This document shows, piece after piece, positions 1 through 64,000 of a stretch of 64,000 nucleotides of DNA. The translations under genes and the position numbers were made by a program. The notes under the pieces were generated by a model. That model saw only the letters and a list, made by a program, of their open reading frames with translations, was not told the origin of the DNA and searched no databases. Every line of letters begins with the position of its first letter. Positions within the stretch are counted from its first letter, which is position 1. Source of the DNA: an uncultured Candidatus Saccharibacteria bacterium (GTDB lineage: Bacteria > Patescibacteriota > Saccharimonadia > Saccharimonadales > Saccharimonadaceae); the NCBI GenBank assembly GCA_947367795.1, contig CANBER010000002.1, positions 1-64,000 on the forward strand. The letters run 5' to 3'.

Positions 1-322
1 CTTCGTACCTACACGATTGGTTATTTAGGCTATCAAAAACTACTCCTGTAGTAGGCTTTGATAGGAATGATATTTTGGCACCTCGGGCATCACTCAATGC
101 GACAGATCTGCTCACCAAAACTTGTAGGTCATGTTTGGTCATAAAAGGAACTATCCGCTTATACAAAAAGCGACACTGCGAGGTGTCTTACTACCATTCA
201 TAACCACTGTGCAATGCATTGATTACTTACGCGATACCGCTTAATCGCAACACATTGCAAGCAGTGTTATAATGAGCGTTCAAAAACGGTAGTTATATTG
301 ACAGTAAGACAATTTCATCGTA
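1..322 (-). ncRNA. Structured RNA or leader, copy 1 (runs off left edge)
   Basis: Read leftward from a promoter with -35 TTGCCA (340-345) and -10 TACGAT (317-322), spacer 17. Predicted start is near 310. The first 150 nt can fold into one long arm: GTCTTAC near the 5' end pairs with GTAAGAC (+ strand 304-310 with 185-191), a bulged middle stem follows, and an apical stem carries the conserved GCGG...CGC. A hairpin GACAC/GTGTC with GCUUUUU follows (164-187). A block at about 127-157 is nearly identical to copy 2 near 23285-23314. Copy 2 leads into a FISUMP surface-protein gene, so a similar gene may lie left of the window; this is inference. Confidence 0.6.
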
Positions 323-346
323 TCGCGCTTAAGCAAAAGTGGCAAG

Positions 347-375
347 AAAAACGTTGTAAAAATTACAACGTTTTT
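347..375 (-). terminator. Intrinsic terminator of the pilB-like gene
   Basis: A 13-bp perfect stem (347-359 with 363-375) ending in a run of five T on the transcribed strand starts immediately after the stop codon of the PilB-like gene. The -35 box of the structured RNA copy 1 begins right behind it, so one transcription unit ends where the next begins. Confidence 0.85.
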
Positions 376-1980
376 CTAAATAACCCGTGAAACTTCTTCG
401 AGAGTAGTTTCGCCGCGCAGGGCGGCCAAAATTCCCTTTTGCTCAAGCGTAAGCATACCCTGGCGGCGGGCGGAGTCTTCGATGGCATGAGTACTAATGT
501 CTTTGATATCGCCGCGCAGATATGCTTGGATGTCATCAGAAACTACCATCTGCTCCATTAGCACAGTGCGACCTTGATAGCCAAAAGGAATCTCTGCAGT
601 CGGTACAGGACGGTAAAGCGTGACATCATTCAGATCAACATCTAGCCCATAGAGTACATTACGGATATAAGCTGCAGTAGCAGCGTCGGGATGGTAAGCT
701 TCTTTGTTATCGGAAAGTCGACGCACGAGGCGCTGGGCGATCAAAAGCCGAATTGAGCTAGCAAAAATAGGGTTCGTACCAATTAGATCAATCATGCGGG
801 CAAAGGCAGCAGCAGTGGAATTAGCATGAAAAGACGAAAGGACGAGATGCCCAGTAATGGAGGCCTGGATAGCAGTACGGGCAGTATCGGCGTCACGAAT
901 CTCGCCAACCATAACGACATCTGGGTCGAGGCGTAGTACAGAGCGGAGGCCTTCGGCGAAGGAACCACCGTCATTGGTGTGGATCGGAATTTGGGTAATG
1001 CCAGTGATGCCGTATTCGATTGGATCCTCAAGGGTGATGATTTTGCGCTCAGTACTATTTAAGGCGTTCAAAATGGAGTAGAGGGTAGTAGATTTACCGG
1101 AACCGGTAGGACCGACCATCAAGACTAGGCCGCGCGGATGCGAGATGATTTCTTCAATAGTCGCAAGCTCGCCTTCAGAAAGGCCAAGGAGATTAAGATT
1201 AAGCAAGGATTCGTCAAAATTAAATAAACGCAAAACAGCATCTTGGCCATACATAGTGGGGACGGTCTCGACACGAATATTCAGCAGATGTGAAGAGCCG
1301 TCACGATAAATATCCTGCTGCATATGTCCAGATTGGGGACTAGTGGCAGCAGAAGAAATATCCGCACGGGCCGAAAGCTCGCCCATGATAACACGATAAC
1401 GGTCGCGGTTAATCTCGGCGACAGGATGAAGCATGCCATCGACGCGCATGCGGATTCGAATTTGTTCACGAAGGTTTTCGATATGAATATCAGAAGCTCC
1501 GAGCTTGTCCGCCTGATCGATAAGGAAGTTAAATATTTTGTCAGAGGAGACGGAATTGAGGGTTTTACTAACTTCGCTGATGGTCTCGGAGTCGCCTTCT
1601 TTGGCAATACGGATGTCATCGTAATGCACTTCCTGCGGCGGATCATAGCGCAGCATAAAGGTCTGATAAGCGGCGTTAGAGACGAGGAAGAAAGTAACTC
1701 GCGCGCCCTCGGCGGTATATTGATCGCGCATTTTTGTGATCAGGCTATTGGGAGTCTGACTAGTAATAAGAAAATAGTAGGGCTTTTCGCCTTCACCGCG
1801 CTGCAAGGGGATGATAAAATTTTGCCGCATTTCAGATTTAGTCAAAATATCTGGTACCAGCGGAATGGTACGCTCAAACTCGCGAGTGTCTAGATAGGGC
1901 AATCCCAAAATACGTGCGCGGCCTCGTGTGGCCTGCTCTTCGTTTTCTCGGCGTTTATGCTGGATTGCGGTTTCGTCCAT
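376..1980 (-). CDS. pilB: Type IV pilus assembly ATPase, PilB/GspE family
   Basis: Hexameric ATPase that would drive pilin polymerisation at the cytoplasmic face of a type IV pilus machine. Over 534 residues it shows a Walker A motif GPTGSGKS near residue 290, an Asp box with MVGEIRD near 356, a His box (ITGHLVLSSFHAN) and the ASDIHIE segment near 162. The four-cysteine zinc motif found in many GspE/PilB proteins is absent. The start is the ATG at 1980, with a TATAAT box at 1989-1994 only 8 nt upstream, so the mRNA is probably leaderless. The minor pilin operon at 37.5-44.8 kb is a plausible partner. PilT is less likely because the protein has an N-terminal extension, but PilB versus GspE cannot be settled by eye. 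Confidence 0.88.
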   Translation of the reverse strand: MDETAIQHKRRENEEQATRGRARILGLPYLDTREFERTIPLVPDILTKSEMRQNFIIPLQRGEGEKPYYFLITSQTPNSLITKMRDQYTAEGARVTFFLVSNAAYQTFMLRYDPPQEVHYDDIRIAKEGDSETISEVSKTLNSVSSDKIFNFLIDQADKLGASDIHIENLREQIRIRMRVDGMLHPVAEINRDRYRVIMGELSARADISSAATSPQSGHMQQDIYRDGSSHLLNIRVETVPTMYGQDAVLRLFNFDESLLNLNLLGLSEGELATIEEIISHPRGLVLMVGPTGSGKSTTLYSILNALNSTERKIITLEDPIEYGITGITQIPIHTNDGGSFAEGLRSVLRLDPDVVMVGEIRDADTARTAIQASITGHLVLSSFHANSTAAAFARMIDLIGTNPIFASSIRLLIAQRLVRRLSDNKEAYHPDAATAAYIRNVLYGLDVDLNDVTLYRPVPTAEIPFGYQGRTVLMEQMVVSDDIQAYLRGDIKDISTHAIEDSARRQGMLTLEQKGILAALRGETTLEEVSRVI

Positions 1981-2026
1981 TAATATATATTATATAGCAT
2001 AAGCGTAAAAAGTGAAGGACTTGGCT

Positions 2027-4759
2027 TTAAGTCTTGAGATTGAGATAGGACGTATAGCGTTGCAAAAGCTCACTTAGACGATCGGTGTCGTCCGAGAAAG
2101 AGTGGCCAAAAAGTTGATCTACACACTGATCATTATCGAGGTGTGCCGTTTTGAGCTCTGTGGGCATGCGAGCTGGGTCATAGAGTTTTGCAAGAGACAA
2201 GTGCGGGAATTGTGATCGAAGGGCGAGAATACGGTTGCCGAAAGTCGTAAGAGTGGCGCGGTCTTGGATGGAGAGTGGGGGAAGTGGGAAAGTGTTATAG
2301 ACCAAAGTTGAGGAGTAACGCAGACGCGTTTCGAGTCTACCGGCGAGGAGACGAGCCCAAACCATATGCATACGAGAAGTCAAGATTGCGAAGAGCCACG
2401 AGGGTGGGTCTTCGATAAAGTGCGCACCGTCAGAAATGACCGTCTCGGCACTGACGGGGCCGAGCGGCAGATAGTCGCGGAGTTCAGAGGAGATACGCGG
2501 GATGAGCAGTGCGGGGCGCGCATTGTAGCGAAGCTTGGCGAATTTGCAGGGCAAATTCGCCAACATTTTACAGCTTGAATGCTCCCGATAAGCTCGAACT
2601 TGCAAAAACCGTTGGTGGAGCAAAGGAAAGCGGTCGGCGGCAGGAAAATCTCGGTCGTCAACCAGAATACAGAAGCGGATCTTCTGATTAATATATTCGT
2701 TACCGCCCATAAATGGATGGATAAAACGTTTCGCAGCGGGATGTGTTTTGACCAGTTCTTCATATTCTGCTTCATTCAAAATTAAGTGTCCGCCATCGAT
2801 AGGCTGTGATCCTAGAAAAATTCGTGGTAAGTCGGGCGAGAGTGGATCCGAACGTGCTTGGACAATTTCGGATTTTGAAGGTAAAAGATATGGGTTAATA
2901 TATGACACTTTATGTACAGCATTATTAATAAAAAGTCGTTTAGCATCATAGTGGTGACTGGATAAACCGATAATAACCACGGTTACAACTGCAGTATGCT
3001 CGGCATTATTTTGCCAACGAAAGCTTGTGTGTGCAAACTTAATCTCAACGTTTTCGGCGAGAAGCTTAGGAAAAAGCAGGGCAGCATGCTCGCCTTGACA
3101 AATCGAATTCGTGGAGACAAATGCAACTTCGGCACGAGTACCCGCAATATAACGCGCGCCCTTCAAAAACCAAAGGGAGATATAATCAAGATTGCGTGAA
3201 TATTCTTCATCACCAAAATAAAAACTAAAATCAGATTTCATATTGGCAGTTTGACGTTTGGCTCCTTTATAGGGCGGGTTACCGATAAGATAAATTTCGT
3301 CATGAATAAGATTTTGGTTCCCTGCTTGGACGCCCATAGTAGAAGAGGGCGGATGTGGCACATTAGGACAAACTTGCTGCCAGTCTAATCGTACAGCATT
3401 GCCGCAAACGATTTGGGGTTTTGAAACGGTTGAGTGAATACTCATCTGGTTTTTCAGCTTGGGGAAGTTTCGAAAAAATTTCAATTGCATTTGCCTAGCC
3501 GCCACAAACATGGAAACTCGCGCGAGGATTACTGGCAGATCTTCCAGCTCGATACCATAGAAATTTGATAGGCGGATCCGACTATATATAGTATCGTCGT
3601 TGACGGCGCCGAGATCATGAAGTCGTGAGATAATATTAAGCTCTAGTTCGGATAAACGTTTGAAAGAAATGATGAGGAAATTCCCACTACCGCAAGCCGG
3701 ATCGAAGATTTTGATGGCTGCGATGCGTTGCCAAAGAGCCTTGAGTTCGCGCGCAGAAGTATAGTTTTGTTGATATGACGCCTCAAGATCATCCAAAAAA
3801 AGGGGGCGAATCACTTTTTCGATATTGGAGACACTAGTATAATCCATACCGTGAAGATGGCGACGATCTGGGTCAACAATATTTTGAAAAATTGTACCAA
3901 AAATATCTGGGTTGATATGACTCCAATCTAATTCGGCAAGACGAATTAGAAGATAGCGTGAACGCGAATTGAATTTCGGGATGATGCCCGGATGCTGCGC
4001 AAGATCGAATAAGTCGCTGCCGATATAGGCAAAATGACGTTTAACAGGAAGATAAAAAGTACCAACTTCGCGAAAAACTTGTTCAAGAAAAGTTGCGACA
4101 TCATAACCATCGCGTGAAGTCGACTGCTCAAGCGCATGAAGAAATTGTCCTGGTCTAAAGATGGCTAAATCTTCGGCAAATAAACACAATAATAAACGCC
4201 CAAAAAAAAGGTTGAGTTCGTGTCGGAAATCGACCGGCATGTCCTCAAATTCTGTAAGGTTGGACTGGCGAAGCTCGTCATAAAGATATTTGATACGATC
4301 CGCAGCGAGATAGTTGGTAAAACTAGCACTATTAGAATCAATACAAAATTCATCTCCACTGAGAGCATAAAAGAACTCAACATAATCATCAAGATGAGCA
4401 ATCGTATCGGATGCGGTGTGGTCGAGCGTACGATCCTTGGCAGCAAAGTGAGTCGAGTTGACAACGAGAAGATAGCGCGGCTGATAAACTGTGGTGAGTG
4501 GATTAGACTCGAGATCGGTGAGAGTTTTATCTAGCTCATCAGGAGACTCTACAAATTTGAAGTAAATTATTCCCTTCTGCAGGCGCGTACTAGCGTCGTC
4601 TGGATCTTTATCGATTGTGCCATTAACTAATTGTGTGACTGAGCTCGACGAACGGCCGAAGGCTAGAAGTAAATCTCGGAGAAAGTTTTCGGTGAACACA
4701 GCGCGATCAGAAATCAGATGAAGGCAATCAAGTATCTGCGAAAAGGCAAGCTTAGGCAT
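2027..4759 (-). CDS. MmeI-family (type IIL-like) DNA adenine methyltransferase, nuclease apparently degenerate
   Basis: A 910-residue protein of the MmeI-type class I SAM-dependent DNA methyltransferases. Motif I FDPACGSGNFL is near residue 350 and the catalytic NPPY near 492, followed by the family blocks LDYISLWFLKGA and FVSTNSICQGE and a C-terminal target recognition region. MmeI relatives carry an N-terminal nuclease with E-x-K. Here the equivalent strand reads IIYFKFVES, so the acidic residue seems lost; it may act as a modification-only enzyme. The start at 4759 has a TATAAT box (4766-4771) 6 nt upstream, right beside the 3' end of tRNA-Arg. A perfect 13-bp inverted repeat lies in the coding sequence at 2535-2563. 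Confidence 0.85.
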   Translation of the reverse strand: MPKLAFSQILDCLHLISDRAVFTENFLRDLLLAFGRSSSSVTQLVNGTIDKDPDDASTRLQKGIIYFKFVESPDELDKTLTDLESNPLTTVYQPRYLLVVNSTHFAAKDRTLDHTASDTIAHLDDYVEFFYALSGDEFCIDSNSASFTNYLAADRIKYLYDELRQSNLTEFEDMPVDFRHELNLFFGRLLLCLFAEDLAIFRPGQFLHALEQSTSRDGYDVATFLEQVFREVGTFYLPVKRHFAYIGSDLFDLAQHPGIIPKFNSRSRYLLIRLAELDWSHINPDIFGTIFQNIVDPDRRHLHGMDYTSVSNIEKVIRPLFLDDLEASYQQNYTSARELKALWQRIAAIKIFDPACGSGNFLIISFKRLSELELNIISRLHDLGAVNDDTIYSRIRLSNFYGIELEDLPVILARVSMFVAARQMQLKFFRNFPKLKNQMSIHSTVSKPQIVCGNAVRLDWQQVCPNVPHPPSSTMGVQAGNQNLIHDEIYLIGNPPYKGAKRQTANMKSDFSFYFGDEEYSRNLDYISLWFLKGARYIAGTRAEVAFVSTNSICQGEHAALLFPKLLAENVEIKFAHTSFRWQNNAEHTAVVTVVIIGLSSHHYDAKRLFINNAVHKVSYINPYLLPSKSEIVQARSDPLSPDLPRIFLGSQPIDGGHLILNEAEYEELVKTHPAAKRFIHPFMGGNEYINQKIRFCILVDDRDFPAADRFPLLHQRFLQVRAYREHSSCKMLANLPCKFAKLRYNARPALLIPRISSELRDYLPLGPVSAETVISDGAHFIEDPPSWLFAILTSRMHMVWARLLAGRLETRLRYSSTLVYNTFPLPPLSIQDRATLTTFGNRILALRSQFPHLSLAKLYDPARMPTELKTAHLDNDQCVDQLFGHSFSDDTDRLSELLQRYTSYLNLKT

Positions 4760-4774
4760 AAGGATATTATAGCA

Positions 4775-4851
4775 TGGTACACCGGATAGGACTCGAACCT
4801 ACGACCCTCTGTTCCGAAGACAGATGCTCTAATCCACTGAGCTACCGGTGC
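4775..4851 (-). tRNA. tRNA-Arg (anticodon TCG)
   Basis: Cloverleaf visible on the minus strand: acceptor GCACCGG with CCGGTGT, anticodon loop CTTCGGA (TCG, reads CGA), T arm GGTTCGAGTCC, encoded CCA. The promoter upstream is TTTACA, 17 nt, TATAAT, with the tRNA starting about 8 nt after the -10 box. This gives a normal promoter-to-tRNA geometry to compare with the unusual tRNA-Lys and tRNA-Met loci. Confidence 0.95.
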
Positions 4852-4941
4852 ATGCGCATATTATACCAAAGAAGATTATAGCTGTAAACTGAGCTGCGTG
4901 TTATAATGAGGCTCAGAATTAGCAAAACTGATGGAGGCGGA

Positions 4942-6063
4942 ATGACAGTCGAGAAGGAGCGTGTGTATTATGCTGATGTTCTAAGAATCTTAGCAATCGT
5001 ATTGGTGGCCGCGGTGCATGTACTGGGCGGTTGGTATGGAAGATATTACGATACAAATCGGCCAGTTTACGGGTTATTGATCTTCTGCGGAGCACTTTGT
5101 AGTATAGCGGTGCCAAGTTTCTTGATGCTAACTGGCGCGTTCATGCTAAGCAAACCCTCGCACGGTAACTACTGGAGCTATTTCAAAAAGCGAGTACTGA
5201 ATCTGCTGATTCCCTTTCTGGGATTCTCGCTGCTATATTATTGGTACGCGCACCGGCACAATCTTACCGAAATGAGTCTGCTGGAATTTATCGAGAATTT
5301 TACTACGGGCAATGTCATGTATCATTTTTGGTTTATGTATATTATTCTATTAGTCTATCTTTTCATTCCCTTCTTAAGTCCATTAGTACATAAAATAAGC
5401 AGGTCAAGCCTCAGAACGCTTATTATCGTGCTCAGCGTAACGAACGTTTTAAAAACAGTATCGATATTTTTGAAGTACTTTGATCAGTCAGCTTTTGATG
5501 CACTGGTATTTCCCGACTTCTTTGTGATTATAAATTACACCTTGATAGGATATTATTTATTCCATTACGACATTGCCAAATCGAAGCGCAGATTGATTTA
5601 TGGACTGGGTGCATTGTCCGCTATGGTTGCGCTGCTACTAGACGTAGCGCTTTCGACGATTAGTACACGCGAAGCGATTTTATCGTACTGGTGTGTGACG
5701 CCGATGTTGATGTCGATGGCAGTTTTTCTATTCTTGAAATATAATTGCCCTGATTTGGGCCGAAGCAAGATTTGGAAGAAGATTTTAAGTTTTCTCGTAC
5801 CGTTGGTTTTTTATATTTATATGATTCACGTGCTAGTAATGGATAGAGTGCTGTTGTATATGCTGCCAAGATTTAATCCGCGGAACTTTGTCGAAATATG
5901 TGGATTTATGGCGGTGGAGCTCGCAGCGATTTTAGGAATATCCTGTGTGGGTGCTCTGATTACGCAAAGATTTTATATGGCTTGCTGCTCGATGACCAAG
6001 CGGATTTCTCACAACATCTGCAGGACACGAGATGGCAGATCGAAAACGACTCAGCAAACTTAG
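4942..6063 (+). CDS. Acyltransferase family 3 membrane protein
   Basis: Integral membrane O-acyltransferase of the OafA/WecH type, 373 residues with about ten hydrophobic segments. The N-terminal segment YADVLRILAIVLVAAVHV has the Arg-then-His arrangement typical of the family. Such proteins acylate sugars in surface glycans, peptidoglycan or lipids; the substrate here is unknown. An in-frame ATG at 4906 is part of the TATAAT promoter box, so it cannot be in the message. The ATG at 4942 follows GGAGG and is chosen. The 3' end overlaps the convergent tetR-type gene by 4 bp. Confidence 0.82.
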   Translation: MTVEKERVYYADVLRILAIVLVAAVHVLGGWYGRYYDTNRPVYGLLIFCGALCSIAVPSFLMLTGAFMLSKPSHGNYWSYFKKRVLNLLIPFLGFSLLYYWYAHRHNLTEMSLLEFIENFTTGNVMYHFWFMYIILLVYLFIPFLSPLVHKISRSSLRTLIIVLSVTNVLKTVSIFLKYFDQSAFDALVFPDFFVIINYTLIGYYLFHYDIAKSKRRLIYGLGALSAMVALLLDVALSTISTREAILSYWCVTPMLMSMAVFLFLKYNCPDLGRSKIWKKILSFLVPLVFYIYMIHVLVMDRVLLYMLPRFNPRNFVEICGFMAVELAAILGISCVGALITQRFYMACCSMTKRISHNICRTRDGRSKTTQQT

Positions 6064-6698
6064 AGTAGAAGGTTCGCACTAGAATCGTCCGTGCCGGCAC
6101 GAATCATTTGGCGGATTACATCGAACAAGTACGGTTTGTAAACTGCGAGCTCAACAGGTTCGTGATCGAGAATACAGGAAAAACAGGTCGAGCTGGTAAG
6201 CTCAATGATCATAAAAAGTAGGATGCGGGGATTTTTGAGACGGAGTCCGGATTTTTCGGCAGCAGCAGTTAGCATATCGGCAATGTCAGGCTGTACTTCG
6301 AGCACCTCGGCAAGGCGTTGATTAAAAACACCTAGGGAAAGGTTTTTGGTAATGAGCCGAAGAAAATCTTGCTGTGTGGCGAGTACTTCAATAATATAAT
6401 CGATGATGAAAATAATTTGATCTTCAAAATCATAAATCTGAGTCTGGTGAAGAGCAGAAATGGCAGAACGAAAAAGAGCATTTGATTTTTGTGCAATAAT
6501 ACAAGATTTGAGCTCTTCACGGTCGTGGAAATATAAATAAAAGGTACCTTTAGCAATACCAGCGCGGTCAGCAATTTCTTGAATCGACACATTGTCAGAA
6601 CCTTGTTCCAAAAATAGTTCGTAGGCGGCCTCGATGAGACGATCCTTTTTGGCAAGCTTCTTCAGCTGGCGTGACATAGGCGGTACAAAAAGTGACAT
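6060..6698 (-). CDS. TetR/AcrR-family transcriptional repressor
   Basis: A 212-residue regulator with an N-terminal helix-turn-helix (VSIQEIADRAGIAKGTFYLYF, residues about 38-58) and a variable ligand-binding C-terminal half. It is divergent from the MMPL exporter gene, and two palindromes with 5-nt centres flank the exporter promoter. The obvious model is repression of the exporter until a substrate binds. A TATAAT box lies 6 nt before the start at 6698, so its own message is probably leaderless. An internal Met at residue 8 is an alternative start. Confidence 0.9.
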   Translation of the reverse strand: MSLFVPPMSRQLKKLAKKDRLIEAAYELFLEQGSDNVSIQEIADRAGIAKGTFYLYFHDREELKSCIIAQKSNALFRSAISALHQTQIYDFEDQIIFIIDYIIEVLATQQDFLRLITKNLSLGVFNQRLAEVLEVQPDIADMLTAAAEKSGLRLKNPRILLFMIIELTSSTCFSCILDHEPVELAVYKPYLFDVIRQMIRAGTDDSSANLLL

Positions 6699-6751
6699 GC
6701 TGTAATTATAACACTTTTTTTGGAGCGCAAAGAGATTTTATGTGACACAAG

Positions 6752-6832
6752 AATGACTATTGGTCATTTTTATATTGACAAGGACGTTTTATAGGTATAG
6801 AATGTCTTATATAAAACTGACTGTTGGTCATT
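6752..6832 (+). promoter_or_regulatory. Exporter promoter flanked by two TetR-type operators
   Basis: A textbook promoter, TTGACA (6775-6780), 17 nt, TAGAAT (6798-6803). Operator 1 is AATGAC-5 nt-GTCATT at 6752-6768, touching the -35 side. Operator 2 is ACTGAC-5 nt-GTCATT at 6816-6832, just past the start of transcription. The centres are about 64 bp apart, close to six helical turns, which would suit two dimers bound on one face. Confidence 0.75.
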
Positions 6833-6918
6833 TTTGAGACAGCCTAAGTCGTGAGATTTGATGTCTACCATATTAAAATGGCCATTCAGTAAGAGAAAAT
6901 TAGTAAAGGAAAGGTAAA

Positions 6919-8979
6919 ATGAAAAAATTTAGTGATTTTATCTGTCGGCATCGCGTGGGAATTGTGGTACTTTCGATAGTTTTGATGGTACCGGCGCTAC
7001 TAGGATATATTGCTACTAAAGTAAACTACGATCTTCTGGTTTATCTACCGTCAGATATAGAAACAATTGAAGGACAGCGGATTTTGACAGATGAGTTTGG
7101 AATGGGGGCTTTTTCGGCAGCGGTTGTGGAAAAAATGCCCGCGAAGCAGCAGCTAGGCTTAGAAGAAAAAATCCGTGCAGTGGAGGGGGTAAATCAAGTG
7201 CTAAGTTTGGCTGATCTGACTGGAACGGCTTTTCCGGTCGAATTCCTACCTAGCGAACTACGAGAGAAATTGGCGCATGAGGATAGTCAATTAATATTGA
7301 TTACTTTTCGCGATGGTACAAGCGATGATGCGACACTAGCAGCCGTCGAACAAATTCGTGCGATCACTAAAGAGCAGTGTCTGATTGGTGGGATGAGTGC
7401 GATGGTGCTGGATACGAAGATGCTTTTTAACAACGAAACGGTACTTTATGTGTTAATCGCCGTAGGCTTGTCGCTTTTGATTTTGATGTTATGTTTAGAT
7501 TCGTATTTGGTGCCATTCTTGATGTTGGGAAGCATCGGCATCGCTTTGCTATTTAACATGGGCACAAATGTCTTTTTGGGGGAAATATCTTACATTACAA
7601 AGGCAATTAGCGCAGTTTTGCAGCTGGGCGTGACGATGGATTTTTCGATTTTCTTGTATCATAAATATGAGGCGGCGAAGAAGCAAGAAAAGGATCGGCT
7701 GAGCGCTATGAGTGAGGCAATCCAAGCCACGGCAACTTCGGTAGTAGGAAGTGCGCTGACGACATTTGCAGGGTTTTTGGCGCTTTGTACGATGAGTCTA
7801 ACACTTGGGACCGACATCGGTATTGTAATGGCAAAGGGCGTGGTGCTAGGCGTGATCTGCGCAATCACGACATTTCCGGCACTGCTGCTCGTGTGTGATA
7901 AATGGATTGATCGGACACATCATAAAGAACTTCTGCCATGTTTTACGACTTTGCGGGAAGCGATTATAAAATATCGAAAAATAATTTTAGCAGTTTTCTT
8001 AGTATTATTAATTCCAGCATATGTTTTGAATACGAAAACTGAAGTGTATTATAAGTTGGACTCTTCAATTCCGGAAGATTATGAATATTCACGAGCGACA
8101 GAAAAGCTGCGCGAAGAATATGGCATGGAATCGCAGATGATTGTACTGGTAGATAGTGATTTAGCAGCGGCAAAGTTGGACGAAATGACCCAGAAAATTC
8201 AGCAGACGGCGGGAATTGACGGCGTGGTGAGTGCAAGTGTGCTTAACCAATACGGGCTTTCGGAAGATTTACTGACTTCTGAGATGAAAGATATATTACA
8301 ATCAGAGGACCATTCAGCGATCATAGTCTTATCGGACTATGAAATTGCGACCGAAGAACTCAATGCGCAGATCACGGAGTTAAATACAATCGTTAAGACA
8401 TACGATGAGAATGCGATTATTGCGGGTGAAGGGCCTTTGATGAAGGACTTGGTGGAAATATCGGATAGAGATTTTAAGAATGTTAATGCTGTATCGATTG
8501 GAGTGATTTTTATCATTATGGCGATGGTACTTAAATCTATTTCCCTGCCAGTGATCTTGATGACAGCGATTGAGTTTGCGATTTTTCTCAACCTCGGATG
8601 TGCGTATGTCACGGGAACGCAGATTCCATTTATCGCTTCGATTGTGATTGGTACAATTCAGCTGGGAGCTACGATCGACTATGCGATTTTGCTAACGACG
8701 AAGTATCTAAACGAGAGACAAAATGGCACAGAAAAAATTGCCGCGGTACGCACGGCGCTGAGTGACTCAATGCAATCGATTTTTGTCAGCGCAATGTGTT
8801 TCTTTGGAGCGACGATTGGTGTGGGATTGTTCTCGCAAATCGATATGATCGGATCAGTATGCGAACTAATCGCGCGAGGAGCAATCATTAGTATGACCGT
8901 GGTAATGATAGTGGTTCCGACCTTACTCGTGACTTGTGATGGCTTGATTCGTAAAACAACGTTAGGGTTTAATAAATGA
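6919..8979 (+). CDS. MMPL/RND-family exporter
   Basis: A 686-residue transporter with two repeats, each a transmembrane helix, an extracellular domain and a block of five helices. Segments such as LGVTMDFSIFLYHKYE and LGATIDYAILLTTKYLNE are the paired TM4-like motifs with a conserved Asp. Members of the family export lipids, fatty acids or hydrophobic drugs. Start ATG at 6919 after AAAGGAAAGG. The secreted-type protein at 8989 follows after 9 bp, and the pair is controlled by the TetR-type gene. The MMPL, coiled-coil partner and TetR set resembles Firmicutes loci, so transfer from a host-niche bacterium is possible. Confidence 0.87.
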   Translation: MKKFSDFICRHRVGIVVLSIVLMVPALLGYIATKVNYDLLVYLPSDIETIEGQRILTDEFGMGAFSAAVVEKMPAKQQLGLEEKIRAVEGVNQVLSLADLTGTAFPVEFLPSELREKLAHEDSQLILITFRDGTSDDATLAAVEQIRAITKEQCLIGGMSAMVLDTKMLFNNETVLYVLIAVGLSLLILMLCLDSYLVPFLMLGSIGIALLFNMGTNVFLGEISYITKAISAVLQLGVTMDFSIFLYHKYEAAKKQEKDRLSAMSEAIQATATSVVGSALTTFAGFLALCTMSLTLGTDIGIVMAKGVVLGVICAITTFPALLLVCDKWIDRTHHKELLPCFTTLREAIIKYRKIILAVFLVLLIPAYVLNTKTEVYYKLDSSIPEDYEYSRATEKLREEYGMESQMIVLVDSDLAAAKLDEMTQKIQQTAGIDGVVSASVLNQYGLSEDLLTSEMKDILQSEDHSAIIVLSDYEIATEELNAQITELNTIVKTYDENAIIAGEGPLMKDLVEISDRDFKNVNAVSIGVIFIIMAMVLKSISLPVILMTAIEFAIFLNLGCAYVTGTQIPFIASIVIGTIQLGATIDYAILLTTKYLNERQNGTEKIAAVRTALSDSMQSIFVSAMCFFGATIGVGLFSQIDMIGSVCELIARGAIISMTVVMIVVPTLLVTCDGLIRKTTLGFNK

Positions 8980-8988
8980 AAGGATAAT

Positions 8989-10488
8989 ATGAAATCGGAA
9001 GTTTATAAAAAAGTATTACTGGCGAGCTTAGCAACAACAATGGCAGTGGCACCGCTGGGCAACGTGGCAGCGATGTCACAAGACGAGACAGTCTACGTGA
9101 ACCTGGGGAGCGCAGGTGAAGCACAAAGTATTTCCGTCACGGAGCACTTGATTAATGATTTAAAAGAAAATGAACTGTGGGATGAAACGGTTCTGGAAGA
9201 CATTGAAAATTTGAATGGATACGAAACTTTTGCCGTGGACGGATCGAAGGTGACTTGGCAGGCGAATAATAAAGATATTTATTATCGTGGTAAAACTACC
9301 AAAGAGCTGCCAGTAGAAATGGAGATCCGTTATACACTAAACGGTGAGGAAAAACCAGTTGAAGAGATAATCGGAAAATCTGGGCAGGTCGAAATAGAAT
9401 TAAAATATATCAATCACAGTAAAGTCCAGGATCTATACACACCCTTTGTGGTGGCGGTCGCAACAACACTTGATGAAAGTAAGGTGGAAGATCTGCAAGT
9501 CACGAACGGGAAGATTGTGAGCAACGGACGTAAAATCGCAGTGACGGCAGTAGCCGCGCCTGGACTATATGAAAGTCTAGGGATTGAAGAGCTAAAAGAT
9601 GTCGATAAAGTAAAGATCAGCTTTGAAACGGAAAAATTAGAACTAAATGAGATTTATAGTATTGTGACACCGAAGCTGCTTGACGCAGATAGCCTGAAGA
9701 CTTTTACGCAACTAGACGAACTGTATGGCAGTATGAATACACTGTCAAACAGTAGTAAACAACTGGTGAAAGGCGCAAGTGAACTAAAACGTGGCACGCA
9801 AGAATTAAAATCTGGAATTGCGAGCGCAAAACAAAAGCTGCAGAGCATGAATATTTCAATCGACAATGTGACGATGGCGAATATCAAAGCGGCGGCGAGT
9901 AACGCAGCGACTAACGAAGTCGAGGCGCAACGAGCAGCAGTGGCGGCGAGAGTTAAAGAGCAGATTGAGAACAACGTGGTATTAATGAATGCTTTGGAGT
10001 TACAGGCAGCAAAAATGTGCAGCGAGGCAGCGGGCGGGATGGATTGTCCGATGGAGAATATTACTGAAGTCAGGGATCAGCTAGTACAAAAGATGGAGGC
10101 AACGATGACAGAAAGTTCCTTGACGATGCTCAAACAAACTGCAACCCAAACAGCGGCAGCAACCGCGGAAAAAGTTGCGAGCCAGGTTGCCGACACAGTA
10201 CAGAAGAAAGTAACTGCGCTAGTTGGAACAGCCTTAGATTCAATGCTACAAGGTACGGCTAAGCTCGCAGATGGCGCAACAAAGTTGGATAGTGGAATGA
10301 CGAAATTTGATCGCGATGGCATCCAAACGCTGACAAATTTTGTCAATGGCAAAGTCAAAGTGACTACGGATCGAGTAGAGCGACTTCTGGTTCTGGCGGA
10401 TCAGTACGATAACTATGCAGGGATCGCTGACCACGCACGCGGCACGACAAAGTTCATTATGATGACTGGAGCGAGAAAAGTCGAATAA
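8989..10488 (+). CDS. Exported coiled-coil partner of the MMPL exporter (YhgE/Pip-like heptad protein)
   Basis: A 499-residue protein with an N-terminal signal segment (residues 1-29, ending near NVAAM), then a beta-rich domain, then helices with the repeated L-x-x-G spacing (KLADGATKLDSGMTKF and similar) known from YhgE/Pip-type proteins that accompany MMPL pumps. It ends with a conserved-looking KFIMMTGARKVE and has no C-terminal membrane helix. It is cotranscribed with the exporter (9-bp gap, AAAGGA before the ATG). The likely role is an extracytoplasmic adaptor; this is inference from context. Confidence 0.65.
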   Translation: MKSEVYKKVLLASLATTMAVAPLGNVAAMSQDETVYVNLGSAGEAQSISVTEHLINDLKENELWDETVLEDIENLNGYETFAVDGSKVTWQANNKDIYYRGKTTKELPVEMEIRYTLNGEEKPVEEIIGKSGQVEIELKYINHSKVQDLYTPFVVAVATTLDESKVEDLQVTNGKIVSNGRKIAVTAVAAPGLYESLGIEELKDVDKVKISFETEKLELNEIYSIVTPKLLDADSLKTFTQLDELYGSMNTLSNSSKQLVKGASELKRGTQELKSGIASAKQKLQSMNISIDNVTMANIKAAASNAATNEVEAQRAAVAARVKEQIENNVVLMNALELQAAKMCSEAAGGMDCPMENITEVRDQLVQKMEATMTESSLTMLKQTATQTAAATAEKVASQVADTVQKKVTALVGTALDSMLQGTAKLADGATKLDSGMTKFDRDGIQTLTNFVNGKVKVTTDRVERLLVLADQYDNYAGIADHARGTTKFIMMTGARKVE

Positions 10489-10491
10489 AGT

Positions 10492-12150
10492 TCAGACTAG
10501 ATCAGAATTTAGGTAATAGTAATATTCAAGCAAATCACGAGAATAGTTTTTGATCAGGGCGAGAGTTGGGCGATTGGACTTAGCATCGAACTCATTACGC
10601 GAAGGTAAAATCAACATCCGAGTGATACCGATTTGTTCGACAAAAGCCGGATTGTGACTCACCATAATAATAGTGCCGGTATAGTCGCGAAGGTTCTCGC
10701 CAATGATCTTTTGGGTGTCAGGATCAAAATGGTTGGTAGGCTCGTCAAGAATGATAACGTTAGTACGCTGCAGAAGAATTTTGCAAAGAGCGACTCGAGC
10801 TTTCTCGCCAGGAGACAGCACAGCTACTTTTTTGTAAATATCATCACCGTAGAAAAGAAAATTTGAGAGCGCGCTGCGCAATTCGGTATCAGTAAAATCA
10901 TAGGAGCTGACATTTTCAAGAATAGTGCGCTGCTCGTCTAGAATTTCCAGTTCCTGCGCATAATAAGCTACTGTCGTATGGGCGCCAAAAATGATTGAAC
11001 CGGCGTCTGGCGTAAGCTCACCCACGATGAGCTTTAAAAGTGTAGATTTGCCGACGCCGTTTTCGCCTACGATAAGAAAACGTTCTCCGCGAGTTAGAGC
11101 AAAAGATAAGCGATCATATAGATCGGGCGAGTCGGGATAGTGGAATGAAAGATTCTGAACTTCAAGTGGGGTTTTGGCGCTTTCGCGGCGGGGAGTGATG
11201 CGCATAGCGACGTGGGAGTATTCACGTTCCCGAGTCTCAAGTGCGGCAAGTTTTTTGGCGAGGACCTTTTCGCGTTGATGCCCCATACCGATCAAAGCGG
11301 TATTTGAACGTTTGGCAGCACGAGCACGAGCGACAAACTCGCTGAGACGTTTGATTTCGCGCTCCTGCTCAGTAATACGCGCATCCTCAGCGGCTTTTTC
11401 GGCAGCATATTGACGACGAAATTCGTCATAATTGCCACGATAGACTTTGATTTTGTGAGTAACTTTATTTACGAAAAGGGTCTTGTTGGTGATAGCGTTT
11501 AAAAAATCAACATCATGGGAGATGACTAAAACCGTGCCTTGATAATGTTTGAGAAAGTTGGAGACAAAGGATTTAGTCTCTACATCAAGGTGATTTGTCG
11601 GCTCGTCGAGAAGCAATAATCCAGCATTTTCAAAAAGTACGCGCGCAAAAGCAACCTTGGATTTTTGTCCGCCAGATAGGTCGCACATACGGCGATCTAC
11701 TAAGTCTGAGAGGTGCATTTTATCGAGAATTTTGAGAAGTTCGTAATCGAAATTAGCGAGGTCATAAGAATCGATCAGGTCCTGAAGACTATTAATGCGT
11801 TCTAGGATGGTGACGCTATCGGGATATTTGGCTAGTTTTTCATATTCGGAACTTAGCTTAGCTTGAAGTTCATCAACAGGACGACCGGCGGCAACATATT
11901 CCCAAACAGTAATGTCGCGGTGCTCAGGAGGGATGGTGATTTCTTGTGGCAAATATCCGAGGCGGTGGCCTGGGAGTGTGATTTCTCCGCTGTCGAGCTG
12001 CTGCTCACCGAGAATGACACGAAATAGCGTCGTCTTCCCGGCACCGTTGACACCAACAACTCCGACTTTGTCCTGACTTTCAAGCACAAAACTACAATCA
12101 TCGTAAATCATCTTGGTGCCGTAAGCGAGTTGGAGATGAGAGGCCTTCAT
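10492..12150 (-). CDS. ABC-F family ATPase (ribosome-associated type)
   Basis: A 552-residue soluble protein with two ABC nucleotide-binding domains and no membrane segments. Walker A motifs are GVNGAGKTT and GENGVGKST; signatures are LSGGQKSKV and LSPGEKARV; Walker B motifs LLLLDEPTNHLD and VIILDEPTNHFD. A charged linker between the domains is the ABC-F P-site tRNA-interaction motif region. Such proteins relieve stalled ribosomes or protect them from antibiotics; the subfamily cannot be told by eye. It is convergent with the upstream exporter operon (3 bp between stops). Confidence 0.9.
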   Translation of the reverse strand: MKASHLQLAYGTKMIYDDCSFVLESQDKVGVVGVNGAGKTTLFRVILGEQQLDSGEITLPGHRLGYLPQEITIPPEHRDITVWEYVAAGRPVDELQAKLSSEYEKLAKYPDSVTILERINSLQDLIDSYDLANFDYELLKILDKMHLSDLVDRRMCDLSGGQKSKVAFARVLFENAGLLLLDEPTNHLDVETKSFVSNFLKHYQGTVLVISHDVDFLNAITNKTLFVNKVTHKIKVYRGNYDEFRRQYAAEKAAEDARITEQEREIKRLSEFVARARAAKRSNTALIGMGHQREKVLAKKLAALETREREYSHVAMRITPRRESAKTPLEVQNLSFHYPDSPDLYDRLSFALTRGERFLIVGENGVGKSTLLKLIVGELTPDAGSIIFGAHTTVAYYAQELEILDEQRTILENVSSYDFTDTELRSALSNFLFYGDDIYKKVAVLSPGEKARVALCKILLQRTNVIILDEPTNHFDPDTQKIIGENLRDYTGTIIMVSHNPAFVEQIGITRMLILPSRNEFDAKSNRPTLALIKNYSRDLLEYYYYLNSDLV

Positions 12151-12182
12151 GGTGACGTGATAAATTGAAGAATATAAATTAA

Positions 12183-12374
12183 TTATGGTAAAATAAAAAT
12201 GTGGATCATGCGTCCATGGGATCTGAAGACGGTATTGAGGTCAAGCTCCGCCGGGTGGATGATCTCTTTTTTTGACTGGTACGCCCGATAGGATTCGAAC
12301 CTACGACACCTGGCTCCGGAAGCCAGTGCTCTATCCACTGAGCTACGGGCGCGCACGGTTTTATTTTACCATAA
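12183..12374. repeat. 16-bp inverted repeat flanking tRNA-Arg(CCG)
   Basis: TTATGGTAAAATAAAA occurs on the + strand at 12183-12198 and, inverted, at 12359-12374. The right copy is the -10 region of the tRNA promoter (TTTACT, 17 nt, TAAAAT). The left copy is a mirror-image promoter-like sequence beyond the tRNA 3' end, so the whole tRNA sits between identical outward/inward sequences. Confidence 0.6.
12277..12352 (-). tRNA. tRNA-Arg (anticodon CCG)
   Basis: Minus-strand cloverleaf with acceptor GCGCCCG/CGGGCGT, anticodon stem CTGGC/GCCAG with loop TTCCGGA (CCG), T arm GGTTCGAATCC and encoded CCA. Confidence 0.95.
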
Positions 12375-12468
12375 GAGGACGGATGAGTAAATGTCACAGC
12401 TTAAAAAGAGTGGCCGGCGAAAATGATATAATAGATTAAAATAGGTTAAAAGATGCGAGGATCGAAAG

Positions 12469-13110
12469 ATGAGTTTTGATTACAAGAAAGAATTTAAAGA
12501 ATTCTATGCGCCAAAAAGTAAACCCAGCATTATTAAAATTCCAAAAATGACCTACATCGCGGTACGCGGGATGGGCGATCCTAACGAAGAAAATGGTGAG
12601 TATAAGAATTCGATCGGACTTCTCTACGCGATCGCTTTTACGATCAAAATGAGCAAAAAGATGGAGCACAAAATTCCGGGGTATTTTGAATACGTAGTGC
12701 CGCCACTGGAAGGATTTTGGTGGCAAGCTGGCTCTAAGAATGAGGAGTTAGATTATAGTAGAAAAGAGGATTTTCATTTTATTTCCGTTATTCGGTTGCC
12801 GGATTTCGTCACAAAAGCAGAATTTGACTGGGCGATCACGGAGGCTACACAAAAGAAGGAACAAGATTTTTCGAAAGTTGAGTTTCTGACTTATGACGAG
12901 GGGATGTGTGTCCAATGTATGCATATTGGAAGTTATGACAATGAACCGGCTACACTAGCTATGATACATGAATATATGGAGACTGAGAAATACAAGCTAG
13001 ATATTCAAAATCCTCGTTATCATCACGAAATCTACCTCAGCGACCCGAGACGGTGCGAAGTTAGCAAACTCAAAACAGTTATCCGGCATCCGATAAGAAA
13101 AGTGGGTTAG
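12469..13110 (+). CDS. GyrI-like small-molecule-binding domain protein
   Basis: A 213-residue cytosolic protein resembling the GyrI-like (SHS2/SOUL-type effector-binding) family: MTYIAVRGMGDPN, the block GYFEYVVPPLEGFWWQ and, near the end, HHEIYLSDPRR. Homologues bind small ligands or hydrolyse modified cofactors, and some are stress or drug sensors. Its own TATAAT box is near 12425 and a GAGG sequence precedes the ATG. No clear partner lies nearby. Confidence 0.75.
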   Translation: MSFDYKKEFKEFYAPKSKPSIIKIPKMTYIAVRGMGDPNEENGEYKNSIGLLYAIAFTIKMSKKMEHKIPGYFEYVVPPLEGFWWQAGSKNEELDYSRKEDFHFISVIRLPDFVTKAEFDWAITEATQKKEQDFSKVEFLTYDEGMCVQCMHIGSYDNEPATLAMIHEYMETEKYKLDIQNPRYHHEIYLSDPRRCEVSKLKTVIRHPIRKVG

Positions 13111-13120
13111 CTACGCAATG

Positions 13121-13429
13121 CTAGCGATCTTCGTCTAGAAGTGAAATAATTTGGGCTCCGTAATTCTCAAAATCAGCTTTGACATCTGGACGGTTCAACC
13201 AATCAAAATCCGTCGTATGTGCAACATATCCTACTCTTTTACGAATAGACCGTCCCGTAGGGTGGCGCCCCTGGGTCGTTCCCTGTCCTTCAGAATACTC
13301 ATACTCTTCCAGAATTAGAATATCTCCTGGCTCACATGCAAAGTCATTCACGCGATATTCAAATGTCTTTTGACCGGAGGCAATTGCCTCGAAATATTCT
13401 GGGCTGATCTTCTTGTGGATTTCACGCAT
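13121..13429 (-). CDS. DUF3850/ASCH-like small protein
   Basis: A 102-residue protein with the DUF3850 pattern: an N-terminal His-Lys, the ASGQKTFEYRVND block, GDILILEEYEY and an RKRVGYV strand. The fold is related to ASCH/PUA domains, often linked to RNA binding or phage-type genes. Good ribosome-binding site AAAGGAG before the ATG. Function unknown; not obviously part of an operon. Confidence 0.75.
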   Translation of the reverse strand: MREIHKKISPEYFEAIASGQKTFEYRVNDFACEPGDILILEEYEYSEGQGTTQGRHPTGRSIRKRVGYVAHTTDFDWLNRPDVKADFENYGAQIISLLDEDR

Positions 13430-13502
13430 TGGAGCTACTCCTTTTTGCTATTATAGCATGCTTACATCTACAAAAATAATCCCGTTAGGGATTCTTTTTG
13501 GT

Positions 13503-13579
13503 TGGTGAGTCGGGAGGGACTCGAACCCTCGACACCCTGCTTAAGAGGCAGGTGCTCTAACCAGCTGAGCTACCGACCC
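13503..13579 (-). tRNA. tRNA-Lys (anticodon CTT)
   Basis: Minus-strand cloverleaf: acceptor GGGTCGG/CCGACTC, anticodon stem CCTGC/GCAGG with loop CTCTTAA (CTT), T arm GGGTTCGAGTCCC and encoded CCA. Its 5' end, including four upstream bases, is repeated exactly 110 bp upstream. Confidence 0.95.
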
Positions 13580-13731
13580 AAGTTATTAAAACCAGCTTTA
13601 TTTTGCGCTCAGCTGGCTAGCGCACGAGGTGCTAGATCTTAAATCTACTCGGCGAAAAGCGCCTCGGACAGCAGCTGAGCTACCGACCCAAGTCTTGTTT
13701 ATTGTATCACGAGAGATGAGAAATTGGAAGG
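13562..13731 (-). repeat. tRNA-Lys 5'-end duplication with inverted copy between promoter and tRNA
   Basis: A 22-bp exact duplicate (13562-13583 and 13672-13693) covers the first 18 nt of tRNA-Lys plus 4 nt upstream. The distal copy sits directly behind a promoter (TTCCAA, 17 nt, TACAAT). Between the copies is an inverted D-arm-like segment (+ strand 13607-13623); its GCTCAGCTG at 13607-13615 pairs with 13672-13680. Nested stems CGAGG/CCTCG and TAGAT/ATCTA extend the fold. No T arm or CCA follows the distal copy, so it is not a tRNA itself. Confidence 0.75.
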
Positions 13732-13759
13732 GAGAAAATTAAGTGATATAATATATGAT

Positions 13760-14782
13760 ATGAAAGTGTATGAAAATATTCCTATTGCGAAACTTACGAC
13801 AATGCGCCTCGGCGGTCCAGCACGATATGTGATTGAAGTCGAAAGCAGGGATGAAGTCCCGGAAGCGATAAAATTTGCGAAGGAACACGAGCTGCCGATT
13901 TGGGTAATGGGGGGTGGTGCGAATACCATAGGACACGATGCGGGGTTTGAGGGAGTGATTCTTTTAAATAAAATCATGGGGTTCGAAGAGCATGTAGGCG
14001 GCGACAAAATTACGATCAAAGTGGGTGGGGGAGTAATTTGGGATGAGTTTGTAGATTTAATGTCGAAACGAGGATATACTGGCGTTGAAGCTTTGAGTTT
14101 GATCCCGGGGACCGTGGGGGCAGCTCCAGTGCAAAATATTGGAGCATATGGACAAAGTGCAGAAGATACTTTAGTGGCAGTCGAGGCTTACGATTTAATA
14201 AAAGAGAAATTTGTAAATATACCAAAATCAGAAATGGGGTTAGAATACCGACGTTCGCGCTTTAATCATGGTGCGGATGAGGGGAGATATTTTATCACGT
14301 CAGTGACGTTTGAATTGAAGAAAGGTGAACTGAAACCGCCATTTTATAATTCCCTGCAAAGATATATTAGCACTCATGGCGTGACAGATTTTACGCCACA
14401 AAATATTCGCCGCATTGTCTGTGAAATCCGAAATGAAAAATTGCCTGATCCTAAAGTTGAAGCTAGTGCTGGGAGTTTTTTTAAGAATGTGATATTGAAT
14501 AAAAGAGAAGTCGCTGAGGCTGAATTAAAAAATATTCCGGTTTGGAAAAATCAGGATGGGAGCGGGAAAATTAATGCAGGTTGGCTGATTGAAACGGCGG
14601 GGCTGAAGGGAGGCGAACTTGGAGGATTTCGAGTAAGTGAGAAGGCTGCATTGATTTTGATTAATGATAGTGCAGTAAGCTATGGTGATTTGGTGCGTGC
14701 TCGGCAGGAAATCATCGATGCGGTGAAGGAAAAATTTGGATACGAGCTGGAGCAAGAGCCAGTAGAAATTCCGGAAAGGTAA
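13760..14782 (+). CDS. murB: UDP-N-acetylenolpyruvoylglucosamine reductase
   Basis: FAD-dependent enzyme that reduces enolpyruvyl-UDP-GlcNAc to UDP-MurNAc, the second step of peptidoglycan precursor synthesis in the cytosol. It is 340 residues long with the FAD-binding start (TTMRLGGPARY, WVMGGGANT) and the C-terminal AGSFFKN...GWLIETAGLKG region. The ATG at 13760 follows a TATAAT box (13747-13752) by 7 nt, so a leaderless message is likely; an upstream TTG start is rejected because it would precede transcription. folD follows after 3 bp. MurA is encoded at 24.6 kb. Confidence 0.93.
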   Translation: MKVYENIPIAKLTTMRLGGPARYVIEVESRDEVPEAIKFAKEHELPIWVMGGGANTIGHDAGFEGVILLNKIMGFEEHVGGDKITIKVGGGVIWDEFVDLMSKRGYTGVEALSLIPGTVGAAPVQNIGAYGQSAEDTLVAVEAYDLIKEKFVNIPKSEMGLEYRRSRFNHGADEGRYFITSVTFELKKGELKPPFYNSLQRYISTHGVTDFTPQNIRRIVCEIRNEKLPDPKVEASAGSFFKNVILNKREVAEAELKNIPVWKNQDGSGKINAGWLIETAGLKGGELGGFRVSEKAALILINDSAVSYGDLVRARQEIIDAVKEKFGYELEQEPVEIPER

Positions 14783-14785
14783 AAA

Positions 14786-15577
14786 ATGAAGTATTTAAAT
14801 GGTGCTGAAATTGCAGATTATATGAAAGCAGCTCAAGCGACGCAAGTGAGAAGCTTAAGAGCGCAAAGGGTCGAACCAAAATTAGTAATTATTCGTAATA
14901 GTGATAGTCCAGTGATAGAAAAGTATGTGGGTTTGAAACGTAGGTACGGTGAGGATATTGGCGTAGCGGTGGAAGATTGGAAGAGAGATGATATAAAGCA
15001 GGCTATAATTGATGCGAATAATGATACGAGCGTGCATGGAGTGATTGTACAGCTGCCACTGGATGGAGAAATGGAGATTGATGAAATTTTATCTCAGATA
15101 GCTCAATACAAGGATGTCGACGGTCTGAACGAGAAAAGCGAGTTTGACTCAGCGACAGCCACGGCGATTAATTGGTTGTTGGCGGGGTACAACATTGACC
15201 TGACTAAACAAAAAATTGCAATCGTAGGTCGAGGTAGACTGGTTGGCGGACCGCTAAGTAAAATGTGGCAAAATTCTGGATATGACGTAAAGGTATTCGG
15301 ACGTGGAAGTGACTTGAATGAGCTGGCAGGATTCGATTTGATAGTAAGCGCGACTGGCGTGCCACATTTGATCAAGACTGAGATGATAAAGCCTGGAGCA
15401 ATCATAGTCGATGCGGGGACGGCGAGTGAAGGCGGAGTTCTTGTGGGGGATTTGGATGAAAGTGTCAGAGAACGCCAAGATCTGGCGGCAATAACACTGA
15501 AAGTTGGCGGGGTGGGACCACTAACAGTTGCAGCTTTATTTGAGCACGTGTTGATGGTGGCAAGTAAAACTCATTGA
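14786..15577 (+). CDS. folD: Methylenetetrahydrofolate dehydrogenase/cyclohydrolase, short form
   Basis: Bifunctional enzyme interconverting 5,10-methylene-, methenyl- and formyl-tetrahydrofolate. At 263 residues it is a little short for the family. It keeps the catalytic Tyr/Lys region (YVGLKRRYG), VHGVIVQLPL, KDVDGLNEKS, the nucleotide-binding IVGRGRLVGGPL and the C-terminal GGVGPLTVAALFEHV. The usual PCTP motif is replaced by ATAINWLL. It lies 3 bp behind murB, so it is cotranscribed. Confidence 0.88.
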   Translation: MKYLNGAEIADYMKAAQATQVRSLRAQRVEPKLVIIRNSDSPVIEKYVGLKRRYGEDIGVAVEDWKRDDIKQAIIDANNDTSVHGVIVQLPLDGEMEIDEILSQIAQYKDVDGLNEKSEFDSATATAINWLLAGYNIDLTKQKIAIVGRGRLVGGPLSKMWQNSGYDVKVFGRGSDLNELAGFDLIVSATGVPHLIKTEMIKPGAIIVDAGTASEGGVLVGDLDESVRERQDLAAITLKVGGVGPLTVAALFEHVLMVASKTH

Positions 15578-15581
15578 CAGT

Positions 15582-16913
15582 CTAAATGCTAGAAATACGG
15601 GAGATTGCTTTCCGATTTGCCAAGATACATAGCGGTGCCATAATCAGCATAGCAACAAATATCATCAAAGTCATAAGATTCATCCCATACCACCAAACTG
15701 ATTCATAGATCATTTGATTGAATCCTAACATCGCTTGTATTCCAAGCATTTTTTTATTCAGGGCACTAAATGATAAGACAATGATGTTAGCAAAGACGAA
15801 AGCGAAGATCGCCGCACCAATCATAAGCTCAAGAAAATAACAGAGATAGATTATTCGTACTTGCCCCGTAGTTGCGCCAAGGCTATAATGCAGAGCAATA
15901 TTGTGCCTATCTTGGTCGATTAGGCGAATACTTGTAAAAATTACTACGATTGCCGCAATAATTCCCAATACTACAGAGGCAATATTAGCTACCATTTTAA
16001 TGATTTTTAGAATATATGCGGATTCGGGCGACATGCCGGCGATGACTGTTACGGAATAGGTACGGTTTGGTAAGTCAATGTTCATAAATCTACCGTTGCC
16101 GTTCTTTAAATACTCATAGGCTTTTTCACTATTATCGAATACAGCTATAGTAGTTTTGTTGGATGCCGAAACATCCTTCTCTAGAACATTACTACCTTTT
16201 TGCCAAAGCTGACTTTTGCCATTATCGATCACAATCGGCGCTCCTTCTGGTGTTGGGATTATCTCCAAAATCGGGTTCAGCAGGTTACTATTTCCACGTT
16301 CCAAGTGTTTAAAAGATAAATTATTAATATGGAAGTTACTACTTGCAAGCCCCACAACGTAATACTTTGCACCATAAGAGTCGGTGAAAGTCTTGCCGAT
16401 TAATTCCTCACGATAGTTCTCGTAATCTTTTTGCTTATTTATGGCACTGGTATATTCATTTGGGAAGTCCTTGTTAAGTAACTGTTCACCTAGAAAAGTT
16501 GTGATCAGTACTGGCGCTGCATCAGCTGGTGTTTTGTCTAGATCTACCTCAATTGCATTTTTTACTAACTCTGCCGGTAAGACTACCGCCCCAAACATTC
16601 CGAACTTCTCAGCATCTCCTAACACTTTCCCGCCATGTGCTTCAATATCCGCTTTCATATCAGCACGGCTGGTTTTGGGTCTAGTATCATCTATTATCAT
16701 ACCCTCGGTACTGTTCGTTGCTGCGATGATGACTTGGCCATCTGTAGCCCTGCTTGCCTGCGCGACATACGTCTTCTCCATGCCTGTGAGCCATAGGTTT
16801 ATTGCGAAAATCAATCCGAAAATAACCCCCATGACCGCCATGATCATCAAGTTGTGCTTGAGGTAAATCTTAATATTTTTTGTACTAATTTTTAACACAT
16901 CTTTGGTTTTCAT
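15582..16913 (-). CDS. FtsX/MacB-type ABC transporter permease (443 aa)
   Basis: Membrane subunit with one N-terminal helix, a large extracytoplasmic domain (about residues 45-300) and three C-terminal helices containing the FtsX-domain phrase LHYSLGATTGQVRIIY. It is the last gene of a three-gene leftward operon (ATPase, short permease, this permease), 2 bp behind the short permease. Such exporters act on lipoproteins, peptides or antimicrobials; the substrate is not evident. Confidence 0.83.
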   Translation of the reverse strand: MKTKDVLKISTKNIKIYLKHNLMIMAVMGVIFGLIFAINLWLTGMEKTYVAQASRATDGQVIIAATNSTEGMIIDDTRPKTSRADMKADIEAHGGKVLGDAEKFGMFGAVVLPAELVKNAIEVDLDKTPADAAPVLITTFLGEQLLNKDFPNEYTSAINKQKDYENYREELIGKTFTDSYGAKYYVVGLASSNFHINNLSFKHLERGNSNLLNPILEIIPTPEGAPIVIDNGKSQLWQKGSNVLEKDVSASNKTTIAVFDNSEKAYEYLKNGNGRFMNIDLPNRTYSVTVIAGMSPESAYILKIIKMVANIASVVLGIIAAIVVIFTSIRLIDQDRHNIALHYSLGATTGQVRIIYLCYFLELMIGAAIFAFVFANIIVLSFSALNKKMLGIQAMLGFNQMIYESVWWYGMNLMTLMIFVAMLIMAPLCILANRKAISRISSI

Positions 16914-16915
16914 TT

Positions 16916-17809
16916 TTAATCTCCTTTAAGTTTTTGCGCAATTTTCTTATTCGAGAATTGGTCTAGACACAGTAAAAATGATACTGGCGCCGCGAGGAAC
17001 ATACACACGATAACTTCAAAACACTGCCAATTAATCCCTAGTAAAATCGGTGGGAACTTAGGCACATTGGGATAAGCTTCTACTAATCGCTCTAGGAGAT
17101 AACTCCACCCTACTCCTGTCATAATCGCCGCGAGCACTAAGCCTAAACAGATTGCAAAAATCGCTGCCCGCACACATAGCTCCATGAGATAAACGAAATA
17201 TATAATTAAGAGCTGCGACTTCGAAGCACCAATTGAGCGATACAATACAAAAGTCTTAGTGCTGCTAGCAATCAAGTGCGCCATAGTAAAGGCTAGAATA
17301 AAAGCCGATACTATCATTAAGACAATACTCGCTGGACGCACAAAACTCCGATTTTTCTCCCGAAAATATCTATATACACCGATTTGATTACTAAAAAGTT
17401 CTACGATCTCATAGTCATCAGAATTATAATGTAATTCTTTTGCATCGGTTTCATTATAATACTGATAAGCATTCTTTGAATTATCAAATTTTGCCACTAC
17501 CATCGAATCCGGTATTTCTTCGCCAATCTCAGCTTTTTGTTCGTCTGTCAGAGTAGTAATCTCCCCACCGTATTTGCTAATACGTTCTAAGATAAGACCC
17601 CGATCTTTATAATCGCTAACCAAATATATGATTCCACTTGTTTTATTGCCTGCATATCGCATGGTAACATTTTCTAACCCTTGCATAATAAACAGTATTG
17701 CCAATAAAAAGCCAAATAATACTCCAATTGTAATAACAGTAGCACGGCTTCTTGTGCGGTAAGCTACTAGCTCACGGTGTGAAAGTCTAAAGATTTCCTT
17801 GATTGTCAC
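16916..17809 (-). CDS. FtsX/MacB-type ABC transporter permease, short (297 aa)
   Basis: Same layout as its neighbour but with a much smaller extracytoplasmic domain (about residues 45-150) before the FtsX phrase LYRSIGASKSQLLIIYF. It probably forms a heterodimer with the 443-residue permease. Its start overlaps the 3' end of the ATPase gene by 23 bp, indicating translational coupling. Confidence 0.82.
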   Translation of the reverse strand: MTIKEIFRLSHRELVAYRTRSRATVITIGVLFGFLLAILFIMQGLENVTMRYAGNKTSGIIYLVSDYKDRGLILERISKYGGEITTLTDEQKAEIGEEIPDSMVVAKFDNSKNAYQYYNETDAKELHYNSDDYEIVELFSNQIGVYRYFREKNRSFVRPASIVLMIVSAFILAFTMAHLIASSTKTFVLYRSIGASKSQLLIIYFVYLMELCVRAAIFAICLGLVLAAIMTGVGWSYLLERLVEAYPNVPKFPPILLGINWQCFEVIVCMFLAAPVSFLLCLDQFSNKKIAQKLKGD

Positions 17810-18572
17810 TTACCACTCCCTGACTAGTTGCAACATTTTGCGCTGGCGCAGATTGTTGGGCTATTTGATTTTGTATTGGCATGGCCGATTGAGCTACTTG
17901 ATTTTGTGATGCCGTTATTTTTATCGCTCCGTTTGCTACCTCTACGATCTGTGTTGCGAATTCCATTACATCACGACTATGGCTGGCAATAATAATCGTA
18001 ATACCCATCTGCTGACGAATATAGTTCAGAATCTCTAACACTGTCTTCGCATTCGCTTCATCCAAGTTGCTAGTCGGCTCATCTGCTAGAATAATCTTTG
18101 GGCTGAGCAGTAGCGCTCGTGCAATGCAAGCTCGCTCTGCTTGCCCACCCGATACTTCCTTTGGCAAAAAATTTAAGTTTTCAGTAATCCCTAGCATCTC
18201 AGCTAGCTGCTCAGCGCGTTGTTTTCTTTCCGCTTCGGGCATACCTGCAAATACTCCCGGCAAAGTAATGTTCTCGAGTAGTGTAAACTGCGGCTGCAGA
18301 TATGACCCCTGAAATATAATACCAATTTCGTGGCGATAAAAATTTGTGCGCTCCTCTCGCGAGAGCTGGCGCACATCTTTACTGTCTACAATTATCTCTC
18401 CGCTTGTCGGAGCTTCCAGTCCGCCAATGATATTAAGCAGAGTCGATTTGCCTGCGCCACTCTCGCCACGCAACACCGTAAAAAAACCGGCAGGGATATT
18501 CAAGTTTATGTCTTGAAAAATAACCTTTTCGCCGTATTGCTTCTTGATATTTCTAAGTTGTACTATGTCCAT
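17787..18572 (-). CDS. ABC transporter ATPase, LolD/MacB type
   Basis: A 261-residue nucleotide-binding subunit with Walker A GESGAGKST, signature VSGGQAERA, Walker B IILADEPTSNLD and the switch His in IIASHSRDV. The last 40 residues are an extra Gln/Ala/Ser-rich tail with a repeated QNQ(V/I)AQ unit, absent from standard LolD. First gene of the three-gene exporter operon. TATAAT at 18579-18584 lies 6 nt before the ATG (leaderless). Confidence 0.9.
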   Translation of the reverse strand: MDIVQLRNIKKQYGEKVIFQDINLNIPAGFFTVLRGESGAGKSTLLNIIGGLEAPTSGEIIVDSKDVRQLSREERTNFYRHEIGIIFQGSYLQPQFTLLENITLPGVFAGMPEAERKQRAEQLAEMLGITENLNFLPKEVSGGQAERACIARALLLSPKIILADEPTSNLDEANAKTVLEILNYIRQQMGITIIIASHSRDVMEFATQIVEVANGAIKITASQNQVAQSAMPIQNQIAQQSAPAQNVATSQGVVSDNQGNL

Positions 18573-18655
18573 GGCCCTATTATAACACAGTTTTATGTAA
18601 GATCGCCATTAGCGCACAAAGAGCTGATTGGCCCGTGGTAGATAAGCCTATAACA

Positions 18656-20545
18656 CTAGTCGCGCTTCAACATGACAGTAAAGGCCTCAGAGGGGATATC
18701 AACTTTACCGAAGCGTTTCATCCGGGCTTTGCCTTTCTTTTGCTTGTCAAGGAGTTTGGCTTTACGATCGCGGTCGCCGGTGTGGATTTTGACAGTGACA
18801 TCCTTACGATAAGCGCCGATGGTTTCGCGGGCGATAATTTTGGCACCGATTGCGGCCTGGAGAGCGACCTCAAAATTTTGGCGCGGGATGACGGATTTGA
18901 GTTTCTTAGTAATTTCGCGACCAAGCGCATCAGCTTCGCTACGGTGGCACATCAAGCTTAGGGCGTCCATGCGATTTCCGGCAACGAGAAAATCTAGACG
19001 AACGAGATCCTCTGGACGATAGTCTGCAAGTTCATAGTTGAAGCTAGCATAGCCGGAAGTAATCGACTTAAGCTGATCATAAAAATCGGTCAGCAAGTTT
19101 GCCATTGGCGCGTCAAAGTCAATCACAGCACGATCTTCAATATAGCTCAGGTTGGTCTGATGCCCGCGCTTGTCGTTAATCAGACCGAGAACTCCACCGA
19201 TCATGCTCTGAGGGAGAATAATTTCTCCTTTAACCCAAGGCTCACGAATTTCAGAGATGGTAGATGCGTCGGGTAAGTCGGCAGCAGAACGGATATTGAG
19301 ATTTTCGCCATCAGAAGTCGTCACCTCGTAATTGGTAGAAGGATTTGTAATCACAAGGTCAAGGCCAAACTCACGCTCGAGGCGTTCCTTGATGATATCC
19401 ATATGGAGAAGGCCGAGAAACCCAATCCGCAAACCAAAACCAAGCACTGGAGAATTTTCGGGCTCGAAGCTTAGGGCTGAATCTGATAGGGCGAGTTTTT
19501 CGACGGCATCTTTGAGCTCTTGATACTGATCGTTGGAAACGGGGAAAAATCCGGCATAGACAAAGGGGAGGACGTTTTTGTAGCCAGGAAGTGGCGCCGA
19601 GGCAGGAGATTTGGCGAGGGTGATCGTATCGCCGACTTTGGCTTCACGGGTGGTTTTGAGGTTGGTCACAATATAGCCAATCGTACCGGCACTCAGACTA
19701 TCTGCAGGACTCATTTTGGGAGTGAGGCTACCAACTTCAAGAGCAAGACCATTGGTCTCGGTGGCCATCATATGAATCTCGGAAGCTTTAGGGATTTCGC
19801 CATTAAAAACTCGAACGTAAAGAACAACACCGCGATAATCGTCAAAGTATGAATCGAAGATGAGCGCTCTAGTTTCGCGAGATTCATCATTCAACATTTC
19901 TGGAACCCGTTCGCGCCAGCCTGTCGTTACAGGCAGCTTGCTCGCTTCGCTCGCTCCCCGTTGGTCGCGAAGATTCCCAGAAATATTAAATGCCAAATCT
20001 CGCGGAGCTGGAGCATGCTCAATGATAGCGTTGAGGATGTCGGGGACGCCCTGGCCGGTCTTACCGGAGGCGAGAATGATATCCTCGGGGCGACAGCCGA
20101 GGAGGTTGATAATTTGAGCAGAGACTTTTTCGACGTCGGCAGCGGGCAGATCGATCTTATTAATAACTGGAATGAGATAAAGGTCCTGTTCTAAAGCTAA
20201 GTAGACATTGGCGAGAGTCTGAGCCTGGATGCCCTGAGTCGCATCGACGACGAGTACAGCAGTCTCTACAGCCTGAAGCGAGCGCGAGACTTCGTAAGAA
20301 AAGTCGACATGGCCAGGGGTGTCAATCAAGTTTAGAGTATATCCCTTCCAGTGCATTTGGACTGGAGCAAGCTTGATAGTAATGCCCTTTTCGCGTTCAA
20401 GATCCATAGAATCAAGGAGCTGAGATTTCATTTCGCGCTGAGAGACCGTGCCAGTTAACTCCATCATGCGATCAGCGATGGTGGATTTACCGTGGTCGAT
20501 GTGAGCAATAATACAGAAATTGCGGATGTGATCAATATTCGTCAT
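18656..20545 (-). CDS. lepA: Elongation factor 4 with in-frame palindromic insertion
   Basis: Ribosome-associated GTPase (back-translocase). Motifs G1 AHIDHGKST, G3 DTPGHVDF and G4 NKIDLP, plus the LepA C-terminal domain ending in a Lys/Arg-rich RMKRFGKVDIP stretch, are all present. At 629 residues it is about 30 longer than usual. The surplus is a segment at about residues 182-223, between PAPR and TRALIFDS, where other EF4 proteins have roughly eight residues. That segment is encoded exactly by a 125-bp palindrome. The start is divergent from tilS with only 31 bp between the start codons. Confidence 0.95.
   Translation of the reverse strand: MTNIDHIRNFCIIAHIDHGKSTIADRMMELTGTVSQREMKSQLLDSMDLEREKGITIKLAPVQMHWKGYTLNLIDTPGHVDFSYEVSRSLQAVETAVLVVDATQGIQAQTLANVYLALEQDLYLIPVINKIDLPAADVEKVSAQIINLLGCRPEDIILASGKTGQGVPDILNAIIEHAPAPRDLAFNISGNLRDQRGASEASKLPVTTGWRERVPEMLNDESRETRALIFDSYFDDYRGVVLYVRVFNGEIPKASEIHMMATETNGLALEVGSLTPKMSPADSLSAGTIGYIVTNLKTTREAKVGDTITLAKSPASAPLPGYKNVLPFVYAGFFPVSNDQYQELKDAVEKLALSDSALSFEPENSPVLGFGLRIGFLGLLHMDIIKERLEREFGLDLVITNPSTNYEVTTSDGENLNIRSAADLPDASTISEIREPWVKGEIILPQSMIGGVLGLINDKRGHQTNLSYIEDRAVIDFDAPMANLLTDFYDQLKSITSGYASFNYELADYRPEDLVRLDFLVAGNRMDALSLMCHRSEADALGREITKKLKSVIPRQNFEVALQAAIGAKIIARETIGAYRKDVTVKIHTGDRDRKAKLLDKQKKGKARMKRFGKVDIPSEAFTVMLKRD
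19878..20002 (-). repeat. Palindromic element inserted in frame in lepA
   Basis: Outer arms CGAGATT/AATCTCG, then CATT/AATG, ATTTCTGG(G)AA/TTCCAGAAAT and TTCGCG/CGCGAA pair around a centre that itself holds the hairpin GCCTGT-AACG-ACAGGC. The core from GGGAATCTTC to AACGACAG matches the gpmI element at 30613-30729 over about 60 bp. Confidence 0.8.
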
Positions 20546-20576
20546 AACTAGAGTAATACTGGTATAATTATATCAT

Positions 20577-21503
20577 ATGAAAAAAATTCTCGCAATCTCT
20601 GGAGGGGTGGACTCGATGGTAATGCTGGATATTTTGACGAAAAAATATAGCCGAGATATATATCATGGGACGAATATGCAAAAAAATGATTATTCGTTTG
20701 GTGATATAATTGTAGCGCATTTTGACCACGGAGTTCGTGATAATTCCCTGGAGGATGCACTTTTTGTCAAGACAATAGCTAAAGACGTATATCATATATG
20801 GTATATTAGCGAAAAGGGCAATCTGGGGCATACCGCATCAGAGGGACAGGCGCGGGAGGCGAGATATGGATTTCTCCGAGCGGCGGCTGAAAAATATGGA
20901 GGCCAGATCTATACGGCACATCATTTGGACGACCTGGTGGAGACTGTAATCATCAATCTGCTGAGAGGTACAGGCTGGAGAGGGTTGGCGTGTTTGGATA
21001 TGCAAGGAGTATATCGACCGTTTTTGGAAGCGATAGATATATATGAGCCGATGGATAAGGCAACGATTCTGGAATATGCGGCCAAACGTGGGCTGAGATT
21101 CCGTGAAGATCAGTCAAATAGTGAAATGAAATATTTTAGAAATCGCGTACGAGAGAGGCTAGGAGAGTATAGTCTAGAATGGGAAGAAAAAATGGAGCTG
21201 TGGAACTTATGGCGCAGACAAAAAGAGCTGAAACACGAAATCGATAGCATAATCCGGCAAATGTTGCCTAGTCGAGGAGAAAAGTGGCAAAGAAAATGGT
21301 TTCGAGAGCTGGACTCAGATGAAGGCGGGAGAAAAGTGGCACTGGAGTTGCTACGAGCGGGGCTTTTGGAAGCGGGCGTGAAGATGACGCGCCCGCAGTT
21401 GGAGGATTTTCGGCAAGCCATTTTAACATCTAGGCCGGGAAAGTATTTTAACCTGCCGAAAGGTCGGATGGTGAGGTTAGAGAAGGATGAATTTATAATT
21501 TAA
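20577..21503 (+). CDS. tilS: tRNA(Ile)-lysidine synthase
   Basis: Converts C34 of tRNA-Ile2 (anticodon CAT) to lysidine so that it reads AUA. The PP-loop SGGVDSM is at residues 8-14, with HFDHGVRDNS and the GHTASEGQAREARYGFL block. At 308 residues it has the N-terminal catalytic domain and only a short C-terminal part. Residues 28-44 are an extra loop encoded by a 48-bp palindrome. A TATAAT box at 20563-20568 is 8 nt before the ATG (leaderless). The CAT-anticodon tRNA at 45534 could be its substrate. Confidence 0.92.
   Translation: MKKILAISGGVDSMVMLDILTKKYSRDIYHGTNMQKNDYSFGDIIVAHFDHGVRDNSLEDALFVKTIAKDVYHIWYISEKGNLGHTASEGQAREARYGFLRAAAEKYGGQIYTAHHLDDLVETVIINLLRGTGWRGLACLDMQGVYRPFLEAIDIYEPMDKATILEYAAKRGLRFREDQSNSEMKYFRNRVRERLGEYSLEWEEKMELWNLWRRQKELKHEIDSIIRQMLPSRGEKWQRKWFRELDSDEGGRKVALELLRAGLLEAGVKMTRPQLEDFRQAILTSRPGKYFNLPKGRMVRLEKDEFII
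20660..20707. repeat. 48-bp palindrome inside tilS
   Basis: ATATCA (20660-20665) and CGAATA (20671-20676) pair with TATTCG (20691-20696) and TGATAT (20702-20707), with equal 5-nt spacers and a 14-nt loop. A similar palindrome lies at 24529-24577 upstream of murA. Confidence 0.65.
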
Positions 21504-23159
21504 TTACTTGGCGAGACAACGCACATTCATCGCGGACGTGCGGTGGTTACCGCCGTTTGGAATAATTGCATCTGCTCCAGTAAGATAGAAGCGGTTGTTA
21601 GTACTTCCAACAGTCCCGGCGGTTGAGGATTCCAACAACCCGTCTCGTCCGTATGAAGATACGGCGGAAGCGGTTGGGTGGATGATACCAGCCCGAACAA
21701 TATAGAGTGGTTTCATGGTGATGTTTTGGTTGTTGCCGTTGCCGAGGTCTTTGGTAGTGTTCTCGGCATAATGTGCTAGGCTGTTTGACTCGGTAAGAGT
21801 GAACTTATAATCGTAAGCAGTGAAAAGACGGTAGAAACTGTCCTCACGGTCATAGATCACGCCGGTCGATGGATTAGCGCCGGTGACGGGCAATTTCCAT
21901 CCTTTGGGGCAAATTGAGCCCGGCGTTTCTCGATCGTTGTATCCATCTGGAGAATCCGGGGAGCTCATGACATCCGGACCACCGTTGCCAGCCATGGCAG
22001 CATTAAACTGGTAGTAATTGCCGACGGTGTAGTGAGCGTCATAGCTGAAATTTTCCCGGTCGATTGCAGTCCAGCTTTCACTGGGGGCGCTGGGGTCGGT
22101 AGAGTAGGCACCGAGGGTTGCTTGCCAGCCGCTGACGTCTTGCAATTCTGAACACTCTGCTAGGCTTTCGCCGAGAGTAACTCGACAGCCGGTTTCGCTA
22201 ATTTTGGCAGGAGAGGCTAATACGTAGTCACCAAAATTCCAGGATAAAGTATAGTTGGTCGAACTTGCGTCGATCTGATCCGTGCCATGATAGGTACTAC
22301 TCGGTACCACCCACTCACTTGTAATGCTGGTGTCGGATGGGGTGAGGGTTTTGCCAGCGACAAGGTCAAAGGCGAGATTTTGAGTCATCCAGCAATTACC
22401 ATCGGCGAGTTTGGCAACCCAATAGGATTTGCCGTCACGAGTGTCGATGAGGCGTTTGGTACTGTCTTCACGAGAGTTAGTGCAAATATCTGGCGTCATG
22501 TCCTGCATGTAGGTGAGCTGGGTGAGGCTGGTGATGGCAATAGGATTGGCAACTGCAGAAAGCACAACCGAGTTACGATAAGCACCGGCAGGAAGAGTAG
22601 TATCGATGGCGGTACCAAAAGTTAAAGTATAAGTATCCGTGGCATTTTCTGCGCCGGTGGTAGTGCTGGCTTCGGGGAGTTTGGTAGAGGTAATGGGGAC
22701 GGCAGAGAAGTCGGTGCCAGGGGTGGAGCCTTTGCTCAGATTATATCCCCAAGTGTTGCTCGTGAAATTATTATTACTCGTGATAGCAGAAATCTGAGCG
22801 GAACTAGTACCGTCGTCGCTGATGAGGGCATTAGTGTTTCCCTGCATGCCAAGGAAGATACCATAACCGGAACTGTTGTTGGTGGAGACTTTGATGGTAC
22901 TACTGACGGTGCTGAGTTTGGTCTCACTGGTGGGATTAATGTCGAGCGCAACGTGATCATCGAGACTAATAGAAATCACGGGATGGGCCCAGACAGAGAA
23001 TTCTTGGGATGCACGTGAAGTATGCTCCTCGGCGTTAGCGGTACTAGTGATGCTGGGGAAGATGGTTAGAAGGCCGATGAGACCGAGCAAGCCGATACTT
23101 CCCCATCCTATGGTGCGCAGGATGTGAGTTTGATGGTTGATAATGTGAGTTTTTGTCAC
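21504..23159 (-). CDS. Secreted FISUMP-domain surface protein
   Basis: Exported protein of 551 residues. The GTG at 23159 is chosen because GGAGG lies 8 nt upstream; an in-frame TTG at 23174 precedes that site. A signal peptide follows (hydrophobic IGLLGLIGLLTIF, cleavage near NAEE). Residues about 40-190 are a Thr/Ser-rich beta domain. The C-terminal 350 residues are a Fibrobacter-type major paralogous (FISUMP) domain: LIDTRDGKSYWVAKLADG, CWMTQNL, CPKGWKLP and the closing NVRCLAK. FISUMP domains are related to C-type-lectin/FGE folds and tend to be multi-copy in CPR bacteria. Preceded by about 340 nt of conserved structured leader. Likely role: surface display or binding. Confidence 0.85.
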   Translation of the reverse strand: MTKTHIINHQTHILRTIGWGSIGLLGLIGLLTIFPSITSTANAEEHTSRASQEFSVWAHPVISISLDDHVALDINPTSETKLSTVSSTIKVSTNNSSGYGIFLGMQGNTNALISDDGTSSAQISAITSNNNFTSNTWGYNLSKGSTPGTDFSAVPITSTKLPEASTTTGAENATDTYTLTFGTAIDTTLPAGAYRNSVVLSAVANPIAITSLTQLTYMQDMTPDICTNSREDSTKRLIDTRDGKSYWVAKLADGNCWMTQNLAFDLVAGKTLTPSDTSITSEWVVPSSTYHGTDQIDASSTNYTLSWNFGDYVLASPAKISETGCRVTLGESLAECSELQDVSGWQATLGAYSTDPSAPSESWTAIDRENFSYDAHYTVGNYYQFNAAMAGNGGPDVMSSPDSPDGYNDRETPGSICPKGWKLPVTGANPSTGVIYDREDSFYRLFTAYDYKFTLTESNSLAHYAENTTKDLGNGNNQNITMKPLYIVRAGIIHPTASAVSSYGRDGLLESSTAGTVGSTNNRFYLTGADAIIPNGGNHRTSAMNVRCLAK

Positions 23160-23505
23160 CTCTTTTACCTCCAAAAGTGGTTAGGACGTCAAAAAGTAAG
23201 CAGGCGCGTACAGTTTGACGAGTTATTACTTTCCACCTTGGGTGTCGCTAGGCTTACAAATGGCTGATCTATCTCCAAACGATAAGGTCATGTTTGGTCA
23301 GAAAAGGAACTATCATGCCAAAGTGCTTATGCAAAAAGCGACACCGCAAGGTGTCTACTCCATTCGCAACCTATACCCGACACATGTTCGAGAAAGCTAC
23401 TTATGCGGTGCCGCTTAAAGCATCTCCAACATGCAGATTAGGGTATAGGTATTGATGGCATAAATTACTACCAAAAACTGGTCGCGATATAAAGTAGACA
23501 ATTTC
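23160..23505 (-). ncRNA. Structured RNA or leader, copy 2 (upstream of FISUMP gene)
   Basis: Promoter TTGTCA (23529-23534), 17 nt, TACAAT (23506-23511), start near 23499. GTCTAC at the 5' end pairs with GTAGAC (+ strand 23494-23499 with 23353-23358); ACCTATACCC pairs with GGGTATAGGT; GCATGTT with AACATG; the apical AAGCGG..CCGC stem follows. A hairpin GACACC-TTGC-GGTGTC plus GCUUUUUG (23332-23355) could end a 168-nt RNA. Downstream, AGCGACACCCAAGGTG can pair back to the same hairpin strand, so termination and read-through into the surface gene may compete. Confidence 0.65.
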
Positions 23506-23640
23506 ATTGTATCACACTCATGCTAATTTGACAAAAGATTTGTCCGAGAAAATTTATAAAGGTCAAAGTGCGGAATCTGAAAAAAAAATTGACATCTCAA
23601 AAGTATGATATAATTGATCCAATCTAAGTGGAGTGAAGAC

Positions 23641-24474
23641 ATGATTACGAAGGCAATTATTCCAGTGGCTGGATGGGGGACGCGTAGGTTACCGATTACG
23701 AAAATTATTGAGAAATCGATGTTGCCAGTGGGAAATCGGCCGTTGGTGGATTATTCCGTGCAAGAACTCATTAAGGCAGGCGTGACGGATATTTATATGG
23801 TGATCTCCAACGTTGACCCTTGTCAGGTAAAAGCGTTTTATCAGGATAATATTGCCTTAAACCAATATCTAATCGAACGTGGCAAGCTAGACCGGCTTGA
23901 GCTCGCGAAAACTTTGCCGGACCACGTCAAGGTGCATTACGTACCGCAAGATCCGGCCGGAAAATATGGGACAGCAGTGCCGATTGCGATGGTGGTCGAG
24001 GAATATAATATCAATGAGCCGGTTTTCGTGTTTATGGGAGATGATTTTGTGTGGAATCCGGGAGGCAAATCGGCGGCAGATTCCCTGCTTGAAACTTTAC
24101 AAGGAGAGAATGAGTCGGCGATTTTGGGTGTAGAAATACCACGAGATCAAGTAGAAAAGTACGGGGTGTTTTCGGTGAAAGATGGATTATTGGAAGAGGT
24201 AGTAGAAAAACCCAAAGTTGAAGAAGCGCCATCGAATTTAATTAATATTAGTAAATATATTATGTCTCCCAGCCTGTTACACCAAATTGTAGAGTACGTC
24301 AAGACTCGTGATTATGGACCGATGGACCAGGAGTATGTAGTGACAGATCCGATCGATGAATACATTAAAGCTGGCGGCACGATGCGGGTAGCAACTACTG
24401 ATGGTGAATATCTGGATGGAGGGAGTGTAGAAGGTTGGGTACACGCCAATAATGTAGTTTGTGGAAAGCAGTAG
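23641..24474 (+). CDS. galU: UTP-glucose-1-phosphate uridylyltransferase family protein
   Basis: Nucleotidyltransferase that would make UDP-glucose for surface glycans or glycolipids. It is 277 residues with the GalU signature AGWGTRRLPITK..EKSMLPV at the N terminus, VFMGDDF and VEKPKVEEAPSN. The ATG at 23641 is chosen because GGAG precedes it by 8 nt; an ATA/ATT-type start 27 nt upstream has none. The promoter region contains TTGACA at about 23591 and TATAAT near 23610. Somewhat shorter than typical GalU; the sugar specificity is inferred. Confidence 0.85.
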   Translation: MITKAIIPVAGWGTRRLPITKIIEKSMLPVGNRPLVDYSVQELIKAGVTDIYMVISNVDPCQVKAFYQDNIALNQYLIERGKLDRLELAKTLPDHVKVHYVPQDPAGKYGTAVPIAMVVEEYNINEPVFVFMGDDFVWNPGGKSAADSLLETLQGENESAILGVEIPRDQVEKYGVFSVKDGLLEEVVEKPKVEEAPSNLINISKYIMSPSLLHQIVEYVKTRDYGPMDQEYVVTDPIDEYIKAGGTMRVATTDGEYLDGGSVEGWVHANNVVCGKQ

Positions 24475-24528
24475 AGATTTTGAGTTGTGAATACACGCAG
24501 AAAAGGACTGATTTACTGTACAAGAGAT

Positions 24529-24577
24529 ATATCATGGGGCGAATAATGAAAAATTATGAATATTCACATGGTGATAT
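24529..24577. repeat. 49-bp palindrome in the murA promoter, sibling of the tilS palindrome
   Basis: ATATCA...TGATAT outer arms (24529-24534, 24572-24577) and GAATA/TATTC inner arms (24541-24545, 24561-24565), in the same order and spacing as in tilS. About three quarters of positions match the tilS copy. It ends 8 nt before the TAGAAT box (24586-24591) that precedes the murA ATG by 6 nt. Confidence 0.65.
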
Positions 24578-24597
24578 ATTTGTGGTAGAATAAGGAC

Positions 24598-26202
24598 ATG
24601 TCAAAAAGATCACAAAATCCAAGTTATCAAGCGTCAATTGGGCGGGTGATTGAGAAGCTCAGAGTAGATAAAGGCTGGACTCAAGCTCAGCTTGCGGAAG
24701 CAATTGGGAGCAGTCAATCGGCGATTCACCGGATTGAAAAAGGGCGCCAAAACATTTCTCTTGAGTTGATTAAGAAAATATCAAAGGCACTAGGAAGCCA
24801 AATTCTCTCTGTTAATGATACAGTAGCGCAGAGCTATCGGATTCATGGCGGCAAAGAGCTGCACGGCGAGGCGACAATCAATACCAGCAAAAATGCCGCG
24901 GTAGCTTTACTGTGTGCGGCGCTGCTAAATAATGGAACGACAACTCTAAAACATCTGGCACGCATTGAAGAAGTATTCAGAATTATTGAAGTTCTAGAGT
25001 CGATGGGAGTCAAGTGCCGCTGGATAAATGAATTTCGTGATTTGGAGATTATATCACCAGATGAATTAAAAATCGAAAATATTAACGTCGAGGCGGCGCG
25101 TAAGACACGTTCGATTTTGATGTTAATGGGACCCTTGCTACATAGATTTAGGAAGTTTCGTTTGCCATATGCGGGTGGTTGCACACTTGGCACAAGGACG
25201 ATCGAGCCACATTTAAGGGCGCTTTCGGCGTTTGGACTCAAAGTTGATGCGGCAAATTGTAGCGGGTTTTATGAAGCAACGGTAGAAAATGAGAAGAGTC
25301 GGAAAGCTAAATTTAAAGCAATGCCGTATTTTGATCAAGTCGGAACGCCCTATCCTCCAAAAAGGATTGTGTTAATTGAGCGCGGAGATACGGTGACAGA
25401 AAATGTTTTGATGGCGGCAGCCTTATATCCGGGAGAGACAACGATTGTGGGCGCGTCTTCAAATTATATGGTGCAGGATTTATGTTTTTTCTTGGAGAAA
25501 ATGGGTGTACGGGTAAAGGGGATAGGCTCAACGACGCTGCGGGTGTATGGGAAATCCGAGATCAACATGGAAGTAGAATATGCGCCGGCAGAAGATCCGA
25601 TCGAGACGATGTCATTTATTGCGGTAGCATTGGTTACGAAATCTAATTTGACTCTACGACGGGCACCAATTGAATTTCTCGAAATTGAGTTGGAAATATT
25701 GAAGAGCATGGGAGCAAGGATTGAACAGTCGCCCGAATATTATAGTACGAATGGCCGAACGCGATTAGTAGATCTGAAAATTTTAGAATCAGAGCTAGTG
25801 GCACCGACAGATAAAATCGCACCAATGCCATTCCCAGGCTTAAATATTGATAATCTTCCCTTCTTTTCGGTAATAGCGGCATCGGCAAAGGGGCGCACTT
25901 TGATTCACGATTGGGTGTTTGAGAACCGAGCAGTCTATGTGACATATCTAGAGAATTTAAATGCAAAAGTAGAACTGCTTGATGCGCACCGGGTGTATGT
26001 CGAGGGTCCAACAAATTGGAGAGCGGCGGAATTGGTCGCGCCACCAGCGCTGAGGCCAGCTGTAGTTGTATTAATTGCGATGCTGGCAGCCCCAGGAACT
26101 TCAATTCTGAGGAATATTTATTCGATTAACCGGGGATATCAGGACTTTGCTGAGCGTCTGAATAGCCTAGGGGCAGACATTCAGCCACTGAACGGGATCT
26201 AG
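24598..26202 (+). CDS. murA: XRE helix-turn-helix fused to UDP-GlcNAc enolpyruvyl transferase
   Basis: A 534-residue fusion. Residues about 12-70 are an XRE/Cro-type helix-turn-helix (TQAQLAEAIGSSQSAIHRIEKG). Residues about 82-534 are a MurA/EPSP-synthase fold enzyme that transfers enolpyruvate from PEP to UDP-GlcNAc, the first committed peptidoglycan step. Catalytic hallmarks are kept: the SKNAAVAL lysine-asparagine pair, the reactive Cys in GGCTLGTR near residue 194 and the ENVLMAA block. Normal MurA is about 420-430 residues and has no DNA-binding domain. The message is leaderless or nearly so (TAGAAT 6 nt before the ATG). Autoregulation through the palindrome upstream is an attractive inference. 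Confidence 0.9.
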   Translation: MSKRSQNPSYQASIGRVIEKLRVDKGWTQAQLAEAIGSSQSAIHRIEKGRQNISLELIKKISKALGSQILSVNDTVAQSYRIHGGKELHGEATINTSKNAAVALLCAALLNNGTTTLKHLARIEEVFRIIEVLESMGVKCRWINEFRDLEIISPDELKIENINVEAARKTRSILMLMGPLLHRFRKFRLPYAGGCTLGTRTIEPHLRALSAFGLKVDAANCSGFYEATVENEKSRKAKFKAMPYFDQVGTPYPPKRIVLIERGDTVTENVLMAAALYPGETTIVGASSNYMVQDLCFFLEKMGVRVKGIGSTTLRVYGKSEINMEVEYAPAEDPIETMSFIAVALVTKSNLTLRRAPIEFLEIELEILKSMGARIEQSPEYYSTNGRTRLVDLKILESELVAPTDKIAPMPFPGLNIDNLPFFSVIAASAKGRTLIHDWVFENRAVYVTYLENLNAKVELLDAHRVYVEGPTNWRAAELVAPPALRPAVVVLIAMLAAPGTSILRNIYSINRGYQDFAERLNSLGADIQPLNGI

Positions 26203-26534
26203 AATGCGAGATAGAAAGGCTTGAGATAGTCAAGCATAGCCGTGATAATTGGGTGATTTTTGTGGGGCCTAAAATAAGCTAGTTTTTCGTTGTCAAGCAT
26301 AAGGATGATCAAAATTAGCAGAAGCAGGATGTAGCTTCGGGGCTAAATTGTGTGATTTTTTAATTTTGATCATGCATATGGTTGTAGATTTCGAAAACTT
26401 TGATATATAGTGGCTACATACGCGCTCGCGAGCCGCTGAGGTGCGCACTCTGACAGGTTTTCGGCGTGTTGAGACGTTTTGTAACGTCACAAAAGAAGAT
26501 CAATGTTATAATAAGAACAACAAAGGAAGGTAAT
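26203..26534. other. Intergenic region with structured element and recA operator candidate
   Basis: No gene seen. A perfect 13-bp inverted repeat ATGATCAAAATTA (26305-26317 with 26361-26373) encloses a nested stem TTAGC.GAAGC/GCTTC.GCTAA. A small hairpin GCTTGA-TCAAGC lies at 26219-26235 just after murA. GTCAAGCATA occurs twice (26229 and 26292 areas). A palindrome GACGTT-TTGT-AACGTC (26473-26488) sits where the -35 of the recA promoter (TATAAT 26507-26512) should be. Confidence 0.55.
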
Positions 26535-27620
26535 ATGGCAAAAAAGACTACAAAATCAGAAGCGACAATGACGGCGGACGAATCTGGCAAAAAGCAAGCG
26601 TTAGATCTCGCGATTGCGCAGATCACGAAACAATTTGGCGATGGATCCATCATGAAGCTCGGGGAGAGTCAGAAAATTGACGTGGAGTTATTGCCATCTG
26701 GGTCGTTATCGCTAGATTTAGCCTTGGGCGGTGGGTACCCTAAAGGTAGAATTATTGAGATCTATGGCCCAGAATCGTCTGGTAAGACTACTCTGGCGCT
26801 ACACGCGATTGCGGAGATTCAAAAGCAGGGTGGACAGGCGGCATTTATTGACGCAGAGCACGCTCTAGATCCCGCCTATGCGAAGAAGATTGGTGTAGAT
26901 ACGGATAATTTGTTCATTTCGCAGCCTGATAACGGCGAGCAAGCCCTGGAAATCTGTGAAACTTTGGTGAGGAGTGGAGCCGTGGATCTGATCGTGGTGG
27001 ACTCAGTAGCGGCACTGGTGCCTCAAGCGGAAATTGATGGCGACATGGGTGATGCGCAAATGGGTCTCCAAGCACGCTTAATGTCGCAGGCAATGCGGAA
27101 GTTGACTGGTATTATCTCAAAGAGTAAGGCAACGGTGATTTTCATCAATCAGATTCGGATGAAGATTGGGGTAATGTTTGGTAATCCCGAAACGACAACT
27201 GGCGGAAATGCGCTGAAGTTCTATGCCTCGGTGCGGATGGATATTCGTAGAATTGGGCAGATCAAGGATGGTGACAATATTTCCGGGAATCGCACCAAGG
27301 TGAAGATCGTAAAAAACAAAATTGCGGCACCATTTAGAACGGCGGAGTTTGATATTATGTATAACGAAGGGATTAGCAAGGTGGGCGACGTGTTGGATTT
27401 GGCAGTACAACGTGGCGTGATTGATAAGGCGGGTGCATTCTTGAAATATAACGGGGAAACCATTGCGCAAGGACGTGAGGCGGCAAAGGCGTTACTCAAG
27501 TCAAAACCCGATTTACTAGCAGAAATTGACCATAAAGTACGCGTGGCCGCGCATTTGATAGATGAAGATGAGGCCGATGGTAGCCAGAATGAGCCTGAGG
27601 AAGATGCAGAGACCGAATAG
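26535..27620 (+). CDS. recA: Recombinase A
   Basis: Strand-exchange ATPase for homologous recombination and natural transformation. It is 361 residues with Walker [26 protein letters not shown], loop L2 [22 protein letters not shown] and an acidic C-terminal tail ([16 protein letters not shown]). The ATG at 26535 follows AAGGAAGG; upstream in-frame codons lie across the promoter. recX follows 64 bp downstream. A perfect palindrome overlaps the -35 region and may be an SOS-type operator, though it does not match the classical LexA boxes. Confidence 0.97.
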
Positions 27621-27684
27621 AGCATAGCTAAACTAAGTATGTCGCGGCATACGATAATATATATTATATTCGACAAGGAGTGGG

Positions 27685-28512
27685 ATGTTAGAAATCGAGT
27701 CGTTATCAAAAGCAGGGGATTCTGAGCAAGAACGTCGTAGACGCGAAGCGGAAGCAATATATGGTAGCGATGAGGAAATGATTGGTCCGGAGGGGATGGA
27801 TTGGTTGAAATTAGAGCAAGAGCCAGAATACTATACGATTACTAAATTAACTCCGGGGATGCGCGACAAGAATCGTGTTAATGTATTTTTAGATGGCAGG
27901 TTTGCCTTCTCCCTAGACATAACGCAAGTAGTCGAATATAGCGTCAAGGTTGGTCAAAAGATCAACGATGAAAGACTGGCTCAGCTCAGGAAAGCATCAG
28001 AATTTGGAAAACTATATCAGCGGACCTTAGAATGGACCATCACGAGGCCACATTCGATTCGTGAGGCACGCGATTATCTCAGGCGGCGTCAATATAAACG
28101 CAAGCAGTTGAACCGGCAACGGGCAAAAGATGAGAAAAAGCCCTTGCCGGAGATCGAAGATGAGGTAGCTCAATTAGTGATAGATCGATTGATTGAAAAA
28201 AAGTACCTTAATGATCAAAAGTTTGCGGAGTTTTATGTCGAAAATCGCTATCTTAGGAAGGGGATTAGCCAGAAGCGGCTAAAAATGGAAATGCTCCAAA
28301 AAGGAGTGTCGCCAGAAATAGCAACTGCGGCCCTGGAAAAGATTCCCCGCCCTGAAGATGAGGAGATTTTGAAGGTAATAGCGAAAAAGCGTCGAAAATA
28401 TAATGATTTCCAGCTAGTGGGATATCTCGTGCGGCAAGGATTTAACTTTCAGAAGGCCAAGGAAGCCGTCGAAGCATCAAAACAGGATGATGGATTTTGG
28501 CAAACAATGTAG
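27685..28512 (+). CDS. recX: Regulatory protein RecX
   Basis: Modulator that binds RecA filaments. It is 275 residues, with an N-terminal basic/beta extension (about residues 1-95) and three-helix repeats such as YLNDQKFAEFYVENRYLRKGISQKRL and GVSPEIATAALEKI, typical of RecX. Start after AAGGAG. Its place directly behind recA supports the call. Confidence 0.88.
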   Translation: MLEIESLSKAGDSEQERRRREAEAIYGSDEEMIGPEGMDWLKLEQEPEYYTITKLTPGMRDKNRVNVFLDGRFAFSLDITQVVEYSVKVGQKINDERLAQLRKASEFGKLYQRTLEWTITRPHSIREARDYLRRRQYKRKQLNRQRAKDEKKPLPEIEDEVAQLVIDRLIEKKYLNDQKFAEFYVENRYLRKGISQKRLKMEMLQKGVSPEIATAALEKIPRPEDEEILKVIAKKRRKYNDFQLVGYLVRQGFNFQKAKEAVEASKQDDGFWQTM

Positions 28513-28565
28513 ACCGTAGTGGGTCGGTAGCGATGCAATTTGACTCTCGGTGAGAAGTGTCGTGA

Positions 28566-29195
28566 TTATGAATCTGAGTCGGATTGATCGGCCGGTTTCG
28601 TACGAGCGGGTCTTGTACGGAGATCGGGCGCAAAATCTGGTTCGCGGAAAGGATTAATAAAATTCGGGGTGAAGTCGGTAGCGCGAACCGCGGAAGTTTT
28701 AGATTTGCTAGTTTCGTCTTTGATAATCACCTTGTAATCGTCAACGGAGATAATTTGATGACGAGGAATAGTGAGCTCAGGGTCGAGAAAGGACTTGAGG
28801 AGGGGACGCTGCACGATGAGCTGATGAACCTGCCAGCTACTAGGATTAGCCGTGAAGTTACTCACTTTGCCAATTTTAGAACCGTTTTTTGATTCAACTT
28901 TAAGACCTACAAGTGAGAAACGAAGCTTAAGAATGTTTTGGAGGTATATCACGTCATCCGGATTGACCAGCTCGTCAATAGAGTCGACGATGAGACCTAG
29001 ACGAGAAAACTCACGAATACTTTCGATGGGCAAAATATTACCATCCTGTTGGGCGACCAGAGGCCCCTCGACTTCAAAAGCAGCTATTTTGAGATTATCG
29101 GGGTCAATGATAAGACGCGAAACTTGAGCAATTCGGCCACCAACGTGCAAACTAAGAATAGGGCATCCGACCAGGCGCGAAGCATTGATTAACAT
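28566..29195 (-). CDS. PRC-barrel domain protein
   Basis: A 209-residue cytosolic protein with two PRC-barrel-like halves (residues about 1-80 and 85-165; e.g. VGCPILSLHVGGRIAQVSRLIIDPDNLKIAAFEVEG split by loops) and a Ser/Pro/Arg tail. PRC barrels bind RNA or proteins (as in RimM). The specific role is unknown. TATAAT (29202-29207) lies 6 nt before the ATG. Convergent with recX. Confidence 0.7.
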   Translation of the reverse strand: MLINASRLVGCPILSLHVGGRIAQVSRLIIDPDNLKIAAFEVEGPLVAQQDGNILPIESIREFSRLGLIVDSIDELVNPDDVIYLQNILKLRFSLVGLKVESKNGSKIGKVSNFTANPSSWQVHQLIVQRPLLKSFLDPELTIPRHQIISVDDYKVIIKDETSKSKTSAVRATDFTPNFINPFREPDFAPDLRTRPARTKPADQSDSDS

Positions 29196-29282
29196 AACTA
29201 TATTATAGCATACTTCGCAAGGCGAAACTCAAAACTGGGATACCAAAGAAATGTGGCTCAGTTTGGCAATCTGAGAATTCGT

Positions 29283-31073
29283 CTAGGATTCGATGAGTGG
29301 TGGCTGCCACGATGCGGGATAATCGGCCAGCCCTAGCAAACGCGTAATAGTGGCGGCGACATTGGCTAATCCCGGATGTTTGAGATCAGCAGCGTGGTAT
29401 TTGAGACGGTTGGGCGTATTGTCATAAAAGATACAGGGGACAGGATTGGTGGTATGTGAAGTCTTGGCAATGCCGTTTCGGTCGATGAGCTCTTCGACAT
29501 TGCCATGATCAGCCGTAATCAGCAATATGCCGCCAAGCTCATCAACACGTCGAGCGAGACGCGCGAGTTGGAGATCGATAGCCTCAACCGCAATAATTGC
29601 CGGTTCGAGTTCGCCAAAATGCCCGACCATATCGCCGTTGGGATAGTTAATACGAATGAACTGGTACTGATCGAGTTTATCTAAGACAATATCGGTGATC
29701 TCTGCAGCTTTCATCCAGGGGCGAGTATTATAATATGGATTGGCGTCAGAAGCTACTTCAAAGTGTTCTTCATGTGGAGCTTGCTTATAACTATTGCCGT
29801 TAAAGTAGTAAGTAATATGGCCAAACTTGACAGTCTCTGAAATGGCAAACTGCGAAATCTGCTGCTGACCAAGAAAAGTATTAAGGGGGGCGTTGATTTC
29901 TACTGGGGGTACGAGAGTATGCTTAGGAATATGCCGATCACTATCATATTCCGTCAAGCCAACAAAGAGAACTTGAGGGATTTTACCGCGATCAAATTCT
30001 TTAAAGGTAGGATCGGTGAAAGCAGCGGCAATCTCAACAGCACGATCAGCACGAAAATCATAATAGATCATCACGTCGCCATCTTGCATTGCCCCAATAG
30101 GTCTTGCACCGTGCTTCTGCTCGGCAGCAGAGCTTTTGGCACGAGCAGCGCGGGAAGCTAAAGCGGAGCTAGCTGCAGCATTCTCTACGACCACGAAAGC
30201 TGGCAAATATTGGTCTTGGATTTTGGGGTCTTCGCGGCGGAAAGTTTTAATGGCGTCGCGAGCAGATTTAAACTCGCGCGGAGCTTGACCGTGTGCAATC
30301 ATATCCCAGCCGAGTTTGACCATACCCCAGTCATTGCCGTAGCGGTCCGCCACAGCGACCATGCGCCCAGCGCCGGACGCGATGCGGATATCCGCGTCTG
30401 GGAATTTGGTGCAAAACTTTTCTAGGCGTTCAAGGTACTCGAGAGCAGACTGAGGAGGGACGTCGCGACCATCAAACAAGGCATGGATACGGATGCGACG
30501 AATACCAGCTTTGTAGGCCTGAGTAATCATTTGTTCAAGATGGCGAATGTCGCTATGGATTCCGCCGTCGGAAAAGATACCACAAAAATGTAAGGTACCA
30601 GTAATGTGAGTTGAGCAAATCTGATGCTTTTTGGGGCCCGCTTCGTTTCGTACTGTCGTTATAGGAGAAACTCGCTTCGTTCGCTCCTCGTTAGCCGTGA
30701 AGATTCCCACAAAGGCATCGTCTTTACTCTTAGCACAATTATCAGCACCTAACCATTTCATGGCATCTTTCCAGGCCTTGGAGTTCCAAATATCACCTGT
30801 GGCAAAAGCAGCTTCGATGCTGGCGACACCTTGTTTAATGATTTGTCCAGAACCGAGCGCATTATGGCCAACTTCGGAATTCCCCATTTGTCCAGGCATA
30901 ATACCAACTGCTTCGCCTGAGGCAGCTAGCGGAATATTGAGATAGTTGGCCAAAGCATGATCAAGAAATTCGGTGTGGGCCTGGCGAAAAGCGTTGCCGC
31001 TGCGAGCGGTACGCAAGCCAACACCGTCAAGCACGGCTAATACGACTGGACCATTATAATGCAATTTCTTCAT
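29283..31073 (-). CDS. gpmI: 2,3-bisphosphoglycerate-independent phosphoglycerate mutase with two insertions
   Basis: Mn-dependent glycolytic enzyme interconverting 3- and 2-phosphoglycerate. The phospho-serine motif is GNSEVGH near residue 66; metal ligands appear in ITADHGNVEE and GDMVGH. Usual length is about 510-550; this one has 596. One surplus (about residues 115-154) is encoded by a 117-bp palindrome related to the lepA element. A second, Ala-rich surplus (about 300-325, encoded near 30105-30195) also contains an inverted repeat (CTGCTCG/CGAGCAG). Last gene of the agmatine operon, 13 bp behind aguA. Confidence 0.92.
   Translation of the reverse strand: MKKLHYNGPVVLAVLDGVGLRTARSGNAFRQAHTEFLDHALANYLNIPLAASGEAVGIMPGQMGNSEVGHNALGSGQIIKQGVASIEAAFATGDIWNSKAWKDAMKWLGADNCAKSKDDAFVGIFTANEERTKRVSPITTVRNEAGPKKHQICSTHITGTLHFCGIFSDGGIHSDIRHLEQMITQAYKAGIRRIRIHALFDGRDVPPQSALEYLERLEKFCTKFPDADIRIASGAGRMVAVADRYGNDWGMVKLGWDMIAHGQAPREFKSARDAIKTFRREDPKIQDQYLPAFVVVENAAASSALASRAARAKSSAAEQKHGARPIGAMQDGDVMIYYDFRADRAVEIAAAFTDPTFKEFDRGKIPQVLFVGLTEYDSDRHIPKHTLVPPVEINAPLNTFLGQQQISQFAISETVKFGHITYYFNGNSYKQAPHEEHFEVASDANPYYNTRPWMKAAEITDIVLDKLDQYQFIRINYPNGDMVGHFGELEPAIIAVEAIDLQLARLARRVDELGGILLITADHGNVEELIDRNGIAKTSHTTNPVPCIFYDNTPNRLKYHAADLKHPGLANVAATITRLLGLADYPASWQPPLIES
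30613..30729 (-). repeat. Palindromic element inserted in frame in gpmI
   Basis: Arms GAGTAAA/TTTGCTC, GATGC/GCATC, TTT/AAA and GGG/CCC flank a core from GGGAATCTTC through GAGCGAACGAAGCGAG to AACGACAG, which matches the lepA element. The 5' part of the core is read one base out of register relative to lepA, while the 3' part is in the same frame, so the element stays open in more than one frame. Confidence 0.75.
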
Positions 31074-31086
31074 GATCTATAGACGT

Positions 31087-32184
31087 TTATGGGCGCGGCA
31101 CCTGCTGCGTAATACAATGAATGTTGCCACCGCCGAGCAGAATTTCGCGAGCATAAATCGGCTCGATAACTTTGTCTGGGAAAAGTTCCTGGAGGGTATC
31201 AATTGCCTCTTGGTCGTGCTCGTCATGGAAAACCGGTAGGATAACCGCACCGTTGCAGTTATAGTAATTTATATAGCTGGCGGGCAAGCGGTCACCCTCA
31301 TTGCGTGGGAAAGTACCTTCGACCACATCGACGCCTTCAGATTCTTCTTTAGTAATGAGGACTGGATTAGGAACATGAATCTTGACGACTTCAATCTTGC
31401 GGCCTTTGGCGTCGGTTTCACTTTCGAGATAGTCGAGCGCAGCTTTGGAGCGAGCATATTGTGGATCGTCCTGATTGTCTTCCCAAGCCAAAACAACTTT
31501 GCCTGGAGCAACCCACTGGCAAATATTGTCAACATGGCCATTAGTATCTTCGTCCATATAAATTCCCTGCGGAATCCAAAGAATTTTTTCCGCGCCGAGA
31601 TAATCTTTGAGTTTGGCCTCGATTTGCTCTTTAGTCATATCTGGGTTACGTCCTGGGTCGAGCAAAGTCTCCTCAGTCACCAGAACTGTTCCCTCGCCAT
31701 CGGAATGTACGGAACCACCTTCGAGCACAAAATCAGTGAGATGATAATAGTCCACACCTTCGATGGCGGCCATTTTGGGAGCAATGTAATCATCTTGGTC
31801 CCAGGGGAAATACAATCCGTTCACGAGACCACCATAGGCATTAAATTTCCAATCGATAGCACGCATATGACCAAGGCCATCAATAACAAAAGTTGCACCA
31901 GTGTCGCGAACCCAGGAGTCATTATTGCTAATTTCGACAATTTGAACGTTAGGCAAATTCATTTCGAGAAGATGGAGATACTGAGATTTATTGACACCGA
32001 CGACGACTGGCTCATATTTAGCGATTGTTTTGATGACTTCTAGAAAAGCGGCTTGCCCAGGCTCTGCGTTGTAGCGCCAGTTGTCTTCACGTTCTGGCCA
32101 GAGTAGATAGGTACAGCGGTGTTCGGCCAGCTCAGAGGGCATATAAAAACCATCGGCTTTTGGCGTAGTGTCATTAATTCTCAT
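31087..32184 (-). CDS. aguA: Agmatine deiminase
   Basis: Guanidino-group-modifying enzyme that hydrolyses agmatine to N-carbamoylputrescine and ammonia. It is 365 residues, the normal length. The nucleophilic Cys is in GGGNIHCITQQ (residue 357), with NDSWVRDTGATFV, EGGSVHSDGEGT and GHVDNICQWV providing the other catalytic residues. It overlaps the antiporter gene by 11 bp. Arginine deiminase and peptidyl-arginine deiminase are less likely given the close match to the bacterial AguA motifs and the neighbours. Confidence 0.93.
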   Translation of the reverse strand: MRINDTTPKADGFYMPSELAEHRCTYLLWPEREDNWRYNAEPGQAAFLEVIKTIAKYEPVVVGVNKSQYLHLLEMNLPNVQIVEISNNDSWVRDTGATFVIDGLGHMRAIDWKFNAYGGLVNGLYFPWDQDDYIAPKMAAIEGVDYYHLTDFVLEGGSVHSDGEGTVLVTEETLLDPGRNPDMTKEQIEAKLKDYLGAEKILWIPQGIYMDEDTNGHVDNICQWVAPGKVVLAWEDNQDDPQYARSKAALDYLESETDAKGRKIEVVKIHVPNPVLITKEESEGVDVVEGTFPRNEGDRLPASYINYYNCNGAVILPVFHDEHDQEAIDTLQELFPDKVIEPIYAREILLGGGNIHCITQQVPRP

Positions 32185-33658
32185 GGACTACCTCCTGTTC
32201 ATTAATAGCTAAAGTTTGATTTTCACTTTTGCGGCCCATGTTCCAAACGAGAAGCTCGCCAGCAACAACCGCAATACAAGCACCGACGATTAGTGGCCAG
32301 TTGTAATTGAACATTTCAAGATTGAACTCGGGGAAGAGAGTGAAGAAAAGCGCAATAATTAGCAAGATAAGGGGCACAACGCCAAAGAAACCAATTTTGA
32401 ACTTTCCGCCATTAATCCAGTAAGCTTTTTCAGATTTTTTGCCTTGTTTGTGAAGTTTGAGAAAAGCCATAAACATTGGAAGGTAGGACAGTAAGAGTGT
32501 AACGAGGCTGAGCGAGAAGAAGGTCCAGAAAAGATTTTCAAAGGCAGGAACAAATTGCTGAACGATGACGCCGGCGATCGCAATCACGAGCGCGACAACT
32601 CCAGTCCAAATTGATGGGACATAAGGCACACCGTCCTGATTGCGTTTGGCCCAAGATTTAGGAAAAGTGCCATCTTCCGCAGCGTAAGCAATGACGGAAT
32701 TGACGCCAAAGTTCCAGGAAACGATATTGGCGACTAGCGTATAAATGAATAATCCGCCGACAATAACAGTAATCGCATTCACGACGCCCGCAGCAAAACC
32801 GGCAATTGACATGAGCTGGCCATAGCTATCGAGCAAGCCAGAATCAGTACTAAGCTCGGAAACAGGGATAGCTACGCCAATCCCGAAGCTGGGCAAAAGG
32901 TAAAAAATAGCAATCAGAATGCCGCCGAGAATAATAGCTTTCGGAATTTCTTTTTTGGGATTTTCCATATCATCACTAAAGGTCGAGACAACTTCAAAAC
33001 CCAACATATTGAAGATGATTAGCGAGACGAAACCAAGGCCAGCCAAACTGAAGTGTCCGCCTTCCATGAGCGGAAGTAGATCAGTCCAGGATTCGATTGG
33101 ATTGGCGCTTTGACCAGTACTAATCAAGACATAGATGCCAAGGATACCAAGTCCCGCCATGAAAGTAAATTTAGCAATCGCACCAAGATTGGAAAGCCAC
33201 GCACTCTGCGAAACTCGAAGCACACCAAGGACTGAAACTAAGAGGATATAAAAAATCTGAATACCCAGAACAAGACTCCAATGCATGGCGAAATTAGGAT
33301 TACCGCTAAGTTGAACGACGATTTGAGTCAAAATCGTCGTCACTAGGCTGGCTAGTGACGCAACCCAGAGCGGGAAATTCACCCAATAGTACCAAGCAAC
33401 ACGTCCAGCCCATTTTTTGCCGAAGGCCTTTTTGACCCAGGTATACATGCCCCCTTCGGAAGGATATTGGGTTCCCAACTCAGCAGAAATGAGCCCATAA
33501 GGCACAAAAAATCCGAGGAGCGTAATGGCCCACCAGAAATACTGCGAGTTGCCAATCGATGCGGTCGGCGCGACAGCGTCACCAACCAGGATGATACAGA
33601 CCGTAGCAAATACGGCGCTGAGCAACCTAAATTTAGGCTTTTTATTATCTTTGGGCAT
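32174..33658 (-). CDS. aguD: APC-family agmatine/putrescine antiporter
   Basis: A 494-residue permease with about twelve membrane segments and the APC-type start GDAVAPTASIGNSQYFWWAI. Its place between putrescine carbamoyltransferase and agmatine deiminase supports exchange of external agmatine for internal putrescine, as in enterococcal and streptococcal agu operons. Its start codon overlaps the previous stop (TAATG). Another amine or amino acid exchange cannot be excluded from sequence alone. Confidence 0.85.
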   Translation of the reverse strand: MPKDNKKPKFRLLSAVFATVCIILVGDAVAPTASIGNSQYFWWAITLLGFFVPYGLISAELGTQYPSEGGMYTWVKKAFGKKWAGRVAWYYWVNFPLWVASLASLVTTILTQIVVQLSGNPNFAMHWSLVLGIQIFYILLVSVLGVLRVSQSAWLSNLGAIAKFTFMAGLGILGIYVLISTGQSANPIESWTDLLPLMEGGHFSLAGLGFVSLIIFNMLGFEVVSTFSDDMENPKKEIPKAIILGGILIAIFYLLPSFGIGVAIPVSELSTDSGLLDSYGQLMSIAGFAAGVVNAITVIVGGLFIYTLVANIVSWNFGVNSVIAYAAEDGTFPKSWAKRNQDGVPYVPSIWTGVVALVIAIAGVIVQQFVPAFENLFWTFFSLSLVTLLLSYLPMFMAFLKLHKQGKKSEKAYWINGGKFKIGFFGVVPLILLIIALFFTLFPEFNLEMFNYNWPLIVGACIAVVAGELLVWNMGRKSENQTLAINEQEVVHEN

Positions 33659-34677
33659 TATTTTTCCTCCTTTTGCTTTTTAATCTCGTCAAGCGTAGCT
33701 GCGGCGACACCACCGAAATACAGCAACAATCCGCGCTGCGCGGTGAGGCGCTTTTCCGCTTCATCCCAAGCGATAGAATGGGGGCCGTCAAGCACGCTAT
33801 CGGTGACTTCTTCGTTGCGATTGGCCGGTAAACAATGCATGAATTTTACGTTAGGATTGCCAGTCATAGCGAGCATTTCGTCGCTGACTTGGTATTTAGG
33901 GTAAAATTCGCGCATGTAGACGTCTTTCGGAGTTTCCTTGTCATAGAGGCCATACCAGACATCGGTGTAGATGAAGTCTGCGCCTTCGAGATAGGCTGGA
34001 TTGTCAGTGACATGGACGCTACCGCCGTAGAGTTGATTGTTGGCGCGACCGATTTTCAAGAAATCATCGCCTAGCCATTTAGCGGGGGGGCCGTATTGGA
34101 TAAAATTCATGCCCATTTTGGTCGTTATCATCATCAGTGAAACACAGACCTGAGTACAATCGCCAACGAATACGACTTTGACTTTGTTACAAGGCTTATC
34201 GGCAGGCAGGTGATCGAGAATAGTAATAATATCACCCAACTCTTGCGTGGGGTGATTGTAGTCAGACATACCATTGATCACAGGCACAGTCGAACGATCG
34301 GCTAGCTCGAGCACGCTTTCGTGGCGATCAACACGAGCCATAATTAGATCACACATCCGGCTTAAGACTTCAGCCGTGTCACCGATGGTTTCGTGAGCAC
34401 CAAGCTGAATGGCGCCAGGTGCAAGGTTGAGAGCATGGCCGCCGAGTTGCTCCATGCCGACTTCGAATGAGACTCGAGTACGAGTGGATTTTTGCTCGAA
34501 GATCATCGCTAAGTTTTTGTGATAGAGGGAATTCAGTGTATGACCAGACTTGAGATAATCGCGTACGGCAGTGGAAATTTTAACCATATCAAGGATTTCG
34601 GACTGGTCAAATTCAGTCGTGTCGAGAAAATCTTTTTTAGTCGGGGTCTTGTGAGTTAAAACGTAAGGGTTATCCAT
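33658..34677 (-). CDS. aguB: Putrescine carbamoyltransferase
   Basis: Phosphorolyses carbamoylputrescine to putrescine and carbamoyl phosphate. It is 339 residues, the length of the enterococcal enzyme. The carbamoyl-phosphate loop is STRTR (residues 64-68), with HPTQELGD, FVGDCTQVC and HCLP. The phrase DVWYGLY is typical of the putrescine enzymes rather than ornithine carbamoyltransferases. First gene of a four-gene operon; TATAAT (34685-34690) lies 7 nt before the ATG. No carbamate kinase is present in the window. Confidence 0.9.
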   Translation of the reverse strand: MDNPYVLTHKTPTKKDFLDTTEFDQSEILDMVKISTAVRDYLKSGHTLNSLYHKNLAMIFEQKSTRTRVSFEVGMEQLGGHALNLAPGAIQLGAHETIGDTAEVLSRMCDLIMARVDRHESVLELADRSTVPVINGMSDYNHPTQELGDIITILDHLPADKPCNKVKVVFVGDCTQVCVSLMMITTKMGMNFIQYGPPAKWLGDDFLKIGRANNQLYGGSVHVTDNPAYLEGADFIYTDVWYGLYDKETPKDVYMREFYPKYQVSDEMLAMTGNPNVKFMHCLPANRNEEVTDSVLDGPHSIAWDEAEKRLTAQRGLLLYFGGVAAATLDEIKKQKEEK

Positions 34678-34726
34678 GACTCTTATTATAGTCTAAACTA
34701 GGATAAGCGCAAGTATAAAGAGATAT

Positions 34727-34749
34727 AAAATTGGGGGCCGTATGGCCCC
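34727..34749 (-). terminator. Terminator of the 289-residue unknown gene
   Basis: GGGGCC-4 nt-GGCCCC hairpin (34734-34749) followed by AATTTT on the minus strand, 2 nt after the stop codon at 34752. Confidence 0.8.
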
Positions 34750-34751
34750 GT

Positions 34752-35621
34752 TTAGGTTGATGAGGAATGCGACGAACCAAGATTTTTCAATGACGTCCCC
34801 AATCCGCGCATGTACGGACTCCACGTCATCATTTCTGCATTGATTGCGTCACAGCGTCGCAGGTAATCCCAGATACCTTGAGACTCACGCTCGGTCATAC
34901 CACCAAATTGCCGATGCCATATTTCATAATAAGTACAGAGTCTGCGTAAAGTCGCCTCATTCTCCGCTTGCTCATAGGTTTCCTGCTGATCTTGTGGACA
35001 AACGCCGTCGAAGAGTTTGTCATACTTGTTGCTGAAGAATTGCATGTCCATAATGAAATACCACTCTGTAGCTCCGTCGTCGGACATTCTGGAATCTTTT
35101 ATAGCTTCACAGTAAAGGCACTCGGAATGCTTGCTGTGTGGGAAAAGACTGGAGCGCCCAGCAAAAGCAGTTGAAGGATCTTGATTGACCTTGCCGAGAG
35201 CAACAAAGTTGTGTAACTCTTGAGCATGCATACTGAGCGGGTTACCGACTTGGAAGTAAGTCTTCCCTTTCAGATTGATAAAGCTGCCAAAAATCCATTC
35301 TGTGGTTTCAGGAAGGCTCAATTCTACACTTTCAGCCAAACCTCGATATTTACTAAACTCTAATGGATTAATAAAACTCCCGTCCGAAGCTAGAATGACA
35401 GATTGATCTACCACAAAAATAAAATTCTCGTTGGGAGCAAGCGGATGTTGGGATAGGTGAAAAGTTTGCTCAGTCACGCGTGATATTTTGCAACCATAAA
35501 ATCGTTCTGCCTCGCTGAGACTGAGTTTACGTGTAGAAGGAATGGTGTTAGTAGCTAACACCTGTTGGTCTGACATAGTCGAAGTCTCCTTCGGAATTTT
35601 TTGTTTCTTTAGTTGAAACAT
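34752..35621 (-). CDS. Protein of unknown function (289 aa)
   Basis: I do not recognise this protein. It is soluble, without signal peptide or membrane segments. It contains a SECLYCEAI pair of cysteines near the middle, preceded by SKHSE, and a helical Trp/Tyr-rich C-terminal third (YYEIWHRQFGGM). The ATG at 35621 is chosen because AAAGGGGA precedes it by 7 nt; two upstream in-frame starts lack this. A strong promoter, TTGACA (35726-35731), 17 nt, TACAAT (35703-35708), and its own terminator make it a single-gene unit. The promoter belongs to the same tight class as those of the 52-59 kb unknown genes. Confidence 0.75.
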   Translation of the reverse strand: MFQLKKQKIPKETSTMSDQQVLATNTIPSTRKLSLSEAERFYGCKISRVTEQTFHLSQHPLAPNENFIFVVDQSVILASDGSFINPLEFSKYRGLAESVELSLPETTEWIFGSFINLKGKTYFQVGNPLSMHAQELHNFVALGKVNQDPSTAFAGRSSLFPHSKHSECLYCEAIKDSRMSDDGATEWYFIMDMQFFSNKYDKLFDGVCPQDQQETYEQAENEATLRRLCTYYEIWHRQFGGMTERESQGIWDYLRRCDAINAEMMTWSPYMRGLGTSLKNLGSSHSSST

Positions 35622-35702
35622 CTTGATTTCCCCTTTCATTTTAATGTACAATGTTTCCATCAAAAACACTGAATCGCGATATTACACACGTCCTTATCTT
35701 TC

Positions 35703-35731
35703 ATTGTATCACAGATTAACTGTTTTGTCAA
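35703..35731 (-). promoter_or_regulatory. Strong sigma70-type promoter of the 289-residue gene
   Basis: TTGACA and TACAAT on the minus strand with a 17-nt spacer ending CTGTGA, giving a TGTGATACAAT extended -10. The 5' UTR is about 75 nt. Confidence 0.8.
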
Positions 35732-35762
35732 CAGGTTTATCTATTTTAGAGCACAAGTCAAT

Positions 35763-36833
35763 TTATCCAGTGGTACTGTCGAAATTTTTTAAATGTTCCC
35801 TGGCTTTTAGGGTGACAGCACGGCCGCGGGGCGTACGCTCGATTAAACCAAGCTGGAGCATGTAGGGCTCATAATAGTCTTCGATCGTAGCAGCTTCGTC
35901 GCCGGTCAAGGCAGCGATGGTGTTGAGGCCGACCGGACGGTCGCCATAATTCTCCAGCATTAGCTGGAGCATATTCCGGTCGGCCGGGTCAAGACCGAGA
36001 TCGTCGATCTCCATCATGTCGAGAGCCGCGGATGCCAAGTTTAAGTTGATAAAACCATCGCCGTGCACGTCGGCGTAATCGCGAACGCGTTTCGTGAGGC
36101 GATTGGCAATCCGCGGCGTCAGGCGCGAGCGCCTCGCGAGCAGATTTGTCGCCTCGTCGGCAATGCCTGTACCGAGCAAACCGGCTGTACGGCTAATGAT
36201 ACGCTCGATTTCGGGAATTTTGTAGTATTCGAGGCGATGAATCAAACCGAAGCGATCGCGCAGCGGGCCGGCGAGAGAGCCGGTGCGCGTGGTCGCGCCG
36301 ATCACGGTAAATTTAGGTAAATCTAAGCGCACCGACCGCGCCGCTGGGCCTTTGCCAATGACAATGTCGAGCTTATAATCTTCCATGGCTGAATAGAGAA
36401 TTTCTTCTACGGCGCGGCGCAGGCGATGAATCTCGTCGATAAACAGCACGTCGCCGTCCTGCAAGTTTGTCAAAATCGAAGCAAGATCGCCTGCGCGCTC
36501 GATCGCTGGCCCGCTGGTGACCCGGAGATTCGCGCCCATTTCGCGAGCGATAACATTGGCCATGGTGGTCTTGCCGAGGCCTGGTGGACCGTACAATAAT
36601 ACATGGTCAAGCGTCGTACCATCGTCACGCTTCTTGACGGCATCGATAGCAAGCTTGAGATTGGTCTTCAAACGTTCTTGACCGATATAATCAGCAAAAG
36701 TTCCGGGGCGCAAAGTGACTTCTTCAGCTTGCTCAGCTAAATCGTCTTCATTGACTTTGCTATCAATGAGACGATGGAGCTTTTCGTCACCATCAATATT
36801 GGATTCAATATCTACACTTCTCTCAATACCCAT
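35763..36833 (-). CDS. ruvB: Holliday junction branch migration helicase RuvB
   Basis: Hexameric AAA+ motor for branch migration with RuvA. It is 356 residues with the adaptor start [16 protein letters not shown], Walker [10 protein letters not shown], Walker [11 protein letters not shown], sensor [17 protein letters not shown] and the winged-helix end RTPRGRAVT. The ATG at 36833 is chosen because a TATACT box lies 7 nt upstream. A longer reading frame starting at 37040 runs through a terminator and the start of translation is not plausible there. ruvA and ruvC are not in the window. Confidence 0.95.
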
Positions 36834-36850
36834 TATTTCTAGTATAGCAT

Positions 36851-36887
36851 AAAAAGCCCGGTCCCTCGATTTCTCAAGATGACCGGG
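36851..36887 (-). terminator. Rubrerythrin terminator
   Basis: CCCGGTC/GACCGGG stem (36857-36863 with 36881-36887) followed by CTTTTT on the minus strand, just past the rubrerythrin stop. It also overlaps the ruvB promoter region. Confidence 0.8.
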
Positions 36888-36897
36888 AGATTTGTGT

Positions 36898-37446
36898 CTA
36901 GTAATTCTCGGCGCGGATTTCAAAGAAGGCTTGCGGATGAGCACAAACTGGGCAGACTTCGGGAGCTTCTTCGCCAGTATAGACATAGCCACAGTTGCGG
37001 CATTTCCAGACGGTGACAGAGCTACTCTTGAAGACGACATCGTGCTCGACTTCGTTGTGAAGCTTCAGATAGCGTTCTTCGTGGAGCTTCTCGATCGCAG
37101 CGACTTGCTCAAATTTGACAGCAATATCGTCGTAACCTTCTTCGCGGGCTTCGCGAGCGAAATCTTCGTACATAGTGGTCCATTCATAATTCTCACCTTT
37201 TGCGGCGGCTTCGAGGTTCTCGGCGGTGCTGCCAACTTCCCCATCGTGCAAGAGTTTGTACCAAATCTTGGCGTGCTCTTTTTCATTGTGAGAAGTTTCG
37301 TCGAAAATGCTGCTAATTTGCTCGTAGCCGTCTTTTTTGGCGCGGGAAGCAAAGTATTGATATTTAATCGCAGCCTGGGACTCGCCGGCAAAAGCCTGTT
37401 CGAGATTGGCCCAAGTCTTGCTACCTTTTTCTAGTGGTTTAGCCAT
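36898..37446 (-). CDS. rbr: Rubrerythrin
   Basis: Non-haem di-iron peroxidase that reduces hydrogen peroxide in anaerobes and microaerophiles. It is 182 residues: an N-terminal ferritin-like four-helix domain with the iron ligands in [21 protein letters not shown] and EKLHEERY, then a C-terminal rubredoxin domain with CRNCGYVY and CPVCAHP. Start after AAAAGGAG. Single-gene unit with a good terminator. It fits an oxygen-sensitive oral or gut epibiont. Confidence 0.95.
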
Positions 37447-37516
37447 GGTAAATTAACTCCTTTTGTTATGTATAATATTATACCATACTAGGCGTCATAG
37501 GCGTCTAGTATTTGTG

Positions 37517-38698
37517 TTACAAGCGCCCATTGTTGTCACATGTGCCCTTTTCGGTCCAGCAGTTTTGGGTGATCCAGAAGTATTTAAGGAGACTCTCCTC
37601 GTCGGTCCCGATAAGCTCGATTTCGTACTGGGGATAGGGAAAGAAAAGGTCGGCTGGATCTAGCCGGGTCTCGACGCGGCGGAGAAGCTGATTGGCTCGG
37701 CCGGTAGAGTCGACGCTGACTTGGACGTTTTCGAAGTCGATAGAACTGCCGTCTTGCTTTTCGAGAGTGACGGCAAAATCAGTAATCAGATCGCCGTAAG
37801 GCATGGAGATGATGAGCATAGCATTACCACCACTGGCAAAATTGAGGTCAGTAAGCGCGACGGAGCAGGCAAATTCTTCGCCTTTTTTGCATTTGATTTG
37901 AAACGGAGAATTATCATCGTCAGAATTTGCGGCTTTATTGAGTGTAGCTTGGCTAATATCATTCACGGCGTTGTCGGCTGTGCTCGGTAGGAGAATAACG
38001 GTGCTTTGGTCGAGGCCGGTGCTATTGTTGTAATCTTTGAGATTGAACTGGGCACCAGTCTTAATTAGACTGAGTGAGATGGTGGGCGGAGTAGTGTGAT
38101 TGTTGAGGGGGGCGAAGTAGCCTTGGTGATCGAGATTGCGAAATTCAGTCCCGTTGACACTGGAATACCAGCGAAAGCGAATGGTCTTTACGTCGCTGAG
38201 TTTAGTGGCACCAATGCCAATCGGAACCACACGGGTGCGGGTGTCGGAAGTCAGGGTGGAGCGATAGTCGGAGACGACGTTGGAGAGGATGACGCAAGTG
38301 TAGGCCTGATCGGAAGTGTAAGTACTGCCATTACCTAGCTGAGAACCTTCCTGGATTTTGACTTCGCCGCTGCCATCGTAGCCGAGATAACTGCGAAGGT
38401 AGAAAGTGTCACAATTACCACCAAAGAGGTGGCGGCTGGCAAGCTGGCTACAGCCGCTTTGACTAGGATTTGTACGGCATTGGTAGTAGCGGTTGACCGC
38501 GATTTTGGCGTCTTCGACGCCAGCCATGGCAGAATCATAGGCGGATTGGGAGAGGTCGTCATTGCTGGTCTGACGAGATTCGGAGAGAATAATACGGATA
38601 AAGCTAAGGGTAATAACTCCAAAAAGGATGGTAGCAAAGATGACAATATAGAGTGAGGCAACGCCTTTTTTGGTAGCGGTAAGTTTGGGAATAATCAT
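37517..38698 (-). CDS. PilX-like pilus accessory protein
   Basis: A 393-residue protein with a short basic N terminus, one hydrophobic helix (VASLYIVIFATILFGVITLSF) and a long extracellular domain with paired cysteines. The start KKGVASLYIVIF resembles PilX_N-type pilin accessory proteins rather than cleavable prepilins. Last gene of the minor pilin operon. A TATAAT box (38706-38711) is formed over the stop codon of the preceding gene and lies 7 nt before this ATG, so it may also be transcribed on its own, leaderless. Confidence 0.7.
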   Translation of the reverse strand: MIIPKLTATKKGVASLYIVIFATILFGVITLSFIRIILSESRQTSNDDLSQSAYDSAMAGVEDAKIAVNRYYQCRTNPSQSGCSQLASRHLFGGNCDTFYLRSYLGYDGSGEVKIQEGSQLGNGSTYTSDQAYTCVILSNVVSDYRSTLTSDTRTRVVPIGIGATKLSDVKTIRFRWYSSVNGTEFRNLDHQGYFAPLNNHTTPPTISLSLIKTGAQFNLKDYNNSTGLDQSTVILLPSTADNAVNDISQATLNKAANSDDDNSPFQIKCKKGEEFACSVALTDLNFASGGNAMLIISMPYGDLITDFAVTLEKQDGSSIDFENVQVSVDSTGRANQLLRRVETRLDPADLFFPYPQYEIELIGTDEESLLKYFWITQNCWTEKGTCDNNGRL

Positions 38699-38706
38699 AC
38701 TATATA

Positions 38707-39654
38707 TTATACTCCTGCCGTACGGGCGGCAAAATTAAATTTGTTGATCGCGCAGTAATTGAATTCGGAGCCGAGATCGTTGAGGCTGCTCGTATCACCC
38801 TCGATGACTTCACCGGTGATGGGATCCGTCACACGATCGGGTTGGCAATAATCTCCTGAGCGCATAATATTGACGTTGCCGCGCAGAGTGGCAAGCACGA
38901 AGGTCCCGGACATATAGGTGCGTAGAGTGACAGCATCTTGGCTAATGGGAAAAATAGTGAATTCGTAGAGCATAAGGTCAAGATCGAATTGGTTGAGCAT
39001 ACCTTGCTCGGGTGTGGGAATACGATTCCAGAGCGGATTAGTGTCAGATGCACTGCTGCCGGCGAGCGTACGAATGTCGATTGTCATGTTGGCAGAAAAG
39101 TTGGTACTGTAGTCGCTATTCATGACGGCGGAGCAGACACGATGAGTGCGATCTTCGAGCTTCATGAGGCGAGGAGGTTCGGTCGTGACATCTTGGTTGG
39201 AAGTGTTGCGATAAAGAAGTTTGATAGTCCTGCCCTCTTGTTCGCCGTAGTAAGTATTCCAAATGTAAGAATAATGCCCGGTGCAGAAGACGCCGTTGAG
39301 TTGCTGGCCTTGACTGTTCTGACTAGCGTGGAAAATGAAGCCGAAGGCATGATCCTTGACGCATTTATTGACGTTCCCTGGGGCGAGACTGTGACATAGA
39401 CTGGTGGTGTCGACAGATGGAGCAGTGTTGATCGAGGCAGTAAGCTCGTCGACCAGGCCGCGCCCAACACTGTTGACGGCTTTGAGAGTGAGGCCTTTTT
39501 GGTAAATCGCGACGATATTAGTAGTGACGATAGCAATAGTGATCAAAAGTACAGCAACGAAAGCCATGGCGATCATGACTTCTACCATAGTGAAGCCGGA
39601 TTTGGCGGTAGGCTGAGATTTTGGTGAGGTTTTGGGTCGAGATATTTTAAACAT
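38707..39654 (-). CDS. Type IV minor pilin (prepilin), 315 aa
   Basis: N-terminal basic leader followed by KSG|FTMVEVMIAMAFVAV, the class III prepilin cleavage motif with Glu at +5, then a single hydrophobic helix and an extracellular domain with several cysteines. Minor pilins initiate or cap the fibre. It lies 2 bp behind the next pilin gene. Confidence 0.82.
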   Translation of the reverse strand: MFKISRPKTSPKSQPTAKSGFTMVEVMIAMAFVAVLLITIAIVTTNIVAIYQKGLTLKAVNSVGRGLVDELTASINTAPSVDTTSLCHSLAPGNVNKCVKDHAFGFIFHASQNSQGQQLNGVFCTGHYSYIWNTYYGEQEGRTIKLLYRNTSNQDVTTEPPRLMKLEDRTHRVCSAVMNSDYSTNFSANMTIDIRTLAGSSASDTNPLWNRIPTPEQGMLNQFDLDLMLYEFTIFPISQDAVTLRTYMSGTFVLATLRGNVNIMRSGDYCQPDRVTDPITGEVIEGDTSSLNDLGSEFNYCAINKFNFAARTAGV

Positions 39655-39656
39655 GG

Positions 39657-40505
39657 TTAAACATTCTCCGGGTTATACAAACGAATCACGGTATCGAGCG
39701 AAGTAGGATTGACGGAGCCTGGGCCATACCAGCAAGTTTCGATATAAAAGTCATAATATTTAGGATTTGCAGTGCCATCGGTCACGGCGACGACCCAGAT
39801 GCCTTCGGCTTGTTTGATGCGGTCATAGATAGTGCCGCCATCAGTGAATTGAGAAATGGAATTACCGGGGCCGGTGGTGGCAGCATAAATAATACGGGCG
39901 TTGAGCGGAGCAACGGTGAAGGCATTGGGGTTGCTGCGAATACTCACGTAGGAGATACCGACGTCGGCTTGGCCGGTGACGGAATTGATACTGCTTAGGT
40001 TGCGGGTGTTAAGCACGAAGGCTCGACTATTATAGAGGAGGCTGCGGCCACTGGTGCCCTTCTCGTACATGCGTGCGCAGCCGCGCGGACCATTAGCGGA
40101 GGAGTCGTGGACGGTGCCGGCCAGATCAAGTACACCGTAGCTTTTGGCTTCATCGGGCTTGATGGCGTTGTTAGTGATTTCTCGCCAGAGAGCAGCATAT
40201 TGCTGATACTTCTCGCCATTTGCGATAGCCTCTGCACTAAGATTACTGCGCAGGGGCAGCGTCTTTTCGGAAATGTAGGAGCTATGAACGAAACGCAATG
40301 CTTCGGCCTGAGAATTCAGCTCGCTGCGCGCAGTGACGTTCTCGAGGGCGTTTTCGGCCTGAGCCACGCCGCCATTCATCATGGCGATCGAGATCACGGC
40401 GACGAGACTAAATACCGCAAGCGCAAACATAACTTCGATGATAGTATCACCGCGGCGGGTGGCGCTAGTATGCCGGCCAAAGGAGCGATAGAGATCTAGC
40501 GACAT
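39657..40505 (-). CDS. Type IV minor pilin with atypical +1 residue, 282 aa
   Basis: Motif RRG|DTIIEVMFALAVFSL: the usual Phe/Met at +1 is replaced by Asp, while Glu at +5 and the hydrophobic helix are kept. The C-terminal domain has a Cys near the end (ETCWYGP). It overlaps the previous pilin gene by 10 bp. The odd +1 residue could alter processing or place in the tip complex. Confidence 0.78.
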   Translation of the reverse strand: MSLDLYRSFGRHTSATRRGDTIIEVMFALAVFSLVAVISIAMMNGGVAQAENALENVTARSELNSQAEALRFVHSSYISEKTLPLRSNLSAEAIANGEKYQQYAALWREITNNAIKPDEAKSYGVLDLAGTVHDSSANGPRGCARMYEKGTSGRSLLYNSRAFVLNTRNLSSINSVTGQADVGISYVSIRSNPNAFTVAPLNARIIYAATTGPGNSISQFTDGGTIYDRIKQAEGIWVVAVTDGTANPKYYDFYIETCWYGPGSVNPTSLDTVIRLYNPENV

Positions 40506-41290
40506 TTGGATTCTCCACTGTCCGCGTCGAGAATATTGACGGCGCTGGTGTTGCGACCATCGGCACGTAGGCGCACATCACGAATGATATTACTGTTTTC
40601 GGAACGCAAGCAGAAATCGATGTCGGCGAGGGTGGAAAATTCTGCTGGCTCGTTATGCAGGGCAGTCTGGAGGGCGGTACTGGCGCCTTGACGGTCGGGC
40701 TCACAAGAATCTTTGACGTCAAAAGTCTTACTGGTAAAAGCGGTATGGACGGTACCGGAAGTTGGGGAGCGCGCAATGATGAGAGTGCCGCGCATTTGTT
40801 GTTTATTGGGGTAGAGAATTTTGGCGTCCCAAAGCGGGGTATAGACACTGCGGGTAGATTCCTGATCGCGCGTAGTGTCCCCGCAGAAAAGTTTAGCGTT
40901 GACTTGACTGAGCTCGTTGATAAAATTGTTGCCTGGAGAGCTAGATGGGATCTTGACGTCACCGATCAAAGTGGCGGTATAGATGTTGTGGTCGACATTG
41001 TTGCCTTGGTCTAGACCAAAGACCGCGACTTTGCCGTAGATGGCGTATTGATTGGAATTGCCCTCGCCGAGGGATTCGGGGCTGATAACTTCGCTATAAA
41101 GCTGACGCAAGAACTCTGAGAAGGAACGGACCGAATCTTGATAACGTTGCGTAGCAATAGCGCTGTAGGTGCCGCCGAGGACGCCGATCAGCATGAGCCC
41201 GGTGATCGCGAGAACGAGCATGACTTCGATGATAGTGAAGCCCTGGCGGGTGGTAGCTGTTGGATGATTGAGTGACGTTTGTTGCTTCAT
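40496..41290 (-). CDS. Type IV minor pilin (prepilin), 264 aa
   Basis: Leader TTRQG|FTIIEVMLVLAITGL with Glu at +5, one hydrophobic helix, then a 210-residue domain with cysteines. A C-terminal ADSGESKC end is unusual. Overlaps the next gene and starts 1 bp after the large secreted protein, so translation is probably coupled. Confidence 0.82.
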   Translation of the reverse strand: MKQQTSLNHPTATTRQGFTIIEVMLVLAITGLMLIGVLGGTYSAIATQRYQDSVRSFSEFLRQLYSEVISPESLGEGNSNQYAIYGKVAVFGLDQGNNVDHNIYTATLIGDVKIPSSSPGNNFINELSQVNAKLFCGDTTRDQESTRSVYTPLWDAKILYPNKQQMRGTLIIARSPTSGTVHTAFTSKTFDVKDSCEPDRQGASTALQTALHNEPAEFSTLADIDFCLRSENSNIIRDVRLRADGRNTSAVNILDADSGESKCR

Positions 41291-41291
41291 C

Positions 41292-43946
41292 TTAATACCT
41301 CGGCGCTAGTTCGCGACTATAAGATTCAGTGTAGCTAGAATCGTAGCGTCCGGCCTGAGCATAGGCCCAGAGATAGACATCGGCGCGAAGATTGAAGACT
41401 TCGCCGGCCGTCCAACGTGTGCTGGATGTGCCAAAAGTCCCAGTGCGAGAGATAAGCGGATCAGCGCCGTAAGAACGATGGAGAATGAGGTTGTTCGCAA
41501 TCACGGGACCATTGAAGACAAGCTGGTCTGTGCAGGTACCACGAGGGTGATTGACGGCGTCGGCTTCGGTGTCACGGTCTCTGAAATCACTGCAAGTGTC
41601 GATCGATCCGGTAGCGATGATCCAGGCGTCGATCTGAGTGACATTGCTCTTGATTTTGACGTTGCCATCAACAAAGATAATAGTTTGTGGAAGTTGATAA
41701 ATACTGGAATAATTAGCAGCGTCAGCATTAATAATATTGCCCGTAATCGTGAGGTCGCCAGTACGCTGATAAAATCTTTGAGAGTCAGTGTTCCAAATGC
41801 TGCCAATCTCTGCACCGATTGGCGCGGCGTGACTGCGAAGGTAGGTTGTAAGGCGAGTGAAAAGTGAGCTGTTGGACTGAATACCGGAATGCCCGAGTTG
41901 CGAGGCAGAGTTATTCGAAATAGTGAGTGGAACATTATATGGGAAAAGGCTGTGGTTGGAGCTACCGACACTGAAAGTCGAGCCCGAAGAATGACCGTCA
42001 ACAGTCTTGCCGATCACATCCAGATATTCCGACCATGAGCCATACTGCAGGCGAGGAGTGTTTTGGCTCGTGGCGGTGTTGCCCATGACGGGATTATCGT
42101 AGCGTGGAGATAGAGAAGTGCGGACGCCACCATTGGTCATGAAACTACCATTCCAAAGTGCAGTGGAGGGTTTTTTGGCGATAGTGCGACAGGTGGAATT
42201 ATACATGTTCCAGTAATCCTTGGAGCTATCATGGGTCCAAGTGGTGTTGCCGTCAATTTCATGAGCGTACCAATACTGATAGCGGTAGCCAAAACTATTG
42301 CAATATTTATCTCCGGTATTGTCAGGAACGACAACAGTTGGGCTAGCATAGCCTCCTGAATCGCTATTAGTACCAGGATTGGGCTCTTCGTTATGAAAAT
42401 TGCGACCGTCCATAACATTGCAATTAAAGCCGGATTTGGTGCGAGCATAAGCGCAAGGATCGCCACCACGATATCGGAGACTGCCAGCAGTGATGCCGTT
42501 ATACCAGTTGACGCCGACATTAGCCTGATAGACAGTGGCCTGAGATTGCTCGAGGCGACGCGTGTTATAGCTAGTAGCAGATGCATCCCAACCGATTTGT
42601 GCAGTCTCACCAGCAAACATGAGGGTACTGTTGGCTGTGGCGGTCGATTTTGGGCCATCGGTCTCTTCTGAAGGATCCGCAGGACGTGTGATGGTGGCGC
42701 AAGCGATGGAACCGCCTTGGCCAGATTTATTATCGCCGAGATCATAGCTAACCCAAGCACCATGAACTTCTACATTCCTACCACTACTGTCACTCCATCT
42801 ATTATGAGGGTCCTGCACATTGCGTTTATAATTCATGTACTTATGCGTATAATCGACTTTGCTACAGACCTTGATCGTCTCACCCTTGGCGAGATGAACT
42901 GTTTGTTTAATATGGCCTGGTGGCAGATCACCAGTATCAGCAGGCGCACCGCCAGGAGTGCTAAAGGTTCCAGTTTCTGTGCTCCCACTGTCTGTAGTAA
43001 TTGTCCAATCAGTGGACGCATTATCAATATGATCATGATCTTCCCCACAGCCATATTTGTGCGGAGTATACCCATTCTGATAGCGAACTTTATGATAAAA
43101 TTCGAGCTCAATCTGATCAGCGTCCGTACTAAGTTCCACGCCTGCAGAACCATCCCACCCAGAAGTCACGAGGTGGTCATCAACGTCGCCGTTCTGAGAC
43201 GCAATATGAATAGTTGACTGGGATTCAAAGTAGCTAGTGCTGACTTGTGGGGTCGGTGTCCCCCCTTCAATAATTAAGATGATTTCGGAGTCGTCACCAT
43301 AGCAACCAGTACCTGGGTTGTGGTCGCCAGTTTCATTAACGTACGCACGATTGGTTGAACATCGGTTGACTGATACGACGTAGCGACATTGCTCAATATT
43401 ATCGCCAATTGCCGTACAGCTAGCGACTTGTCTAAACCGATCAATGTTTAGAGTACCAGTCGTTGCGCCACCGCCCGACCACGTGTATGGGCCCGACGTA
43501 GCACCGCGCAGCAGAGGACTCGGCACGCTGATAAAATCAAAACGTGGGTCGTTGGTCCTGTACTGGCCAGATGGACTAAACCAAATGCTGTATGCTCCCA
43601 TAGCGGTCTGAATATTGCTACCACATGCATATACTTGTCCCCAAAGTTTAATAGGAATATTTCCTGTGGTGACGCCGTTAGTGCGCACAAGACTAGAGTT
43701 CTTGCCAGATTCTCCACTGTTAAACCAAAGTGCGCCTCGGCGTGTCGTATCGCTATTGCCGCCACAGACACTACACGCATTTAGGACCGACGGCACTTTG
43801 GAAGCTCCACTGAGGCCAACGCATTGCGATTGCGTAGCGGCGTGCACCTGGGTTTGTCCAAAAATCTGAAAAATAGCGCATATGGTTAGCCATAGAAATA
43901 CTGCTTTATAAATTCTGTTATGTTTTTTAGCCTGCCCCATCTTCAC
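41292..43946 (-). CDS. Large secreted protein of the pilin operon, candidate tip adhesin
   Basis: An 884-residue protein with a signal peptide (AVFLWLTICAIFQIF, cleavage near VHA-ATQ) and no further membrane helix. It is rich in Gly, Ser, Thr, Asn and cysteine, with several short Cys-x2-Cys and Cys-rich loops and many aromatic residues. It resembles no family I can name. Position just before three minor pilins suggests a pilus-tip adhesin, analogous in role to PilY1; this is inference. It overlaps the preceding membrane protein gene by 20 bp. Confidence 0.6.
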   Translation of the reverse strand: MKMGQAKKHNRIYKAVFLWLTICAIFQIFGQTQVHAATQSQCVGLSGASKVPSVLNACSVCGGNSDTTRRGALWFNSGESGKNSSLVRTNGVTTGNIPIKLWGQVYACGSNIQTAMGAYSIWFSPSGQYRTNDPRFDFISVPSPLLRGATSGPYTWSGGGATTGTLNIDRFRQVASCTAIGDNIEQCRYVVSVNRCSTNRAYVNETGDHNPGTGCYGDDSEIILIIEGGTPTPQVSTSYFESQSTIHIASQNGDVDDHLVTSGWDGSAGVELSTDADQIELEFYHKVRYQNGYTPHKYGCGEDHDHIDNASTDWTITTDSGSTETGTFSTPGGAPADTGDLPPGHIKQTVHLAKGETIKVCSKVDYTHKYMNYKRNVQDPHNRWSDSSGRNVEVHGAWVSYDLGDNKSGQGGSIACATITRPADPSEETDGPKSTATANSTLMFAGETAQIGWDASATSYNTRRLEQSQATVYQANVGVNWYNGITAGSLRYRGGDPCAYARTKSGFNCNVMDGRNFHNEEPNPGTNSDSGGYASPTVVVPDNTGDKYCNSFGYRYQYWYAHEIDGNTTWTHDSSKDYWNMYNSTCRTIAKKPSTALWNGSFMTNGGVRTSLSPRYDNPVMGNTATSQNTPRLQYGSWSEYLDVIGKTVDGHSSGSTFSVGSSNHSLFPYNVPLTISNNSASQLGHSGIQSNSSLFTRLTTYLRSHAAPIGAEIGSIWNTDSQRFYQRTGDLTITGNIINADAANYSSIYQLPQTIIFVDGNVKIKSNVTQIDAWIIATGSIDTCSDFRDRDTEADAVNHPRGTCTDQLVFNGPVIANNLILHRSYGADPLISRTGTFGTSSTRWTAGEVFNLRADVYLWAYAQAGRYDSSYTESYSRELAPRY

Positions 43947-44799
43947 CTCCTATTGCTCCATGTTCTTCCAGAATCTGCATATACCTATTGGCAGAATCAC
44001 TGTCTCCAGTTTCCGTGTATGCGTTAAATAACATGCTGCCATAGTCGGCAAGCTGAAAATCCGTCATCATATCGACATTAACTTTCTTGGATGACTCGAT
44101 CACAAGGTCGGGACGACCGTTGTTCGCATACAGGCGCATTTCGACAAGAATAGTATTAACGCGCTCAGCGTCATTGGTGGCCTGGCTAAGCTGCTCTTCA
44201 AAATAATCAGTGACTGCTTGGGTGTCACCCTCAGTTGACATATTGTCATCGGTAGGCCGTGGATTGTATAGTTCCTCAGCCTTGTCACTGATTTCCGTGG
44301 CACTGCCATCGTTCCAGAAAGCTACATCTTCAGGATCACGATTTTGGTGGGTAAGAATCCAAATCGCCAGCCCAATTACACCGATGACGACCAGGCAGGC
44401 AACAGTGATGCCGATGCCGATGAAGACTTGCTTGCGTTGGTTGCGCTCTCTAGCTTGACGCTCGGTCCAACGTTGGTTTTGCTCAGCAAACGGATCTTCC
44501 TGCCTGGCGGTGTGCGTACCGATAGCGGTAGATTGATATTGGGACGGCTGGGCTGGAGAATTAGCTGGAGCTGGAGGAACGGGGGAGGTAGGCGCGGCAG
44601 AAGAAGTGGCAGATGGCGCATGCGGATGCTCAGGAGATACGGTGGGAGTAAGCGAAGTGGTCGCGGGTGCGGCGGGCTTCGCCGGATGTACCGGAGGAAT
44701 GATTTGCGGGGGAGTGGGACGAGGCGCAGGTACGACCGACTCTGGACTTCGGGAAGAAGTCGGGTCTGGCATAGGATTTCGTTCCGAGGAATTGCTCAT
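43927..44799 (-). CDS. Proline-rich single-pass membrane protein of the pilin operon
   Basis: A 290-residue protein with a disordered Pro/Ala/Ser N-terminal half (residues 1-110), a basic stretch and one membrane helix (VFIGIGITVACLVVIGVIGLAIWIL), then a helical, acidic extracytoplasmic domain resembling TPR-like helices (YGSMLFNAYTETGDSDSANRYMQI). First gene of the operon; TAAAAT lies 6 nt before the ATG (leaderless). The same layout occurs in the protein at 49656-50852 beside the VirB6-like gene. Possibly an assembly scaffold. Confidence 0.6.
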   Translation of the reverse strand: MSNSSERNPMPDPTSSRSPESVVPAPRPTPPQIIPPVHPAKPAAPATTSLTPTVSPEHPHAPSATSSAAPTSPVPPAPANSPAQPSQYQSTAIGTHTARQEDPFAEQNQRWTERQARERNQRKQVFIGIGITVACLVVIGVIGLAIWILTHQNRDPEDVAFWNDGSATEISDKAEELYNPRPTDDNMSTEGDTQAVTDYFEEQLSQATNDAERVNTILVEMRLYANNGRPDLVIESSKKVNVDMMTDFQLADYGSMLFNAYTETGDSDSANRYMQILEEHGAIGGEDGAG

Positions 44800-44969
44800 G
44801 TTTATATTTTAGCATATTTTTGTAGGATTGAAGCAAAAGCAGCACGTTAATCGGAGAATGTATTAATAAGTGGCTGATTTTGTAAAATAAATTAGGCATA
44901 ATTTAGCTATTGGGAACAGGACAGGACCGGACCTCGAATGTTATAGACACCGCCCTCTTTTTTGAGCAT

Positions 44970-45401
44970 CTAAATTCCGAAGAGGAATTTGAGCCATTGT
45001 TCAAAGTTGCTGGTAGCGGTAGTCGTAACAGAGGGCGTAGGAACGACACCTGATGACGGCAAGTCAGTTGACTCGGAATTCTTGGAAAGGTAGACCATGG
45101 TCTCTCCGGGGAGCATTTTGCCTTGATATTTGCGTGCGGCTAGCTCTTGATATTCTTTAGAGAGGTAATATTCGTTTTCGAGTTCGAGGGTTTCAACTTC
45201 GAGTTCGAGGAGGGCTTTTTCGCGCTCGCGGTTCATGAGTTCCTGTGCGAGCACCCAGTTGCGCGACATTGAGCTAATTGCTCCCCAAGTCCAGATCAGG
45301 CACAGGGCGAGTGCGATAAATAAAATCACATTATCAAAAACGAAGAGGTCGTGTTTCAGCCAATACTGAGTTTTGCGCAGCTTCGTTTTTAACTCGCCCA
45401 T
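44970..45401 (-). CDS. FtsB/DivIC-like septum formation initiator
   Basis: A 143-residue single-pass protein with a short cytoplasmic N terminus, helix DNVILFIALALCLIWTWGA, a coiled coil (REREKALLELEVETLELENEYYLSKEYQELAA) and the family-typical end ARKYQGKMLPGETMVYL. It should act in the FtsL/FtsB/FtsQ divisome subcomplex. A Pro/Ser/Thr spacer and a final WLKFLFGI follow. TACAAT lies 6 nt before the ATG. Confidence 0.82.
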   Translation of the reverse strand: MGELKTKLRKTQYWLKHDLFVFDNVILFIALALCLIWTWGAISSMSRNWVLAQELMNREREKALLELEVETLELENEYYLSKEYQELAARKYQGKMLPGETMVYLSKNSESTDLPSSGVVPTPSVTTTATSNFEQWLKFLFGI

Positions 45402-45437
45402 GCCTATATTGTACCATACGTTTTACAGGTGATATGG

Positions 45438-45533
45438 TATAATATACTCAAATGCGGGCGTAGCAGATTCTGACGAATCTCTACCTGCGCATTTTCGGAA
45501 AAGGTAATGCAAGCATTCCTTTTTCGCTCAAAT
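45438..45533 (+). repeat. tRNA 5'-end duplication with inverted copy between promoter and tRNA-Met/Ile2
   Basis: TATAAT box at 45438-45443. CTCAAATGCGGGCGTAGC occurs exactly at 45447-45464 and again at 45527-45544, where it runs into the real tRNA. The first copy is followed by the stem AGATTC/GAATCT and then CTACCTGCGCATTT, an imperfect complement of the copy, so 45450-45494 folds into one long hairpin. A second hairpin (about 45496-45526, arms CGGAAAAGG and CCTTTTTCG) follows. No T arm follows the first copy. Confidence 0.8.
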
Positions 45534-45609
45534 GCGGGCGTAGCTCAGGGGTTAGAGCAGGCGGCTCATAACCGCTTGGTCGTTGGTTCGAACCCAACCG
45601 CCCGCACCA
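45534..45609 (+). tRNA. tRNA with CAT anticodon (Met elongator or Ile2)
   Basis: Cloverleaf with acceptor GCGGGCG/CGCCCGC, anticodon stem GCGG/CCGC with loop CTCATAA, T arm GTTGGTTCGAACCCAAC and encoded CCA. It lacks initiator features (no C1-A72-type mismatch or GGG/CCC in the anticodon stem). Elongator Met and lysidine-modified Ile2 cannot be told apart by eye; TilS is encoded in this window. Confidence 0.9.
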
Positions 45610-45636
45610 GACGAGAATATGATTGCATAAAAATCG

Positions 45637-45661
45637 CCCCCGTTTGTATAAACGGGGGTTT
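45637..45661 (+). terminator. Terminator after tRNA-Met/Ile2
   Basis: CCCCCGTTT-4 nt-AAACGGGGG hairpin followed by TTTGGTT. Confidence 0.85.
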
Positions 45662-45775
45662 GGTTGTGTGGTGAACAGGCTGAGCCGGTGGCTCCTACGC
45701 TGAACGATTTGGATAGGCAAGAACGATGCATTACCACATTTTGCAAAGTATAGTCAGTGCAAAAGTTGATTCGAC

Positions 45776-46102
45776 CTAAACGCCGAAATAGGCATTTTCT
45801 TTCTCACGTGCCACCCTTTCTCGTTCCTCTTTCTTCCACCTCTCTGAGGCTTCGATACCTCTTCTCTGGAGTTCCCCCTTTTCCTCGATATACTCGTCGA
45901 CAGCTTTGCGGATCTGATCTTCAGGGCACCCCTCGCGTTCAGCTATCACACGAAGCATTTTAATATCTTGAAAGATGCCGAGGCTCCACATAGGGATCTT
46001 GGGGGAAAGCTTGCCGGCTTTTCGAAGTTCATTGTACTCATTACTACAAATTGGGCAAACACTACTATTGGTAGAAATGTAACCGTGAATCTCGCACGTC
46101 AT
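45776..46102 (-). CDS. Small zinc-ribbon-like protein of unknown function
   Basis: A 108-residue protein with an N-terminal CEIH..CPIC pattern (Cys3, His6, Cys16, Cys19), which could bind one zinc ion, then a charged helical region ending REKENAYFGV. Good ribosome-binding site AAGGAGG. It sits downstream of the VirB6-like gene, separated by a 100-bp gap with its own promoter-like TACAAT. Function unknown. Confidence 0.6.
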   Translation of the reverse strand: MTCEIHGYISTNSSVCPICSNEYNELRKAGKLSPKIPMWSLGIFQDIKMLRVIAEREGCPEDQIRKAVDEYIEEKGELQRRGIEASERWKKEERERVAREKENAYFGV

Positions 46103-46201
46103 ACTCCATATTCCTCCTTTCAGAAATCAAGCTCATGTGCATTATGAAGGTACAATAGTGTTTATTATATGGCAAGTGAGCTAGCTTCGCAAGCATGGAC
46201 A

Positions 46202-49200
46202 CTATGGATGATGTGGAACACGTATCTTTCGACCTTCATTGACGATTTCTTGTAAACGTTTCTGAGTCTCCTGATTTATAGGTCTAGTTCTATCTCGTAG
46301 TGTCGCTTGTGCTAAGAACATCAAGCCTTGACGATCATCTGCTGCGATTTCGCCTCTCTGCATGCCAGCGAGAATGCGGCCGTACTCGGCATCTCCAGCA
46401 TCTCGGAAGCGCGCTACGTCGTTAGAGTTAACGGCTTGAATACTGCTGATCTTAGATAGGTCACCTTGACCGCTATGTATAGCATATTTCGCATTTAATA
46501 TTTTCTGCATATCCGTAACGACATCATTCTTGACGTCTAGCTTCTCCTTGTTGTCTATGACGTCCCGAGCAGTCGACTCAAGCTTCCTGAATTCGTCCTC
46601 CTTAAGCTTACCATCTCTCACAGCCTGGATGTAATTTGCGCGAGTATTGTCATCCGAGGCTGCCAACCTAGCCGCACTAAGGCTGGAAATCCCACGATAG
46701 TCATATTCCGAGTTCGAGTATCCAGTGACGTTACCGTTATCATCAGTTACAGGGGTAATTTGATTCTGGCTCAGAGAAGCCCAATCCCCAGCAGCCAAAT
46801 CTTGGAAGTGATCGTGCATGCCACGATACTTACTCTTGAGCTCAGAGCCAGCGATATCGAACATGTCTCGTCCGGCGAATTCCAACGCCCTACGTGAGGC
46901 GGCCTGAGCATCGCCAGTTTGAGTGGAGGTATCGAGCTCGGCTTGACTAATGTTGCGGTTAATAGCTTGACGTCCTTTGTCATTTTTCGCCAGAAGACGT
47001 TGCGCCGCAAGTAGACGAATCTGAGCCGCGCGATCGTCAGGATTGGTACGTAGGGCGTTTAGAGCGTCCAAGTGCTCATTCTCCAGGTCTTTCTGGCGGT
47101 TGGCTACACCAGTAGTCTGGAGGATACTCATTTGGCCTTTGATGTCTGATTCATACTCACTCTGCTGGAGATTAGCAATAGCTTGGTCACGTTTAGCTGG
47201 ATCGAGAGTGCCATCTCCGCCATGCTCCGCCTTGATGTCTTCCATATCGATTGCACTGTACTGTGAAACCAGGCGCTGGCGACGGCGACGAGCGGCACCC
47301 GTCAGGCCAAGTCGCGAACGTAGGTCCCTACCAGCATCGATGCGGTCGACACCTCTCTTGGCGTTATGCATGCGAAGCCGTTTATCCGTATCTTGATAAA
47401 GGTCAGTTTTAGTAACAAGCTGTCGTAAATTCCCGCCCATGCGATTACCAAATTGGGAAATTTTTGCTCCAATATTTCCCATAGCGGCAAAAGATCCTTT
47501 GATCAGAGTAGGTACAAAGAAGAAAGGCACGCTTTGAAGTAGGATTGCAACCAAGTTGAAAAAGAAGTTATTATTGCCATTACGCAGCAGAATAGATGAG
47601 GCGAGTTTACCTCCTCCGGTCAGAATGCTGCAAATTGGGTAAACCATCAGAAGTGCAACGAACATTCTCTTCCATTGATCAAAGAATTTTTTGGTATTTG
47701 GTAAGGCATAGCATATGATCGCTAGTGGACTCAGCGTAACTAAAATTATAATACCAGCTTGGCGCGCACCGAGGAGAACGAAATATACAATGATTCCTAT
47801 CATAGCAGAAATGAACGCCAAGATAAGCGGCAACACAAGAAATTCTCCAAAATGAAACGCTGCCAAGGCTCCAACTCCTAATAAGGCTCCAGTGCCAAGT
47901 GTTCCAATTAGGCCAGTCATAATCGATCCAAAATCGAACTGTCCATTGCCGACCACCTTTGAAGCAATCCCCTCAAAGAGATTGTCCAAGGTTCCACCGA
48001 CAATATTCGACACATCAATTGCAAGCTGACACAGATAGAATGATACGTTTACCAATATTGCTACCATGATAAGTGTAGGTAGAGTCTTTTTAATACCATA
48101 GTTACTGACACCGATGCCGGTGACCTGGGATAGGATGATGATGAGTAGCATTATGATGAAAACTATGTTGGTAAAATTGCGGAATTCTGTCCAAGCCTGA
48201 TAGGTGCCACTATTGCTTTCAGCGCTGACGTCATCTTTGTTGACTTCAAGGAAGCTCTGTTTTGTGAATTCATACATGCCTTGGGTAGTTTGCCCTACGG
48301 CTAGTGCTACTGGACAAACAATCCAACCCAATGATGATGCACCCTTGAAGCAAGCCTCCAAATCACTATCAGTGCTGCCAGTAGTTCCTTCGGAAGCACT
48401 ATCGCCAATATTACCGATGTCAGACCCCTCCACAAATTCGCCGCCTTTATATTCATTAAGCTTAGCTATTAGATCATCAAAAGTCATAGGCGTACCGTCA
48501 AAATAACGTTGAGCGTTTATGCTAGGTACGCTTCCTCCTACGTGTTGTGTAGGTCTGATATAACATTCAGCATAAGCACCGACATCCTTACTATATATTC
48601 TTGCTGCAATAAATCCTGCTGCTTTTGCTAGAGCCGTAGTATCCGAGTCGAGATTACAGCCGTAGCTCTCTATCTTGAAATAATTTTCGAGATAATACTG
48701 ATATAAAGTGGCCCTATCTGCCGCGTTAAAACGCACATTGGTATGATATTTATATTTTCCCCCACTCAGGTAATCTATAGCTCTCACGGCAGCACTGCTG
48801 GAACTGTTAGAGCCCATGTTGGAAGTATCTAGAGCATATGTAGTGGACGAGTCGGGGTCATTGGTATATTCTATATCTTTTTGAAGAACGTAGTTTCCCT
48901 TATGACTACGATTAAAAATATCCCCGTATATGTCAGCAACAAGTTTTTTCCATTCAGTATTTTGATCAAACTCGATCACTTGACCGCAGCCACCATTAGA
49001 AATCCCCCAATCCGGATTACAGTCAATCTTAACTTTATTGGGCTCAAGGATTAAATCTGCCAAAACCTTCGCATTAGAGTATCGCCCTCCGCCCGTTGAA
49101 GTGTAGTATGAGACGTCAAGTTTATCAGAAAGGATCTTACCATCTACGACCTCGGCCGCACACAACTGGATCTCGTGCGTAATCGAAGCATCATTTTTAT

Positions 49201-49666
49201 GTACTGCATGAAAAGACGCGCAAGCTTTGCTATCTTGAGAACCTTGAGGTGCAATATACCCCATATGAGTCAGAAAGTCAGAGATAGCTTGATTGTTGGT
49301 AGCGGTATTTGCAGTCGATGGTATCCCTCCAATGTATCGGTCTGCTGCTGTCTGGATTAATTGCGAGCATGCCACTTTATCTCCATTCGCGCCATTAAGA
49401 CCAGTGGGCAATGGATTACCCATGCCACCCGTAATGCTTAGGATTTGTTGAGAGCGATATTGATTTAGAGTTACTTCAGCCTTCATATTTCCGTTAACAT
49501 AGCAGTCGTAAATCCCGTTATACAACGCATAATCATACAGTTTATCGAGACCACTTTCCGGTGCCGCAGACGCTGGCGAGATATTGATGATACTGCCCAC
49601 AATTGCACTAATGATGAAACCGGCTACGGCCCCAACCGTGATTCGAATTCGTGTTTTATTCTGCAT
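46202..49666 (-). CDS. VirB6/TrbL-like polytopic membrane protein with signal peptide and long cytoplasmic tail
   Basis: A 1154-residue protein. The ATG at 49666 follows GGAGGAAG and gives a signal peptide (VGAVAGFIISAIVGSI, ending SPASAAP). Residues about 35-460 are extracytoplasmic with scattered cysteines; residues about 490-760 hold six or more membrane helices with the LLGARQAGIIILVTLSPLAI phrase typical of VirB6/TrbL proteins; the last 380 residues are charged and helical (RGVDRIDAGRDLRSRLG onward). Such channels serve type IV secretion or DNA uptake. No VirB4, VirD4 or relaxase is in the window. Its start overlaps the preceding gene by 11 bp. Confidence 0.7.
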   Translation of the reverse strand: MQNKTRIRITVGAVAGFIISAIVGSIINISPASAAPESGLDKLYDYALYNGIYDCYVNGNMKAEVTLNQYRSQQILSITGGMGNPLPTGLNGANGDKVACSQLIQTAADRYIGGIPSTANTATNNQAISDFLTHMGYIAPQGSQDSKACASFHAVHKNDASITHEIQLCAAEVVDGKILSDKLDVSYYTSTGGGRYSNAKVLADLILEPNKVKIDCNPDWGISNGGCGQVIEFDQNTEWKKLVADIYGDIFNRSHKGNYVLQKDIEYTNDPDSSTTYALDTSNMGSNSSSSAAVRAIDYLSGGKYKYHTNVRFNAADRATLYQYYLENYFKIESYGCNLDSDTTALAKAAGFIAARIYSKDVGAYAECYIRPTQHVGGSVPSINAQRYFDGTPMTFDDLIAKLNEYKGGEFVEGSDIGNIGDSASEGTTGSTDSDLEACFKGASSLGWIVCPVALAVGQTTQGMYEFTKQSFLEVNKDDVSAESNSGTYQAWTEFRNFTNIVFIIMLLIIILSQVTGIGVSNYGIKKTLPTLIMVAILVNVSFYLCQLAIDVSNIVGGTLDNLFEGIASKVVGNGQFDFGSIMTGLIGTLGTGALLGVGALAAFHFGEFLVLPLILAFISAMIGIIVYFVLLGARQAGIIILVTLSPLAIICYALPNTKKFFDQWKRMFVALLMVYPICSILTGGGKLASSILLRNGNNNFFFNLVAILLQSVPFFFVPTLIKGSFAAMGNIGAKISQFGNRMGGNLRQLVTKTDLYQDTDKRLRMHNAKRGVDRIDAGRDLRSRLGLTGAARRRRQRLVSQYSAIDMEDIKAEHGGDGTLDPAKRDQAIANLQQSEYESDIKGQMSILQTTGVANRQKDLENEHLDALNALRTNPDDRAAQIRLLAAQRLLAKNDKGRQAINRNISQAELDTSTQTGDAQAASRRALEFAGRDMFDIAGSELKSKYRGMHDHFQDLAAGDWASLSQNQITPVTDDNGNVTGYSNSEYDYRGISSLSAARLAASDDNTRANYIQAVRDGKLKEDEFRKLESTARDVIDNKEKLDVKNDVVTDMQKILNAKYAIHSGQGDLSKISSIQAVNSNDVARFRDAGDAEYGRILAGMQRGEIAADDRQGLMFLAQATLRDRTRPINQETQKRLQEIVNEGRKIRVPHHP

Positions 49667-50852
49667 TTTCTTCCTCCGGATCAACAATTGGATTTTTGAT
49701 TTGGGCATTAATCCACCAACAATTTTGCACCAGTTTCTGTTTGGCATCACTCAAAATTTGATCCGCGGCTTGCTTCGAAGTGTCAAAGCTTTGCTGAAGG
49801 GCATAGAGTTCTTCATCGGCGGCTAAATTATCAGCGCATGTTTCATCTAGCTGATCACCGTGTAGGCAACCACGACGGTTATATAGTGCGAAAGTTTCGG
49901 ACAGTGTACGATACTGATTTGTGCGGTGGTAGGAATATTCCTCGGCGCTCAGACTGTCTACAACATTGTATTTCTCATAGAAATCTGTCAAAAACTTGTC
50001 CACACCGGTTTGGCTTGAGGACAAATATCTATTTAAAATTTGCTCGTCCGTTGGATCTCTCAGCTGCCGATAAGTATTAATGAAATTGAATGTACGTTGG
50101 TATTCTTTGAGGGTGCGGACGAGGTATGGGTTAGCCTGGTCGCCACTGGTGTAAGTCTCCATTACTTTAGTCAGCAGTTCATTTGATGTGGTCCAATACG
50201 ATGAATCTGAGCCGCCGTCTTCCAGCTGGTGATCTAGTTGGTAAGCTTTGTCGCTACGATACTCTCCCGTGAGTTCGTTACTAGAAGAGCCTTGCAGGAG
50301 ATAGGTTGCGAAACGATCAAAAGTTTCCGTACTTGATGCGTTGGATGACTGCCCATCTTTACCTCCGCCAAGCAAGACTACAACCCCCACCAACATAACA
50401 ACAATTATAATGATGACAGCAAGAAGAATCCATTTTAAGCTTTTCTTGGATTTGGGATTGATTTCTTTCCTCAATACAATATCGCCCGTTTCAGCAGAAA
50501 AAGTTTGGGTGGGGTGATGGCTAACGAAGGGATGCGCTGTACCACTGACAGGCTCGACCACACTACCAGAGGACGTAGCGCTTCTCGCTGAAGCCTGCGT
50601 CGGATCGGGGGGCGGGGCGATATTAGCCGAAGTGATTGGTTGAGAAACGGGTGTCGCCGGGGCCACAGCTTCATTATTAGCTGGCGCACTAAGGGGCATG
50701 TCAGGAGAGGACCCAGGACCAACTGCAGGGGATGACGGCAGTGCCACAGGAGTCGGCGAAGAAGTTTGAGGGTCAGGTCCGGTAGAAGCTGCAGGCATAG
50801 ACTGCGTTGCGGCTCCAGACGGCTCAGTTGTATTACCTTGACCACTATCCAT
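49656..50852 (-). CDS. Proline-rich single-pass membrane protein paired with the VirB6-like gene
   Basis: A 398-residue protein with a Pro/Ser/Ala-rich disordered N terminus (about 1-140), a basic NPKSKKSLK stop, one membrane helix (WILLAVIIIIVVMLVGVVVLL) and a helical extracytoplasmic domain with two cysteines. The ATG at 50852 is chosen because TATAAT lies 7 nt upstream (50860-50865); the frame is open further upstream but that part precedes the promoter. Same layout as 43927-44799. It overlaps the VirB6-like gene and probably works with it. Confidence 0.62.
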   Translation of the reverse strand: MDSGQGNTTEPSGAATQSMPAASTGPDPQTSSPTPVALPSSPAVGPGSSPDMPLSAPANNEAVAPATPVSQPITSANIAPPPDPTQASARSATSSGSVVEPVSGTAHPFVSHHPTQTFSAETGDIVLRKEINPKSKKSLKWILLAVIIIIVVMLVGVVVLLGGGKDGQSSNASSTETFDRFATYLLQGSSSNELTGEYRSDKAYQLDHQLEDGGSDSSYWTTSNELLTKVMETYTSGDQANPYLVRTLKEYQRTFNFINTYRQLRDPTDEQILNRYLSSSQTGVDKFLTDFYEKYNVVDSLSAEEYSYHRTNQYRTLSETFALYNRRGCLHGDQLDETCADNLAADEELYALQQSFDTSKQAADQILSDAKQKLVQNCWWINAQIKNPIVDPEEENAE

Positions 50853-50904
50853 AGTATATATTATATCACAAGCAGTTTGAAAATAAGAAATTTTACGTGC
50901 CACC

Positions 50905-50936
50905 CAAAAATCCCCTCCGTCGGGAAGGGATTTTTG
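50905..50936. terminator. Bidirectional terminator-like hairpin
   Basis: AAAAATCCC (50906-50914) pairs with GGGATTTTT (50927-50935); A and T runs on both sides allow termination in either direction. Confidence 0.7.
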
Positions 50937-50989
50937 ACAAAACATTAGAGCGGTCAAGGATAATAAGAGCTATCCTAATCATCCGCCTC

Positions 50990-51017
50990 CCCCTGCAGGG
51001 CCGAAGCCCTGCAGGGG
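50990..51017 (-). other. 12-bp perfect hairpin with UUCG loop after the LPSTG gene
   Basis: CCCCTGCAGGGC pairs perfectly with GCCCTGCAGGGG. On the mRNA strand the loop reads C-UUCG-G, the extra-stable tetraloop. No U run follows, so it looks like a protective 3' end structure or half of a two-part terminator with the hairpin at 50905-50936. Confidence 0.65.
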
Positions 51018-51025
51018 AGAGTGGT

Positions 51026-52420
51026 TTAGCGCAACTGGCGGCGGCTAGCAATGTAGTAGCCAGCAGCAGTTACGATTGAGCCGGTAGCGATGACGCCGCC
51101 TGCAACAACTTCTGGACCAGTGCTTGGTAACTCCTTAGGAGTTTCCGGGTTTTCCGGAGTTGGTTCATCCGGTTGTTCTGGAGTTGGTGGGGTTGGTTCA
51201 TCCGGTTTGTTCTCACAGACCTTGTTGAGGTGCACGCGAGCATAATCCTGAATGGTCTTCGTACCGACACCAGCACGACCCCAGTTTACCATAGTGTTAG
51301 AACCACAAGCCAAGTTATCATCAACGACTTCCACCTGGAAGCGAATGATAGCGTTGGAGCCAGCAGTATATCCACCAATATTTACACCCTGATTGACAAG
51401 ATAGTCATGAGTGAAGGTAGCACCGCTAGGATGGTTAGCATTGTAAAGTTTGGCCGAACCGCTGATATAACGCAGGTTGGATGGCAAAACGTCACGAATG
51501 CTGACGCCCATCTGGGTTTTGTTGCTAGTGTTCTTGTACTCGATCTGGAATTCGACTTTGTCGCCAACCTTGGCTTCAACAGTGTCTTTCCAAGTGCGAT
51601 CGGCGTCACCGACGACACGAGCTTTCTTTTCTACAGTATATTCGTAATCAAAGACCGCTTTGACTTCGATGGTCACGTAATTGATGTATTTATAACATCC
51701 AGGAACATCACCGTCGAGGCCGTTGTAGCCGATCTTAGTCCACTCATCGGCAACGTTGCCGGTAGGATTACCTTGGTTGACGATGCTATTGGTGAGCTTG
51801 ACGCCAGCACCACTAGCGTAGTTACCGTTCTCAAGCAGAGCGGAGCCATCAACGTACTCAAGATGGAATGGAGTGTCGTTGTTGTAGAAAGTCACATCAT
51901 CGACATAACCATCTTTCTCACGAGCATTGTCGGCTTTCAGCCAACCATTGACCGTAACGTTTTTGGAGGCAGTTTGAGGAACGTAGAAGCGCACCTGAGT
52001 GTTCTTCGCGACGTTACCCTCTTCCTCGCCGTAAGGGTTATTGTTGTGAACGTAGAGACGGACGACATAGGTCTTGCCATCTTCGACCGAGATCTTATCG
52101 CCTTCCCAGACGTTGGCGGCACCTTGGTTGGTTCCAGCGACACGAGCGCCAACGAAGTTGGTCTCGTTGCGGAGGGTGCCTTGAGGGATGGGCTTGCCAT
52201 CATGAGTGTTTTTGTACCACTCGTAGTCAGAATCTTTGAGGACGATGGAGTTGAAGGTGATATCACCTTTCTTCCAGCTACCGTCATTGATCTGCTCTAA
52301 CGAGTAGGTCGGGCGGACATTCCAGTCAGCCGCTTTGACCAGCGATGGAATCGCCGCTACACCCACGAGAGCTGCAGTGGTCGCAGCTACCGCGAGGGTA
52401 GATTTGATTGCTGTTTTCAT
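51026..52420 (-). CDS. Sortase-anchored (LPSTG) surface protein with a DUF11-type domain
   Basis: A 464-residue surface protein: signal peptide (AVAATTAALVGVAAIPSLVKA), an extracellular beta-rich region, a DUF11-like domain (DTVEAKVGDKVEFQIEYKNTS..VLPSNLRYISGSA), a Pro/Glu spacer and a classical sorting signal LPSTGPE, hydrophobic stretch and RRQLR tail. The wall anchor implies a sortase elsewhere. Strong AAGGAG site and a very stable 3' hairpin suggest high expression. Likely a major surface or adhesion protein. Confidence 0.85.
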   Translation of the reverse strand: MKTAIKSTLAVAATTAALVGVAAIPSLVKAADWNVRPTYSLEQINDGSWKKGDITFNSIVLKDSDYEWYKNTHDGKPIPQGTLRNETNFVGARVAGTNQGAANVWEGDKISVEDGKTYVVRLYVHNNNPYGEEEGNVAKNTQVRFYVPQTASKNVTVNGWLKADNAREKDGYVDDVTFYNNDTPFHLEYVDGSALLENGNYASGAGVKLTNSIVNQGNPTGNVADEWTKIGYNGLDGDVPGCYKYINYVTIEVKAVFDYEYTVEKKARVVGDADRTWKDTVEAKVGDKVEFQIEYKNTSNKTQMGVSIRDVLPSNLRYISGSAKLYNANHPSGATFTHDYLVNQGVNIGGYTAGSNAIIRFQVEVVDDNLACGSNTMVNWGRAGVGTKTIQDYARVHLNKVCENKPDEPTPPTPEQPDEPTPENPETPKELPSTGPEVVAGGVIATGSIVTAAGYYIASRRQLR

Positions 52421-52557
52421 AGTAATCTCCTTAGATTATTAGATTTGTACGAACTAATTAAGTTTAATATTCAAATTAATATACTGGTCCTCGAGTTGTT
52501 AAACTGCGTCTGACCCACAACCGAATCATCTCAAACACAAGCTAGGTTTTGGGGCAT

Positions 52558-52580
52558 CCCGGGCAATGAAACCGCCCGGG
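52558..52580 (-). terminator. Hairpin after the 580-residue gene
   Basis: CCCGGGC/GCCCGGG stem with a 9-nt loop about 16 bp past the stop codon at 52596. No U run on the minus strand, so it is a weak terminator or a 3' stabiliser. Confidence 0.5.
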
Positions 52581-52595
52581 AAAATTGTCAATCAA

Positions 52596-54338
52596 TTAGT
52601 CGGGGAGCGTAATCGCTCCATCGGAGACTTCCTCACTCGGAGTGGAGGTCTCAGTAGTCTCCGTAGTGGTGCCGTCGCCATTGTTCGTAGTGGTGGTTTC
52701 GGTCACCGTGTCAGATGCAGCGTTCGAGGTGTCAGGATTGTCAGTGGAAATCGCCGGCGGTTCTGCACCATGGGTGGCGCCACCATTGTCATCTTTGACT
52801 TCCTCCTTGATCTGCTCCTGCTGCTTCTGCTGCTCCTCCTGCTGCTTCTGATCTTCTGCCCGGCTCTGATCTTCTGTCGGCTGTTTTTCGGCCGGAGTAG
52901 ATGGCGTGCCGTAGTCGGGCTGGGAGTTGTCTCCAGCGCCTTTATCTCCGCTGCCGTCGCCTTTGTGGCTGGGCTCCTCGGCCGGGTCCTTGCCGCCGCC
53001 ACCGTCGGGCGGGGTCGGGGTCGGGGTCGGATCAGGAGTCGTAGTCGGGGGGGTCTTCGGAGTCTCTTTAGGCGGAGTCTTCGGGTTGCTCGAAGGCGTC
53101 TTGGGAGTAGTCTTGGGCTGCTCCTGAGTCTTCGGAGTTTCCTTCGGAGTGGCCTTGGGCGGATCGGTCTTGCGATCGAACTCTTCCAGTCGCAGGTCTT
53201 TGATGTTGAAACCTACGCGGAAAAGATATCCTCCATTCTTCGAAGCGAAGCGCAGCTGGAAAGCAGGAAGTTTATCCTGTTCTGTAGCAAGCGCCGTACG
53301 CATGAAGTCAGCCTCCTGTCCAGCCGGAAGATAATAATTCCGACTCGACAGCTCCTCGCGAACCCCAATGTCTTCCCATCCTTCCCAGAAGACCAGAACT
53401 TTCTTGGCTTTCTTCTGGTAGTCATGGCCCGTGCACTGATAGTGATAGGGGTCATTCGGGAAAGCAGGATCGTACTCCAGCCAGTACCGGATACCTTCGG
53501 GAGAACGATAGGCAGTGTCGAGCTCTTCCTTGAACTCAACCAGCCAGGCGTTGCGCGCAGTGAAATACCGTTTCTCCGCCATCCAGCCTACGACCATGTC
53601 AGCGAAGACCGGATTCGTACACATTTCCTGCTCGAACCGCTCGTGGAAGGTAGCTGCATACTCTTCTTCGGAGAGCGCGTCCATTTCTTTGGCCCACTCA
53701 ACAATCTGAGCTTTGAGGGCCGTGAGAATGGCTGCGTCATCGAGATGAGCGTTAGCGTCGCCCAGAGTACCTTTGGTCTCCTGGTTGATACCGAGCTGCT
53801 CCTCCATCCACTCCGTCACGCCTTTGTATAGTGGCAGAGACACACCCTCGGAGAATCCAGTCATCTCAGTCTTCCAGTACGCCATGATATTCATGGAGTT
53901 CCAGGAGAGATGCGGATCAATCTCGCCGAACATCTTATCGATCTCGGCGTCGGTGAGAGTGATCTCCGGGGCGACTTCCTCTTCCTCGTCCTCGTCCTCG
54001 TCGGTCTTTGCTGCGGAATTAGCAGGCGCGGGCGGACTGTAAGTCTCTTTGGTGTCTTCAGCGCCGGCAGCCGGAACCTCACTTTGAGGCTCAGCAGCGA
54101 GAACCGTGTCGGTGGAGTCGAAATGAACTCCACGGAAAAGCTCCGAGGCGGTGTCGAAATGCTTTATTGCCTCCTTGGCGCTGGCAACCGTCATGACGGA
54201 AGCGCCGGCCAGAGCGAACAATAATACGCGCCCAGCCCTGCGACTGGGGATATGGCGTACACTGAAGCGGATGCGGAAAATCGTGATAAACGCCGCGAGT
54301 CCGATCAGGCACATGATCAAGTTACTTAAGAATCTCAT
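52596..54338 (-). CDS. Large membrane-anchored surface protein of unknown function (580 aa)
   Basis: Two N-terminal membrane helices (about residues 3-22 and 38-55), an acidic spacer (DEDEDEEEE), a folded domain of about 250 residues with several Trp and two Cys, then a long Pro/Thr/Lys-rich stalk, a Gln/Glu-rich coil and a Thr-rich end. I cannot name a family. The second ATG (54338) is chosen because AAGGAGG lies 7 nt upstream; the first ATG is only 1 nt from it. Promoter TTGACA (54587-54592), 17 nt, TACAAT (54564-54569), and a 220-nt 5' UTR with four hairpins. Flanked by 26-bp inverted repeats. Confidence 0.65.
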   Translation of the reverse strand: MRFLSNLIMCLIGLAAFITIFRIRFSVRHIPSRRAGRVLLFALAGASVMTVASAKEAIKHFDTASELFRGVHFDSTDTVLAAEPQSEVPAAGAEDTKETYSPPAPANSAAKTDEDEDEEEEVAPEITLTDAEIDKMFGEIDPHLSWNSMNIMAYWKTEMTGFSEGVSLPLYKGVTEWMEEQLGINQETKGTLGDANAHLDDAAILTALKAQIVEWAKEMDALSEEEYAATFHERFEQEMCTNPVFADMVVGWMAEKRYFTARNAWLVEFKEELDTAYRSPEGIRYWLEYDPAFPNDPYHYQCTGHDYQKKAKKVLVFWEGWEDIGVREELSSRNYYLPAGQEADFMRTALATEQDKLPAFQLRFASKNGGYLFRVGFNIKDLRLEEFDRKTDPPKATPKETPKTQEQPKTTPKTPSSNPKTPPKETPKTPPTTTPDPTPTPTPPDGGGGKDPAEEPSHKGDGSGDKGAGDNSQPDYGTPSTPAEKQPTEDQSRAEDQKQQEEQQKQQEQIKEEVKDDNGGATHGAEPPAISTDNPDTSNAASDTVTETTTTNNGDGTTTETTETSTPSEEVSDGAITLPD

Positions 54339-54592
54339 AATCATTCCTCCTTTTGATTGATTTAGAGAAAATCAAGCGGAGGCAGCAACCCCCGCTCGAA
54401 AGTGGCAAGTTGCTATATTCAAGGCGCTTGAGCGCCAATTATGGGATTATAATTGATTGACATCTATATAAACAGATACATGCTAATGCTTGTATCTGGG
54501 ATGATTCGGTTGTAAATGGGCATCCGTACGGACCATATCACACGGTTCGCACCGACTAAGTCCATTGTAGCACACATGCTTAAAATTGTCAA
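54339..54592 (-). promoter_or_regulatory. Strong promoter and structured 5' UTR of the 580-residue gene
   Basis: TTGACA, 17 nt, TACAAT, then a 220-nt leader with CAGATACA/TGTATCTG, GGCGCT/AGCGCC, AGCGGGGG/CCTCCGCT and, right before the ribosome-binding site, TTGATTT/AAATCAA. No known riboswitch class recognised. Confidence 0.6.
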
Positions 54593-54869
54593 GTATTTTA
54601 TCATGTTTATGCATAAGCTCAATGAAAATTGGTGTTTCCCTGTTATTTGGACATTATAAGGGGTGAGATCTGGGCTTGAAACTTGGGAGAAAATGATAAT
54701 GTTTAAGGTGTGGATGGAAAGTTGACGAATTTAGAGGAAAGTTGTTATGGTTGAAAGGATTTTGGGACGTAATACGGGTTTTGGAAGATTCTGCGGGATT
54801 TTTGTCAAATTTTGGCGAATTTTGGGCATAAAAATGCCCCGTCACTGAGTGACGGGGCGGAGGGTTAAG
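54593..54869. other. Non-coding stretch, ending in the terminator of the next gene
   Basis: No gene seen. The right half holds several T tracts (for example near 54762, 54780, 54799 and 54816) roughly a helical turn or two apart. The terminator of the 464-residue gene is a perfect GCCCCGTCAC/GTGACGGGGC hairpin (54836-54858) followed by ATTTTTAT on the minus strand; a second palindrome GGAGGGTTAA/TTAACCCTCC (54859-54879) covers the stop codon. Confidence 0.6.
54836..54858 (-). terminator. Terminator of the 464-residue unknown gene
   Basis: 10-bp perfect stem, 3-nt loop, U run on the minus strand. Confidence 0.85.
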
Positions 54870-56264
54870 TTAACCCTCCAGGTCGATAGGAGGCAGATCA
54901 TACTCATCGCAAAGCATGTTGAAATCAGCGATCGTGAGTATATCCTCCTCGGGGTTGTCCGGGAAGGCCTCTTCCAGTTTTGTGGTGTCAAAGCCCTGTG
55001 ATTTAAACACCGCGATGTACTTTGACACCTGGAGGCCAATCTGGGCCCGATTCTCCGGAGTTGTAGGCTGAGCGTCCTGAGCCGAAGTGGCTGTTGACTG
55101 CTTCGGGGGCGGGGTCTGATTAGCGGACTGATTCGGAGCTTTGGTGGACTGACCGTTAGAACCGCTAGGCCGACGATAGCTGGGGTCTTTGTATCCCTTT
55201 TTACCGCCATTGCCACCATGGTTCTGGCCGCTACCAGACTTTCTGCCGCCTTTCGAAGTGCCACCACCAGATTTGCTCTGCGGCTGATCCTCATGAGAAG
55301 GTTCACCGGATTCAGTCTTAGTAGCACTGGAGGCTGCTTCGAGGATCTGCTGGATCCTGTTTGCCTTGGCCGGCGTGACTCCGGGGATTGAAGAAATCAG
55401 ATCTGCGATTACTTCGTTCTCGAAGCAAATTTCTTTGCCGAAGATGTCCTGCGAAAACTGGCTCATCTTCTTTACTGTCTGCCCAATCGTGGCCATGCGA
55501 TACAGCTCCAGCTCCACCACCAGGCGGGCTTCGTCTTCACTCCACTGCTTCGTATTAAGCATGTGGACATACTGTTTCGCCAGCTCAAAATATTCGTCCT
55601 CGATCTGCATTCGTGCGAGGGCACTGTTCATGCAGATGGTTCGTGAGGCCTGCCCAGCGTTCTGCGGCTGAGTCTTACCCTTCGGTATGCCTCCGGCGGG
55701 TGTACCTGCCTCCACGACCAGTTCCTCGTCAACGAATTCGTCAGCTTCGGAAGTTCCTTTCTTCTTGGGCTGCGGGGGCTCGTTCTGATCAATGTCGTCA
55801 TCGCCGGGTTCAAGATCGGGGTCGAGGTCCAGCTCCTCTAAATTGAGGCTGGGGCTATCCTGCTCCTCTGCTTTTTTGAGCCAGTTGGTCATGATCCAGT
55901 CATAGACCTTGAGCATCTCCCTGATTTTTGAACGATTGACCTTGATCTCGTCACCGCGTTTCAAGGTCAGTCCGACATAGCAGATGGTGCGGGTTTTATA
56001 ACGCTCCTTTTCGCGCTCATCCGCAGTAAATTCCGGGCATCCGGCTCCGTCTGCGTTGACAATGTATACGTCTACTGCGCGAGCGCGTTGAGATGCTACA
56101 TTGACAATGACTTCCTCGCCCCTGACAAGGTCCTTCAGGTCTGCTTCCGTGATGCAGCCATAGAATGCAAGATAAGCTGCACGTGCAGCAGTGACGGACA
56201 ACTCGCCCTCATACCTGCCAGCGAGACACAGAGTGACGCTCTTGTTTCCTCCAAAAATTGCCAT
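54870..56264 (-). CDS. Cytosolic protein of unknown function with a helix-hairpin-helix-like segment (464 aa)
   Basis: Not a family I can name. Residues about 1-130 are a compact domain; 130-215 an acidic, Pro-rich linker; 215-310 helical and ending in SIPGVTPAKANRIQQIL, which resembles a helix-hairpin-helix DNA-binding turn; 320-400 a Gly/Ser/Lys/Gln-rich disordered stretch; and 405-464 a final helical domain. The modular form resembles DNA-processing or scaffold proteins, but no function is assigned. AAGGAGG precedes the ATG. Promoter TTGACA (56373-56378), 17 nt, TACAAT (56350-56355); leader with hairpins GATGGGT/ACCCATC and TCAGAA..GCCAT/ATGGC..TTCTGA. Confidence 0.65.
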   Translation of the reverse strand: MAIFGGNKSVTLCLAGRYEGELSVTAARAAYLAFYGCITEADLKDLVRGEEVIVNVASQRARAVDVYIVNADGAGCPEFTADEREKERYKTRTICYVGLTLKRGDEIKVNRSKIREMLKVYDWIMTNWLKKAEEQDSPSLNLEELDLDPDLEPGDDDIDQNEPPQPKKKGTSEADEFVDEELVVEAGTPAGGIPKGKTQPQNAGQASRTICMNSALARMQIEDEYFELAKQYVHMLNTKQWSEDEARLVVELELYRMATIGQTVKKMSQFSQDIFGKEICFENEVIADLISSIPGVTPAKANRIQQILEAASSATKTESGEPSHEDQPQSKSGGGTSKGGRKSGSGQNHGGNGGKKGYKDPSYRRPSGSNGQSTKAPNQSANQTPPPKQSTATSAQDAQPTTPENRAQIGLQVSKYIAVFKSQGFDTTKLEEAFPDNPEEDILTIADFNMLCDEYDLPPIDLEG

Positions 56265-56378
56265 TTTTTTCTTCCTCCTTTTAATAGACGATGGGTATTC
56301 TCACCCATCAGAATGCTAAGCCATATGATTGCAATGGCTTTCTGATGCCATTGTAGCACACTTATTCTATATTGTCAA
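56265..56378 (-). promoter_or_regulatory. Promoter and structured leader of the 464-residue gene
   Basis: TTGACA, 17-nt spacer ending GTGTGC, TACAAT. The 80-nt leader can form two hairpins (see the gene entry). Same promoter class as at 54564 and 59007. Confidence 0.75.
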
Positions 56379-57003
56379 GTATATTATCATAATTAGTAGC
56401 GTTAGCGGAATTAGGAGACGGCAAAACGTAGTTTGGGTCAAGCAAGCAAAAAAGCTCATCAAGCTGATCAGGGGTGAGATCATCAAGGGTGAGGTCGTAC
56501 AGATCTAGCACGGCACAGAGTAACGGCAGCGATGCGGGAGGAAGAGTAGGGACAGACGGTGCGGCGTCAGGGGGACGCAGGCCGCGGGGTAGATCAGGAA
56601 TGTCGGACGGCGGGTCGAGCAGACTAAGCTCCAAGATGTGTAGGATATGAGCGACGTCGGAAAATTGGGCAAGTAAGGTTTGATGAAATTGGCTCGCGAG
56701 ATAGGCTACGAGGCCCAGCAAGATGAGGCTAGGAAGCGACAGCAGCGCGAGTGATCGAAGTGCCCAGAGATGGGAGAACGATGGAATGAAGGAAAAGATG
56801 AAACTAAGTAGCGCGAGGATGAGCAAGCTGATCCACGTGGTGCAGGCCAGGCGCCGACAGCTGCGCCAGAGGTGAGTTTGGTCGGAAATGAGGCCGTTTT
56901 GGCGGTTGACCCAGACCTCGATCTGGTCGCTGAGATGACGATGCGAAGATGTTTGACGCTCGTGAGCTGAGTGTGGCTTGAATGATTGGCGTTTTGGTGC
57001 CAT
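56362..57003 (-). CDS. Two-helix membrane protein of unknown function (213 aa)
   Basis: Basic N terminus (His/Arg/Ser rich), two adjacent membrane helices (about residues 53-75 and 83-108), and an acidic Pro/Leu/Asp-rich cytoplasmic C terminus with repeated LDxPxDxP-like phrases. AAGGAGG before the ATG. Its coding sequence covers the promoter of the downstream 464-residue gene. Function unknown. Confidence 0.6.
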   Translation of the reverse strand: MAPKRQSFKPHSAHERQTSSHRHLSDQIEVWVNRQNGLISDQTHLWRSCRRLACTTWISLLILALLSFIFSFIPSFSHLWALRSLALLSLPSLILLGLVAYLASQFHQTLLAQFSDVAHILHILELSLLDPPSDIPDLPRGLRPPDAAPSVPTLPPASLPLLCAVLDLYDLTLDDLTPDQLDELFCLLDPNYVLPSPNSANATNYDNILDNIE

Positions 57004-57111
57004 AATATTCCCTCCTTTTTGGAAATGTGCACTGCTTGAGGCAGACTGAAATATTATATCACAATAAGGGGTTCACTTTGAGGTAGAATATGCTATAATG
57101 AGGCTGGGTAT

Positions 57112-57189
57112 GGTGGGATTAGCTCAGTTGGTTAGAGCGTCTGATTGTGGTCCAGAAGGTCGTCGGTTCAATTCCGATATCCCACCCCA
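57112..57189 (+). tRNA. tRNA-His (anticodon GTG)
   Basis: Acceptor GTGGGAT/ATCCCAC with an extra 5' G opposite C73 as expected for His, anticodon loop TTGTGGT (GTG), T arm TCGGTTCAATTCCGA and encoded CCA. TATAAT at 57094-57099 upstream. The anticodon stem has one A-C mismatch at its base. Confidence 0.92.
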
Positions 57190-57194
57190 TGAAA

Positions 57195-57803
57195 TTATGA
57201 ATTTGAACAATCGATAAGGTCGTAAATACTACACCCGAGCTGAGATTCGAAGTCGGTTTTGAGCGCGAAGACAGCATCCAAGAGAGTTTGAGTGCGCTCG
57301 GAAGTGCCATAGCGGCGCAAGACGTCAATCAGGCGTTCTTCGAGACGTCGCGGGCGGTCGAGACAGAGTAGATCACAAAGTGTGATGAGCTTTTCATAGA
57401 CAGTGGGTCGATGCGTACGTAAGAATTGGGCCAGGAAAGGATCCTCGAGGCGATCTCCGGAGAGAAATTCGGGAGTGGGGCCGAGAAAAGAGTGGGTGAG
57501 GCAGATGTTACAGTATTTATCGGCGTATCCTTGGTCGCGCAAGTAACGATAGCCGGCGAGGATGTGGTCGTCTGGGCCGAGACCGCGACCGATGTCATGG
57601 AGGTAGCCGAGCGTGGCGGCGAAGTCGCGGTCGAGGCCCAGCCCCGTGCCGAGCTTGGCAGCAGTGTCGCCCACGGCCAGAGCGTGAGTGATCCAGTTAT
57701 CGCTCCCGCCCCAAGCGAAGGCACGGCCGCGCAGAGACTCAAGCAAAGCGCGAGCCTCTGCGCGGGATATATCCCGGGGAGTTTGGGGAGCAGATGATTT
57801 CAT
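57195..57803 (-). CDS. HD-domain phosphohydrolase
   Basis: A 202-residue metal-dependent phosphohydrolase with the HD signature: HALAVGDTAAKLG, the central HDIGRG and a later THSFLGP and DLLCLDR. Single-domain HD proteins act on nucleotides or signalling nucleotides; the substrate is unknown. TATAAT (57811-57816) lies 7 nt before the ATG (leaderless). Its 3' end abuts tRNA-His on the other strand. Confidence 0.8.
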   Translation of the reverse strand: MKSSAPQTPRDISRAEARALLESLRGRAFAWGGSDNWITHALAVGDTAAKLGTGLGLDRDFAATLGYLHDIGRGLGPDDHILAGYRYLRDQGYADKYCNICLTHSFLGPTPEFLSGDRLEDPFLAQFLRTHRPTVYEKLITLCDLLCLDRPRRLEERLIDVLRRYGTSERTQTLLDAVFALKTDFESQLGCSIYDLIDCSNS

Positions 57804-57968
57804 TATGTATATTATATCTTATTATGTTAATTCGTCAATAGGGGAGCTCATCTGGCTTAAGATTCTAAACACAATGGAATTTAGCAAGATGTGGACATGA
57901 TTCCCTGTATGGAGCTTGGAAAATTTACACAGTGTGCTATAATGAGTTTAGCGTAAAGGCGCTTGTTT

Positions 57969-58043
57969 GCGAGTGTAGTACAGCGGTTAGTATGCAAGTT
58001 TTCCAAACTTGAGATGAGGTTTCGACTACCTCCACTCGCACCA
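57969..58043 (+). tRNA. tRNA-Gly (anticodon TCC)
   Basis: Acceptor GCGAGTG/CACTCGC, anticodon stem CAAGT/ACTTG with loop TTTCCAA (TCC), T arm AGGTTTCGACTACCT and encoded CCA. TATAAT about 25 nt upstream. Confidence 0.93.
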
Positions 58044-58056
58044 AAGTTGAAATTTG

Positions 58057-58077
58057 ACCTCTTCGGAGGTATTTTTT
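58057..58077 (+). terminator. Terminator after tRNA-Gly
   Basis: ACCTC-TTCG-GAGGT hairpin followed by ATTTTTT. Confidence 0.88.
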
Positions 58078-58118
58078 ATCTGTTATTGATTGGTCCGAAC
58101 CGAATTTGACTTTGGTGT

Positions 58119-58148
58119 AAAATGGCCCGCTGCCAAAGCAGCGGGCCA
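58119..58148 (-). terminator. Terminator of the 221-residue unknown gene
   Basis: TGGCCCGCTGC pairs perfectly with GCAGCGGGCCA around a 4-nt loop; the minus strand continues with TTTT. Confidence 0.88.
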
Positions 58149-58173
58149 GCAAGAAGCGGATGGGAGTGAACCA

Positions 58174-58839
58174 TTAGCCCAGCGAACTCCTCCAGCTATG
58201 GATGGCGGGAGAATCGCCCTTACCGAACATGGAGTAAACATGACGCGAGATAATCAGCTCGCGTTCTTCTGTCTGCAACATGATCAGTTCCCTTGATTTC
58301 TGCAAGATCTCGTCCTGACGCCTCAGATTAGCTAACAGTTCGAGCAGAGCCAGACGAAATGCTTTATTTTCGTCAAACTGGCGATCCCAATAACTGACGG
58401 TAAATCCCTTCGACTCGTAGTTAACATGACAGCTGATCAGGAAACGGCCGCGGTCGCAGTTGATCACCATGACGTTATGTTCGCCTTCATAATGGTAAAT
58501 GCCACTTTCGATGAGCTGGCAACGCGTCGTCGGACGATATAGGCACTGCTCGCTGGGCCATTTGAGAAGCTCATCAATGGACTCTTCAGCCAATCTGTGG
58601 CTTGTGACCCAGTGGTCGGGCCCGGATTGATAATGGAAGATCCCGCTGGGCAGGTCGAAGCAGGCAGCCAGGTGAGCCTCGTTGTATCCTGACGGATTTT
58701 CGAGCTGATGATCGATGATGCAGGTCCCGAAACGAGACAGATGTGGCATGCTATCATACAACGTAGTGGCAACTTCCTCAATCACTGCGATTTCGCTGGG
58801 GCTGAAAACGGATTTCTTAGGGTCAAAATAGACTTTCAT
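58174..58839 (-). CDS. Protein of unknown function (221 aa)
   Basis: Soluble mixed alpha/beta protein without signal or membrane segments. It begins MKVYFDPKKSVFSPSEIAVIEE and contains several His and Trp residues (IFHYQSGPDHWVTSHR, GIYHYEGEHNVMVIN) and a helical C-terminal third (LLELLANLRRQDEIL). No family recognised. AAGGAGG before the ATG; promoter TTGACA (59030-59035), 17 nt, TACCAT (59007-59012); strong own terminator. The 160-nt 5' UTR is unusual for its phased T tracts. Confidence 0.65.
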   Translation of the reverse strand: MKVYFDPKKSVFSPSEIAVIEEVATTLYDSMPHLSRFGTCIIDHQLENPSGYNEAHLAACFDLPSGIFHYQSGPDHWVTSHRLAEESIDELLKWPSEQCLYRPTTRCQLIESGIYHYEGEHNVMVINCDRGRFLISCHVNYESKGFTVSYWDRQFDENKAFRLALLELLANLRRQDEILQKSRELIMLQTEERELIISRHVYSMFGKGDSPAIHSWRSSLG

Positions 58840-59035
58840 GATGTTCCCTCCTTAAAGAACGAAATGTGGCCGCGTGGGCCAATTTTGAGTATTAGGTAGT
58901 TTTGAGGCCGGCCGGTTTTAAGCCGTTTTGCTCCATTAGGGGCGTTTTGGGCGCTTTTGAGTTTTTTGGCTCGTTTTTGGGCCGGCAAAAACTAGTCCAT
59001 AATTTCATGGTAGCACAGATTTTGCTTTTTGTCAA
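58840..59035 (-). promoter_or_regulatory. Promoter and T-tract-phased leader of the 221-residue gene
   Basis: TTGACA, 17-nt spacer ending CTGTGC, TACCAT. In the leader, T tracts (+ strand) start at 58916, 58926, 58945, 58955, 58962 and 58973, about 10 bp (or 20 bp) apart, separated by GC-rich spacers such as GGCCGGCCGG. This predicts intrinsically curved DNA. Confidence 0.6.
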
Positions 59036-59059
59036 TAGGGAGAAGCGGTTTCTGGAGGA

Positions 59060-60700
59060 TTATTGAAAGAAACAGAGGTAGACGGAGGCGCCGACGGCCG
59101 CCCCTAAGAGAATAGTAATGACCACCAAGAGGAAAAGGGGGAACTTGGAGCGGCGACTGGCAGGAATGATCACGGTGGGGCGGGACGGAGGCGCCGAACG
59201 TAGATCGTAGGGGCTCGAAGCGGATTTTTTGGAGCCAGAAGACTTGCGGGACTTTCTGTCGGAAGCCTTGGAGATGGGGGTAGGGCGAGGCTTTGACTCG
59301 CCCGAAAGCGGGCGCTTTTCGACGCTGACAGATTTGAGGAAGGGGGACGTGGCGCCGAGAGGCGGCCGGGCTTTGGACTCCTCAGGCTTGCGGCTAAAAC
59401 TATAGCTGCCAGCAGTGTCGGCCGAAAGGCGAGTAGCGCTCGGGCCGAACGAACTCGAGGCGCCACCCAGACTGTGAGGCTCCGAGTAGCTAGCGGGATC
59501 CTCAGGAGTGGGGCCGCCATGCCCAGCAGCTACCTGCTGGGCGCGAAGGGCGCCGATCGGCGCCCGATCGCCAAGCTTTGCGTCCGCGCCGCCAAAGGTA
59601 TCCTCAAAGTCGATCGGGTCATCCACCGGTTCAGGAGAAGGATGGCGCGGCGAAAGCTTTGGCGGCTCCGCCATAACATAGCCATTATCGTCGTTGATAG
59701 CCGGATGGGGTGACTGCACTGAAGCCATAGGAGGCGAACTAACCTCAGCCTGTTTAGCAAGCCGTTGACGGCGAGCAGCCAGCTGTGCGGCCTGAGCAGC
59801 TTGCGCCATATAAATCGCATTGGAGCCAGGACGTCCAGGCAGCATTTGTGGATCCCGAATCGGGCCGCGCGAACGCCGGGGCGGCGTAACACGCGGAGCC
59901 GTTTTAGCCAAATTGAGAGCATGATCGTTAGGCTTGGCAGCCGGTTTCACGGCACGAGGCTCCGCTGAATTAGCGCCTAAAACCTCTACCGTCAAAGCAT
60001 GGTCCGAAGTTTCCCCACTAGGACCCGCGCTCAAGGCGCGCTTCGGACTGCCCAAACGACGCGGGGGAAGCATTTCCCGATCGAGAACGCGGCGCCGAGG
60101 CACTTTGCTCACCGCCCGCGAAACCTTACTAGAAGAATCGGATAAATTCTGTACAGGACGAGCCTGCTTGGCCATACGAGAATTAGGTGGCAATACGACG
60201 GGCGGAGATTTGATGCGCTGTGGTTTGCCAAGTTTGAGTGAAGTGCGAACTACCGGGACATCTTGATCATCGGACTGAGCGCGGCGCAAGATGGCTGAGG
60301 CCGACGGACGTGCGGATTCGAGGCTCTTTTGGATCGATCCATGATGGAGATTGGAGGCAGATTTGGAAGCGCGGCCAGCACTTTCGTTGACTGCGGCGTT
60401 GACTGCTTCCCTGGCAGACGACACTAGCCGGACATCGGCGGCCGACGGGCGCGTAGCATACATAGCATTGATCGCATCTTTGGCGGACATGACGGGGGCG
60501 GGCTTCAGCGTATCCTCAGTATCAGCTCCAGAGCTGGCCGCTGACGTGGGCGGAGTAGGCTGGCTCGGTACAGGATCTGCAGCCTGCGATTCAGGCTTGG
60601 ATGCGGGCGATGAAGCAGGAGAAATCGGTTTGGACGGCACAAAATCAATCTGGCGATGATGCATCGCCTGAGGATCGGATTGCGTTGCCGCCTTATTCAT
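59060..60700 (-). CDS. Tail-anchored, largely disordered Pro/Ser/Ala-rich protein
   Basis: A 546-residue protein of low complexity, basic and rich in Pro, Ser and Ala. It has short semi-repeats (SARDA-like and RRPR motifs around PPRRxxGxP) and a single C-terminal membrane helix (FPLFLLVVITILLGAAVGASVYLCFF). The mass of the protein is cytoplasmic. Its start overlaps the tpiA stop by one base (TAATG), so translation is coupled. Function unknown; similar proline-rich membrane proteins occur at 43.9 and 49.7 kb. Confidence 0.65.
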   Translation of the reverse strand: MNKAATQSDPQAMHHRQIDFVPSKPISPASSPASKPESQAADPVPSQPTPPTSAASSGADTEDTLKPAPVMSAKDAINAMYATRPSAADVRLVSSAREAVNAAVNESAGRASKSASNLHHGSIQKSLESARPSASAILRRAQSDDQDVPVVRTSLKLGKPQRIKSPPVVLPPNSRMAKQARPVQNLSDSSSKVSRAVSKVPRRRVLDREMLPPRRLGSPKRALSAGPSGETSDHALTVEVLGANSAEPRAVKPAAKPNDHALNLAKTAPRVTPPRRSRGPIRDPQMLPGRPGSNAIYMAQAAQAAQLAARRQRLAKQAEVSSPPMASVQSPHPAINDDNGYVMAEPPKLSPRHPSPEPVDDPIDFEDTFGGADAKLGDRAPIGALRAQQVAAGHGGPTPEDPASYSEPHSLGGASSSFGPSATRLSADTAGSYSFSRKPEESKARPPLGATSPFLKSVSVEKRPLSGESKPRPTPISKASDRKSRKSSGSKKSASSPYDLRSAPPSRPTVIIPASRRSKFPLFLLVVITILLGAAVGASVYLCFFQ

Positions 60701-61470
60701 TAATCTTGTACCCTCTTAGCAATTTCGACAATTTCAACGAACTGATCCGCAATCAAGCTCGCACTACCCACCAAAAGGCCGTTCACATCTGGGACAGTCA
60801 GATAGGCCCCCGCGTTGGACGGATTGACGCTGCCGCCATACAGAATCGGTAAACTAGTCGCGATGGTTTTGCCATAGCTCTCGCGCAAAATTTGGCGAAT
60901 AAAGCCTGCAACTTCACTAATATCATCGGGCGCAGCGAGTCGGGCGTCCGTGGTGGTGCTGATCGCCCAGACCGGTTCATAAGCTATAACTACCTTGGAA
61001 AGATCTTCGGTGGAGACTTCGGACAGACCACCTAGAAGCTGGTCGCGTAAAACATCATGAGTTTCGCCGAAGGTGCGCTCGGTTTCAGTCTCACCAATGC
61101 AGAGGATAGGTGTGATTTGGTTGCGCAAGGCAGCGGCCACTGTTGCCCGAACATCTTTGTCGGTTTCGTGGAAGAGCTGGCGACGTTCGGAATGACCAAT
61201 TATACAATAGTCAACAATTCCCCGCAGCTGAGTGCAGGAAACCGCTCCCGTGTAGGCACCAAAATCGTGCGGGTTTGCCGTCTGGGCGGCAAGACGAATT
61301 TTCTTGCGGTCAGTTTGGAGGGAGAGTGGCTGAAGTGCGACAAGTGACGGAGCAACAACAATTTCTAGATTGCGATGCCGGGGTAGTTTTTGTAAAAGCT
61401 TATGAAGATAAACGGAAGATTCACCGACGGAGAAGTTCATCTTCCAGTTGCCCACGATATATGATTTCAT
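60700..61470 (-). CDS. tpiA: Triosephosphate isomerase
   Basis: Glycolytic enzyme interconverting dihydroxyacetone phosphate and glyceraldehyde 3-phosphate. It is 256 residues with the catalytic Lys in GNWKMN, His in IIGHSERR, Glu in AYEPVWAI and the phosphate loop LYGGSVNPSNA. TATAAT (61477-61482) lies 6 nt before the ATG. First gene of a two-gene unit with the tail-anchored protein. Confidence 0.95.
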   Translation of the reverse strand: MKSYIVGNWKMNFSVGESSVYLHKLLQKLPRHRNLEIVVAPSLVALQPLSLQTDRKKIRLAAQTANPHDFGAYTGAVSCTQLRGIVDYCIIGHSERRQLFHETDKDVRATVAAALRNQITPILCIGETETERTFGETHDVLRDQLLGGLSEVSTEDLSKVVIAYEPVWAISTTTDARLAAPDDISEVAGFIRQILRESYGKTIATSLPILYGGSVNPSNAGAYLTVPDVNGLLVGSASLIADQFVEIVEIAKRVQD

Positions 61471-61506
61471 AGGTTTATTATACCATAAGCCTTCGACTTA
61501 AGAAAC

Positions 61507-62298
61507 TTATTTCGAGATGACGCCCAGAATGCCACGCAAAGCATAGGCGGTATCTTCGTGAGAACGTACTGTGATAGTATCAAAACCCATTTGTACTACA
61601 GGATAATCGTTCCCGCCTGGCTGAGTCATGTCGCCAAAGTAGAGCACTTCATGCTTCTCGACATGTAGTTCTTCAAGCAGATGAGTCATGCCAAATTCCT
61701 TGTTCATGCCGGGAGCAGCAACGTTGATGGAAGTTGTGCCACCAATTTCATAAAGAAAGTCGGGGAGCTTTTCTTGGCATTTTTTGACAATGGACTGGCG
61801 TTTTTTGCAATCAGGATCCCAGGCATATTTAGCTTCGGTACCGGCAGTTTGCCCAAGAGCAGAAAAAGTAATTTGAGAAAGGCGGTTTTCGATAATTTCG
61901 TCGCCGGCAGCGAGCTGGTCAGCTTCCCAGAAGCCCAGTTCTTTGGCAGAATCTTCCAAAACTGTTGTAATTTTTACAACATCTTCTTCGGTAAGAGGAT
62001 GGTTGTAGACTTGTTCCCAATCGTGTTTTTCGGGATTGAAGCGATAATACTGCGTGCCTTGGGCTACAAAAAGATGAAGATGAGTAAGCTGTTCATCAGT
62101 AACATGAGCTTTCCCAAGTTCATCGACAATTTGGATCAAAAATTGTTCGAATTTTTGGCCAGAAATGGGACAAATTTCGAAATAATCGAGACATTTCACT
62201 AATAATTCGGCAATTTCGGGCGGAATTGGGGTTTTGGCGATATTGAGCGTCTGGTCAATATCGAACGCGAGGACGCGCTTGGTGAGTTGATGTGTCAT
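61507..62298 (-). CDS. HAD-superfamily hydrolase, phosphomannomutase/sucrose-phosphatase type (HAD-IIB)
   Basis: A 263-residue protein with motif I FDIDQTLN, PISGQKFEQFL, a cap region with RLSQITFSALGQTAG, WDPDCKKR, and motif IV YFGDMTQPGGNDYPV. The layout matches the eukaryotic-type phosphomannomutase-like HAD proteins, so a sugar phosphate is the likely substrate. Its start overlaps the glycosyltransferase stop by 4 bp, supporting a role in surface glycan synthesis. Confidence 0.8.
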   Translation of the reverse strand: MTHQLTKRVLAFDIDQTLNIAKTPIPPEIAELLVKCLDYFEICPISGQKFEQFLIQIVDELGKAHVTDEQLTHLHLFVAQGTQYYRFNPEKHDWEQVYNHPLTEEDVVKITTVLEDSAKELGFWEADQLAAGDEIIENRLSQITFSALGQTAGTEAKYAWDPDCKKRQSIVKKCQEKLPDFLYEIGGTTSINVAAPGMNKEFGMTHLLEELHVEKHEVLYFGDMTQPGGNDYPVVQMGFDTITVRSHEDTAYALRGILGVISK

Positions 62299-63449
62299 GA
62301 GAGTTTCTCCTTTACATAATTATCTAAAGCTTGATTCAAAATATCGCGGTTTCCGGCCTGAAGATTACGCAAGCGGAGCACATTTTCGACTTGAAGGCGA
62401 TAGACTGGCATAAAGCGTAGCAGCAGGCGTTTAATCCTGGTAGTATTGAAGAACGAATGGCGGGAAACCAGCTCATGCAAGGCATTACGAGTGCCTTCAT
62501 CAGCCAGGGTAAGTTCTTCAGCGTGACGGTTCATGAACTCAGCGGTTTCAGTGCGAGCCTGTTTGCGACGTTCGGCAGTTTTGCTATTTTCCACGGCAAA
62601 ACTAGCAAAACGAAGATACATTTGCCAAAAAAGCTCGGCATATCTCGGCCAAAGTTGATACGCCTGGAAAAAATCGTACAGACGGAAGGCCTCGTAAAGA
62701 TGATCAATGGCAGTGTCTTTGGCCTGTTTATTGGACCAAGTGTTGGACATGATGCTGTTGTCACGGCGAATATAATTATACAGGCGTTCATTCAAATAAT
62801 AAATCGTCTGGCTGATGCAAAAATAAGCAACGACAAAATAGGCATCCTCGTAGCAGAGGCCTTCAGGGTAAGTGAGGTCGTATTTTTCGATGAGACTCTT
62901 GCGGAAAAGCTTGTTATGTACGGAAAGATCGGTATGATAAACCAATGGATCGGACATGGGTTGGAGACCGGAGTACTTGAGACTATAGTAAAAGTCGTCG
63001 CTAGGCTTCATTTCGGGATGAGCGTGGTAGATGATGTTATCTTCACAGGCTACGGCATCAGCCCCTGTAGTTTGAGCAGCAGCGAGCATATGAGCACACA
63101 TTTCTGGAGCATAAAAATCATCACCATCACAAGCCATGAGAAATTCTGCACGCGCCTGCTTCATGCCAAGGTTGCGGGCGACGGAAACACCTTGGTTGGT
63201 AGAATTGTAAATGGGGATAATGCGAGGGTCTCGATCGGCGTATTCCTGCAGGATCTCGGGTGTGGCGTCGGAAGAACCATCGTCAATACAAATAATTTCG
63301 ATATTTGGATGCGTCTGACGAAGCAGCGAATCCAAACAATCCCGGAGGTATTTTTCAACATTGTAAGCTGTGACAATAATACTAATGTCGGGCGTATTCT
63401 GAGACTCGGGCTCAGCTGAGGGTTTGACTTTATTTTTGTGCTTAGACAT
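62295..63449 (-). CDS. Family 2 glycosyltransferase
   Basis: A 384-residue GT-A-fold enzyme. ISIIVTAYNVEKYLRDCLDSL and IEIICIDDGSSDATPEIL open the nucleotide-sugar domain, with the metal-binding CDGDDFYAP near the middle and a helical C-terminal part. The ATG at 63449 follows GGAGG; an upstream in-frame start lies inside the previous gene without a site. It probably adds sugars to cell-surface polysaccharide. Confidence 0.88.
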   Translation of the reverse strand: MSKHKNKVKPSAEPESQNTPDISIIVTAYNVEKYLRDCLDSLLRQTHPNIEIICIDDGSSDATPEILQEYADRDPRIIPIYNSTNQGVSVARNLGMKQARAEFLMACDGDDFYAPEMCAHMLAAAQTTGADAVACEDNIIYHAHPEMKPSDDFYYSLKYSGLQPMSDPLVYHTDLSVHNKLFRKSLIEKYDLTYPEGLCYEDAYFVVAYFCISQTIYYLNERLYNYIRRDNSIMSNTWSNKQAKDTAIDHLYEAFRLYDFFQAYQLWPRYAELFWQMYLRFASFAVENSKTAERRKQARTETAEFMNRHAEELTLADEGTRNALHELVSRHSFFNTTRIKRLLLRFMPVYRLQVENVLRLRNLQAGNRDILNQALDNYVKEKLS

Positions 63450-64000
63450 GTTTTTCCTCCGAGTTAGTGGTGAGCATTTTGAGGCGTTGCTGACAGAGAT
63501 CGCTCTGAGCATAAAGTTCGTCGAGGGCGTGTGAAATTTCTAATTGTTTGACATAGGACGGGCGCAGGCGGCAGTAGAATTTCTTAGCCACTTCACGAGT
63601 TTTAGTTTTGAACTTTTGCCAGCGAACGAAACGAATATTGCCAGCGACGCTTTTGTGGATGAGATTTTGAGCAGTCTGCCAAAATTTGGGAGCCAGATAG
63701 TACTCATGGATAATTTGTCCGGCAGCTTCAGCGTCAAGATACTCTGCCTTGGCACGTTCGATAAACTCGGGAAGATACTTACGCGTGAGTCGCATCATAT
63801 TCCAATAGTATCCAGTAGCTTTAGTGGCCTGCATAAGGTAGACCATTTGATCGTAAAGTCCGCGATCTTTTAAAAAACGCTCGATTTCAGCGTACTCTTC
63901 ACAGACACAAAAAACTTTACCTGGGTTGTTGACGGAGGAATTTTCGTTGTCGATACGGTAGTGCAAATAAGCCTCAGGTGTGAAATAAGCACGTTCAGCA
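63442..64000 (-). CDS. Glycosyltransferase, C-terminal part (cut by window edge)
   Basis: The frame stays open to the window end (residues AERAYFTPEAYLHYRIDNENSS onward), so the N terminus lies beyond 64000. The visible part matches the helical C-terminal region of family 2 glycosyltransferases of the same type as its neighbour (HYRIDNENSSVNN, then a kinase-free helical bundle). It overlaps the downstream glycosyltransferase by 8 bp. The catalytic domain is not visible, so the call rests on that C-terminal resemblance and context. Confidence 0.7.
   Translation of the reverse strand, partial: AERAYFTPEAYLHYRIDNENSSVNNPGKVFCVCEEYAEIERFLKDRGLYDQMVYLMQATKATGYYWNMMRLTRKYLPEFIERAKAEYLDAEAAGQIIHEYYLAPKFWQTAQNLIHKSVAGNIRFVRWQKFKTKTREVAKKFYCRLRPSYVKQLEISHALDELYAQSDLCQQRLKMLTTNSEEKHV

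Follow-up and report, generated by a model that had tools for sequence, protein, structure and literature searches.

Operator-like sites inside tilS and at the murA promoter of a Saccharibacterium, and XRE-MurA as their putative binder

Results

The window carries two palindromes built from an 18-bp motif

The window (the whole stretch of 64,000 nucleotides analysed here, from a Saccharibacterium) contains tilS and an XRE-murA gene, whose product is a MurA enzyme fused to a helix-turn-helix (HTH). The features of this region are given below.

20577..21503, plus strand: tilS, tRNA(Ile)-lysidine synthetase of the PP-loop family, which carries the intragenic site pair; Pfam ATP_bind_3, E 4e-37
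20659..20676, minus strand: operator-like site TATTCGTCCCATGATATA, left of the tilS pair; exact match to the genus motif
20691..20708, plus strand: operator-like site TATTCGTTTGGTGATATA, right of the tilS pair; position kept in several relatives
24528..24545, minus strand: operator-like site TATTCGCCCCATGATATA, upstream member of the murA promoter pair; motif match
24561..24578, plus strand: operator-like site TATTCACATGGTGATATA, promoter-proximal member of the murA pair; overlaps the putative -35
24586..24591, plus strand: putative -10 box of murA, TAGAAT, read from the sequence; 17-bp spacer to TTCACA at 24563-24568
24598..26202, plus strand: XRE-MurA, helix-turn-helix fused to UDP-GlcNAc enolpyruvyl transferase, the proposed binder; Pfam HTH_3 E 1.3e-15, EPSP_synthase E 5.6e-43
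24649..24798, plus strand: HTH_3 domain of XRE-MurA; 62.1 bits, over the Pfam cut-off
25050..25067, minus strand: operator-like site AATTCATCTGGTGATATA, intragenic in murA; 1 mismatch, genus-wide codon constraint

We observed that the stretches at 20659-20708 (inside tilS) and 24528-24578 (at the murA promoter) are palindromes, in each of which an 18-bp motif, TATTCRYNNNRTGATATA, occurs twice in inverted orientation. The left arm (ATATATCATGGGRCGAATA) is exact at 20658-20676 and at 24527-24545 (two matches, as against 0.05 expected from dinucleotide shuffles), and the right arm (TATTCRYWTGGTGATATA) is exact at 20691-20708 and at 24561-24578. A single gap suffices to align the two copies along about 60 bp, and the inverted motifs are spaced 32 bp apart in the tilS pair and 33 bp apart in the murA pair. 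The earlier, sequence-only reading of this DNA had described a 48-bp palindrome common to the tilS coding sequence and the murA promoter, and the exact arm matches at both loci bear this out. As an element, the palindrome stood only in part: both copies are real, but the comparison of sequences indicates that the conserved unit is the single 18-bp motif, and that the palindrome is a composite of two such motifs. A repeat search of the two short palindrome regions returned no repeats, because the palindrome arms are imperfect. We also found a further copy of the motif in the window, within murA (25050-25067), that the sequence-only reading had not listed.

Between tilS and a galU-like gene lies an ORF on the minus strand (21504-23174). 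A Pfam search at E 0.001 gave no match for it, and its similarity to the FISUMP domain was weak and below the cut-off.

The 18-bp site recurs across the genus and marks the murA promoter

The 18-bp site was present in 171 of 174 same-genus genomes, mostly as a few copies per genome, as compared to about four matches of a reversed-pattern control summed over all 174. An exact site was found upstream of murA in 76/79 same-genus loci (Candidatus Nanosyncoccus alces is among the relatives whose loci were compared). This site runs into a TATAAT-like -10 box in 74 of the 76, and a -35-like hexamer lies directly before it in 48. In the window species, where TAGAAT follows TTCACA after 17 bp, the right-hand motif therefore overlaps the putative -35 of murA. 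A second site was seen 32-33 bp further upstream of murA in the window and its near relatives.

XRE-MurA and the site occur together across the order and the phylum

Within one ORF, XRE-MurA combines an enzyme with a DNA-binding domain (EPSP_synthase and HTH_3), as a trigger enzyme does; the protein also matched NCBIfam PRK09369.1 above the cut-off. Its sequence aligns with Listeria MurA at the motifs that surround the Lys-Asn, catalytic Cys, Asp and Arg positions, which have known roles in MurA, indicating that the enzyme part is intact. As with a trigger enzyme, there is a conserved operator-like site at its own promoter. In a genome search that covered HTH_3 among the HTH families, no HTH_3 protein was found besides XRE-MurA. 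No other EPSP-fold protein was found in the genome either, XRE-MurA being the sole MurA found.

Across the Saccharimonadales, an order with cultured oral TM7 strains among its members, the site takes the form of a near-perfect dyad, TATATCAtnnatGATATA, upstream of the XRE-HTH-fused MurA genes. The XRE-MurA N-terminus was matched in 141 of 148 order genomes (in one of these, G237, in the MurA part only), and the HTH-MurA fusion is found in most of the 148. Of the 110 XRE-murA upstream regions examined across the order, 55 had the site, mostly as this dyad, with no more than one mismatch (0.1 expected by shuffling), and allowing two mismatches raised this to 72 (2.45 expected). About one-third of these regions had only weak sites, with at least 3 mismatches, and this counts against the reading of the site as the XRE-MurA operator. 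Exact symmetric dyads numbered 38 in the 148 genomes, and comparison of coordinates placed 21 of the 38 immediately before XRE-murA. A single symmetric palindrome, ATATCATATATGATAT, resembling those at murA in other genera, occurs in the genome of the window (contig C5, 8499-8514).

When we examined Patescibacteria outside the order, the dyad (at most one mismatch) was found at 6/6 MurA genes with a TSQS-type HTH. Among 15 MurA genes without a recognisable TSQS-type HTH, which include one from within the order (G237), none had the dyad and none came closer than 3 mismatches. The co-occurrence of site and HTH gave a Fisher p of 9e-5 with the divergent-HTH case counted as dyad-less, a nominal value, as are all the p-values here, which overstates independence since the compared sequences are related. 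The divergent case is a MurA from outside the order (L461, genome G323), which has no dyad and may use a different operator. A recognition-helix residue (N or H, in SAINRIE or SAIHRIE) did not track the operator variant cleanly; one genus, g47, has TATGC-type sites together with N.

The sequence-only reading had offered a binding site, with the HTH-MurA as a possible binder, as one of two explanations. The footprint before XRE-murA throughout the order, its co-occurrence with the HTH across Patescibacteria and the finding of a sole HTH_3 protein together strongly support XRE-MurA as the probable binder. We also evaluated whether the site could be bound by some other protein, either as an operator or as a chromosome-organising site, with murA as one target. 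The many intragenic copies at fixed places recall site-specific nucleoid proteins, and the genome search for competing regulators was confined to the HTH_3 family. However, site presence follows the MurA-HTH fusion phylum-wide and the order-wide conservation of the site is highest at murA itself, making another binder improbable.

Codon choice at the intragenic sites

Inside coding sequences, the site occupies fixed places across the genus in the genes for a trmH/spoU-type methyltransferase, murD, murE, argS, rlmH, tilS and murA. Codon usage was evaluated at two of them. For trmH, 30 genes were gathered by protein similarity and not by motif. At the first trmH site, Ile was encoded by ATA in 28/30 (23% background) and Ser by TCA or TCG in 22/22 (48% background), and a Ser-to-Ala change at the site leaves the motif intact. 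The bias was also seen among 80 murA genes at the intragenic site, some 490 bp downstream of the promoter operator: Ile was ATA in 73/76, against a background of 9.5%, and Ser was TCA in 67/67, against 16.6%. Judged by these codon choices, the trmH and murA sites show selection on the DNA.

It might be argued that the intragenic copies, being in frame and at orthologous positions, are merely conserved peptides (YSSGDI, ISPDEY) with codons that match by chance. We consider this very improbable, since one peptide recurs in unrelated proteins and the codons are so far off background; the codon bias led us to reject pure protein conservation as the whole story of these sites.

The tilS site and the paired arrangement

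The tilS copy is read in frame, as a segment of a variable loop that precedes VAHFDHG. The right-hand site was found at the same tilS position (YSSGDIIVAHFDHG) in five relatives (L041, L043, L044, L318 and L321) and was absent from three (L042, L045 and L046), while in G043 and G013 the tilS site pairs lie within longer loops. The proposal of the sequence-only reading that the palindrome encodes an extra TilS loop thus needs to be qualified: the palindrome does code for part of a variable loop, but this is not a conserved protein feature, and the extra loop is most plausibly what a putative operator pair looks like once translated. That reading had also named a TilS loop conserved as protein, and a lack of other genomic copies, as findings that would speak against it; we found the loop not to be conserved and many further copies. 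We noted that tilS was undetected in 39/60 same-genus genomes, many of them >95% complete, which may reflect loss of the gene or strong divergence.

The other explanation in the sequence-only reading, a family of palindromic insertions, found no support. Mobile palindromic elements (RPE-, REP- or MITE-like) inserting into proteins and promoters might be suspected when one palindrome is found in both a coding sequence and a promoter, and when the tilS loop is longer where the pair is present. However, what is conserved is one 18-bp site, found at orthologous positions, as at murA, and the codon bias indicates selection in place. Most relatives carry the single site, and some pairs are direct and not inverted (G104 at murA, G013 in tilS). 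Dispersed whole copies at non-orthologous places were not what we observed: the whole inverted form occurred in only 3/174 same-genus genomes, as 5 copies, 3 of them at the orthologous murA promoter. Mobile insertion was rejected as extremely improbable.

An RNA hairpin working in the transcript (as attenuator, terminator or stability element) was also rejected and is hardly credible, for although the tilS copy as RNA folds at -21 kcal/mol, single sites and direct pairs predominate and could not form such a hairpin, and the murA pair, with the putative -10 downstream of it, is not expected to be part of the transcript.

Other genes with the site

Genes with exact sites were tallied from loci fetched from 22 same-genus genomes. 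Intragenic sites were found in the trmH/spoU-type methyltransferase (19) and argS (9), and promoter sites at murA (18), tsaD (6) and def (2). Exact sites were also counted for murE (9), murD (9), rlmH (7) and a trmA-like methyltransferase (4), with trxB and tilS among the single or double cases. Of these genes, murD, murE, rlmH and the methyltransferase were identified by search and the remaining site-bearing genes were named from sequence. We further observed that the site precedes the RNase P RNA gene (rnpB) in three loci and lies within three loci that hold tRNA genes. As exact sites alone were sought, this list is a sample and not the full regulon.

Discussion

These comparisons have led us to conclude that the palindromes are very probably operator pairs for XRE-MurA, which would be an autoregulated enzyme-repressor comparable to BirA or PutA. 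What the sequences establish is the motif, where it lies, how well it is conserved, that it occurs together with the HTH, and that intragenic sites are under selection as DNA. Each 18-bp site would bind one HTH dimer of XRE-MurA, and with a distance of 32-33 bp (three helical turns) between the sites, two dimers would come to lie on one DNA face, an arrangement that the site pair appears to fit rather than a hairpin. Binding to the two sites may be cooperative. As the murA promoter site extends over the -35/-10 region, XRE-MurA bound there should keep RNA polymerase out and so repress its own gene. Simple promoter occlusion does not account for the function of the intragenic sites; the operator inside murA, about 490 bp on, may act as a loop partner or as a roadblock. 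A further, speculative step, by analogy with BirA and PutA, would be regulation by a ligand of MurA, for example UDP-GlcNAc or PEP.

BirA, the biotin ligase and repressor, is likewise an essential enzyme fused to an HTH and has a palindromic operator over its target promoter, an arrangement proposed for repression by XRE-MurA. The two differ in the enzyme and in the HTH family. The main target of BirA is the bio operon and not its own gene, whereas XRE-MurA is proposed to act on its own gene, and the ligand control that has been shown for BirA is a guess for XRE-MurA. Operator-like sites inside unrelated genes are a feature of XRE-MurA and not of BirA. PutA, the trigger enzyme of proline catabolism, represses its own gene, as is proposed for XRE-MurA, but it is a catabolic enzyme with a ribbon-helix-helix domain and membrane switching. 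The intragenic murA site resembles a lac-type auxiliary operator in lying within the gene it would regulate, several hundred bp beyond the first operator, though looping at murA is suggested from position alone. Rickettsia palindromic elements also place palindromic DNA in frame within unrelated proteins; the unit in the window, in contrast, is 18 bp long, has been tuned where it stands and shows no sign of being mobile.

A wider reading, to which we give somewhat less than even credence, is that XRE-MurA is a main transcription regulator of these tiny, reduced symbiotic bacteria. It would sense cell-wall precursor status and set growth through promoter operators (murA, tsaD, rnpB and def) and through operators inside cell-wall and translation coding sequences, and unrelated proteins would share YSxGDI or ISxDEY because the DNA must hold the binding site.

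In the open-access literature, to which our search was limited, we found no paper with a title or listed abstract on HTH-MurA, a Saccharibacteria regulon or CPR operators. A single purified protein and an 18-bp piece of DNA would suffice for a direct test. How genes are regulated in Patescibacteria has hardly been explored, and the present result names a candidate regulator, a putative operator and a candidate regulon conserved across the order. Through this candidate regulator, the first committed step of peptidoglycan synthesis would be linked to transcription, and the intragenic sites provide a case of putative DNA-binding sites shaping the amino-acid sequence of unrelated proteins.

Follow-up and report, generated by a model that had tools for sequence, protein, structure and literature searches.

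Comparison of sequences points to a previously uncatalogued family of leader RNAs that heads many surface-protein genes in host-dwelling Saccharibacteria and probably serves as an on/off switch for the cell surface. Two copies lie on the minus strand of the window, the 64,000-nucleotide stretch analysed here, which runs from the first base of contig C2 of an 860-kb Saccharibacterium genome in 38 contigs. The original prediction had described a two-copy structured RNA; both copies are real, but the same genome carries six (two on C2, with others on C6, L002; C37, L004; C27, L238; and C24, L250), and covariance-model searches bring the total to well over 150 across the order Saccharimonadales, most of them preceding genes for membrane or surface proteins. 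The element has its own promoter, a long hairpin P1-P2-P3 and a short hairpin T ending in U5, followed by a ribosome site. A strand of the apical loop (S2a) is complementary to the 3' arm of T and the start of the U-tract (S2b), and their helix, S2, is an alternative to T. This alternative pairing, absent from the original prediction, is what would make the RNA a switch.

Domain I is ordered as P1, P2, a variable P3 with an apical loop around AAGCGGCACCGCAUAAG, the 3' strands, GAAUGG, UUAGAC and hairpin T (Table 1). In copy 2 it opens a leader of 340 nt, from about 23499 to the GTG at 23159, that folds as a whole with z = -6.63 against dinucleotide shuffles (0 of 100 as low); copy 1 folds with z = -2.84. 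A terminator scan returned T, the terminator-like hairpin of the original prediction, as the sole such site of the region. The closing stems had been said to differ in sequence yet pair within each copy, and they do so (GTCTAC/GTAGAC and GTCTTAC/GTAAGAC). A single base in copy 1 (GCAGTG) weakens both S2 and T, and the gene of this copy is cut off because window position 1 is the start of the contig. Downstream of domain II a second hairpin carries UUUUUGAY, with the ribosome site next.

Table 1. Features of the two window copies (window coordinates).
Feature	Positions	Strand	Detail
Promoter, copy 2	23506..23534	-	-35 TTGTCA 23534-23529, 17-nt spacer, -10 TACAAT 23511-23506
Domain I, copy 2 (P1-P2-P3, T, U-tract)	23332..23499	-	R1 match 23499-23332, 118 bits; probable +1 at 23499
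P1 5' strand, copy 2	23494..23499	-	GUCUAC; pairs with 23358-23353; P1 covaries
P2 5' strand, copy 2	23480..23487	-	UCGCGACC; pairs with 23371-23364
S2a, apical-loop strand, copy 2	23404..23416	-	AAGCGGCACCGCA; 13 bp complementary to 23348-23336
P2 3' strand, copy 2	23364..23371	-	GGUUGCGA, then conserved AUGG (family consensus GAAUGG)
P1 3' strand, copy 2	23353..23358	-	GUAGAC; GAC common to T 5' arm
Hairpin T, terminator-like, copy 2	23340..23355	-	GACACC-UUGC-GGUGUC, 6 pairs, then GCTTTTTG; 23355-23332 with the U-tract
S2b, copy 2	23336..23348	-	UGCGGUGUCGCUU; shared strand, partners S2a, T 5' arm or D2
U-tract, copy 2	23332..23339	-	GCUUUUUG; 4-7 T in the 9 nt after T in 84/84 copies, 6-7 in 77
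Domain II conserved block, copy 2	23283..23314	-	GATAGTTCCTTTTCTGACCAAACATGACCTTA; in part of the family only
D2, copy 2	23233..23249	-	AGCGACACCCAAGGUGG; against T -29.8 kcal/mol, z -7.0 against shuffles; helix in MFE
Second hairpin, copy 2	23188..23219	-	GUCAAA...UUUUUGAC, before ribosome site; similar hairpins in related leaders, by eye
Shine-Dalgarno, copy 2	23168..23172	-	GGAGG
Gene of copy 2	21504..23159	-	551-aa secreted protein, signal peptide, FISUMP-like domain; GTG start 23159
Promoter, copy 1	317..345	-	TTGCCA, 17 nt, TACGAT
Domain I, copy 1	164..310	-	R1 123 bits; R3 73 bits
P1, copy 1	310-304 / 191-185	-	
S2a, copy 1	242-230	-	
T, copy 1	187-172	-	
S2b, copy 1	180-168	-	
Domain II block, copy 1	125..155	-	
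D2, copy 1	79..94	-	AGUGAUGCCCGAGGUG; fold and complementarity to T
Second hairpin, copy 1	30..64	-	CUAUCAAA...UUUUUGAUAG; gene beyond cut by contig end

BLAST found relatives in 16 of 99 same-genus genomes, the source genome included. P3 could not be placed by MAFFT when the aligned copies were very diverse (A2, A3), so we built subfamily models R1 and R2 and then a joint model R3. R1, from ten copies, identified four in the source genome and matched 23 of 174 same-genus, 36 of 295 family and 12 of 294 order genomes; with R2, matches in the order sample rose to 57 of 392 genomes and covered 31 of 156 genera; and R3, from 55 diverse copies, found the element in 56 of 164 same-genus genomes, where a single genome holds as many as 15 copies (E-values are rough). 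Two matching genomes, G587 and G798, are placed in other orders and classes, and S2 is intact in both; G587 is possibly misplaced outside the class, since its class holds only this genome among those searched. Two weak model matches without S2, L208 and L217 (in which both strands overlap), were rejected as false. Phages were also rejected as carriers: of 27 IMG/VR matches to the pattern WAGACACCTYGCGGTGTCG, 26 are one marine phage gene stretch without a U-tract, and none was convincing against the models (one reached E 0.041). In L140-L166 (IMG/VR), AAGACACCTTGCGGTGTCG is a stretch conserved within a single family of marine phage genes and matches the hairpin by chance.

The matched promoters with 17-nt spacers that had been predicted are present at both window copies. 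A promoter-like scan by itself was no better than chance (for copy 2, one found against 1.6 expected). Of 142 copies, 121 have a -10 box 6 or 7 nt upstream of the P1 start (104 at 6 nt), against 23% of control positions with the same -10 criterion at any gap, in a count that, like the hydrophobicity and S2 statistics below, pools related copies from MAG-based genomes. This fixed distance indicates that the first G of P1 is probably +1. The 5'-terminal GAAATTGTC that had been assigned to the RNA instead belongs to the promoter, as its GAAATT falls between the -10 box and +1.

The proposed structured RNA with compensatory changes is well borne out: covariance models could be built, and covariation in the additional copies is overwhelming. 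When 15 class-B copies are aligned with MAFFT, the state P1+P2+P3+S2 pairs 90.4% of cells, against at most 47.1% in slid versions, with 18 double-change pairs against a shuffled mean of 9.1 (0 of 500 reached it). P1-P3 in 55 diverse copies pair in 95.3% of cells (slid, at most 46.5%) and show 432 double-change cells against 117 after shuffling, on an alignment that was fitted to the model and so leans to the structure. RNAalifold on all 84 first-set copies recovered only P3 and T, owing to misalignment of P1 and P2 and to the pseudoknotted nature of S2, and pairs were counted in register in its place.

The S2 complementarity, 10-17 bp long in nearly every copy, was part of no covariance model used for the search. 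In the 84 first-set copies S2a pairs with its own arm at a mean of -22.5 kcal/mol, against -19.2 for permuted arms (sd 0.21; best of 5000, -20.06), and in 58 further R2 matches at -21.6 against -14.8 (sd 0.41). In register, 829 of 840 first-set cells pair; slid by 1-3 nt, at most 435 do. The cells that are not Watson-Crick (about 100 of the 840) are G-U or U-G on the minus strand and almost never A-C, so the pairing unit is RNA from the element's own strand. The apical GCGG..CGC hairpin of the original prediction is better explained as S2a.

The two arms of T and S2a change together. From the reference state GGCACC/GACACC..GGUGUC (S2a/T 5' arm..3' arm), S2a becomes GGCGACUC with T arms GACGACC/GGGUCGUC in L201, L202, L183 and L206; GGCAACUCC with GACAACCC/GGGGUUGUC in L213, L219 and L223; GGACGCC with GACGCC/GGCGUCC in L198; and GGGCAGC, or GGGCAGCUACG in L236, with GACAGUC/GGCUGUC. 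CACC of the T 5' arm is present in all 84 first-set copies, and the wider set adds A-U to G-C and C-G to A-U changes within T. These 6-bp hairpins average -7.6 kcal/mol and are followed by a conserved U-tract; in several (L069, L127, L215, L218) an A-C mismatch in T accompanies a good S2. T and S2 cannot coexist because both use the same bases, and on this comparative record they are mutually exclusive folds, both kept by selection.

The element is likely a cis-acting, riboswitch-like transcription-attenuation leader in which S2 allows readthrough and T terminates. As in attenuator-type leaders, a promoter is followed by a structured domain, a terminator-like hairpin with U-tract, and then a ribosome site and gene; and there are two exclusive helices, one containing a terminator arm, both retained in evolution. 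The sequences themselves establish the RNA family, P1-P3, the exclusivity of S2 and T, the promoter position, the U-tract and the gene association; termination by T, the role of S2 as ON state and the existence of an input are inferred. Transcription would start at the first base of P1, and the nascent RNA would fold into P1-P2-P3 with the apical loop presenting S2a. On leaving the polymerase, the T 3' arm would have two exclusive partners: pairing with its own 5' arm would form T beside the U-tract and stop transcription (OFF), and capture by S2a would form a long pseudoknot in place of T, letting the polymerase read on into the surface-protein gene (ON). P1 and S2 would together oppose T, because T needs the GAC that closes P1, and an input altering S2a access or P1 stability would set the ON/OFF ratio. 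Because S2 (-22 kcal/mol, with no pseudoknot penalty) is far more stable than T (-7.6), a labile switch would need kinetic control or a factor that masks S2a. Leader-peptide attenuation was set aside, as no conserved short ORF was seen by eye.

The opposite polarity, with the long-range S2 helix (A-tract, GC-rich stem, U-tract) as the real terminator stem and T as a weaker competitor, we consider unlikely. S2a often starts with an A-run complementary to the U-tract, an arrangement typical of A-tract/stem/U-tract terminators, one or two non-U bases separate T from the U-run, and T is imperfect in some subfamilies while S2 is good. However, S2 must bridge a folded domain and close a loop of roughly 50-80 nt, the T 5' arm is conserved in all first-set copies, and T, as a local 6-bp hairpin directly before the U-tract, would itself terminate and hence be a poor antiterminator.

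The original prediction had allowed for either a leader gating surface-protein expression or a free RNA; of these the leader is favoured, because a start codon with a Shine-Dalgarno sequence follows the U-tract at a median distance of 42 nt. The genes that follow, which it had been proposed to check, mostly encode secreted or membrane proteins: by a crude index, a hydrophobic stretch occurs within the first 110 residues of 91 of 122 distinct downstream proteins, against 16 of 50 window genes. The gene after copy 2 had been called FISUMP, and a FISUMP-like stretch is present (TIGR02145, E 1.1e-8), although below the curated cut-off. FISUMP-like signal-peptide proteins also follow L002 and L016, with similar proteins, by eye, after L004 and L238. 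Other targets are T4SS pilin (L085, L086), DUF4352 (L174), lysozyme/amidase (L035) and a YgjV-type inner-membrane protein (L118), and in two genomes (G056 and G161) nearly all inspected copies head paralogous surface proteins of about 490-590 aa. A minority are DNA methylases by Pfam (L084, L108, L184). By eye, L221 precedes a DNA methyltransferase or restriction-modification gene, and the gene after L250 (G000:C24:7842-7995) is of a flavin/pyridoxamine-oxidase type, soluble-looking and not a surface protein.

These associations bear on a free or stable RNA of roughly 130-170 nt, ended at the U-tract, that would act in trans or have no role at the next gene, and they make it quite unlikely. 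Its 5' end would be sequestered in P1 and its 3' U-tail in S2, as would suit such an RNA, and some RNAs are 93-100% identical before different genes; against this stand the ribosome site and gene shortly downstream of nearly every copy, the strong bias to surface and membrane genes, and the paralogous surface proteins behind nearly every copy inspected in two genomes.

Part of the family, including most surface-gene copies of the source genome, continues into domain II (consensus GATAGTTCCTTTT.TGACCAAACATGACC), which is the near-identical block that had been noticed beyond the hairpin. Its GUUCCUU..GACCAAACAUGACCUUA is nearly invariant in the window copies and L238, and a protein or ribosome contact is possible. 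The motif also occurs in a same-genus genome (G043) and in record CANDYU010000010.1 (uncultured Candidatus Saccharibacteria); a scan of genome contigs gave 13 matches, 12 in unrelated phyla and judged to be chance, and one in Saccharibacteria. Leaders with domain II carry, after T, a further strand, D2, of the general form AGCGACACCCAAGGTG. It is present in about 20 first-set leaders, mainly of surface proteins (L117, L001, L081, L032, L016, L130, L018, L023 and the window copies are examples), and pairs with nearly all of T over about 16-24 bp. D2 would come into play later, in locking, processing or the control of translation, because it can form only once the polymerase has passed T. By eye, a CCUCC run between T and D2 in L081, L117 and L130 could cover the gene's GGAGG.

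The length of the D2-T duplexes, together with the base-pairing of +1 in P1, would suit a pseudoknot that serves to stabilise or process the mRNA at its 5' end and involves no regulated termination, the D2 duplex in surface-gene leaders then being an RNase III substrate. We regard this as very unlikely: the U-tract is conserved beyond its paired positions, and T and S2 are exclusive and both maintained, an arrangement for which a static stabiliser has no need.

Modules 88-100% identical between genera or families precede diverged or unrelated genes (L201/L202/L183/L206, L098/L103/L104/L106, L215/L216). L201 and L202 belong to different families, and their RNAs show 100% identity across 123 nt, with genes 71% identical; RNAs of g11 genomes are 93-98% identical and the genes behind them differ; and L215 and L216 have 100% identical RNAs, followed by divergence. 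RNAs 93-100% identical with differing flanks suggest module exchange, a subfamily-specific partner, or both. Copies frequently lie within a few hundred bases of contig ends (copy 1 of the window, G000:C37, L116, L117, L119, L127, L128, L131), usually with the gene side cut, which suggests that the downstream surface genes are repeated or vary between strains. An element acting at the DNA level (an inverted repeat, recombination or a mobile cassette) would account for near-identical modules before different genes across families and for copies at contig ends, but is hardly credible given the fixed promoter and +1 and the G-U/U-G bias of S2, by which only the minus strand's RNA pairs.

The original prediction had found no match to a known RNA class, and Rfam 15 scans were likewise empty over the element: copy 2 had no match at E <= 5 among 4227 models, the element was unmatched at gathering cut-offs in the window and 18 other loci, and the fluoride crcB, ZTP/pfl and T-box models in these scans did not match it. 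LOOT RNA (RF03000), which differs in fold and sequence, was found in one Saccharimonadales genome about 1.1 kb after an element copy (L174; 2743-2860, 74 bits) and is a separate RNA. T-box leaders have mutually exclusive terminator and antiterminator structures before their genes; the present element also has exclusive helices, but with its antiterminator strand in an apical loop, and no T-box sequence or tRNA-binding stem was seen in it. The fluoride aptamer is small and has a conserved pocket, whereas the present domain measures 115-190 nt, has a pseudoknot of 10-17 bp and varies freely in sequence. Compared with ZTP/pfl, the stems differ and the targets are surface proteins, not purine or one-carbon genes. 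In published accounts, the fluoride (crcB) riboswitch is transcriptional, with expression enhanced by the ligand (PMC11077080, PMC8752731), and the ZTP/pfl riboswitch is a transcriptional ON switch decided by aptamer/terminator strand displacement (PMC10085676, PMC7337938). By analogy with these accounts (PMC11077080, PMC10085676), S2 may be an antiterminating pseudoknot and T an intrinsic terminator; the element would then work like a pseudoknot/terminator riboswitch, yet belong to no tested family. Leader RNAs, sRNAs or FISUMP regulation in Saccharibacteria or Patescibacteria were not found described in a search of mostly open-access literature, and the main text of a microbiome-wide RNA screen names no Saccharibacteria.

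Unpaired conserved bases (UAA-n-CA after S2a; GAAUGG) occur in part of the family only, and the lack of a strongly conserved unpaired pocket common to all subfamilies weakens the case for a single small-molecule ligand. A broader proposal, which we make tentatively and expect may not hold in full, is that the element represents a new class of RNA switch of epibiotic Saccharibacteria: all copies would respond to the same signal, be it host contact, a nutrient or the stage of the life cycle, and each would decide whether its own member of a multigene surface-protein family is transcribed, through one strand with a choice of three partners (S2a upstream, T locally and D2 downstream). A 2024 perspective describes the control of attached versus swarmer differentiation in Patescibacteria as completely unknown (PMC11665869). 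The family described here is a specific regulatory RNA, present in up to 15 copies per genome and heading largely paralogous surface proteins in the genomes inspected. It would offer a handle on control of the epibiont surface and a new pseudoknot/terminator switch to dissect, and might supply Saccharibacteria genetics with a natural control element.

Follow-up and report, generated by a model that had tools for sequence, protein, structure and literature searches.

The window, a 64,000-nucleotide stretch of a contig from an uncultured Candidatus Saccharibacteria bacterium, carries gpmI and lepA on its minus strand, and the reading frame of each gene stays open through a copy of a palindromic element. 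The features are as follows.

29283..31073, minus strand: gpmI, 2,3-bisphosphoglycerate-independent phosphoglycerate mutase (NCBIfam TIGR01307, E 4e-114)
30613..30729, minus strand: gpmI copy of the element with its flanking stem (basis: fold, absence from 12 orthologues, pLDDT)
30627..30715, minus strand: element core of the gpmI copy, a decayed copy (three-way-junction model)
18656..20545, minus strand: lepA, elongation factor 4 (NCBIfam TIGR01393, E 1.4e-250)
19878..20003, minus strand: lepA copy of the element with its outer stem (CATTTAATATTTCTGG../..CCAGAAATGTTGAATG; DNA fold z -6.35)
19896..19985, minus strand: element core of the lepA copy (covariance model R2, E 4.8e-17)

The two copies have a 43-nt stretch in common at 86% identity, and the 16-mer GAGCGAACGAAGCGAG, with two mismatches at most, occurs twice in the window against 0.05 occurrences expected from shuffles. 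A covariance model built without either window copy, from copies of other Saccharibacteria species only (R2), matches exactly two places in the window, one in gpmI (E 4.3e-14) and one in lepA (E 4.8e-17). This independent model rules out a chance low-complexity similarity and bears out the original prediction that gpmI holds a second copy of a palindromic family whose core is common with lepA. Another model, R1, gives the gpmI core an E value of 7.9e-20, with the gpmI copy itself in the training set. The 5' part had been read as one base out of register between the genes, and it is ('V GIFTANEERTKRV' in gpmI, 'SGNLRDQRGASEAS' in lepA), because the copies differ in length by 2 nt in mid-core; the loop part (ATA/GTA ACG ACA) lies in a common frame, as had likewise been proposed. 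The claim that the arms pair in each copy held fully only for lepA, whose DNA fold is far more stable than that of shuffled sequences. For gpmI it is partly true: the flanking stem pairs GAGTAAA../..TTTGCTC and GATGC../..GCATC, but the copy folds no better than shuffles as DNA (z -0.08) and only modestly better as RNA (z -2.0), and about 11 of its positions are flagged as non-standard pairs in the R2 alignment. The gpmI copy is thus among the most decayed of the family, and the lepA copy is better preserved.

The original prediction had proposed a search for empty sites in relatives, and such sites exist: the GpmI insert is absent from 12 orthologues of the same genus, with a net gain of 37 residues over the closest of them. 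GpmI residues 113-156 are predicted to be disordered (pLDDT <50), the element region encodes about 37 extra residues, and the insert aligns to a point adjoining residues 131-140 of PDB 3nvl. Judged by its position relative to PDB 2ywe, the lepA copy sits in the LepA linker that joins domains I and II. Several sister genomes have long inserts with model matches in this linker, which is short in other members of the genus and in all other families read.

Other features of these sequences were recorded separately. GpmI has a second insertion of about 24 residues (about 298-321; window 30110-30182), which is absent from the 12 relatives, is predicted to be disordered and does not match the element model. 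The gpmI gene itself is present in most tested genomes of the genus and in none of the 12 genomes searched from other families of the order. Elsewhere in the window lie two copies of a repeat of about 60 nt (126-188 and 23285-23356), in which two blocks are 97% and 91% identical, with more similar sequence around them.

The two copies had been described as a pair, a count that proved far too low, since the host genome holds about 9-10 copies and the genus more than 1,000. In the host genome, seven places matched a search pattern, and a DNA search added shorter, diverged ones. The R1 model, built from eight copies, gave 12 matches in this genome, ten of them with E <0.01 and 9-10 of them convincing. 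These copies lie in obg, der, leuS, lepA and gpmI (names assigned by reading of the sequence), with one more copy upstream of dnaK and an internally deleted one upstream of rplL. The latter (L015, G000:C11:2285-2334) has kept its outer stem and part of hairpin P2.

With R1, all 24 genomes of the genus that were searched, host included, had matches; 16 genomes taken from other families of the order had none. When 84,980 species genomes were scanned with a pattern, the matches listed were all in Candidatus Saccharibacteria, and the sources of these were mostly metagenomes of ruminant and other animal guts. R2, built from 100 copies on contigs found by that scan, matched 91 of 99 genomes of the genus, with 0 to 44 copies per genome and about 1,084 matches in sum (by addition of the table). 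In a phylum-wide draw of 287 genomes, R2 hit three members of the genus and gave one marginal match in a sister genus, so that outside the genus there is a single marginal match among about 284 genomes. Within the phylum, apart from this match, the element family is restricted to one genus of gut Saccharibacteria.

The core, of about 70-85 nt, folds as a single-strand three-way junction inside a long outer stem, and consists of a closing stem, hairpin P2, a CGAA-like linker and hairpin P3. P2 reads TTCGC-GA-CC-AACN-GG-GA-GCGAG, with tandem G-A mismatches and an AACN-type loop, and P3 ends in CCCGT-AACG-ACGGG. Among 98 distinct rows, changes on both sides were observed in 24 of 26 pairs, the cells with such changes numbered 377 against 110.5 in shuffles, and sliding the core pairing lowered every covariation measure. 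The exact P3 motif was used to gather the copies, so the invariance of P3 is in part a product of selection by the search; the alignment, in turn, had been fitted to the model. A search of the window against Rfam 15 returned tRNAs only, and a permissive Rfam search with one well-preserved element locus gave no plausible match.

Most copies lie in genes, and others in spacers. We found 116 of 134 distinct copies within spanning open frames, 90 in sense and 26 in antisense orientation. Five of the six frames occur: all three antisense ones and, in sense orientation, the two in which the conserved TAA of the P3 loop is out of frame. The genes that hold copies include argS, valS, ileS, leuS, gatA, tsaD, priA, polA, uvrB, gyrA, typA, recX, trmD, queA, miaA, murB and truB; these names come from reading the translations, without a profile for each. 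Copies in genes add about 26-42 residues and keep the frame open. Empty sites were found not only for gpmI (12 species) but also for lepA, tsaD, typA, queA and others, and in the genes inspected the net gain of filled over empty sites is a multiple of three. No direct target duplication was evident in the filled and empty sites inspected, which are comparisons between species at about 72-88% identity. Occupancy of dozens of unrelated genes, in five frames and both orientations and with strong covariation, supports the view that this is a mobile or structured nucleic-acid element and not a protein domain. Translation itself is inferred from the open frames only; the insert is probably translated as a floppy insert.

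The outer arms differ in sequence in every copy, and the left and right flanks pair within each copy: at each site the core is flanked by about 16-22 nt per side that can pair with one another. The typical layout is 8-9 bp, a one-base bulge on the left and then about 8 bp, and the stem usually stops 8-9 bp past the bulge. In 108 copies with good arms, an unpaired left nucleotide recurs about 7 nt outside the model; about 70 bulges lie on the left at positions -10 to -3, and few on the right. Among 73 aligned copies, chosen for having the bulge, the bulged base is a purine (G or A) in 59; beyond it, the next 8 positions are paired in 82-100% of copies, and from position 10 pairing is near background. 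We identified 17 pairs of copies at different sites, several within one genome, whose cores differ by two mismatches at most. Identity within these pairs mostly extends only from about +5/+7 to -4/-6 of the model, and the arms beyond differ, yet each is self-complementary. Near-identical cores with different self-complementary arms indicate that every insertion makes or remakes its arms, and this supports the suggestion in the original prediction that they arise by compensatory change or by capture of flanking DNA. Which arm derives from the host rests on single cases: at mnmA (L118 versus L138) the empty host site reads like the right arm, with the left arm as the reverse complement of that sequence, and at tsaD (L152 versus L036) it is the left arm that looks host-like.

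The element also carries a strand signature. Wobbles in the arms, read on the element strand, are more often G.T than A.C (58 versus 30, p 0.004). In copies whose gene is on the opposite strand the bias persists (14 versus 2), an indication that what folds, as a single strand, is the element strand and not the mRNA. We observed 83 of 98 copies on the strand of negative local GC skew (p 1.4e-12), with background genes evenly split by skew, and sense or antisense placement follows the skew of the gene strand (p 9e-11). In the window, where both copies are read from the minus strand, the skew of the plus strand at these places is positive. The tests count every copy as independent; orthologous copies are not fully so, and the nominal p values are weaker for it.

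Several copies have changed in place. The trmD copy is inverted between two genomes whose flanks are about 90% identical, and at shared sites in gatA, der and lepA the orientation of the element is opposite between species. L117 and L126 differ jointly at the two sides of the P3 stem and of the inner arm, and their cores are otherwise the same. Some copies are internally deleted, and one (L153:2247) has, compared with L191, a tandem duplication of the right arm and of what follows it (about 46 bp). Where inverted repeats are present, template switching is known to make their arms alike and to turn the spacer round, and it depends on fork direction (PMC8604942, PMC7202029). By analogy, such a process would be in keeping with paired arms and in-place flips; the sharp limit on arm length and the bulge are left unexplained by it.

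The analysis tied no transposase, recombinase or autonomous copy to the element. Mobilisation as in the REP/RAYT system was rejected, since Y1_Tnp (PF01797) is present in none of 24 genomes of the genus, against 7 of 16 outside. RVT_1 is enriched (17 of 24 genomes in the genus versus 1 of 16 outside), but a reverse transcriptase as the mobiliser found no support in the 20 reverse-transcriptase regions inspected (L222-L241), none of which held an element. In these, the reverse-transcriptase genes stand beside a small accessory ORF and often a large ORF resembling a variable protein, and most of the loci look like diversity-generating retroelements. Half-element patterns searched in 8 genomes, which was not exhaustive, revealed no split or long autonomous copy. 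Nor was there any sign of carriage by phages or plasmids: viral contigs, searched with the exact pattern, and records of phages and of plasmids all lacked a match.

We consider it probable that the family is a genus-specific, non-autonomous, selfish palindromic mobile element and that the gpmI copy is one of its members. What this reading lacks is a view of the order of insertion events, for want of a close strain pair with a very recent insertion. The strong covariation and the conserved letters of the junction and loops could instead reflect a structured RNA acting in the mRNA, as a regulator, a processing site or a miniature self-splicing intron, with its outer stem kept by compensatory evolution, and the host copies upstream of dnaK and, deleted, upstream of rplL would suit such a role. 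We regard this as quite unlikely: open spanning frames are needless for an intron, 26 of the 116 genic copies are antisense, the element strand favours its wobbles even with the gene opposite, dozens of unrelated genes are occupied, and the best-preserved locus tested had no plausible match in Rfam. It is also unlikely, in our judgement, that the copies are a passive repeat without current mobility, that is, old insertions whose arms are kept paired by template-switch correction and gene conversion. Orthologous copies common to species at about 85% flank identity (gyrA, argS, ychF) and the joint changes between L117 and L126 speak for such a history; near-identical cores at non-homologous sites of one genome (L152/L166, L109/L113, L098/L154), the spread of copy number among species from 0 to 44 and the many empty sites speak against it.

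The arms might alternatively be host hairpins that existed beforehand, with the element inserting into their loops. Two empty sites do look palindromic (valS in L187 and tsaD in L036), but 31 empty orthologous sites showed no excess hairpin stability (median p 0.60, Fisher p 0.82), which largely refutes this idea and makes it very improbable.

To return to a mobile element, its mobility may proceed via a single-stranded, replication-linked form of the DNA with an enzyme supplied in trans; both are inferred and neither has been identified. The arms would become complementary at insertion or shortly afterwards, when fold-back or template-switch synthesis at the replication fork copied one host flank onto the other, and the same process might flip the core in place. 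Against this model of the arms, ordinary quasi-palindrome correction does not predict a sharply limited arm length or a conserved bulge. Selection would presumably remove insertions that break a frame, so that survivors in genes keep theirs open, and the residues of the insert may then be translated as a floppy insert at the protein surface. A more specific version, which we put forward only tentatively, is that insertion makes an inverted and not a direct duplication of a target flank of about 16-20 nt, with a one-base purine bulge and on a strand that depends on replication. To our knowledge, target duplication in inverted form by a single-stranded, hairpin-primed element has not been described; if this version is true, such an element has seeded many core genes of one genus.

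The nearest known kind is the Rickettsia palindromic element (RPE), a repeat of about 105-146 bp that occurs, joined in frame, in many conserved protein genes; one such gene was shown to give an active product (PMC2229807). RPE and their Wolbachia equivalents resemble the present family as in-frame palindromic repeats in conserved protein genes, here with 116 of 134 copies in spanning frames. We know of no transposase for either, and by analogy the present family may work as RPE do. RPE are hosted by Rickettsiales, whereas the family described here occurs, among the matches listed, in Saccharibacteria only and is genus-restricted within its phylum. It also differs in its conserved three-way-junction core, in self-complementary arms specific to each insertion and in an orientation tied to GC skew. 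The arms of RPE lose identity with time (PMC6649704), whereas here they stay paired in most copies. We do not file the family as a member of the RPE, given its different hosts and architecture and the lack of an alignment with RPE sequences.

Some bacterial MITEs (Correia/NEMIS, ERIC, RUP, YPAL) have also been found in frame in genes (PMC2229807). They are likewise small, non-autonomous, folded and dispersed. Most MITEs are defined by shared terminal inverted repeats and direct target duplications; here, by contrast, the outer arms are unique to each copy, only the inner stem is common, and no direct duplication was seen in comparisons between species. REP/BIME sequences with their RAYT (Y1) enzymes are palindromic and multi-copy, with a plausible route through single-stranded DNA, but the genus genomes examined lack Y1_Tnp and the repeats described here are mostly within genes. 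In Nematomorpha mitochondrial genes, coding inverted repeats keep their arms paired, and template switching has been proposed for them (PMC6649704). For those palindromes no shared mobile core is described and both arms encode conserved protein, in contrast to the common core inserted here. Byp elements of Magnusiomyces mitochondria, as far as the account that cites them goes (PMC6649704), are palindromic and interrupt many coding genes; on the same second-hand account they are untranslated and bypassed, whereas here the spanning frames stay open. A self-splicing or bypassed insert was rejected for the present family on the ground that genic copies keep a spanning open frame and that the net gains inspected are multiples of three. 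The open literature, searched without most subscription papers and without any preprints, offered nothing relevant on palindromic or MITE elements in Saccharibacteria, CPR or Patescibacteria.

Palindromic elements within genes, known mainly from Rickettsiales, thus occur, apparently independently, in a lineage with tiny genomes, where they have passed 1,000 copies in one genus, many of them in essential enzymes. With hundreds of filled, empty, flipped and arm-rewritten sites, both the movement of the element and the effects of template switching on coding DNA become testable. The same sites show, as a ready-made catalogue, which loops of core proteins tolerate insertions, and they warn annotators that inserts of 26-42 residues of this kind are not protein domains.

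Follow-up and report, generated by a model that had tools for sequence, protein, structure and literature searches.

The question raised by this locus is why a tRNA gene should be preceded by an exact copy of its own 5' end and by a hairpin that carries sequence antisense to that copy. The window, by which is meant the whole stretch of 64,000 nucleotides that was analysed, comes from contig CANBER010000002.1 of an uncultured Candidatus Saccharibacteria bacterium (assembly GCA_947367795.1) and contains a tRNA gene with a CAT anticodon at 45534-45609 (+ strand). This tRNA is most likely tRNA-Ile2 with a lysidine-modified CAU anticodon and not a tRNA-Met, because separate initiator and elongator tRNA-Met genes are present in the genome and tilS lies in the window; its anticodon arm resembles that of Ile2. 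The tilS gene, which codes for tRNA-Ile lysidine synthetase, is located at 20586-21161, some 24 kb away from the gene of tRNA-Ile2.

The duplicated segment, CTCAAATGCGGGCGTAGC, occurs at 45447-45464 and again at 45527-45544 (both + strand) with 100 % identity and a start-to-start distance of 80 bp, and the exact 18-bp copy reported in the earlier note is thereby confirmed. The downstream, true copy consists of 7 upstream nucleotides and tRNA nt 1-11, and the upstream copy, designated the decoy, accordingly covers positions -7 to 11 of the tRNA. The promoter that had been claimed for the locus stands as an extended -10 element, TGGTATAAT, read by eye 5' of the decoy (45435-45443, + strand), but a full -35/-10 pair was not found in the Ile2 leader region in a sigma-70 scan. 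The decoy is paired with an antisense arm in hairpin 1 (45450-45494, + strand), which is centred around AGATTC-TGAC-GAATCT. An inverse complement of the copy had been described within this hairpin; the antisense arm is present in the sequence (CTACCTGCGCATTT, 45481-45494, + strand) but is an imperfect complement of positions -3 to 11, with 11 Watson-Crick pairs, 1 G-U pair and 2 mismatches over 14 positions of the decoy. Hairpin 2 (45496-45526, + strand) separates the antisense arm from the tRNA as had been noted, but its terminator-like appearance was judged by eye only, and no intrinsic terminator was called in the Ile2 leader in a scan of 45350-45700, the T-run of this hairpin being inside its stem. 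A terminator scan did identify an intrinsic-terminator-like site 3' of the tRNA (45636-45659, + strand). The two leader hairpins together have a folding energy of -32 kcal/mol (z = -5.3), and none of 200 dinucleotide shuffles was equally stable. A resemblance of CTGACGA, in the loop of the Ile2 hairpin, to a hammerhead core was considered and rejected, since the sequence falls within a stem-loop and the other strands are missing.

On the stretches examined of the 860-kb genome, 43 distinct tRNA genes were identified with ARAGORN, and three of these (Lys-CTT, Val-TAC and Ile2) have an upstream copy of the 5' end of at least 18 nt, flank included. The longest upstream sense match is 18 nt for Lys-CTT, 19 nt for Val-TAC and 11 nt plus 7 flanking nucleotides for Ile2, and it does not exceed 9 nt within 250 bp upstream of any of the remaining tRNA genes; a chance repeat was ruled out because only three of the tRNAs of the genome exceed a 9-nt upstream match. 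The Lys leader lies on the - strand of the window, where a decoy consisting of ACTT and tRNA nt 1-18 (22 nt with flank, 13672-13693) is followed by the P2 hairpin, CCGAGGCGCTTTTCGCCGAG (13648-13667), by an antisense segment complementary to nt 8-26 of tRNA-Lys with G-U pairs and mismatches (13606-13624), and by tRNA-Lys(CTT) itself (13503-13579). The third decoy-antisense leader of the genome (L013, G000:C21:6525-6709) is outside the window, 5' of tRNA-Val(TAC), and also contains a 13-nt sense copy of the anticodon arm of its tRNA, GCGCCTCGTTTAC. Both the Lys and the Val leader contain antisense to nt 18-26 of their own tRNA, with mismatches, and both fit the decoy-antisense scheme. They have CCGAGGCGCTTKTCGCCGAG in common, and the P2 motif (up to 3 mismatches) was not found elsewhere in the genome; the Ile2 leader shares no sequence with either of them, which bears out the earlier note's statement that the Lys and Ile2 inserts are unrelated. 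The further claim of a single design in both cases holds for the shared architecture but not for the reach of the antisense, which is directed at nt 10-28 in Lys and covers only about -3 to 11 in Ile2. RNase P RNA is present in the genome.

The search for further 5'-end duplications in this genome, which the earlier note had proposed, thus yielded one more case, Val-TAC. About 108 distinct leaders (clusters) of like architecture, mostly found by D-arm patterns, precede many tRNAs in several phyla, and together with the third case in the genome they support the view that a mechanism and not an accident is involved. The earlier note had also looked to conservation in the closest relatives: further cases were indeed found, but the same-genus relatives are without the Ile2 and Lys leaders. 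Among the sampled relatives no Ile2 gene has a copy and the Lys leader is absent from the same-genus relative G001, and the two leaders of the window are therefore not conserved in near relatives. A sample of 41 genomes of the same family contained copies before Lys-CTT (G016, G036, G015, G022) and Val (G006, G027) and a less exact copy before the initiator tRNA-Met of G017. In this last leader (L130) the imperfect copy includes the anticodon loop, GCTCATAACC, and is accompanied by antisense to the loop; the design may therefore extend to the anticodon arm in some tRNAs.

A pattern consisting of a D-arm copy and the real D-arm was matched by 43 of 394 genomes of the family, a few of these matches being ordinary tandem tRNAs, and by none when the pattern was reversed. 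A stricter pattern (D-arm copy, GCTCTANCC, D-arm) was matched by 115 stretches in 84,980 named genomes, with titles naming Saccharibacteria, Peribacteria/Peregrinibacteria and Gastranaerophilales, and in a few cases Alphaproteobacteria, Deltaproteobacteria/Bacteriovoracaceae, Oscillospiraceae and Doudnabacteria. Most of these records are metagenome-assembled, and single odd assignments may thus represent mis-binned contigs. Within a sample of the phylum, 8 of 24 genomes of the family of the window matched, against 3 of 355 of the remainder, and the reversed pattern again gave none. Spread by viruses was rejected after a screen of 2.9 million viral contigs returned no leader match, and an assembly artefact was rejected because independent assemblies of many species, some of only 1-5 contigs, share the architecture.

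In its general form the leader begins with a copy of tRNA nt 1-18 or 1-19 placed about 80-130 nt 5' of the true end, followed in order by P2, an A-rich linker, a small hairpin, the antisense, a spacer and the tRNA. The P2 hairpin occupies the D-loop position in the copy and is flanked by GAG and CGAG. The 3' strand of the small hairpin is already antisense, which then runs through nt ~17-10, and the antisense as a whole is complementary to nt ~10-31 of the leader's own tRNA (in most leaders at least to nt ~17-29), including bases that are missing from the copy. The P2 stem is supported by covariation, with 92.5 % of cells paired and 30 double changes, a result equalled by 0 of 500 shuffles and far above that of slid controls. 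RNAalifold recovered only a trivial CUC-GAG pairing as the consensus of a 34-leader alignment because the lengths of P3 and P2 vary. The design is not confined to one D-arm type, since the leader of Gln-CTG in G200 combines an exact copy of 22 nt with antisense directed at nt 27-37.

The antisense is matched to the tRNA that it precedes. Its pairing with nt 19-33 of its own tRNA, bases missing from the copy, is better than with the other tRNAs in the comparison, none of 10000 permutations being as good, and the free base N of the search pattern forms a Watson-Crick pair with its own tRNA in 92 of 100 cases, with 5 G-U pairs and 3 mismatches, where permutations gave a mean of 37.6 and a maximum of 54; these counts include related sequences, and among clusters alone 53 of 59 are Watson-Crick. 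At an orthologous Lys-TTT locus within one genus, the leader is present in six genomes, reduced to its antisense part in one and absent from twelve, and the promoter is common to all genomes of the genus sampled, those without a leader included. Among four of the Lys-TTT leaders, which were found with a pattern that did not include the antisense or copy nt 1-8, identity is 1.00 over the copy and antisense core; in the stretch that follows the antisense it is 0.60, where shuffled sequence gives 0.51. A second promoter directly before the tRNA (AACAATTT, TTTACAAT) was considered; the motif is also found in leaderless orthologues and is thus an upstream feature of that locus, which may or may not act as a promoter. 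In 38 of 95 cases, where 6.3 would be expected, the leader with the nearest core precedes the same isoacceptor in another genome; some exchanges between tRNAs were seen, but the leaders are mostly inherited with their tRNA.

Given these observations, a cis-acting class of structured 5' leaders that gates tRNA folding and maturation is the most likely account of the decoy-antisense arrangement, and an even chance is assigned to this reading. Transcripts would start just 5' of the decoy copy of tRNA nt 1-18/19, in which the P2 hairpin would stand in for nt ~19-23, so that the antisense would have a longer partner in the real tRNA than in the decoy. In the OFF fold the antisense would hold the real 5' half and the decoy could occupy the 3' acceptor strand, and the true 5' end should therefore be a poor substrate for RNase P; leader structure or pairing beside the cleavage site slows E. 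coli RNase P (PMC9433436). In the alternative, the ON fold, the decoy and a small hairpin of its own would keep the antisense engaged, the tRNA would fold and RNase P would remove the leader. We infer that both folds are formed in the cell, that control is exerted at RNase P cleavage and that something shifts the balance, for which co-transcriptional timing, a protein binding P2 or the decoy, and free tRNA 5' halves are candidates. Patchy presence, related species without a leader at the same locus and the divergence of 20 of 108 decoys speak against gating.

The two folds were compared in ensembles of 128 leader-plus-tRNA sequences, each with 8 nt of 5' flank, using a folding model that cannot score a pseudoknot in which the real 5' strand is captured and acceptor pairing is yet kept. 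The true acceptor stem obtained a probability of 0.02, the decoy in the acceptor stem 0.78 and capture of nt 18-26 0.90; with the tRNAs swapped the true acceptor rose to 0.44 and capture fell to 0.42, and with ordinary upstream DNA in place of the leader the values were 0.36 and 0.25. Separate folding of leader and tRNA lay a median of 9.2 kcal/mol above the minimum, a bias toward the OFF fold, and since the energies ignore tertiary contacts, modifications, co-transcriptional folding and its kinetics, and proteins, these values show that two folds compete and not which of them wins in the cell. A bias of this size, as modelled, would be a heavy burden for essential tRNAs with a single gene copy, for instance tRNA-His. 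The Ile2 leader of the window gave acceptor folds of 0.57 for the true and 0.39 for the decoy strand, with capture of nt 18-26 at 0.0005, and is thus a short, atypical variant near balance between the folds in which only the acceptor strand would be contested. As capture of nt 18-26 is absent, it is regarded as a variant and an unproven member, placed in the class on its architecture only.

The computed ground state, which pairs the decoy and not the true strand with the 3' acceptor strand, would also be expected of an intron-like element, with the first copy as exon 1, the antisense as a guide across the nt 18|19 junction, and removal of the sequence as far as nt 19 of the downstream copy. 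The divergence of the copies bears on which 5' end is mature. Of the 108 clusters, 88 have a copy without differences over nt 1-18; in the other 20 it has diverged, and when the 20 diverged decoys were compared with the 3' acceptor strand, 16 paired worse than the true strand and none better (two rows of this table, L268 and L276, are misregistered, which leaves the direction unaffected). The mature 5' end is thus the downstream one, a result that favours removal of a leader over splicing. With acceptor pairing lost by the first copy and kept by the downstream copy in 16 of 16 differing cases, and no Rfam intron match among 15 loci scanned, an intron appears largely refuted by the divergent copies and is considered highly improbable. 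An insert of ~90 nt is moreover too short for known self-splicing introns.

Two further explanations are the principal competitors of the gating leader. In the one, a non-autonomous mobile or recombining element is inserted in the tRNA D-loop, the 5'-end duplication keeping the tRNA intact and the antisense serving as target guide, and tandem copies result from repeated insertion or unequal exchange. The direct repeat of 18-22 bp at the junction, presence and absence at the same locus within a genus with the promoter retained at empty sites, tandem units before one tRNA (L267, L281, L342), patchy occurrence across phyla, and similar cores in some leaders of different tRNAs would all agree with such an element. 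It would have to be one that encodes no protein, that has no match in the viral contigs screened, and whose common P2 sequence is limited to two leaders of the genome; the nearest leader is also mostly that of the same isoacceptor elsewhere, and antisense and copy have been kept over long divergence, and a mobile element is considered unlikely. In the other, template switching during replication of a tRNA gene leaves a functionless sense-antisense palindrome and direct repeat, whose arms are kept alike by repeat-mediated correction. This would suit the richness of tRNA genes in hairpins, the extra hairpins that interrupt the copy or the antisense in G140, and the simple palindrome formed by the window Ile2 leader, and recombination can keep both direct and inverted repeats uniform. 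Recombination with the tRNA, instead of selection, could indeed be the source of the exactness of the direct repeat; the inverted antisense is less easily explained in this way. Mutational scars would not be expected to share non-tRNA features across lineages (P2 within GAG..CGAG and with covariation, the A-rich linker), to carry an antisense fitted anew to each tRNA at positions that the copy does not contain, or to be kept in orthologues while neighbouring sequence saturates, and they are judged quite unlikely.

The remaining alternative accepts the leader as functional and assigns it a specific signal. A pre-tRNA masked by its leader would be freed by free 5' halves of the same tRNA, for example after a cut by an anticodon nuclease, the 5' fragment binding an exposed UCUANCC toehold and taking the place of the real 5' half on the antisense. 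In favour of this, nt ~10-31, the target of the antisense, correspond to the part that remains after a cut in the anticodon; the leader sequence complementary to nt 18-25 has no partner in the decoy and lies exposed; and each leader is specific to its own tRNA. This toehold-exchange sensor is nevertheless held to be very doubtful, given that the affected tRNAs are diverse, that the window Ile2 leader does not cover the D-loop and that the nascent tRNA offers the same sequence in cis. Of the two explanations advanced by the earlier note, a regulated tRNA leader fits better than a palindromic insertion with long target duplication, on three grounds: the match of the antisense to its own tRNA extends to bases outside the duplicated segment, copy and antisense do not vary although the remainder of the leader is close to saturation, and the common hairpin is found nowhere else in the genome.

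Gating leaders of this kind would share features with several known systems. As in attenuators and riboswitch platforms, alternative pairings in a leader would decide the fate of the downstream RNA; here, however, the controlled RNA is a tRNA, the antisense pairs with mature tRNA sequence, the decoy is an exact copy of the 5' end, and neither a ligand domain nor a consistent terminator was seen in the tRNA leaders. T-boxes read the anticodon and the CCA end of a tRNA in trans and are located before mRNA genes. They resemble the present leaders in that a leader RNA recognises a specific tRNA, whereas here pairing is to the D-arm and anticodon stem and the leader precedes the tRNA gene itself; a search of 15 loci against Rfam 15 gave the tRNA and weak chance matches only, and no T-box match. 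The two halves of archaeal split tRNAs are encoded by separate genes and joined. In both arrangements the 5' portion of a tRNA comes before a segment complementary to it, but the downstream tRNA is here complete and keeps its acceptor pairing. Palindromic or MITE-like elements with target duplication likewise have direct repeats around a hairpin-rich insert, but dispersed P2 copies are absent from the genome and the antisense reaches beyond the duplicated part of the target; an integrase att remnant was rejected because it leaves the antisense unexplained. In the E. coli valVW transcript, pre-tRNA leader structure can likewise slow 5' maturation, through short local pairings or hairpins and not through a leader of ~110 nt with decoy and antisense (PMC9433436).

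No description of such leaders was found in the open-access papers searched, and the decoy-antisense leader looks like an undescribed way to control tRNA production, although one of these leaders may already figure as an unnamed prediction in supplementary lists of structured RNAs. The usual view is that tRNA genes are controlled at their promoters and through decay. Pairing of a leader with its own tRNA, together with a decoy 5' end, would place a tRNA-specific switch in single tRNA genes of regulator-poor bacteria. It would open direct access to the question of what sets the level of each tRNA, and it would supply a natural strand-exchange circuit. The same locus with and without a leader in related species offers a clean test system. 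Release by free 5' halves, if true, would amount to a tRNA-specific self-replacement circuit that has arisen or spread in several phyla.

Several loci depart from the general form. Tandem arrays of 2-3 units of ~100 bp before a single tRNA were seen in L267, L281, L342, L253 and L352, in records titled Cyanobacteria/Gastranaerophilales and one other. Two loci 5' of tRNA-Lys(CTT) (L069, L070) have a copy of 26-28 nt followed by an insert of ~148 nt of different structure, with a second TATAAT directly 5' of the tRNA and without the usual kind of antisense. A 29-nt copy of the 5' end, without hairpin or antisense, lies 48 nt upstream of tRNA-Thr(GGT) (L155/L193, G200:C12) and is perhaps a deletion remnant, and a leader remnant before tRNA-Lys(TTT) (L223, G215:C13) has kept the antisense and lost the copy and P2. 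In the genome of the window, CCACTACGGACGAAGG occurs at 68 sites with up to 1 mismatch, for example at G000:C1:644-659, none of them in the window and with no sites for the reversed control; it is an unexplained dispersed repeat, often located close to contig ends and 5' of tRNA genes.
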